DNA of 24,631 bases, taken from a virus. A program made the translations under genes and the position numbers. Numbering within the stretch: the first letter of the stretch is position 1; each line of letters starts with the position of its first letter. This document shows, in pieces, positions 1-24,631 of this stretch. Below the pieces are notes generated by a model. That model saw only the letters and a program-made list of their open reading frames with translations. It was not told the DNA's origin and searched no databases. The stretch covers positions 1-24,631 of the IMG/VR virus record IMGVR_UViG_3300025705_000020, one strand, 5' to 3'.

Positions 1-1386
1 GGTGAACTGTGGCTTCTTCTTCCTAAATGCTGTGATGTTTTCAGCACCTATTCTCTCACCCACATCACCAGTGTCCATAACAGGTCTATCATCCACAAGG
101 TCTTGAGCCTCTTGCTCTACATCAAATAACCTCATCTTAGATCGATCTATACCTACAACGAATCGCTTATTCTTACCGATGTCGTTCCAACGATTCTTGA
201 GTTGCTTGATCATAATCTGATTCAACGCTTCAAGTTCTTCTGAGGAGATAAGAGCAAACATAAAGTCAGCGGTCGCTGGTAGACCAAAAGACTCAGACGT
301 ATCCTCTAAACCCACGTCAGAGTTCGAGTAACCAGAGCGAGTTGTCTGTGTGGCGCTTACAACAGGCACGTTGAACTCTACCGCAAGACCACGTAACTCT
401 TCAGCAATCGCCTTGATGTATGTATAGCTATTCACGTTCTGGGCGTTCTTGAGCCTTGAAGACATACAGATATTGAGATAGTCAATAAAGATGATGTCTG
501 GTTTGAAGTTTCTCTTGAGTTTCAATTCGTTGAGGAGATGCCTAAAGTGTGCTGAACCCGCACTTGCTGTTGGATACTCTTTCACAATAAGTTTTCCCGT
601 GGTCTTAGCCTTGACACGATCAATACGTTTCTTATACACATCACGAGGTATATCACCTAAATCATCTAGCGAGACATCAAGTAGGTTCGCATCAATACGT
701 TCAGCAATGCGCTCCTCAGCCATCTCCATAGTGATATACAGAATGTTATTACCATTCATCATAGCAGCCGCTGCTTGGTGGCACATAAACAATGACTTAC
801 CCACACCTGTGCCAGCAAGTGCTATAATCAATGCTTTCTTTGATACACCACCTTTGGTTATCTCGTTGAAGAGTTCAAGATCAAACTCAACCTTCTCCTC
901 TTTACGATGATAGAAGTCATACCTGTCTTCATAGTCGTCTAGAAAGTCGTGACCAATATTACTATCGAATGATACGCCGAGTGCTTTTGACAAGAGGTCA
1001 GGAATAGAACCCTTGTCGAGTTTCTTGTGATCACCGTCTAGAACTAGAATAGATTCTCGAACAGCATTGTATATAGCTTTATCTTGACAAAACTTCTCAG
1101 TCGTATCCACAAGCCAGTCTAAGTCTGAATCATCAGACTTGAGATTATCAATAACATTACAGACGTTCTTGAACCGATCTTCGTTCAGGTTAGTAGATTC
1201 GCTTACAGTAATACGCAGGGCTTCTTTTGACGGAAGCCCATTGTATTGATCGACATAAGACTGTATCGTTTCATAGACATATCTCTCATCTAGATTTACG
1301 AAATACTCACTCTTGAGAAAAGGCAAGACTTTTCTAGCGAATGGTTCGTTAGATTGAAGATTCGCTAGAATAGTTTGATCAATCAT
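1..1386 (-). CDS. 41: Replicative DNA helicase, T4 gp41-like (3' end beyond window)
   Basis: DnaB-family hexameric helicase that unwinds the fork on the lagging strand and partners with primase. The frame is open from the ATG at 1386 to base 1, giving 462 residues with no stop; T4 gp41 has 475, so only a few C-terminal residues should be missing. A RecA-type core starts near residue 180, with Walker A AGTGVGKS at 191-198 and a Walker B strand IIFIDYLNI about 100 residues later, followed by the SATQTTRSGYSNSD loop typical of DnaB helicases. The start lies two bases after the uvsX stop, and a GAGGTG ribosome site overlaps that stop. A promoter inside the end of uvsX (1417-1445) could give it independent expression. 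Family assignment is certain. Confidence 0.95.
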   Translation of the reverse strand, partial: MIDQTILANLQSNEPFARKVLPFLKSEYFVNLDERYVYETIQSYVDQYNGLPSKEALRITVSESTNLNEDRFKNVCNVIDNLKSDDSDLDWLVDTTEKFCQDKAIYNAVRESILVLDGDHKKLDKGSIPDLLSKALGVSFDSNIGHDFLDDYEDRYDFYHRKEEKVEFDLELFNEITKGGVSKKALIIALAGTGVGKSLFMCHQAAAAMMNGNNILYITMEMAEERIAERIDANLLDVSLDDLGDIPRDVYKKRIDRVKAKTTGKLIVKEYPTASAGSAHFRHLLNELKLKRNFKPDIIFIDYLNICMSSRLKNAQNVNSYTYIKAIAEELRGLAVEFNVPVVSATQTTRSGYSNSDVGLEDTSESFGLPATADFMFALISSEELEALNQIMIKQLKNRWNDIGKNKRFVVGIDRSKMRLFDVEQEAQDLVDDRPVMDTGDVGERIGAENITAFRKKKPQFT

Positions 1387-1388
1387 TA

Positions 1389-2468
1389 TTACACCTCAGT
1401 TGTAGATTCTTCGTCCATTGTATCACTATTCTCATCTGATGTCAATAGCGCTTGCCCGCCTACCGTGTAACGATTACGAATATCTTCTGCTAACTTAGTC
1501 TTGCTGAACATCATCTTCCAGAAGTCAGAGTTAGAGTTGATATCTTTAGCCCTCATCAGTTTATCAGATATGACTTCACCTGTCTCAGGATCAATCGCTT
1601 CATACCACCCAACCTTAGGCTTATGAATATACCCTAGCTTCTCACCAACGTCAAGAAGACCCGACCACTTGCTGATACCACCCTCGAAGGTTACCGTAAT
1701 AGGTATCTTGGATTTCTCACGAACATGGCGAGACTTTTCAATGTTGATAACAAAATGATAACCCTCTATCTCAGTACCGACCTTCTCTTGCTGACGACCA
1801 ATGATCCAGATAGCATCTGCGCTATAATAGGCACCAGTGCCTCCAGACACAATATCTTTTGGGAACAAACCAATTTCTTTATATGTGTGGTTCACCGCAA
1901 CAAGAGGTATGTCTTTGAGATTCAAGTGAGGTGTTATCATACGAAACAGTGACTTCATCTGCTTCGCTCTAGACATATCAGCAACAGACTTACCGTCCAT
2001 AGCATCATCTACCTCTTTCTTTGACGCAAGGTTACCTATCGAATCAATAACAATACAGATATTATCCTTCTTGTCTAGACCATCTAGCTGTCCCATGATA
2101 TCAAACTTCAACTCTTCAACATTCGTAATAGGTGTGTGAACAACACGATCCATATCAATACCAAACGATTCGAAATAAGATTGTGGTGTGCCGAACTCAC
2201 TATCGTAGAATAGTATCACAGCATCGTCATATTTCTTCTGATAAGCTGCGGCCATCATGAGAGCAAATGCTGACTTGAAGTGTTTGGACGGTCCAGCTAA
2301 CATCAATAGTCCTGGTGATAGACCACCATCTACACGACCAGAGAGGGCCACGTTGACCATAGGTACTGGTGTAGTAGCCATATCCTTCTTACCAAACACT
2401 TTACTATCCATAATAGTAGAGGTCATCTTAGAACTACTGTTCTTGATTAGTTTTTCAATCAGTGACAA
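1389..2468 (-). CDS. uvsX: UvsX, RecA-like recombinase (TTG start)
   Basis: Phage RecA homologue that forms filaments on ssDNA and drives strand exchange for recombination-dependent replication, with UvsY (encoded at 21523-21957) as its loading partner. 359 residues against about 390 in T4. Walker A is GPSKHFKS at residues 59-66, nearly identical to the unusual T4 form, and Walker B is ICIVIDS at 137-143. The N-terminus MSLIEKLIKNSSSK lines up with the T4 N-terminus, which fixes the start as a TTG codon at 2468; AGGAG sits seven bases upstream. Two tandem promoters (2506-2575) precede it. The acidic C-terminal tail is shorter than in T4. Confidence 0.97.
   Translation of the reverse strand: MSLIEKLIKNSSSKMTSTIMDSKVFGKKDMATTPVPMVNVALSGRVDGGLSPGLLMLAGPSKHFKSAFALMMAAAYQKKYDDAVILFYDSEFGTPQSYFESFGIDMDRVVHTPITNVEELKFDIMGQLDGLDKKDNICIVIDSIGNLASKKEVDDAMDGKSVADMSRAKQMKSLFRMITPHLNLKDIPLVAVNHTYKEIGLFPKDIVSGGTGAYYSADAIWIIGRQQEKVGTEIEGYHFVINIEKSRHVREKSKIPITVTFEGGISKWSGLLDVGEKLGYIHKPKVGWYEAIDPETGEVISDKLMRAKDINSNSDFWKMMFSKTKLAEDIRNRYTVGGQALLTSDENSDTMDEESTTEV
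1417..1445 (-). promoter_or_regulatory. Sigma70-type promoter inside 3' end of uvsX, upstream of gp41
   Basis: Minus-strand TTGACA (1445-1440), 17-bp spacer, TACAAT (1422-1417). It lies in the last codons of uvsX, 31 bases before the gp41 ATG. It has the same 17-bp geometry as the other promoters in this window. Confidence 0.65.
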
Positions 2469-2505
2469 TATTATACTCCTGTTTTATGTTTTTACTACTA
2501 ATACT

Positions 2506-2534
2506 ATTATATCACTTACCCTCTATAATGTCGA
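2506..2534 (-). promoter_or_regulatory. uvsX promoter, proximal copy
   Basis: Minus-strand TCGACA (2534-2529), 17-bp spacer, TATAAT (2511-2506). This is the duplicated copy, with one mismatch in the -35 box. Its -10 box ends 38 bases before the uvsX TTG. Confidence 0.75.
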
Positions 2535-2546
2535 GTAACTAATACC

Positions 2547-2575
2547 ATTATATCACTTACCCTCTAGAATGTCAA
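2547..2575 (-). promoter_or_regulatory. uvsX promoter, distal copy (perfect consensus)
   Basis: Minus-strand TTGACA (2575-2570), 17-bp spacer, TATAAT (2552-2547). The -35 box and spacer are also the last codons of the 80-aa gene. Confidence 0.85.
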
Positions 2576-2795
2576 GCAATTTCTTCTCAAACTTCTCGAC
2601 AGACTCCTTTCGATTAGGCCATAGTATCGTGTCCTTGTCTGGGTTAGATTTTAGATTTGTTAGAAGAGGTATGATAGCGTCATACATATTCTTGAGCCTG
2701 CGGTCACTCTCTTCTCTTGCTATAATCTGTGTGGCCGCTGTGGGTATGTCTGCTTCGTCTATCGCTGCGAAGCCAAAGTCGTTGAACTCTGTCAT
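2553..2795 (-). CDS. Conserved small protein between polymerase and uvsX
   Basis: 80 residues, function unknown. I recognise its type from marine T4-like phages, where a short acidic protein with an N-terminal F-x-x-F-G-F-x-x-x-D/E pattern and a late W-P-x-R motif sits between gp43 and uvsX. Here NDFGFAAIDE is near the N-terminus and ILWPNRKE at about residues 57-64, with a predicted helical middle. Its ATG overlaps the gp43 stop (ATGA), so it is translationally coupled to the polymerase and may act in replication. Its last codons carry the -35 box of the uvsX promoter. Confidence 0.85.
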   Translation of the reverse strand: MTEFNDFGFAAIDEADIPTAATQIIAREESDRRLKNMYDAIIPLLTNLKSNPDKDTILWPNRKESVEKFEKKLLDILEGK

Positions 2796-5284
2796 TGAAA
2801 AAATCCTTCTAAGGTTGAAATCTCTTCAAGGTTCCAGTCGATAGCATCAGCGACCAACTTGAGTGGGTCTTTGAATGTCTTGTCGAACTGTAACTCATAA
2901 TCTATATATTGATCTAGCTGTAATTCTTTTGGTAACCAAGCAGGAAACGATATCACATTCTCATAGATATGGTTTGGCTTCTTGAGATAACAGAACTTCA
3001 CCTTCGCACCATTCTGAAGCAAGTCGTTCTCACGGTCAAGGCCTAGCTTTGTTATGTGATGGTTATAGAGGAGTGCGCCTCTTACATGGATAGGTGTACC
3101 CTTCTTGTAAATAGAAGTTTTGTCTGACCACTTGACCATCTCGCTCACGCCACGTGGAAATGAGACCTCTTCAGCGGGTAAAGACTTGAACTCGTTGTAG
3201 AAATCGGCAACAAACTTCTGAAGTTCACTCTCATCACCCTCTAACATAATCTTATAAGCCATCTTGAATTTATCTCGAACAATACGAGGTGTGGATGACT
3301 TCACAGCTTCGATACCCATAATCTTTAGCTTTGGTTCGGCATACTGTACACCCTCATTATTGTGGACATTTAGTATGTATCGCTTCTTCGCACACCATAT
3401 GCCCTTGTCAGCAATAGCTTCCCGGGCCATCTCCATACGATTCACATAAGCGTTCATGTGTGTAAACATATCAGCATATGAGCGAGTAAGCATAGGCTCA
3501 AACTTCTCTTGGCAAGCCTTGTCTAAGAATGAGACTGGATCAGATGGCTTGACCGCACTCACAAGACTACTCATATTTACATATAGCGAATCAGTATCAA
3601 TCGCTATCACATAGTCAGAACTTGTTTTCAGAATGTTTCGCATAGTCTTGTTGACGGCTTTCTCAGCCCAACGAATCGCAAGTTGACCTGAGAGTGTGAT
3701 ACCCTCGGCTATGCGTAAGTCATAGTAGCGAAAGTAAGAATTGCCTAAAGCGCCATAGAGTGAGTTGAGTAAAATCTTGATAGCCATTTGACGATTACTT
3801 AGCTGTGTGATCTGTGTCGCTAACTGGGCTGTCTTGTTTTTTTGATACTCACTATCAACATTCAGCATCTTGTCTTTGACCACACGCCGTTGGTTATAGT
3901 AGTCAATAATGATAGCAGGCATGAACCCTTGCTTCTCTTTACTATAGCAAGTGCCGTTTGCTGCTACAGCATAGGGACCGTCAGGCAAAGTCTTGTTCTC
4001 TAGAAAGTGATCAACACCGCTTGGATAAACTATCTCATCAACGATAGTTTCTGGTGACATATTATACTGGACGATAAGATTAGGATACAGGGAGTTCAAG
4101 TCAAAAGATACTACCCAGTCATGAGCGCCAGTCTGTGGGTCTTTTACGAAACCACCTGGATACTCACCCTTGGGGTTACCCTTAGCTGGCGGCACCGCTA
4201 TCTTTCGCTCATTCAGATACCGATATGTGATACTGTCCCAGATAGCAGTCGTACCCATTACGTCAGTATAGTTGACACCACCCATATAAGCAATCGTCAA
4301 GGCTAGATCCATTAGACCAGTCTCTCTATCAATACGATCCACTAACTCCACATCTTTCACATTGTAGTCAATAAATTTCTGATAGTCTGCTTTGTAGAGA
4401 CCGTGAAGAGAGCCATGCTCATCATAAGATAACTTACGCTCACCAAGCACCACATGGGCTATATGATCTAACGCATAACTCTCTTGAGTGCCATACGAGT
4501 AACCAAACTTCTGAAAGATATCATAGAAGTCCATCTGTTGAACACCATAGATATCATAAGCATCAAGTGTCTTACCCTTGAGCGAAACCTTACGATAGTT
4601 TACATGACCCCAAGGCGAGAAGTTCTTCGCAACATCTTCACCAAATAATCTTGTAACACGGTTGATGATATACGGGATATCAAACAGTCGAATATTCCAG
4701 CCAGTGATAACGTCAGGCGTATTCTCAGACCAGAACTTACCAAACATCATAAGCAAGTCTTTTTCGCTGTCACACTTACGATACTGTATCAAGCAACCTT
4801 CAGGACACTTACCAGCCTCTACATCATAGTTACCAAGACCCCAAACATGATACACGTTACTCTTGCGTGACTTATACGCAATAGATATCACAGGATAGGC
4901 CGCTTGTTCGGGATGAGGGAACCCCTCTTCAGATGCTACCTCAATGTCAAAGTTACCTACGTCAATCACCGATAAATCTGGATCAATCGTGACAGGAAAC
5001 TTCTCTGCTATGAACTGAGCCACATAGTTCTTGTTGCCATATATCTTGAAGTTGCTTACATCATCATAGGCTAAATGGAAGTTTTTAGCATCCTTCATAC
5101 TATCAAACTTCTTAGCCTCTACACTTGTACCATCTAATGCGGACCACTCAGTCGGATTAGTTGTTTTGAGAAAGAATGTTGGCTTGAACTTGGTTTTACC
5201 TTCAACCCGTGTGCCATTCTCAGTATAACCACGGTATAGAATATTGTTGCCGTATCTGTTGACACAGGTGTATATTGCTTTCAT
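2792..5284 (-). CDS. 43: DNA polymerase, family B, T4 gp43-like
   Basis: Replicative polymerase with 3'-5' proofreading. 830 residues from the ATG at 5284 (T4 has 898). Exonuclease motifs: Exo I FDIE (D113, E115), Exo II NIRLFD (N197, D202), Exo III YNVKD (Y307, D311). Polymerase motifs: A SFDLNSLYP with D395, B KILLNSLYG around 503-511, C DTDS with D563 and D565. All catalytic acids are present. The frame is open for 14 codons further upstream, but that stretch contains the -10 box, so the start at 5284 (MKAIYTCVNR) is chosen. The ribosome site is weak (AGAAAG). A perfect promoter lies just upstream and hsp20 and two small genes precede it. Confidence 0.97.
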   Translation of the reverse strand: MKAIYTCVNRYGNNILYRGYTENGTRVEGKTKFKPTFFLKTTNPTEWSALDGTSVEAKKFDSMKDAKNFHLAYDDVSNFKIYGNKNYVAQFIAEKFPVTIDPDLSVIDVGNFDIEVASEEGFPHPEQAAYPVISIAYKSRKSNVYHVWGLGNYDVEAGKCPEGCLIQYRKCDSEKDLLMMFGKFWSENTPDVITGWNIRLFDIPYIINRVTRLFGEDVAKNFSPWGHVNYRKVSLKGKTLDAYDIYGVQQMDFYDIFQKFGYSYGTQESYALDHIAHVVLGERKLSYDEHGSLHGLYKADYQKFIDYNVKDVELVDRIDRETGLMDLALTIAYMGGVNYTDVMGTTAIWDSITYRYLNERKIAVPPAKGNPKGEYPGGFVKDPQTGAHDWVVSFDLNSLYPNLIVQYNMSPETIVDEIVYPSGVDHFLENKTLPDGPYAVAANGTCYSKEKQGFMPAIIIDYYNQRRVVKDKMLNVDSEYQKNKTAQLATQITQLSNRQMAIKILLNSLYGALGNSYFRYYDLRIAEGITLSGQLAIRWAEKAVNKTMRNILKTSSDYVIAIDTDSLYVNMSSLVSAVKPSDPVSFLDKACQEKFEPMLTRSYADMFTHMNAYVNRMEMAREAIADKGIWCAKKRYILNVHNNEGVQYAEPKLKIMGIEAVKSSTPRIVRDKFKMAYKIMLEGDESELQKFVADFYNEFKSLPAEEVSFPRGVSEMVKWSDKTSIYKKGTPIHVRGALLYNHHITKLGLDRENDLLQNGAKVKFCYLKKPNHIYENVISFPAWLPKELQLDQYIDYELQFDKTFKDPLKLVADAIDWNLEEISTLEGFFQ

Positions 5285-5311
5285 AATATGCTTTCTGTTT
5301 GATGTGGGTCT

Positions 5312-5340
5312 ATTATAACATACCACAACGATTCTGTCAA
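5312..5340 (-). promoter_or_regulatory. gp43 promoter (perfect sigma70 consensus)
   Basis: Minus-strand TTGACA (5340-5335), 17-bp spacer, TATAAT (5317-5312), 27 bases before the gp43 start codon. Confidence 0.85.
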
Positions 5341-5348
5341 CCAGAATC

Positions 5349-5447
5349 CTATAAGCCTAGGCTCCACATCCATATCGGTATCACTAGTACCTGAAATAGG
5401 AGGCAGATAGCCAACATCAAGATGACTATCTGCTTTTGTGGATCCAT
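5349..5447 (-). CDS. 32-aa single-span membrane peptide
   Basis: Tiny gene of 32 codons. After a charged start (MDPQKQ) nearly all residues are hydrophobic (IVILMLAICLLFQVLVIPIW), which suggests one membrane-spanning helix with the N-terminus probably cytoplasmic. Its ATG overlaps the stop of the upstream gene as TAATG, so ribosomes could restart; an AAAGAG lies very close to the start. Function unknown. The coupling and the clean hydrophobic pattern argue that it is real, but no family is recognised. Confidence 0.55.
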   Translation of the reverse strand: MDPQKQIVILMLAICLLFQVLVIPIWMWSLGL

Positions 5448-5689
5448 TACTCTTTATCTGACTTTGTGCAAACAAACGAGTAGAACTCACGGGCTTTATC
5501 TAAGAGTTCATCACTTGAATACATTGTAGACGCCTCTTTCAACTGTTGACGCATCTCATCAGTAACTTTACCAGCCTCACCCATAAGGGTCTGGGCAAAG
5601 TCTACGTTGATATGTATCTGTTGGTCCATATACTCTTTAGCCAACTTTAGCATATCTGCTCTAATTTCGAATGGGTTCTTGCTACTCAT
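5447..5689 (-). CDS. Conserved small helical protein upstream of polymerase
   Basis: 80 residues, predicted mostly helical and charged. I recognise the N-terminal pattern KNPFEIRADMLKLAKEYMDQQ as common to a small protein of marine T4-like phages found near hsp20 and gp43; no function is known to me. No membrane segment or enzyme motif is visible. It follows hsp20 after a hairpin and is coupled by TAATG to the 32-aa membrane peptide. Confidence 0.8.
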   Translation of the reverse strand: MSSKNPFEIRADMLKLAKEYMDQQIHINVDFAQTLMGEAGKVTDEMRQQLKEASTMYSSDELLDKAREFYSFVCTKSDKE

Positions 5690-5714
5690 CTCTGTCTCCT
5701 CTGTGTGTGTTGGT

Positions 5715-5730
5715 GGGGGCCTAAGCCCCC
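5715..5730 (-). terminator. GC-rich hairpin between hsp20 and the 80-aa gene
   Basis: GGGGGC and GCCCCC pair around a 4-base loop (TTAG on the minus strand). No T-run follows on either strand, so it is a weak terminator at most and may instead stabilise or process the mRNA 3' end after hsp20. Confidence 0.45.
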
Positions 5731-5735
5731 GGTTA

Positions 5736-6188
5736 TTATCCCTCTGCTAAAAACTCTTTCGGGTTAGATGAAATCTCAATCTTACGAGGTTTCTTTGCGT
5801 CAGGAATCAGGTTAGTGAGAGTGATAAGCAACATACCGTTACTCATATCAGCACCCGTCACTTCAATCGTGTCAGCCAGTGTAAACACTCGCTTGAAAGT
5901 TCTTGCGGCAATACCTCGATGTATATAATCTAGACTCTCTTTCGATTGAGGCACACCTTGAACGGTGAGCGTTCCATCCTCAAGAACAATATCTATCTCT
6001 TCACGGGTATACCCCGCTACCGCTAACTCAATAGTGTAAGTTACATCGTCATGCTTTATGATATTGTAAGGTGGAAAGTTGCCAGTCGTGTTACTGACTG
6101 TTGAGTTCAGTTTCGATACAATACTATCAAACCCAATAAAGAATGGATCGTTATGAACCGAATTACTATTGAACTTTAGTCCTGTCAT
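5736..6188 (-). CDS. hsp20: Small heat-shock protein, Hsp20/alpha-crystallin (IbpA-like)
   Basis: 150 residues. Chaperone that holds unfolding proteins. The N-terminal arm (about 1-38) leads into the alpha-crystallin domain: YNIIKHDDVTYTIELAVAGY is the first strand region, then EEIDIVLEDGTLTVQG, IHRGIAARTFKRVFTLAD and a late NGMLLITLTNLIPDAKKPRKIEI strand set, all matching bacterial IbpA. Hsp20 genes are a known accessory core of marine T4-like phages. AAGGAG precedes the ATG at 6188. Upstream sit both an early-type and a T4 late-type promoter, so it is probably made throughout infection, perhaps for virion protein folding. Confidence 0.95.
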   Translation of the reverse strand: MTGLKFNSNSVHNDPFFIGFDSIVSKLNSTVSNTTGNFPPYNIIKHDDVTYTIELAVAGYTREEIDIVLEDGTLTVQGVPQSKESLDYIHRGIAARTFKRVFTLADTIEVTGADMSNGMLLITLTNLIPDAKKPRKIEISSNPKEFLAEG

Positions 6189-6243
6189 TTGCTATCTCCT
6201 TTATAAGCAAGATTTATGTAGACCCATAAGGCATCTACAATCA

Positions 6244-6251
6244 TATTTATA
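6244..6251 (-). promoter_or_regulatory. T4-type late promoter before hsp20
   Basis: Minus-strand TATAAATA at 6251-6244, the gp55-dependent late -10 motif of T4, 56 bases before the hsp20 ATG. It shares one base with the TATAAT of the early promoter. Confidence 0.75.
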
Positions 6252-6279
6252 TTATATCATATATCACATGATTCGTCAA
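6251..6279 (-). promoter_or_regulatory. Sigma70-type promoter before hsp20
   Basis: Minus-strand TTGACG (6279-6274), 17-bp spacer, TATAAT (6256-6251). The -35 box overlaps the dut stop codon. Confidence 0.75.
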
Positions 6280-6782
6280 GATGTTCCTGTGCTACCAAAG
6301 CCCCCATCTCTTGATGTTTTTTGCTCTGGCTCATCTTCAGTTATAACGAAGCGTCTTTGTTCAGCCGTTACAACCTCACCTTGTGCTATTCTGTCACCAT
6401 CTCTTACAATAAAGATTTTGCGTGACGTGTTATGCAACATAACATATGTCTGGTTTACATAGTCAGCATCGACGATGCCTTCACAGTTACCCAATATAAT
6501 ACCACTCTTGAGCGCAAGCCCAGACCGTGGATGGATGCGAAGTGATTCGTTTTCAGGTAAGTCAAAGATACACCCCGACGGCACCAAGGCTCGGTCACCA
6601 GGCGCAATGACTATCATACGACCAGTTGTGGGTGAAATTGATTTTTCGTTCTTTATATTGTAATATACAACACCGTCATCATTCCGTAAACTGGCTCGGA
6701 TATCGAAGCAAGCAGCCCACTCACTGCCGTATATTGGAGTATGCGCCTCGGGCCATATCTTGTAAACGCTTAGTTCTTTCAT
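6276..6782 (-). CDS. dut: dUTPase (trimeric Dut family)
   Basis: Hydrolyses dUTP to dUMP, keeping uracil out of DNA and feeding thymidylate synthesis. 168 residues from the ATG at 6782; an adjacent ATG (6785) and GTG (6788) are alternatives, but GGAG is best spaced for 6782. All five motifs are visible: 1 AACFDIRAS (24-31), 2 HPRSGLAL (84-91), 3 GIVDADYVNQ (102-111) with the catalytic Asp, 4 GDRIAQ (129-134) and 5 RDGGFGSTG (158-166). A 15-residue insert after motif 1 is longer than in E. coli Dut. Its 5' end is read in a second frame by the preceding 54-aa gene. Confidence 0.95.
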   Translation of the reverse strand: MKELSVYKIWPEAHTPIYGSEWAACFDIRASLRNDDGVVYYNIKNEKSISPTTGRMIVIAPGDRALVPSGCIFDLPENESLRIHPRSGLALKSGIILGNCEGIVDADYVNQTYVMLHNTSRKIFIVRDGDRIAQGEVVTAEQRRFVITEDEPEQKTSRDGGFGSTGTS

Positions 6783-6885
6783 CATCACTCTCCATAATTT
6801 TCATTTCATTAGCAATCTCTCTAATAAGATCGCTGTCATAAGTTTCAGCCATATTCAATAAATGCTCTGTAAACTCCTCTATCAT
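6721..6885 (-). CDS. 54-aa protein coupled to regA and overlapping dut
   Basis: 54 codons, acidic and helical N-terminal half (MIEEFTEHLLNMAETYDSDL). Its ATG overlaps the regA stop (ATGA), and the AAGAAG of the last regA codons could serve as ribosome site. The last 62 bases overlap the start of dut in another frame. No known family is recognised. The overlap start supports it as real; the long overlap with dut is unusual. Confidence 0.6.
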   Translation of the reverse strand: MIEEFTEHLLNMAETYDSDLIREIANEMKIMESDDERTKRLQDMARGAYSNIRQ

Positions 6886-7277
6886 TTCTTCTTACCTATG
6901 CTATATTTAGGTATCAGATCCCATTCGTGCTTTTCTTTGAACGGAAGTATCTTTATCTGCGAGAGGGGAGCAATAGGCTCTTCGATAATACTCTGATTCG
7001 TTACTGTTATCAGACCCCACTCTTCAAGAAGTTTTACGATAGTATTTCTACGCCCCTGATCTTCTTCACCAAAGTTATTCACACGACCATCAAGCATAAA
7101 CAACTCTTTGAAGTGTACGACATAGTATTTACCCTGTTTGTGTAGGATATGGCAAGACTGATAGAGTTTGTGGTCTTGTCTTGACGCTACGCCAATTCGA
7201 GTCAATGTCTCTTTTACTTTGAGAAAGGATTCATCACTAGGAAGTGTTACCTCGACTAAGTTATCTACTACGCTCAT
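6882..7277 (-). CDS. regA: RegA translational repressor
   Basis: RNA-binding protein that blocks translation of early phage mRNAs by binding near their start codons. 131 residues from the ATG at 7277 (T4 has 122); AGGTGG lies eight bases upstream, which is better than the GTG at 7289. Near-identical blocks to T4 RegA: FLKVKETLTRIGVA, LYQSCHILHKQGKYYVVHFKE, RRNTIVKLLEEWGL and KHEWDLIPKYSIG. It follows gp62 as in T4. A late-type promoter motif lies 53 bases upstream. Confidence 0.97.
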   Translation of the reverse strand: MSVVDNLVEVTLPSDESFLKVKETLTRIGVASRQDHKLYQSCHILHKQGKYYVVHFKELFMLDGRVNNFGEEDQGRRNTIVKLLEEWGLITVTNQSIIEEPIAPLSQIKILPFKEKHEWDLIPKYSIGKKK

Positions 7278-7329
7278 TATTTTATCCACCTGTTTTTAAT
7301 TATTTTTATCATATCGAATATCGACTTTC

Positions 7330-7337
7330 TATTTATA
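7330..7337 (-). promoter_or_regulatory. T4-type late promoter motif before regA
   Basis: Minus-strand TATAAATA at 7337-7330 in the 96-base gap between gp62 and regA. No matching -35/-10 early promoter is seen in the gap. Confidence 0.6.
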
Positions 7338-7373
7338 TAAATGAGAGTGTGGTCGGACCTATCTCATAAGGGT

Positions 7374-7763
7374 CTATTTACCCCCCTCTTTATATGAATC
7401 TCTAATCTCATTGATATTATCTGTGCTGAGTAGTGGCATAATATCTTTTGCGTTACTTCTGCTATATCCAAAGTATTTCATAACTAATTCTAGGTCATCA
7501 TTTACTTCTTCCTTTGCCCATTTAGCAAAACGCTTCTTAGACCTAGTAGAGTTGAGAAAGAACTCATACTGTGGTCTTGCTGATAAATGGTGGTTTATAT
7601 TCATTAGATTTGCGTGTAGTATCGTGTCGGGAAAGTATGACAACGCATTGTTTACTACCCATGCGTTATAGCCCTTCTCAGCCAGTTCATCATTCTCACT
7701 ACCACGCATCATATTCTTCTTGGTAGTATTGATGGTGTTTACATAATCAAACGGGTTCGCCAA
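7374..7763 (-). CDS. 62: Clamp loader small subunit, T4 gp62-like (TTG start)
   Basis: Non-ATPase subunit of the clamp loader; with gp44 it loads gp45 on primed DNA. 129 residues, shorter than T4 gp62 (187) but close to the length of the marine T4-like versions. Recognised from the N-terminal NPFDYVNTIN, the central YNAWVVNNALSYFPDTILHANLMN block and the RSKKRFAKWAK stretch. No ATG occurs before residue 18, so the start is TTG at 7763, with GAGG about nine bases upstream. It overlaps the zinc-ribbon gene by 17 bases and lies between gp44 and regA as in T4. Confidence 0.9.
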   Translation of the reverse strand: MANPFDYVNTINTTKKNMMRGSENDELAEKGYNAWVVNNALSYFPDTILHANLMNINHHLSARPQYEFFLNSTRSKKRFAKWAKEEVNDDLELVMKYFGYSRSNAKDIMPLLSTDNINEIRDSYKEGGK

Positions 7764-7926
7764 TATTCTGATCCTCTATATCATACTGCTTAGAGCAATT
7801 CTTACACACGAAAGCCTCACCCATCTTCTCATCTTCGTATCGATATCGAATGGTGACATGAGACTCTTTTTTCTTTATCTTGATATCACAGATCAAGCAT
7901 GAAATCTTTGGACTGATTCTTATCAA
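7747..7926 (-). CDS. 59-aa zinc-ribbon protein between mazG and gp62
   Basis: 59 codons read in a third frame between two overlapping genes. Two CxxC pairs, SCLIC (C10, C13) and VCKNC (C41, C44), are spaced as in a zinc ribbon. Only non-ATG starts are available; TTG at 7926 has GGAG eight bases upstream. It overlaps the mazG end by 41 bases and the gp62 start by 17. Function unknown; a nucleic-acid or clamp-loader accessory role is possible from position only. Confidence 0.65.
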   Translation of the reverse strand: MIRISPKISCLICDIKIKKKESHVTIRYRYEDEKMGEAFVCKNCSKQYDIEDQNIGEPV

Positions 7927-8182
7927 ACAACTTGCTCCATTTTTTTAGTTTGTCGTGCTTAGTTTTAGCACGAATCTCTAAATCGTAATGTGTAAAGAAA
8001 CCGTGCGATACAAGTAGCTGAATCATCGCATACACGTCTCCAGCCTCTTCTAACACCTTCTCACGCTGCTTCTGAGTGACGCCACCCTCGGTGTCTGCTT
8101 TGCGAAGTGTCTTACTACATATCTGAGTAAGTTCACCACACTCTTCCATCGTGATAACCATTAGTTCTTGAAGTCTATTCAT
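7886..8182 (-). CDS. MazG-like nucleotide pyrophosphohydrolase
   Basis: 98 residues from the ATG at 8182 (an in-frame TTG at 8194 would overlap gp44). All-alpha NTP pyrophosphatase fold: the metal-binding EExxE motif is MEECGEL (E13, E14, E17) and the second motif is EEAGDVYAMI (E46, D49). These enzymes convert (d)NTPs to monophosphates and PPi; in phages they are thought to adjust nucleotide pools or alarmones. The substrate cannot be read from sequence. It sits directly after gp44 inside the replication operon. Confidence 0.85.
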   Translation of the reverse strand: MNRLQELMVITMEECGELTQICSKTLRKADTEGGVTQKQREKVLEEAGDVYAMIQLLVSHGFFTHYDLEIRAKTKHDKLKKWSKLFDKNQSKDFMLDL

Positions 8183-8184
8183 AT

Positions 8185-9126
8185 CTATTTCCAATCCATT
8201 TCAGCCATGAGTGTCGCAAGAGCAGCTACTCGATTTATCTCAGAGTTCGCTACAAACGCCTCTTTATATTGATAGTCCGCAAGAATGATAATAGCATCAG
8301 CTACATTCGAGGTAGACTTTAGTTGAGCGGGTAAGATGTCATATAACTCACGATACAGAACAGACGAATCAATATCACCATTCTCTGCTACCCACTTTCG
8401 CATATCTGTAAAGTTCTTCCCACGAAGACTTTTGACAAGAGTTTCGAAACTCTCACCAGACTTGTTTGCTAGAATACCAGCATCAATACGACCAGTAGCA
8501 GCATAACGCTGAAGTTCATTAAGGGATCTACGCCAGTCTGGGAAATAAGTCTTGACCAATTCAGCCACAGCTTGTTTATCATACTCAACTCCTTCGTCAT
8601 CTAATATTGTCCTCACTCTGTTAAAGAATTGACCAGCAAGAGCCGTCTTCTCCGATTTAGGTATGTTGAACTCGACTACGCTACAACGAGAGTGTAATGG
8701 TTCTATTATTCTGTTCTTGAAGTTACAAGTCAGAATAAAGCCACAGTTTTTACTGAACTCTTCCATAAAGTTACGCAGTGCTGGCTGCGTCGAGTTGGGA
8801 TTGAGATAGTCAGCCTCATCAAGTATCACATACTTACGACCACCCGAAAGAGATACCGACGATGCGAAGTTAGATATCTCAACCCGTAGCGTGTCAATGT
8901 TGCCGTTCATAGACCCGTTGATCGTGATGTAGTCAGCACCAATCTCCTCTAGCATAGCTTTTGCTACAGTAGTCTTACCTACACCCGCTCGACCAGAGAG
9001 AATCAAGTTTGGCACATTGTCCTGATCAACAAATTGCTGGAACGTCTTCTTGAGTTCTACGGATAGGATTGTGTCTTGAATACGCTTTGGGCGATACTTC
9101 TCCACATACAAAAAGTCTTTTAGCAT
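8185..9126 (-). CDS. 44: Clamp loader ATPase subunit, T4 gp44-like
   Basis: AAA+ ATPase that opens the gp45 ring and loads it at primer ends. 313 residues (T4 has 319). Walker A GRAGVGKT at 45-52, Walker B ILDEAD at 101-106, sensor 1 LTCNFKNRI, and the SRC arginine-finger motif at 146-148. A GAGGA ribosome site precedes the ATG at 9126, and a promoter with a hairpin over its -35 box lies just upstream. Confidence 0.97.
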   Translation of the reverse strand: MLKDFLYVEKYRPKRIQDTILSVELKKTFQQFVDQDNVPNLILSGRAGVGKTTVAKAMLEEIGADYITINGSMNGNIDTLRVEISNFASSVSLSGGRKYVILDEADYLNPNSTQPALRNFMEEFSKNCGFILTCNFKNRIIEPLHSRCSVVEFNIPKSEKTALAGQFFNRVRTILDDEGVEYDKQAVAELVKTYFPDWRRSLNELQRYAATGRIDAGILANKSGESFETLVKSLRGKNFTDMRKWVAENGDIDSSVLYRELYDILPAQLKSTSNVADAIIILADYQYKEAFVANSEINRVAALATLMAEMDWK

Positions 9127-9159
9127 TATATATCCTCATAGTGTAAATCTTATGTCATA

Positions 9160-9188
9160 ATAATAGCACAAAGGAGGGGTCTTGTCAA
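9160..9188 (-). promoter_or_regulatory. gp44 promoter
   Basis: Minus-strand TTGACA (9188-9183), 17-bp spacer, TATTAT (9165-9160), 34 bases before the gp44 ATG. Confidence 0.8.
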
Positions 9189-9195
9189 CCCCTCC
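9173..9195 (-). terminator. Hairpin enclosing the gp44 -35 box
   Basis: Eight-base stem GGAGGGGT/ACCCCTCC with a 7-base loop. On the minus strand it is followed only by TTTGTG, so it is a modest terminator for the upstream 76-aa gene. The loop holds most of the TTGACA of the gp44 promoter. Confidence 0.55.
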
Positions 9196-9202
9196 AATCA
9201 CT

Positions 9203-9433
9203 CTATTCCTCGATATTTACTTCAGGTTCTTCTCCAGGAATGTCAATGTCCTTCCCTTGTTCCTTAGCGGCTCGAAGAAATGCGACATAACGTTCACGAA
9301 GACTTCCTACGGCTAAGAGTTCTTGACCACGAATCGCACCTCGTCCAGTAGCGATATCAATAATTTGCACTCCACCAGCAATGTCTTCTAAAGATAGACC
9401 TGCCTCTTGAGGTGCTTGTGTTTCTTCTGTCAT
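9203..9433 (-). CDS. Conserved 76-aa protein upstream of gp44
   Basis: 76 residues. The central part LSLEDIAGGVQIIDIATGRGAIRGQELLAVGSL (positions about 13-45) resembles small proteins of marine T4-like phages with a D-I-x-x-x-x-x-I-I-D-x-x-x-x-R-G-A-x-x-x-x-E-L pattern; I know no function. The ends are acidic and low in complexity (PGEEPEVNIEE). No membrane span. AAGGA precedes the ATG. It starts 64 bases from the plus-strand gene at 9498, so the two diverge. Confidence 0.8.
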   Translation of the reverse strand: MTEETQAPQEAGLSLEDIAGGVQIIDIATGRGAIRGQELLAVGSLRERYVAFLRAAKEQGKDIDIPGEEPEVNIEE

Positions 9434-9497
9434 ATATCATCCTTTCTAGATGTCTGTCGTAAGTTATATATATTAGATAAACTATAGGGGTTCGCAT

Positions 9498-9707
9498 ATG
9501 ATGACACAAAACTTCAACTCTTTTCCATCATTTGATGCTAGACGAGACCCATGGGCTTCAGGTAGTGGAAGTGAGAATGGCAACTCTAAACCAGTCTCGT
9601 ATCAAGGTGTTGAATATGATACATTGACTGAGTGTAGTGAAGCCACTCAAACTTCTATCTACAAGATTAAAAAACACTCCTCTTTCAAATGGTTAACCAA
9701 ATTTTGA
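9498..9707 (+). CDS. Lone plus-strand ORF with NUMOD/IENR1-like motif
   Basis: 69 residues, the only convincing plus-strand gene. The N-terminal half is low in complexity (rich in S, G, N). The C-terminal part, VSYQGVEYDTLTECSEATQ followed by SIYKIKKH, resembles the small DNA-binding repeats (NUMOD/IENR1 type) on the tails of phage homing endonucleases; this is a visual call. AGGGG stands about eight bases before the ATG. No nuclease domain is present, so it may be a remnant or a stand-alone DNA-binding protein. Its end overlaps the gp45 end by 15 bases in convergent orientation. No clear plus-strand promoter is seen upstream. Confidence 0.6.
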   Translation: MMTQNFNSFPSFDARRDPWASGSGSENGNSKPVSYQGVEYDTLTECSEATQTSIYKIKKHSSFKWLTKF

Positions 9708-10355
9708 ATTAGCTTCAACAGCAACCCAATACTGGACTCGCTCAGACTTGAAGTGAGCCATACCTTTAGATGATATAGAGACTTCGTAATCAGCGGGTAT
9801 CATCTTCAAGTTCTCTGTCTTGATGATCATGCTGAAAGTATCCGCACTGGTCGCATCACTAACCGATACGTCATACTTGTCAGCGGTTGGGTTCTTGCTA
9901 TCAATAGCAGACATTAGTATCTCATCACCTTCGCAAGAGAAACTAATCTCAGGTAGTTGAAGCACATTCGAGGCTTTGATAACACTATTCAACTCTTCCC
10001 ACGTCACCCTGACTTGTACCTCTGGATTAGGCACTTCAATGTCTTTATTAGGTGGAGTGACAATCATTGACTCAGCGGCGTATGTGTATTTCACGCCACG
10101 ACGACCAGACTTGATAACAAAGTTAGTATCTTGAAATTCAATGTCGGGTTGCTCTAACAGTGTCAGTGTAGCCAGAAAACGTGAGAGGTCATAGACACCA
10201 GCCGAAGAATCGAACTCTTCATCTACTGTCGCTGAAGACATAACAGTTTTCTGTGGACTAATAGTCCGTATGGTATTCCCCGGCTTGAACATCACGCTTG
10301 GGTTGATCGTGCTGAAGTTCTTGAGAATCTCCATAGTGTTGTCGCTAAGTTTCAT
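9693..10355 (-). CDS. 45: Sliding clamp, T4 gp45-like
   Basis: Trimeric ring that tethers gp43 and, in T4, also co-activates late transcription with gp55. 220 residues from ATG 10355 (T4 has 228). MKLSDNTMEILKNFSTINPSVMFKPG matches the T4 N-terminus, and FSMIIKTENLKMIPADYEVSIS and the C-terminal YWVAVEANS match the rest. AAGGA is eight bases from this ATG; the ATG at 10361 is too close. It follows the glycosyltransferase with a 3-base gap, with a promoter inside that gene's end. Confidence 0.95.
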   Translation of the reverse strand: MKLSDNTMEILKNFSTINPSVMFKPGNTIRTISPQKTVMSSATVDEEFDSSAGVYDLSRFLATLTLLEQPDIEFQDTNFVIKSGRRGVKYTYAAESMIVTPPNKDIEVPNPEVQVRVTWEELNSVIKASNVLQLPEISFSCEGDEILMSAIDSKNPTADKYDVSVSDATSADTFSMIIKTENLKMIPADYEVSISSKGMAHFKSERVQYWVAVEANSKFG

Positions 10356-10357
10356 AG

Positions 10358-11287
10358 TCATAGTCCTTTTCTCTTCGATTTTTTTACGTTTATCCCTGAT
10401 ATATTATCAGGTATTTTCTTCTGTGTCAAGTCTTTTTTATTCTCCCAAGTCTTTTTATTTGAACTCTTATCAGCCGTGGGACTTGCTTGTATCGCAGCCA
10501 TAGCAGCCATAGAACCGCGGAAGATATAAGAGCCGACGTGCGCTAATGTCATCCAAGGACACATCCAGATTTTACCACCAGCGTTGACTAGATACTGACT
10601 GAACATATAATCTTCTGACAGATACCGTCTACTCTTTGGGTCAATTACTGTATCAAAGTAACACATAATCTCACGGCTACCATCAAAGCTATTTGTACGA
10701 ATGTGATCTGGCTTATAGCTTTGTTCAGGATATGCTTTATCAAACTTCGCAAACGCTTTACGATCAATCATCATAAAGCCTGTGCCACCCTCTTTGACTT
10801 GAACTGGCTCATCGACCTTGAAACTCTTTACACCATCCGCAGGATTGAATACGAAGTCAGCGCCGAACGATTCAAGCTGGAATGGATCTTTATCACCATA
10901 CCCCTGATTCGCCGCTTTGCTCACCTTCTCCCAAGCAATAGCTTTCTTAGGATACGGACCCGTCACTACGTCCATACCCTTATCACTATCACATAGATGT
11001 AGAAGAGTGAACACATCTTTTGACTGGAATCCAATATCACTATCAACGAATAACATATGAGTACAGTCGCTCCGAAGGAACTCATCTACACAATAGTTTC
11101 TTGCTCTTGTCACAAGAGATTCGTTGAATAGATAGTAGAACTTTAGACTAATATCATACTTAGCACAAGTGGCTGCTAAGTCGTTTGTAGCTTTAGTGAA
11201 CATCCCAGCACACTGTCCACCATACATTGGCGTAGCAAAGAATAGCTTCTTTGATCGAAGGTCTTCGGTAGAAATCTTTATTTCCAT
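10358..11287 (-). CDS. GT-A-type glycosyltransferase
   Basis: 309 residues. N-terminal LFFATPMYGGQ strand, then NESLVTRARNYCVDEF and the metal/nucleotide-sugar binding DxD as FVDSDIGF (D82, D84), followed by MDVVTGPYPKKA, GGTGFMMIDR and the acceptor-side SEDYMFSQYLVNAGGKIW with a late LAHVG histidine. This is the pattern of the phage glycosyltransferase family common in T4-like marine phages. Donor and acceptor are unknown; DNA, virion protein or cell-surface glycan are all possible. The last 45 residues are lysine-rich and carry the gp45 promoter. It starts inside the end of the DUF5664 gene, at the end of the modification gene cluster. Confidence 0.8.
   Translation of the reverse strand: MEIKISTEDLRSKKLFFATPMYGGQCAGMFTKATNDLAATCAKYDISLKFYYLFNESLVTRARNYCVDEFLRSDCTHMLFVDSDIGFQSKDVFTLLHLCDSDKGMDVVTGPYPKKAIAWEKVSKAANQGYGDKDPFQLESFGADFVFNPADGVKSFKVDEPVQVKEGGTGFMMIDRKAFAKFDKAYPEQSYKPDHIRTNSFDGSREIMCYFDTVIDPKSRRYLSEDYMFSQYLVNAGGKIWMCPWMTLAHVGSYIFRGSMAAMAAIQASPTADKSSNKKTWENKKDLTQKKIPDNISGINVKKSKRKGL
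10401..10429 (-). promoter_or_regulatory. gp45 promoter inside glycosyltransferase gene
   Basis: Minus-strand TTGACA (10429-10424), 17-bp spacer, TAATAT (10406-10401), 46 bases before the gp45 ATG. The -10 box lies in an inverted repeat, CCTGATA/TATCAGG (10396-10412). Confidence 0.7.
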
Positions 11288-11706
11288 TGTTTACACACTC
11301 TCGCATTTTCTAGTTGGCTTCTCATCCAGTTAGCGCACTCCTTCGCTGATAAACTATCTTCTGATATCGAAGGCATCCTATCATCAACACCAATGTTTCG
11401 TATCACAGAGGCTGCTAACATCATAGCAGAGGCAGTGATCATACAAACCTGATGTAAGTCTGACCCATCTGATCCACTATCATAGTCTATACCACGCTCG
11501 AAGTCATCTATATGACGCTTCAAGCTATCTATCATTTGTTGCCATGGCAGCCCTTTCTCCCAGTTCCTATGTTCATATTTGTTAGCCCCATACTCTAAAG
11601 ACGCTGCCGCTGCGGCTAATGCTTCAAGCGGTAGCTGTCTCATATATGGCACACTAAGCGCTTCCCGCATCGCACCGAACTCCGATTTTTCGTAATCTAT
11701 ACTCAT
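11278..11706 (-). CDS. DUF5664 / dATP-dGTP diphosphohydrolase N-terminal-like protein
   Basis: 142 residues. The core YMRQLPLEALAAAAASLEYG, ANKYEHRNWEKGLPW and SLKRHIDDFERGIDYD, followed by DLHQVCMITASAMML, is the pattern of the family first called DUF5664 and later dATP/dGTP diphosphohydrolase N-terminal domain. It is an all-alpha MazG-like fold linked to purine dNTP breakdown in some phages. Activity here is not proven. Its ATG overlaps the dexA stop (ATGA). Together with Dut and MazG it suggests active control of the dNTP pool. Confidence 0.75.
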   Translation of the reverse strand: MSIDYEKSEFGAMREALSVPYMRQLPLEALAAAAASLEYGANKYEHRNWEKGLPWQQMIDSLKRHIDDFERGIDYDSGSDGSDLHQVCMITASAMMLAASVIRNIGVDDRMPSISEDSLSAKECANWMRSQLENARVCKQWK

Positions 11707-12335
11707 CTATTTATCATCTCCAAGTCATTTTCAGCACGGTGAATAGTCTGTAATCGTAATATATCTGCTGCCACATCATGTCTACTATCATGAGCAACAA
11801 AGGCTTCTTTCCAATACACATCATCTAATACTGGGATGAAGGCATTCTTGATAGGAAAATTCAATTTAGCATCAATCCAAGTTCTTGTATCTCTTGTTTG
11901 CCACCACGGCAGATATTGCTGGGCGAGAAGACTTTGATCAACATCTCTCATAATCCTCTCTAATAGTAAAGGATCAAAGGAGTTACCCCTTGACCACCAG
12001 TGCTTGATGCTTCCAAACTCTCTTATATATGCTAACATTATAACAGAAAACTCGGTGTATGTCAAGTCGTTTTTGCTAGGTTTTAGATTATATTGTGCCT
12101 CTTTTGGAAGTCTTTCCCAGAACTTCAAATCTTCTTTTGAGAAGAGGTATCCATGAGAGATTTGATCCTTCACATCAAACTTAGATGTTCTCACAAGGTC
12201 TATTAGTTCTTGAAATGAATATGGAGTTGTTGTAAATCTTTCCCAATCAAACACCACATACGCTGCGTCGATGATAACACTCTTATGAGTACCATCACCA
12301 ACAGTTTCAAAGTCTATTATAAAGTCTTGCTTCAC
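11703..12335 (-). CDS. dexA: DexA-like 3'-5' exonuclease (GTG start)
   Basis: 210 residues (T4 DexA has 227). DnaQ-fold exonuclease: Exo I IIDFETVG (D8, E10), a central WWSRGNSFDPLLLERIMRD Exo II region, and C-terminal FVAHDSRHDVAADI with the HxxxxD Exo III motif. FIIDFET, WSRGNSFD, RDTRTWIDA and AFVAHDSRHD all match T4 DexA. Start is GTG at 12335 with GAGGAGG just upstream. A perfect sigma70 promoter is embedded in its coding sequence. T4 DexA is non-essential and may degrade host or damaged ends. Confidence 0.9.
   Translation of the reverse strand: MKQDFIIDFETVGDGTHKSVIIDAAYVVFDWERFTTTPYSFQELIDLVRTSKFDVKDQISHGYLFSKEDLKFWERLPKEAQYNLKPSKNDLTYTEFSVIMLAYIREFGSIKHWWSRGNSFDPLLLERIMRDVDQSLLAQQYLPWWQTRDTRTWIDAKLNFPIKNAFIPVLDDVYWKEAFVAHDSRHDVAADILRLQTIHRAENDLEMINR
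12037..12065 (-). promoter_or_regulatory. Perfect promoter inside dexA coding sequence
   Basis: Minus-strand TTGACA (12065-12060), 17-bp spacer, TATAAT (12042-12037). It is encoded by the codons for LTYTEFSVIM. It would supply the DUF5664 and glycosyltransferase genes, with a leader of about 325 bases. Confidence 0.65.
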
Positions 12336-12376
12336 GCAGCCTCCTCAAGTAATATATACTTATAGTCATACCAGAA

Positions 12377-13060
12377 TTATTTTATCGCAATCGCACCTAC
12401 GAATAAATGATGTTGCCAAAACGTTTGAACCGATTCGAACCCTGCTAGAGATAACATACCAACCAGTTCTGACCAAGTGTTTGGTTTGAGCATAGATCGC
12501 AAAGACTGCTCTTTATCCATAATGTCTTCAGTACCAAAAGACTTTCTCTTGAAGTCGTAGAACATAAAGGTTAGCATATCCTGAACTTTAGAACTACACG
12601 AATAAGTCTTCTCGGCGAACACAAAAGCACCACCGGCGTTTAGCCCCCGATAGATATTATTGAGTACATTCTGTCTGTCTTTTCGAGGCATAAACTGTAG
12701 CGTGAATATAGACGTGACCATGTTACAATTCTCAAACTCATAGTCACGAACATCTTTATGCTTTAGGTCAATTGATGGATACTCTATCATACGATTTTCC
12801 ATATCCTTTTTAAAACCAGAAGCATAATCAATACCTATGTAATTAGCATAGAAGGATACATCTTTATTCTGATCATACATCGCAGCAAGAGTCTTACCAG
12901 TAGAGCAACCAATGTCTACAATGTTAGTGTCGTCTTCTGCGAAGTATCTTGACATACTTACTATATCATCATGTAACATAGAGTACCCACGAATACTCGC
13001 ATCTATGTGGTTGTCAAACCCCTCATCTCTATGAGCAAATGTAAAGTCGTTCTCTTTCAT
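12377..13060 (-). CDS. cmoA: CmoA-like carboxy-S-adenosylmethionine synthase
   Basis: 227 residues, Rossmann methyltransferase fold. The similarity to E. coli CmoA (from memory) runs the full length: the N-terminal IDASIRGYSMLHDDIV matches the IQRSVPGYS region, VDIGCSTGK (48-56) is motif I, NCNMVTSIFTLQFM (111-124) matches the ASMVVLNFTLQF block, IYRGLNAGGAFVFAEK (136-151) and the C-terminal AGFESVQTFWQHHLFVGAIAIK complete it. CmoA uses SAM and prephenate to make carboxy-SAM. The E. coli Arg199 region is ambiguous: R188 (in LRSML) aligns only with a gap. ATG overlaps the stop of the C5-methyltransferase gene, and GAGGT is well placed. No CmoB is seen. A plain SAM methyltransferase is the main alternative. 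Confidence 0.85.
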   Translation of the reverse strand: MKENDFTFAHRDEGFDNHIDASIRGYSMLHDDIVSMSRYFAEDDTNIVDIGCSTGKTLAAMYDQNKDVSFYANYIGIDYASGFKKDMENRMIEYPSIDLKHKDVRDYEFENCNMVTSIFTLQFMPRKDRQNVLNNIYRGLNAGGAFVFAEKTYSCSSKVQDMLTFMFYDFKRKSFGTEDIMDKEQSLRSMLKPNTWSELVGMLSLAGFESVQTFWQHHLFVGAIAIK

Positions 13061-14280
13061 TTTATTACCTCGTTATACGGTTTCAATACTTTTTCATAAA
13101 TCGAATCAGCAATAGCAGCCATCATCTTTGGGGCTACCATTCTACCAATTCGTTCAGCCTTTTGGTCAAACTCACCAGTCAACTTATAATCTTCTGGTAA
13201 AGACATTATACGCTTCAATTCTTTAATTGTCAACTTACGATTTGATGCATAGTGGAATACACCTGAAAGACCCCGCTTCTGACCCTGCTGAGTGAGTGTA
13301 GGACATGGTTTAGAGGGCGATGGTCGTATCATATTGAAGCACGATCCCTTAGGGTTCCAGTCACGAAACTGTGGATCACTGGGTTTCATATGCTTGCTTG
13401 GTCGAAACGGTATCGGGTCAAGAAACTTCTTTTGAAAAGAACCTTCATAGAAGTCACGCAAATGTTGAACTTCTTCAGCATCATTCTCAATATTTTCAAT
13501 AGCCGCTTCAATACTAATATGTGATGTAGTTGGTTCGGGGAATATTCCATTGAGATTGAGAATATTCAAACCGATTGCTTCAGCTACATCATCACGCACA
13601 CATATAAAGATGGTACGCTCTCGCGTCTGAGCCACACCGTAATCCGCAGCACTCACTACTTTATATGTCACTTGATACCCTAGGGCTTCGAAAGAGTTTA
13701 CGAACTCATACAGCTTTGCTCTAGCCTCGCCAAATGTAATACCCTTTACATTTTCAGCTATAATAACTTTGGGTTGTATATCTTTTGCTACACGAATATA
13801 TTCTAAGAACAAGTCTTCAATACCAGTCTGAATCTTATTGTCAGAGTATTTCTTGATACCCTCTTTGACCTTCAACTCACCCTCTTGTATTATGTTGCCG
13901 TCATCATCAAATGAAGTCTTGCGTGTATCTTCTTGATAGCCAACCCAACCCTTCTCCCGCTTACCAGCAACGGAGAACGCTGAACATGGCGGTGAACCAT
14001 CAAGTATGTCTAGTTCACCTGACTTGATGTTAGCCATATCGAGGAAATCTTGACCAGAGTATTTTTTGATATCATCTACAAGAACAGGTGTGTCTGGATA
14101 GTTTTCTTTGTAAGAAGAAATAGCCTCTTCAACAAACTCGTTGATAAGAAGAATATTACCACCCGCCAATCTATAACCAGTGCTACTACCCCCACCACCA
14201 GCGAAACAACTAATGACTGAGAATAGTTTTTTGTCAGATGCTTTCTTCACATCTTCGTTATCATATGGTTCGTATTTCAT
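13057..14280 (-). CDS. DNA cytosine-C5 methyltransferase, predicted carboxymethyltransferase
   Basis: 407 residues with all key motifs. I: CFAGGGGSSTGYRLAG (25-40); IV: GSPPCSAFS with catalytic C99; VI: AENV (175-178); VIII: QTRER (218-222); late NRKLTIKELKRIMSLPEDY (347-365); X: RIGRMVAPKMMAAIADSI (377-394). The target-recognition region is about 250-345. A charged insert of roughly 35 residues lies between motifs IV and VI. Motif X normally reads G-N-x-V; here N is R380. In the M.MpeI variant N374K (recalled) that change allows carboxy-SAM use. Coupled to cmoA by ATGA. Own promoter at 14348-14376. The GAGGT before the ATG at 14280 fixes the start. Confidence 0.93.
   Translation of the reverse strand: MKYEPYDNEDVKKASDKKLFSVISCFAGGGGSSTGYRLAGGNILLINEFVEEAISSYKENYPDTPVLVDDIKKYSGQDFLDMANIKSGELDILDGSPPCSAFSVAGKREKGWVGYQEDTRKTSFDDDGNIIQEGELKVKEGIKKYSDNKIQTGIEDLFLEYIRVAKDIQPKVIIAENVKGITFGEARAKLYEFVNSFEALGYQVTYKVVSAADYGVAQTRERTIFICVRDDVAEAIGLNILNLNGIFPEPTTSHISIEAAIENIENDAEEVQHLRDFYEGSFQKKFLDPIPFRPSKHMKPSDPQFRDWNPKGSCFNMIRPSPSKPCPTLTQQGQKRGLSGVFHYASNRKLTIKELKRIMSLPEDYKLTGEFDQKAERIGRMVAPKMMAAIADSIYEKVLKPYNEVIK
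13205..13233 (-). promoter_or_regulatory. Perfect promoter inside C5-methyltransferase gene, for cmoA
   Basis: Minus-strand TTGACA (13233-13228), 17-bp spacer, TATAAT (13210-13205), 145 bases before the cmoA ATG. It is encoded by the conserved LTIKELKRIM codons of the methyltransferase. Confidence 0.65.
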
Positions 14281-14287
14281 CTATACC

Positions 14288-15094
14288 TCAAAACAATGTT
14301 GCGCCTACGTTTTGCCAATCTCTTACCAAATCTAATGTACGATCTCTATTATACACGTTTATCTCACGATTGTCAAGTAGTTTCTCAAAATATTCTGGTA
14401 TGCCAGCAATTAGTTGTAAGTTCTCATGCTTACGTCTTTTGATATTCTTGATCTCGTAGAAGGCTTCGTGTATGGGCGCCTTCTGATATGGCTTGTTAAA
14501 GAAGTCGTGATCGTGTAACATCATCCATGCGGCTACATCACTATTTAGGTATGGTGCGAGTATCTTCATTCCATACTCTTCTGCGAGATATTCTTGTTGT
14601 CTTATACCGGCAGGATTCTCTGCGCCAAAGTAATCATTTCTGAATTGATCGAATAGTTCTTTTGTGTGCTTGAAGTGAATGTTGGCACGTTTAGACACGC
14701 CATACCAACCATCGGCTGCTACACCAGAGAGCACTACTTTTTCTTTGATCTTAGGGTAGACATATAGAAATGGGAATGTACACTCTACTTGAGTTTTCTT
14801 CTTACAACGATACTTGTTTATAAGTGTAAAGAAGTCTTCTTCGATGTTATCAACTGGCACATCTACAGAAACGAAGTCCCAACCAAAATGTTCAGCGACA
14901 TCTTTAGCGCCTAGACTATCTGTTGTCTGCTTACCATTGACATACATACTATAGCCAGTAACCTTCTTACCTAGACGTTGTGCGGCTAGACCGCAAGTTA
15001 TGCTATCTGTGCCTGCTGATAATAATACCGCTACATGATCTTCATTCGTTTCTCTATCAACGTAGTCTACTATAATCTCATCGATGTTCTTCAT
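14288..15094 (-). CDS. PP-loop ATPase, asparagine-synthetase C-domain-like
   Basis: 268 residues. ATP pyrophosphatase fold: PP-loop LLSAGTDSI with S26-A-G-T-D30-S31, a VLSGVAADGWYG stretch (121-132) in place of the AsnB LSGEGADELFGG loop, and ILAPYLNSDVAAWMM (178-192) in place of the PFLD segment, then KAPIHEAF. The N-terminal glutaminase domain with Cys2 is absent, so it would use free ammonia or another amine. AsnB-type enzymes adenylate a carboxylate and form an amide. Next to a predicted DNA carboxymethylation pair, the substrate could be 5-carboxymethylcytosine; that is inference. It may instead be an amidotransferase acting on a sugar. Overlaps the nucleotidyltransferase gene end. Confidence 0.7.
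   Translation of the reverse strand: MKNIDEIIVDYVDRETNEDHVAVLLSAGTDSITCGLAAQRLGKKVTGYSMYVNGKQTTDSLGAKDVAEHFGWDFVSVDVPVDNIEEDFFTLINKYRCKKKTQVECTFPFLYVYPKIKEKVVLSGVAADGWYGVSKRANIHFKHTKELFDQFRNDYFGAENPAGIRQQEYLAEEYGMKILAPYLNSDVAAWMMLHDHDFFNKPYQKAPIHEAFYEIKNIKRRKHENLQLIAGIPEYFEKLLDNREINVYNRDRTLDLVRDWQNVGATLF
14348..14376 (-). promoter_or_regulatory. C5-methyltransferase promoter (perfect consensus)
   Basis: Minus-strand TTGACA (14376-14371), 17-bp spacer, TATAAT (14353-14348), 67 bases before the methyltransferase ATG and inside the 3' end of the PP-loop gene. Confidence 0.75.
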
Positions 15095-15503
15095 CGTATA
15101 TTCTGCCTCTCAATTCACTCGAAGAGAATCTATGCTCTCTCTGATTGAAGTATAATTCTATACCCATTGTATCACAAATATCACGTCCTGTAAAGAGGGA
15201 ATCTTTATACTCTTTACCTAGTATCCTTACATCAGGCGTGTAGAGTTGAAGTATATCTAAGAGTTCTTTTTCATACAGGTATGGCACCACTTCGTCAACA
15301 TACTTTATGGCTGAGAGTTGAACATATCTCTCAACCGTATTCTGGATTGGTGAGTTCTTCTCAGAACGATCTAACGATGGGTCTATGTGTAGCGCACAAA
15401 CAAGATAGTCACATTGCGACTTAGCATCTTTCAGCATCGCAATGTGACCAGCGTGTAGTAAATCGAAAGCAGAAGCAGTTATACCAACTCTCTTACTCCT
15501 CAT
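15078..15503 (-). CDS. Cytidylyltransferase-like nucleotidyltransferase
   Basis: 141 residues. N-terminal VGITASAFDLLHAGHIAML carries the HxGH motif (H17, H20) of the TagD/RfaE-type cytidylyltransferases, and the second motif FSSSELR (126-132) corresponds to the ISTS-x-LR signature. These enzymes make CDP- or ADP-activated small phosphates such as glycerol or sugar phosphates. Substrate unknown. The frame is open for 29 more codons upstream, but that stretch is the other frame of the 56-aa gene, so ATG 15503 is chosen; no good ribosome site is present and the start overlaps the preceding gene by 11 bases, which suggests coupling. Confidence 0.8.
   Translation of the reverse strand: MRSKRVGITASAFDLLHAGHIAMLKDAKSQCDYLVCALHIDPSLDRSEKNSPIQNTVERYVQLSAIKYVDEVVPYLYEKELLDILQLYTPDVRILGKEYKDSLFTGRDICDTMGIELYFNQREHRFSSSELRGRIYDEEHR
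15166..15194 (-). promoter_or_regulatory. Weaker promoter before PP-loop gene
   Basis: Minus-strand TTTACA (15194-15189), 17-bp spacer, TACAAT (15171-15166); one mismatch in each box. It lies inside the nucleotidyltransferase gene, 71 bases before the PP-loop gene start. Confidence 0.5.
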
Positions 15504-15663
15504 ATGTTGGCACGCAAATAGTTGACTCACCCTCAGTGAACTCTTCTTCAAGAACCCACTGTGCGTGTATACAAGTCTCGAAGTGATCAAATGTATCGTA
15601 ACGAGTTACCTTAGGTTCTTCCATTCCAATCACAGTGCTAATAACAAATAAAGTCCAAGTCAT
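15493..15663 (-). CDS. 56-aa protein with hydrophobic N-terminus
   Basis: 56 codons. A short hydrophobic start (MTWTLFVISTVIGM) is followed by a polar part with FETCIHAQWVLEEEF and a second cysteine at position 50 (STICVP). The two cysteines (C31, C50) could pair if the protein were exported, but the hydrophobic stretch is short. Similar small proteins occur in T4-like marine phages; no function is known to me. AGGA precedes the ATG at 15663 by six bases, and the stop overlaps the nucleotidyltransferase start. Confidence 0.65.
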   Translation of the reverse strand: MTWTLFVISTVIGMEEPKVTRYDTFDHFETCIHAQWVLEEEFTEGESTICVPTYEE

Positions 15664-15671
15664 AATATATC

Positions 15672-15833
15672 CTAGTCGTTTTTGAGTTTAGTTATCATAT
15701 CTTTGAGTGCGAGTCGTTTTACTTTCAGCGGTGTTACATATTTATCGGGGGCTTTTTCAGCCTCTAGCGCATCAATCCTTTGATGTAAATCCCTATGTTT
15801 CTCTTGTAGCGATGCGAGTCTTCCATATTCCAT
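15672..15833 (-). CDS. DUF465/YdcH-like small coiled-coil protein
   Basis: 53 codons. LASLQEKHRDLHQRIDALEAE followed by TPLKVKRLALKDMITKLK matches the DUF465 (YdcH) pattern: a helical hairpin ending in L-K-x-x-K-L-x-L-K-D-x-I. YdcH-type proteins have no settled function. An ideal AGGAGGT ribosome site lies just before the ATG and overlaps the gp46 stop region. It is positioned between gp46 and the accessory block. Confidence 0.8.
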   Translation of the reverse strand: MEYGRLASLQEKHRDLHQRIDALEAEKAPDKYVTPLKVKRLALKDMITKLKND

Positions 15834-15842
15834 GCTTACCTC

Positions 15843-17552
15843 CTATGCTGCGAGTTGACTGAAGTTCTTATGCTTAGTAAATCTAAGTACCTTATCAAAC
15901 TTATCGTTGATCGAATCTCCTTTATGGCTAATGATAAACACATTAGTATCTACAGTAAGTTCATTCAATATACGAAGAAACTCTTCTGTTCCTGCGCTGT
16001 CAAGGCTTGAGTCCATAATCTCGTCCATGATAAGTAGATTAGTTGATACTGAATTGCGAAGTTTAGATACCGCTCTCCAAGTAAACAGAAGTGCTAGATC
16101 AATTCTTAGTTTTTCTCCTTCTGAAAATGATGCGTATGAAAACTCATCACGGAATCGGCTCTTGATAGTTTCGTTGAAGTTCTCATCAAGTTGAAAGTCT
16201 ACAAAGAACTCCATCGCTGCTAAGTATTTATTGATTAGCTTATTCATAACAGGGACGTATTGCTTGATAATGCGTGTCTTGATACCACCATCTCTGAGCA
16301 TAGATGACACCACACTCAACATATCTTTATCGTCGAAGAGTTGTGTTTGGTCTTCATGGTGAGATAAGAGCCTCTTCTCTAGTTCTAGTATAGCCCCTGT
16401 GTCCACTGATTCGACTTCATGTTCAGCTTCAGTGAGTTCTCGCTTGATATCTTTACATACCGACATAGCCACATTACACTTAGCATTGTGTTCAGACATA
16501 GAGATATTCTTCTCTGCTATCTCATCTTCGAGAACTTCTATCTCTTTCAATCTCTCCTCATGATTATGTATCTTAGCATACAGTTCGGTCTTTGCTTTTG
16601 ATATCTCTTCGACCTTATCTTCATTCTCTTTCACAACAACTTTTTTGAAGTTGCTATCTAGACTTTGGCGACAAGTAGGGCAGTCATCATGCGAATCATA
16701 GAAGTGAATATCTTTATGTAGCTTCGTGACCTTGTTGCTGAGTTTACCATCTAGCTTCTGGAGTTCAACTAACTTAGCTTTTACATCTTTCTTATCACTC
16801 ATAGTTGTAGTGAGATATGATACCTCTGTTATAACATCTTGAACATAAGCCCGTTCATTCTCCACTATAGCAATCTGTTCTTTCAACTTGCTCTTGAGTT
16901 TAGTTACCTCACCCTCACGCAAAACTCTTATACTTTCGTTATGCGTCTTAGCGCTCTCTATCTTCTGATCTAATAAGTCTATCTGATATTTGATATTTAG
17001 TATCTGTTCTTTATTCGATGATACCTTATCTTTGAGTAGGTTATTCATAGTAGAGAATATACCAATATCAAGCAGGTCTTCGATCACACCTCGGCGCTCA
17101 CCTGCTTTGAGCTGCATGAACGGCACAAACGTAGACGCACCTAGCACTACTACCTGAGCGAAACTCTTGAGATTCATTTTGAGAATGTTTTCTTCAAGAT
17201 ACTGTTGATAGTCCCGTGCGGCTGCGTCTTGATTCAAGAGTATATCGTTTTTCCATATCTCGAAAGTATTAGGCTTGATACTCCGCTTTACAATATAGTT
17301 GTTACCACTGACAGAGAAACTAGCCTCTACACGAAGGTCTTTCTGGTTGATACTGTTGAGTAACTGTGCTTTGTTTATCTTACGAAAAGGTTTACCGTAC
17401 AATGCGAATGTAAGAGCGTCTAGCATGGTAGACTTACCAGCACCATTCTCGCCAACAATAAGAGTAGACTTATCGTTGTTTAGAACAATCTCAGTCCAAG
17501 AGTTACCCGTAGACAGAATGTTCTTATACTTTATCGTGCGAAATATTATCAA
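15843..17552 (-). CDS. 46: Recombination nuclease ATPase subunit, gp46 (Rad50/SbcC-like; TTG start)
   Basis: With gp47 it resects DNA ends for recombination-dependent replication. 569 residues (T4 has 560). Walker A VGENGAGKST at 33-42, Q-loop near 130-150, coiled-coil arms about 165-440 broken by the zinc hook CPTC (291-294), ABC signature FSEGEKLRIDLALLF and Walker B LLIMDEIMD. The Walker A region and all upstream codons match T4 gp46, and no ATG exists before it, so the start is TTG at 17552. That codon overlaps the stop of the preceding 50-aa gene (TTGA), suggesting translational coupling. Confidence 0.96.
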   Translation of the reverse strand: MIIFRTIKYKNILSTGNSWTEIVLNNDKSTLIVGENGAGKSTMLDALTFALYGKPFRKINKAQLLNSINQKDLRVEASFSVSGNNYIVKRSIKPNTFEIWKNDILLNQDAAARDYQQYLEENILKMNLKSFAQVVVLGASTFVPFMQLKAGERRGVIEDLLDIGIFSTMNNLLKDKVSSNKEQILNIKYQIDLLDQKIESAKTHNESIRVLREGEVTKLKSKLKEQIAIVENERAYVQDVITEVSYLTTTMSDKKDVKAKLVELQKLDGKLSNKVTKLHKDIHFYDSHDDCPTCRQSLDSNFKKVVVKENEDKVEEISKAKTELYAKIHNHEERLKEIEVLEDEIAEKNISMSEHNAKCNVAMSVCKDIKRELTEAEHEVESVDTGAILELEKRLLSHHEDQTQLFDDKDMLSVVSSMLRDGGIKTRIIKQYVPVMNKLINKYLAAMEFFVDFQLDENFNETIKSRFRDEFSYASFSEGEKLRIDLALLFTWRAVSKLRNSVSTNLLIMDEIMDSSLDSAGTEEFLRILNELTVDTNVFIISHKGDSINDKFDKVLRFTKHKNFSQLAA

Positions 17553-17701
17553 TTGTCTTCACCAAAAACTTCAGACATTCTTTTCTCGAAGTCGCGGTTA
17601 TTCGCCCACTCCTTTATGGCCTCTACTGCTTCTGCGTCAGTTACACCCAACTCTCGTTGAATTTCTTTTACTGGACAGTCCCATGATCCCCATTTAGCCA
17701 T
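17549..17701 (-). CDS. 50-aa protein between gp47 and gp46
   Basis: 50 codons. After MAKWGSWDCPVKEIQRELGV comes a short helical, acidic part (TDAEAVEAIKEWANN). The arrangement resembles a small helix-turn-helix-like bundle, but no family is recognised. AAGGAG is well placed before the ATG at 17701, and a perfect promoter lies just upstream, so this is the first gene of the gp46 transcript. Its stop overlaps the TTG start of gp46. Confidence 0.75.
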   Translation of the reverse strand: MAKWGSWDCPVKEIQRELGVTDAEAVEAIKEWANNRDFEKRMSEVFGEDN

Positions 17702-17724
17702 ACTATTCTCCTTCCCATACTTGT

Positions 17725-17753
17725 ATTATAACACAAAGATTCGAGAGTGTCAA
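17725..17753 (-). promoter_or_regulatory. Perfect promoter for the 50-aa gene and gp46
   Basis: Minus-strand TTGACA (17753-17748), 17-bp spacer, TATAAT (17730-17725), just after the gp47 stop codon. Confidence 0.85.
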
Positions 17754-17754
17754 G

Positions 17755-18822
17755 TCATAAAGACAATGCTTCGTGATAAAGTTCTTCAAGACAAACTTCA
17801 ACTCTCTTCTTATCAGTCTTGATATCTAGTGAAGATATATATTGCTTGAGTATTGTCATAGTGTCTTGGGCTTCGTCAAGAAGTTCATCCTCATCAATAG
17901 CGTCTAGATTATGATGGTCTTCAACTACCTTGATATCAGCCGCTTCAGAGGCTTGTAGTCTATCAAGAAACAAGTCAAAGATATAAGGATTATCTTTTGT
18001 TTTCACAATAACTTTTATAAACGTATCTGCGAGTAATGATGTGTCGAGGTTCGAGATATCTTCGATAGTCATATCAGTATCATCATAAACAATCTTATTG
18101 AATATGCTGATAGGATTCTGAATAAACTCCATCTCACGGGTCTCTGTATCAAACACGCTAAACCCACGCTTCTGACCAGCATCCGACCATGTGAGTTCAT
18201 ACTGTGCGCCAATATAGGTTATGTTACCTAAAGATGATGGGTGATGAAAGTGTCCAGAGTAAACTGAATCAAACTTAGAGAATGTCTTTGCGTTCATACC
18301 GTGATCGCATAACTGACCCTTTATCATCTCATAACCAGTGACCTCTAGATGACCCATGAGTATCTGTGCGTCAGTTTCAGCTATAGCTTTCAACGATGCT
18401 TCTTGATTCTCAGCACATATCCAAGGGGCTAACATAATCTTACAGTCATCTACAACTACCTCAACTGGCTTATCCCAGTATGTGTGTAAATTCTTATAGT
18501 TATGATTGCCATAGAGTTGGTTGAGACTATTGACCTCATTCGTGTTCTTGAAATATACATCGTGATTACCAGCAATAATATGAACCTCAATATTATTCTC
18601 AGAACATATTTTCATAAAGTGATCATCAAGGCTTTTGGCTGTAACGAAGTTGATATACTTACGTCTGTCAGTAAGATCGCCTAGATGAAATATAGTCTTG
18701 ATATTATTCTCTAGTAGATATGGAAAGAATGTATCTTTGTAAAACTTGATAATATGCTTATGTATTGCTACGTTATCATTCCTTGCGCCCCAGTGTGAGT
18801 CGTTCAGTATTGCTACTCTCAT
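17755..18822 (-). CDS. 47: Recombination nuclease subunit, gp47 (Mre11/SbcD-like)
   Basis: Metal-dependent phosphoesterase that cuts DNA ends with gp46. 355 residues (T4 has 339). Phosphoesterase motifs in order: I LNDSHWG (D8, H10), II HLGDLTD, III AGNHDVYF, IV MGHLEVTG and V SGHFHHP. The C-terminal part, which should bind gp46, is acidic. ATG overlaps the gp55 stop (ATGA), so late sigma factor and nuclease are coupled. Confidence 0.96.
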   Translation of the reverse strand: MRVAILNDSHWGARNDNVAIHKHIIKFYKDTFFPYLLENNIKTIFHLGDLTDRRKYINFVTAKSLDDHFMKICSENNIEVHIIAGNHDVYFKNTNEVNSLNQLYGNHNYKNLHTYWDKPVEVVVDDCKIMLAPWICAENQEASLKAIAETDAQILMGHLEVTGYEMIKGQLCDHGMNAKTFSKFDSVYSGHFHHPSSLGNITYIGAQYELTWSDAGQKRGFSVFDTETREMEFIQNPISIFNKIVYDDTDMTIEDISNLDTSLLADTFIKVIVKTKDNPYIFDLFLDRLQASEAADIKVVEDHHNLDAIDEDELLDEAQDTMTILKQYISSLDIKTDKKRVEVCLEELYHEALSL

Positions 18823-19391
18823 TCTTCTTTATCATCCTCATAAAAGTTCTCTAGGCCCTTCTTCTTCTGTCGGACCAAGGTAGCTTCTTTCTTGTCAGCC
18901 ATAGATTTCTCATAGTTGCTTACAAAGTTATTCATATAGTCATTGTTGAGGTCTATATAGTCAGGACTAGACGTATCGCTACCGTCTGAGGTGACTGTAG
19001 TGCCTTGAACGACAGAGTTCTCAATGACCTTGTGTCGTATATACATCTGCCTCTTTTCTTTTTGAATACGACGAATAAAGGCAAAGTAAATGACCTGAGT
19101 GAAATAAGCAAATGGGTTCTTCGATTTCTCAGGATCAAAGTTGTTGATACAAAGGACAGCGTTCTCTAAACCATCACTGACCATATCATCTCTATAAGAG
19201 TAGTTGATAAAGTTAGGCTTATAAGATAAACGATTCGCTATCTGATATAAACACTCACCCAGATAGTTCGGTATTCGAGGCTGCTCCTCACCAGATTCTT
19301 CTGCGTCTTTGACTTCAATTTTATACTTGATCATGGCTTCTAGAAACTCAGCATTGTTTACATAGTTCTTAGCCTTTTTCTTTTTCGTCAT
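18819..19391 (-). CDS. 55: Late transcription sigma factor gp55
   Basis: Directs host RNA polymerase to the TATAAATA late promoters, four of which occur in this window. 190 residues (T4 has 185). The conserved core is FDPEKSKNPFAYFTQVIYFAFIRRIQKEKR, equivalent to sigma region 2; upstream YRDDMVSDGLENAVLCINNF fits the same domain. The lysine-rich N-terminus and acidic C-terminus, where T4 gp55 binds the clamp gp45, are present, but a clear clamp motif is not obvious. GGGAG precedes the ATG and a perfect promoter lies upstream. Confidence 0.93.
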   Translation of the reverse strand: MTKKKKAKNYVNNAEFLEAMIKYKIEVKDAEESGEEQPRIPNYLGECLYQIANRLSYKPNFINYSYRDDMVSDGLENAVLCINNFDPEKSKNPFAYFTQVIYFAFIRRIQKEKRQMYIRHKVIENSVVQGTTVTSDGSDTSSPDYIDLNNDYMNNFVSNYEKSMADKKEATLVRQKKKGLENFYEDDKEE

Positions 19392-19414
19392 ATCATACTC
19401 CCATTATTTCTACT

Positions 19415-19443
19415 ATTATAGCATAATACTCTTACAGTGTCAA
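19415..19443 (-). promoter_or_regulatory. gp55 promoter (perfect consensus)
   Basis: Minus-strand TTGACA (19443-19438), 17-bp spacer, TATAAT (19420-19415), 23 bases before the gp55 ATG. Confidence 0.85.
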
Positions 19444-19477
19444 GTAAATAAATTTTCAACAATATGCGTTTTAGGGG

Positions 19478-19506
19478 TTGACAGGTGTATCATATTGGTG
19501 TATAAT
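19478..19506 (+). promoter_or_regulatory. Perfect promoter on the plus strand, opposite to all neighbours
   Basis: Plus-strand TTGACA (19478-19483), 17-bp spacer, TATAAT (19501-19506). It stands back-to-back with the gp55 promoter (34 bases between the two -35 boxes) and would transcribe rightwards, antisense to the 49-aa gene, the 116-aa gene and uvsW. No convincing plus-strand ORF follows. Confidence 0.75.
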
Positions 19507-19530
19507 AGTATTAAGACTTTAGAATAATAT

Positions 19531-19556
19531 ATTAGATTCTATTAGATTCGATTAGA
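19531..19556. repeat. Three 10-bp-period ATTAGATTC repeats
   Basis: ATTAGATTC at 19531 and 19541 and a degenerate copy (ATTAGAATG) at 19551, one helical turn apart. They lie about 25 bases downstream of the plus-strand -10 box and end at the stop of the 49-aa gene. Confidence 0.65.
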
Positions 19557-19701
19557 ATGCAACTATCTTCATTCGTTGTAATATCTTCTTACATTCAACT
19601 AAGTCAGTTATCTCTGGAACAATAGAATCAACAAGATAACAGAACTCTACAATACGATCATACACTTCTTGATCAATAACTTCAGTTACTTCAGACTTCA
19701 T
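19552..19701 (-). CDS. 49-aa acidic protein
   Basis: 49 codons, helical and acidic (MKSEVTEVIDQEVYDRIVEF at the N-terminus), two cysteines, no known family. AGGAG stands seven bases before the ATG at 19701, overlapping the stop region of the upstream 116-aa gene. It is the last gene before the divergent promoter region, and its stop lies within the 10-bp repeats. Function unknown. Confidence 0.65.
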   Translation of the reverse strand: MKSEVTEVIDQEVYDRIVEFCYLVDSIVPEITDLVECKKILQRMKIVAF

Positions 19702-19710
19702 AATATACTC

Positions 19711-20061
19711 CTAGTGTTTAGTAGAATCTCTTGACTCTAACATAGCATCAAATAGTTCCATGAGTGTGTCATCACTCTCTTGCTCCTCTACAATCTTATC
19801 ATAGAAGTTATTGTATATCTGATGTGATGACTCGTTACCCTTACCCATAAACACTATCATACTAGTATTTAGATTGATAGTAGATGACTCAGAGTAGGGA
19901 TTCAATAGCTTAGTATAAAGTCCCTCATCTCTATCATAGTGAGTTACAAGAGGTGCTATAAGTTTTACTATATTCTTATTCTCACTCTTATTGTCCATAT
20001 CTATGTAGGCTAAGATATCGTCACCACTAAGTATCTTTATATGAAATAGTTCAAGTTTCAA
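19711..20061 (-). CDS. 116-aa protein, possible Sm-like fold (TTG start)
   Basis: 116 residues of unknown function. The first part (LFHIKILSGDDILAYID, then NIVKLIAPLVTHY and STINLNTSMIVFMG) alternates like the short beta-strands of an Sm/LSm-like barrel; this is a weak structural guess. The C-terminal 35 residues are acidic and helical. Start is TTG at 20061 with AGGGA seven bases upstream, overlapping the uvsW stop. It is placed between uvsW and gp55, where marine T4-like phages carry small unknown genes. Confidence 0.75.
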   Translation of the reverse strand: MKLELFHIKILSGDDILAYIDMDNKSENKNIVKLIAPLVTHYDRDEGLYTKLLNPYSESSTINLNTSMIVFMGKGNESSHQIYNNFYDKIVEEQESDDTLMELFDAMLESRDSTKH

Positions 20062-20065
20062 GATA

Positions 20066-21523
20066 TTATCCCTTTAGATCAATATTGTATATTTTATAGT
20101 CAAAGGACTCGCTACTGTATATATTTATGCGTTCTAGAAAATGCTTTACAGCAAAGTTCTTCTTATTCTTCCACTGTAAGTCATCAACGATATCATACAG
20201 AGTTGCTTCAGTATTGTCAATACCTTTTCTCAAGACACGACCTATTGACTGTAGATTTCTTATCTTTGACTTAGAGGGAGACGCAAAAATAATATTATCA
20301 AGGTTGACCACATTAACCCCAGTAGAGTAAACGCCATAACTAGCAAGAATAATATTGTTATCGGTAGATTCAGCAATATGACGCACACGCTCACGATCAT
20401 CTGCAGAAACGCCCCCATGTATGAAGTGGACTTGCTTGTTATCTGTTTTAAGCATTGGGTACAAGAGTTTTCCATGCTTTTCAACAAACTGAAATAAGAC
20501 GAGCGTGTTACCTTCAAGAGACCACGCAAGATTGCGAATGAACTTATTGCGGGCAGTATGAGTAACGATAGAGTCGATTTCTTCTTGGTATGTTCTATTC
20601 GCATTTTCTTTACGTCTACCTTCACCATAACCCAAAACAAGACACTTGATACTGAAAGCTGCAAGAGTAGCGTCCTCAATGAGTTTTCTAGTTTGTGTAA
20701 CCTCAAAGACAGGTCCGAACAAACCTTCGAGAACAAGTTTGTGAGTTTGTGTCCCATCTAATGTTCCCGTAAATCCGTATCTATATTTGACATTTGACAT
20801 TTTCTCCATTATGCTTGTAAGAGACTTTGCTTTGAATAAGTGACACTCATCACCTATCACAACATCAAACTTATCAAAGAAGTCTTTCTTCTGTTTATAT
20901 ATGCTCTGCCACGTGGATATAGTATAGTCCGCTAATATATTCTTATCAACACCACCCATGATACCATGAATATCAAGTTTGTCACCGTTATTGTAATCAG
21001 TGAAGTCAGAACTCATTTGAGTAACTAAACTTGTTGTTGGAACAATAATGAGAACCTTTCTGTTATGTATCTGACTATGATAGCGAGAGAGTAAATATAT
21101 GATGAACGATTTACCAGACGCTGTTGGTGATAGCAACAACGCTCTATTATGTCGTAGTGCGTGAACAACAGCACTGTTCTGATAATCACGGGTATCATAT
21201 CTTGCGTTGAACTCTGTCGCAAGTTGTGAGCCAGCATCTTCGTCCACTGTCTGAATATCATACACATCACTATCTAACTGAAAGTTATAGCCACGGGACT
21301 CACAGAAAGACTTGACATAACCAGTAAGACCGTAGTATATACTACCCGTCATAGCATTGAGCAAACGCACCTTACCATCCCAGACCTTGTTCCGAACCGC
21401 TGGCATGAACTTAGCGCCCGGGACTTCGAATGTAAAGTGTTCAGACAATTCCATTTTAGTAGAAGGATCTGCTTGAACTCTAATGTAGACCTCATTGACC
21501 CTACTCACCTTCACATTTTCCAT
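20066..21523 (-). CDS. uvsW: UvsW recombination helicase
   Basis: Superfamily 2 helicase that unwinds branched DNA and R-loops and, in T4, ends origin-dependent replication. 485 residues from ATG 21523 (T4 has 503). An N-terminal substrate-binding domain (about 1-95) with VWDGKVRLL is followed by Walker A SPTASGKS (132-139), the DECH box (225-228), motif III region YGFTGTLDG, and the C-terminal RecA lobe with ASYGVYSTGVNV and QSIGRVLRKG (motif VI). Its ATG overlaps the uvsY stop as TGATG; an in-frame TTG nine codons upstream is less likely. Confidence 0.96.
   Translation of the reverse strand: MENVKVSRVNEVYIRVQADPSTKMELSEHFTFEVPGAKFMPAVRNKVWDGKVRLLNAMTGSIYYGLTGYVKSFCESRGYNFQLDSDVYDIQTVDEDAGSQLATEFNARYDTRDYQNSAVVHALRHNRALLLSPTASGKSFIIYLLSRYHSQIHNRKVLIIVPTTSLVTQMSSDFTDYNNGDKLDIHGIMGGVDKNILADYTISTWQSIYKQKKDFFDKFDVVIGDECHLFKAKSLTSIMEKMSNVKYRYGFTGTLDGTQTHKLVLEGLFGPVFEVTQTRKLIEDATLAAFSIKCLVLGYGEGRRKENANRTYQEEIDSIVTHTARNKFIRNLAWSLEGNTLVLFQFVEKHGKLLYPMLKTDNKQVHFIHGGVSADDRERVRHIAESTDNNIILASYGVYSTGVNVVNLDNIIFASPSKSKIRNLQSIGRVLRKGIDNTEATLYDIVDDLQWKNKKNFAVKHFLERINIYSSESFDYKIYNIDLKG
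20192..20220 (-). promoter_or_regulatory. Promoter inside 3' end of uvsW
   Basis: Minus-strand TTGACA (20220-20215), 17-bp spacer, TATGAT (20197-20192), 131 bases before the TTG start of the 116-aa gene. Confidence 0.5.
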
Positions 21524-21957
21524 CAGGCCCCCGTCCGAAACTTTTCCCAATCCACAATGGACTTGATCTGAAATCCTCTATTGTGTATCATTTTTATTAT
21601 ATTCTCAAGATAATCTACCTTAGATTCAAGTAGACCTATCTTGAGGCTTATAGTTATAATCTCATCGTCTGCGTCTAGATATGTAGGTATGTCTTGTCGA
21701 AGTATCTTCAGAGGTTGAGGCTTCCAGCCATACTCCCTCAACTCTTCAATATCAAGTTCACCCTTATAATACTGTTCTTTCGTGAGTTTGAGTTTCTTAT
21801 AGTCTGTTCTCATCTTCTTGAGTTTCAAACCCTCTTGAACATATATCATATAATACTTGTTGTGGAGTTTTGGTATGTTAGCTGATTCTTTTGATATGTT
21901 GATCGTATCAAGTTCACCGTCTGTCTTCCACATCTCATAAATCTCTTCAATATTCAT
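21523..21957 (-). CDS. uvsY: UvsY recombination mediator
   Basis: Loads UvsX onto gp32-coated ssDNA. 144 residues (T4 has 137). The C-terminal IHNRGFQIKSIVDWEKFRTG aligns with the T4 UvsY end, and the middle (YYKGELDIEEL, ILRQDIPTYLDADDEII, LESKVDYLENII) follows the same order and spacing. Mostly helical, charged. GGAGAC precedes the ATG at 21957. It is coupled to uvsW, its pathway partner. Confidence 0.93.
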   Translation of the reverse strand: MNIEEIYEMWKTDGELDTINISKESANIPKLHNKYYMIYVQEGLKLKKMRTDYKKLKLTKEQYYKGELDIEELREYGWKPQPLKILRQDIPTYLDADDEIITISLKIGLLESKVDYLENIIKMIHNRGFQIKSIVDWEKFRTGA

Positions 21958-21975
21958 AATGTCTCCATATAATAT

Positions 21976-22467
21976 TTACTTCACTTTCACTAAATCAAAG
22001 AACCTATATTGAAACGTGATATCTGTAGTGATAGCACCAACATCTTCCTCGACAGTGCTCAGTAATATGTCGCCGATATATACTGGAAACACGTCATAGA
22101 ATTTCACTTCAAAGCCAGGGTTCATAGTGTTATTTAGCACAATCAGAGAGGCGTCTGAATATACTGCTTTATTTTCTAGAAGTTCTTTATATCCTTTGTA
22201 TCCCTCGGGATGAGCCATCGCTCTAATCCAATCATAGATTTCAAGATACATATCCATATCTTCATCTAGACGGACAGACACCGTAAGAGGGGCGTATTCA
22301 ATCTTATCACCATGAAGAGGATTCTGCCCAAATGGAATTGGAAAGGAGTTAGTTATACCTAACTGCATAGAGGGTATATTTACACTCTGAGCATAGTATT
22401 CTAGATTCGGTAATCGTTCAATAGCAAACTTGAAATTGATACCCGATAAGAAATTTAGATCTGGCAT
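21976..22467 (-). CDS. Tail-tube-fold structural protein (gp3/gp19-like)
   Basis: 163 residues. The pattern of FKFAIERLPNLEYYAQSVNI, PSMQLG and HGDKIEYAPLTVSVRLDEDM, then YLEIYDWIRAMAHPEGYKGY and NPGFEVKFYDVFPVYIGDI, is that of the gp19-type tail-tube fold used by tube, tube-initiator and tail-completion proteins of T4-like phages. In marine T4-like phages the gene after gp23 is usually annotated as tail completion protein gp3, which fits this position, but tube and baseplate relatives share the fold. It has its own late promoter right behind the gp23 terminator, and AAGGAG before the ATG. Confidence 0.75.
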   Translation of the reverse strand: MPDLNFLSGINFKFAIERLPNLEYYAQSVNIPSMQLGITNSFPIPFGQNPLHGDKIEYAPLTVSVRLDEDMDMYLEIYDWIRAMAHPEGYKGYKELLENKAVYSDASLIVLNNTMNPGFEVKFYDVFPVYIGDILLSTVEEDVGAITTDITFQYRFFDLVKVK

Positions 22468-22488
22468 GATATCTCCTTTTGATGCTAC

Positions 22489-22496
22489 TATTTATA
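22489..22496 (-). promoter_or_regulatory. T4-type late promoter for the tail protein
   Basis: Minus-strand TATAAATA at 22496-22489, between the gp23 terminator and the tail gene, 21 bases before its ATG. Confidence 0.85.
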
Positions 22497-22498
22497 AG

Positions 22499-22528
22499 AC
22501 AAAAATAAAGGGGCGCCGAAGCGCCCCT
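22499..22528 (-). terminator. Intrinsic terminator after gp23
   Basis: Seven G/C pairs (GGGGCGC/GCGCCCC, plus an A-T) close a TTCG tetraloop on the minus strand, followed by TTTATTTTTG. This is a textbook terminator, 25 bases after the gp23 stop codon. Confidence 0.95.
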
Positions 22529-22553
22529 AGTGTGTCCATTAGAATGGATCTTA

Positions 22554-23843
22554 TTACATGATGTTCTTGACGAGTGTACGACGGTAGTATACGTTCTTAC
22601 CATCTTCAAGTGTTCCGTCAGAATCTTCAGCACCTTTCGAGAATGGATTCGCAACCATACCGTAACGTGTTTTGAAGCCGATTTTAGGCTGGAATGACAT
22701 TTCACCCACGGCGCGTACCATTTGGAGAGGTACATATGGGCAGTAGAAGAGACCGGCATCAAATGCGCTTGATCCTTTATATCCTACAACCATATAGTTA
22801 TCACCCGCATATGGGTCGATGTATACACGATAGCGACCGTTGAGAACACCAGCGAATGTGTTGCCTGTGTCGTCTACGTTCAATGAGTTGTTGCTGTTCA
22901 ATGCTGGAGCATAATCTAAGATGCCAGCCATTTGAAGAGCAGATGCTACATCAGACGAACATAAGATGATGTTACCTTTTCCGCGGCGAGTTGATTTAGC
23001 AATAGCATTTGCTTCACGCTCGATTTGGAACATAAGACCTTTGAACTTCTCAACTGACCAACGACCGTTTGCGTCAACGTCAAGATCGAACTCACCAGCA
23101 ACTGCTGTACCTTGATCTGAACCTTGGATCGCACATGAATAGATTTCACGAACAACTTCACGGTTGATTTCAGCAAGAAGTTCTGCTGTCAAGATGTTAG
23201 CAAGTTCTGTTTCAGCATCCAAACCATGGATTGCTTTCAAGTCTTGAGCCATCTCTGTTGTGTACTCTGCTTTGAGCGCACGGGATTTAGCAGTCACAGC
23301 AATCTTATCGATCTCAAAGCCCATTTCGGCGAAAGTGTTATTCGCTTCCATATCTGCTGTTGTGATGCCTACACCTCGTTTAGCAATAGCATCTGTACCG
23401 GTCAAGCCTTCATGTGGGCCCTTGGGTGCTGGATCACCAGAGAAGTCTGTGTTGGCTTCGTTGTAGAATGCACTTTCACCTAAGACTGTCTTCGTATTGG
23501 CGTCCGGTTGACCATACTTAGCCCGCATTGCGAAGATCAAGCCGGTTGGGCCTGTCATTGGCTGAACGCCGCAGATATCATACGCAATTAGGTTTGGCAT
23601 TGAACGACGAACCAATGAAATCAATACTGGGTCATAGTTGTCAATGTTAGTAGTGTTGTTAGCTGGTGCGTTAGCTTCGCCCAACAGATGTTGTGAAGAA
23701 TATGCTGCGCCTTCGCTGATAGCACGTTCTGTGTTTTCAAGCAACTGTGCTGTTACCGCACGACGGTGCTTGTCGCCAATAGCGCTTAATTCGCTATGCT
23801 CCAGCACTGGCTGCCATTTGTTGTTTAGTTCTTCAGTAAGCAT
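22554..23843 (-). CDS. 23: Major capsid protein, T4 gp23-like
   Basis: HK97-fold capsid hexamer protein. 429 residues against 521 in T4; the shortening is mostly in the insertion domain, as in other marine T4-like phages. RRSMPNLIAYDICGVQPMTGPTG, EMGFEIDKIAVTAKSRALKA, YTTEMAQDLKAIHGLDAE, VFAGVLNGRYRVYIDPYA-type and IGFKTRYGMVANPF blocks match T4 gp23. A candidate prohead-protease site L-x-E is LGE at 54-56 (LLGE before ANAP), placed like the T4 site at residue 65. AAGGAG precedes the ATG, a late promoter is upstream and a strong terminator follows. Confidence 0.98.
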   Translation of the reverse strand: MLTEELNNKWQPVLEHSELSAIGDKHRRAVTAQLLENTERAISEGAAYSSQHLLGEANAPANNTTNIDNYDPVLISLVRRSMPNLIAYDICGVQPMTGPTGLIFAMRAKYGQPDANTKTVLGESAFYNEANTDFSGDPAPKGPHEGLTGTDAIAKRGVGITTADMEANNTFAEMGFEIDKIAVTAKSRALKAEYTTEMAQDLKAIHGLDAETELANILTAELLAEINREVVREIYSCAIQGSDQGTAVAGEFDLDVDANGRWSVEKFKGLMFQIEREANAIAKSTRRGKGNIILCSSDVASALQMAGILDYAPALNSNNSLNVDDTGNTFAGVLNGRYRVYIDPYAGDNYMVVGYKGSSAFDAGLFYCPYVPLQMVRAVGEMSFQPKIGFKTRYGMVANPFSKGAEDSDGTLEDGKNVYYRRTLVKNIM

Positions 23844-23878
23844 TTGAAGTCTCCTTGTAGTGTTTTGTTACCTAATGA

Positions 23879-23886
23879 TATTTATA
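23879..23886 (-). promoter_or_regulatory. T4-type late promoter for gp23
   Basis: Minus-strand TATAAATA at 23886-23879, 35 bases before the gp23 ATG. Confidence 0.88.
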
Positions 23887-23897
23887 TAGTTAGAGTT

Positions 23898-24631
23898 TTA
23901 TCTAAGAGTCCTAGATATTGCTTCGGCATACTTCGCTACAGAACTATCTGTTGCTACTCTCTGTGTACCTTCGTCAACTGGATCGACCTCTTCAGTTAGC
24001 GATGTTTTAGTAGATGTACTGAAATAGTTCTCTTTGATGATCTCTACCTTACGAGTAAAGTCAGCTAGATTCCTATATTCTAGACCTTCTGTGAGAGAAG
24101 TCAACTTCTCTACCTGTGTGAATGTGAGGCCTTCAGCCACCCCTGCGAAAGCATCTTGACGTTTGGATTCATGTAACTCTTTACGGAGTTTAATCTGACC
24201 GTCCATCGCTTCGTTGAGTGCTGCTTCAGTTTCTTCCAGTTGCTCGGTTATATCTGCGATTACGTCAACATCTTCTTCTGGGATATTGATATTATGCTCT
24301 ACAAATAAACCACGCAAGCCGTCAATGAATGATTCAGCAATTTCTGAACGAATACCTTTTTCGATAGCCAGTTCGTTTTCTGTCATCCACTGTTCAACAA
24401 CATAATCTAAATACGAGTCAACTTTTTCAACCAGATCAGCAACCGCTAATTCTGTTTGCTCATCTAGTTTAGCTTCGTACTCTTTTTCGATACGAGCCAC
24501 TTCTTCTACTAACTTTGATCCAACCGCTGCTTCAAATACAACAGTAGCTTTAGCTTTGAAATGTTCAGACAGGCCATTGCCCGCAAACATTTCTTCAACA
24601 GCTTTCTTGCCGTCTACTTTGTCTTCGTCAT
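23898..24631 (-). CDS. 22: Prohead core scaffolding protein, T4 gp22-like (5' end beyond window)
   Basis: Internal scaffold on which gp23 assembles, later cut up by the prohead protease. The frame is open to the right edge: 13 codons precede the first internal ATG (24590), so the true start lies outside and at least 244 residues are present. It is highly acidic and helical. The block VEQWMTENELAIEKGIRSEI followed by GLRGLFVEHNINIPEEDVDV closely matches T4 gp22, and the C-terminal KYAEAISRTLR fits the T4 YAKVASRF end. It is followed by the gp23 late promoter. Confidence 0.95.
   Translation of the reverse strand, partial: DEDKVDGKKAVEEMFAGNGLSEHFKAKATVVFEAAVGSKLVEEVARIEKEYEAKLDEQTELAVADLVEKVDSYLDYVVEQWMTENELAIEKGIRSEIAESFIDGLRGLFVEHNINIPEEDVDVIADITEQLEETEAALNEAMDGQIKLRKELHESKRQDAFAGVAEGLTFTQVEKLTSLTEGLEYRNLADFTRKVEIIKENYFSTSTKTSLTEEVDPVDEGTQRVATDSSVAKYAEAISRTLR

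Follow-up and report, generated by a model that had tools for sequence, protein, structure and literature searches.

A conserved early-type promoter facing the 3' end of GC139 in phages of the T4 superfamily, and its possible antisense role towards uvsW

CfrI, an experimentally shown antisense RNA of the T4-like cyanophage S-PM2, is linked to neighbouring genes and, as summarised in the article that cites its description, is transcribed opposite to psbA and a gene for a homing endonuclease (Millard et al. 2010, cited in PMC2984593). The T4 replication origins oriF, oriG and oriE are driven by promoters, which lie near uvsY or, for oriE, belong to the early type, and they have an AT-rich downstream element; UvsW, a late gene product of T4, acts on these origins by unwinding their R-loops (PMC3016281). 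The promoters of oriF and oriG are MotA middle promoters, and cyanomyoviruses and pelagimyophages have no motA (PMC2984593, PMC7029224). Early promoters of the sigma-70 type in T4-like cyanophages carry consensus -35 and -10 elements. Promoters of the phage N4 vRNAP form a short stem-loop with a small loop and are read by the virion polymerase.

The promoter described here lies in a stretch of a T4-superfamily genome, a virus record analysed over its whole length of 24.6 kb (the window), and points rightwards into the 3' end of a leftward uvsY-uvsW-GC139 operon (Table 1). Like CfrI, it would give an antisense transcript linked to neighbouring genes in a T4-like phage; unlike CfrI as that article presents it, the promoter is predicted only, concerns GC139 and uvsW, and belongs to phages whose hosts reach far beyond cyanobacteria. 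It resembles the T4 origins in its place near uvsY and perhaps in the AT-rich sequence downstream, but it is of the early type, unlike oriF and oriG, and has an inverted repeat (dyad) over its start site, which is not described for the T4 origins. The consensus elements and the early type are shared with the cyanophage early promoters, which differ from it in that this promoter points antisense at a 3' end and has a dyad conserved by pairing. In having a short stem-loop with a small loop it recalls the N4 promoters, whereas here canonical -35 and -10 elements are present and the dyad sits on the start site.

Table 1. Predicted features around the antisense promoter (positions in the window)
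Feature	Position	Strand	Remarks
gp55, late sigma factor	18819..19391	-	phrog_234, E 3e-60
gp55 promoter	19415..19443	-	exact 12/12; back-to-back with antisense promoter
Antisense promoter	19478..19506	+	exact; TTGACA 19478-19483, 17-nt spacer, TATAAT 19501-19506
Window dyad, degenerate form	19507..19518	+	AGTATTAAGACT; outer 3 bp AGT/ACT only
49-aa ORF	19552..19701	-	ribosome-site-like AGGAG; no family; inserted between promoter and GC139
116-aa gene, GC139 family	19711..20061	-	weak PHROG matches phrog_527, phrog_471; synteny and HMM
uvsW helicase	20066..21550	-	Pfam UvsW_N, ResIII, Helicase_C
uvsY	21523..21957	-	phrog_231
Late-promoter motif TATAAATA	22489..22496	-	exact; upstream of tail tube gene

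The GC139 family (T4-LIKE GC 139) carries the annotation "methylamine utilization" in cyanophages, and the 116-aa gene is a weak member of it. The tail tube gene was identified by phrog_45, and the TATAAATA motif upstream of it is the strongest candidate for a sense promoter of the tail tube-uvsY-uvsW-116-aa genes in the window. A strong terminator-like hairpin (8 bp, 7 GC) lies at 22509-22528 (-) between the major capsid and tail tube genes and is followed by this motif. The major capsid protein is closest to those of Stenotrophomonas phage DLP6 and Sinorhizobium phage phiM12, with 66-68% identity. Elsewhere in the window, among replication and recombination genes, a cluster at 12377-15590 (-) has Pfam matches to a SAM methyltransferase, a C5 cytosine DNA methylase, an asparagine-synthase-like protein and a cytidylyltransferase, and is a possible DNA or surface modification cassette.

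The first-pass annotation had reported an exact rightward TTGACA-N17-TATAAT placed back-to-back with the gp55 promoter, with a start near 19513, and each of these points was confirmed. The match is the only one of the eight exact N17 matches in the window that lies on the plus strand, the other seven being on the minus strand; the -35 elements of the two promoters are 34 bp apart, and the predicted start site is about 19513. The spacer of 17 nt falls within the 16-18 nt between TTGACA and TATAAT of a sigma-70-type early promoter, and this architecture is kept in relatives. Matches with at most two mismatches are also abundant, with 22 in the window against 4.9 (sd 2.2) expected from shuffles. 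The motif alone is no proof, since three of the minus-strand 12/12 matches (12037-12065, 13205-13233 and 14348-14376) sit within ORFs and are probably coding coincidences; relatives have the first of them at the corresponding position, which probably reflects a conserved protein motif. Tandem near-identical promoters, TTGACATTCTAGAGGGTAAGTGATATAAT and TCGACATTATAGAGGGTAAGTGATATAAT, which lie 41 nt apart at 2506-2575 (-) directly upstream of a recA/UvsX-like gene, are a recent promoter duplication.

The proof comes from conservation in relatives, which the first-pass annotation had proposed as a check. Among 225 loci with gp55 relatives, taken from IMG/VR and from isolates, a divergent promoter with at least 10 of the 12 consensus positions stands beside gp55 in 202; on the same strand, control intervals at distances of 400-570 and 600-770 nt have a match of at least 11/12 in just 2 and 1 loci, respectively (about 1% or less). 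GC139 adjoins the gp55 region in 224 of these loci, and in 221 of them a promoter of at least 10/12 lies on the opposite strand facing the 3' end of GC139, the arrangement expected of a cis-antisense locus. Both hexamers are conserved almost universally and the spacers have diverged. The promoter also occurs in far-diverged phages, at 12/12 in phiM12 and phiN3 of Sinorhizobium and 11/12 in DLP6 of Stenotrophomonas. One of the three GC139 loci without a clear copy is that of Melnitz (L069, 2875-3053), in which TTGACA and TATATT stand at short spacing and form no consensus. These comparisons support a real promoter under selection. A chance or relic sequence without function could appeal to the frequency of bare consensus matches in an AT-rich window, but the 221 loci and a position tied to GC139 contradict it and leave it next to no probability.

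The conserved partner of the promoter is the 3' end of the 116-aa gene family and not gp55, to which the first-pass annotation had coupled it. About 20 loci have one or more genes inserted between gp55 and GC139, and in these the promoter is missing beside gp55 and is found, at 11-12/12, just outside the 3' end of GC139. Since it stays by GC139 despite the inserted genes, the promoter is part of the GC139 end of the uvsY-uvsW-GC139 operon, and gp55 cannot explain its conservation. The distance from the -10 element to the GC139 stop codon is usually 23-51 nt (median 31.5); that of the window, about 200 nt, is exceptional because the 49-aa gene sits in between. The promoter of the window thus faces first the 49-aa and then the 116-aa gene, and a long transcript would overlap uvsW, so that the antisense orientation towards all three genes, as originally described, is borne out by position and direction.

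The region behind the promoter has no conserved coding capacity. The earlier statement that no plus-strand ORF with a ribosome site follows holds for the window, where no plus-strand ORF of at least 40 aa starts between the promoter and 20127, and for most relatives, where no conserved frame with a ribosome-site-like start was found; it does not hold for phiM12 and phiN3, in which a small plus-strand frame follows the promoter and to which the term non-coding therefore does not apply. In phiM12 this is an annotated 50-aa ORF, which has a purine-rich site and immediately follows the promoter. Together with the sense copies of the promoter, which drive small early genes elsewhere, the phiM12 ORF could indicate an ancestral promoter for a plus-strand gene that is short or evolves fast, retained in Sinorhizobium phages, with antisense RNA as a by-product in the other phages. 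This is quite improbable: over 184 distinct loci, the median length of the longest plus-strand ORF that has a ribosome-site-like start within 150 nt is 0, and a promoter without a gene to serve is not expected to stay perfect over such divergence. A conserved coding product was rejected, since relatives share no plus-strand ORF.

No credible Rfam family was found for the downstream region, relatives have no conserved terminator behind the promoter, and synonymous constraint in the overlapped GC139 codons is slight (ratio 1.18), restricted to the last five codons and close to the scatter elsewhere. A structured trans-acting small RNA does not agree with these three observations, nor a small RNA bounded by an intrinsic terminator with the second, and the lack of a conserved ORF and terminator together with the weak constraint suits a cis-acting RNA. 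As no conserved protein follows, the promoter probably makes a regulatory or replication-priming RNA.

In most relatives, the -10 element is directly followed by a short inverted repeat whose centre is the expected start site, as in Mosig (AACGG-TGT-CCGTT), phiN3 (CAGGA-ATG-TCCTG), DLP6 (TCAGG-TGTCG-CCTGA) and a 195-kb relative, G001 (GCCAT-T-ATGGC). The window holds a degenerate form, for which single-strand folding gave no stable hairpin. Dyad scores are far above those of shuffles and above those at other positions. With one sequence for each distinct 5-nt arm (63 arms), stems score 4.11 on average, whereas permuted halves average 3.06 (sd 0.13) and reach at most 3.43 in 200 permutations, and a cruder version of the test agrees. 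The arms differ widely in sequence between phages and retain their complementarity. The same applies within one genome, since the four copies of G001 have different arms, each self-complementary, which favours pairing over a fixed protein site and rules out a dimeric-repressor operator on the start site. Wobble pairs leaned towards the plus strand in a first tally (112 G-T vs 7 A-C), a lean that is suggestive at most because permuted halves give a G-T excess too (28 G-T to 11 A-C, vs 22 to 4 observed). Because the 5' arm is situated upstream of the expected start, the RNA would not carry the complete hairpin, and the arms would have to pair in DNA, for example in the non-template strand of an open complex or of an R-loop.

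Each genome has one to four copies of the promoter with its dyad. In G001, which has four, two copies away from GC139 also face the 3' ends of genes, at 33 and 20 nt from the stop codon, and the former recurs in two relatives (G002, G004). A second antisense promoter with dyad, of the GGCTATATAGCC type, is conserved at L282 1793 (-), L275 1349 (-) and G001:C1:129359 (+), and in window-clade relatives it faces the 3' end of a large, tail-fibre-like gene. A second copy in S-PM2 and Syn1 follows the gp5/baseplate lysozyme genes and is sense to small early genes; it lies at L244 2737-2800 (S-PM2 162737) and L246 16507 (Syn1), with A-tracts preceding it and the T4-LIKE GC 49 family downstream. An exact scan of IMG/VR with the cyanophage form gave at least 80 loci; among the matches listed, 68 are antisense to GC139 and 12 lie elsewhere, several of the latter being sense promoters of small genes. 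The remaining 12/12 matches found in relatives lie mostly within ORFs, have no dyad and were rejected as copies of this element. The occurrence at several sites, both antisense and sense, indicates a promoter class of which one copy is fixed behind GC139, and the dyad is not specific to antisense promoters, as it also accompanies sense ones. A wider reading, in which the T4 superfamily has a promoter class with a non-template-strand hairpin across the start site, kept by pairing, and in which the uvsW copy is an R-loop origin or a hairpin-controlled antisense switch, is rather doubtful.

The main rival to the antisense switch preferred below, and a serious one though of similarly low probability, is that the promoter is a replication origin, where the R-loop of its transcript would prime leading-strand synthesis as at oriF and oriG or oriE of T4, and where the dyad would fold out in the displaced non-template strand and stabilise the R-loop. 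The predicted non-coding transcript from a perfect promoter and a dyad conserved by pairing and not by sequence agree with this, as do the several copies per genome. Those near uvsY/uvsW, and those after gp5/baseplate lysozyme genes in S-PM2 and Syn1, recall in position oriF (uvsY) and oriE, which lies near gene 5 in T4. On the non-template strand, the first 20 transcribed nucleotides are rich in G (G 0.29, C 0.13) and are followed at +20 to +60 by the most AT-rich stretch (0.71), as T4 origins combine a promoter with an AT-rich element (PMC3016281), but this stretch is slightly richer at most than its surroundings, in a region AT-rich throughout. GC skew does not turn at the element in S-PM2, Syn1 and Mosig and does so only loosely in G001, and some copies are ordinary sense promoters, both of which weaken the origin role, and the plus-strand wobble preference is weak against permuted halves.

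The position 20-50 nt behind stop codons, facing the operon, and the lack of an intrinsic terminator within 1 kb on the minus strand of sampled loci could also suit a roadblock or insulator, in which tightly bound polymerase or convergent transcription would replace a terminator and stop read-through of the operon into gp55 and its neighbours; the start-site dyad could then slow promoter escape. However, gp55 has its own promoter and read-through would do no harm, sense copies of the element exist, and we know of no conserved escape-blocking sequence, so that this role is improbable.

We tentatively prefer, at somewhat less than even probability, an early antisense switch, of which transcription, antisense effect and timing are inferred. 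The conserved promoter just behind uvsY-uvsW-GC139, which faces inward and is of the kind read by the host housekeeping sigma factor, would give early in infection a non-coding, cis-antisense transcript over GC139 and uvsW. Through convergent transcription and RNA pairing, these promoter-distal genes would be held down, and the promoter-proximal uvsY would be expressed. The arrival of gp55 in place of the host sigma factor would silence the antisense promoter and lift the block, and UvsW would then be expressed late, as in T4, where it closes down the R-loop origins; the start-site dyad might, more speculatively, tune opening or escape in this promoter class. In the window clade, a sense promoter of at least 10/12 precedes uvsY in 22 of 23 loci and uvsW in none of the 26 loci searched, so two promoters converge on uvsW-GC139. 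Several observations stand against the antisense switch: the uvsY promoter is weak in the window itself (9/12), the 49-aa gene lies between promoter and GC139, sense copies with the dyad exist, and phiM12 and phiN3 have their small plus-strand ORF. The uvsY promoter of isolated cyanophages is also weaker than that of the window clade.

The antisense RNA first proposed for this locus is thus reasonable on sequence grounds, with a conserved unit and a partner gene that differ from the proposal. Its conservation makes the promoter more interesting than a single divergent promoter, as it ranges from cyanobacterial to rhizobial phages and occurs in nearly all relatives. The phages of the T4 type that infect cyanobacteria, SAR11, rhizobia and others belong to the most thoroughly studied viruses, and the promoter is not mentioned in the literature examined on cyanophage and pelagiphage transcription. 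A dyad that is conserved by pairing and free in sequence is unusual for a canonical sigma-70 promoter. If the promoter is an origin, it would supply the cis element so far missing for these phages; if it controls the timing of UvsW, the gp55 switch would be connected with the point at which origin replication ceases in phages without MotA.
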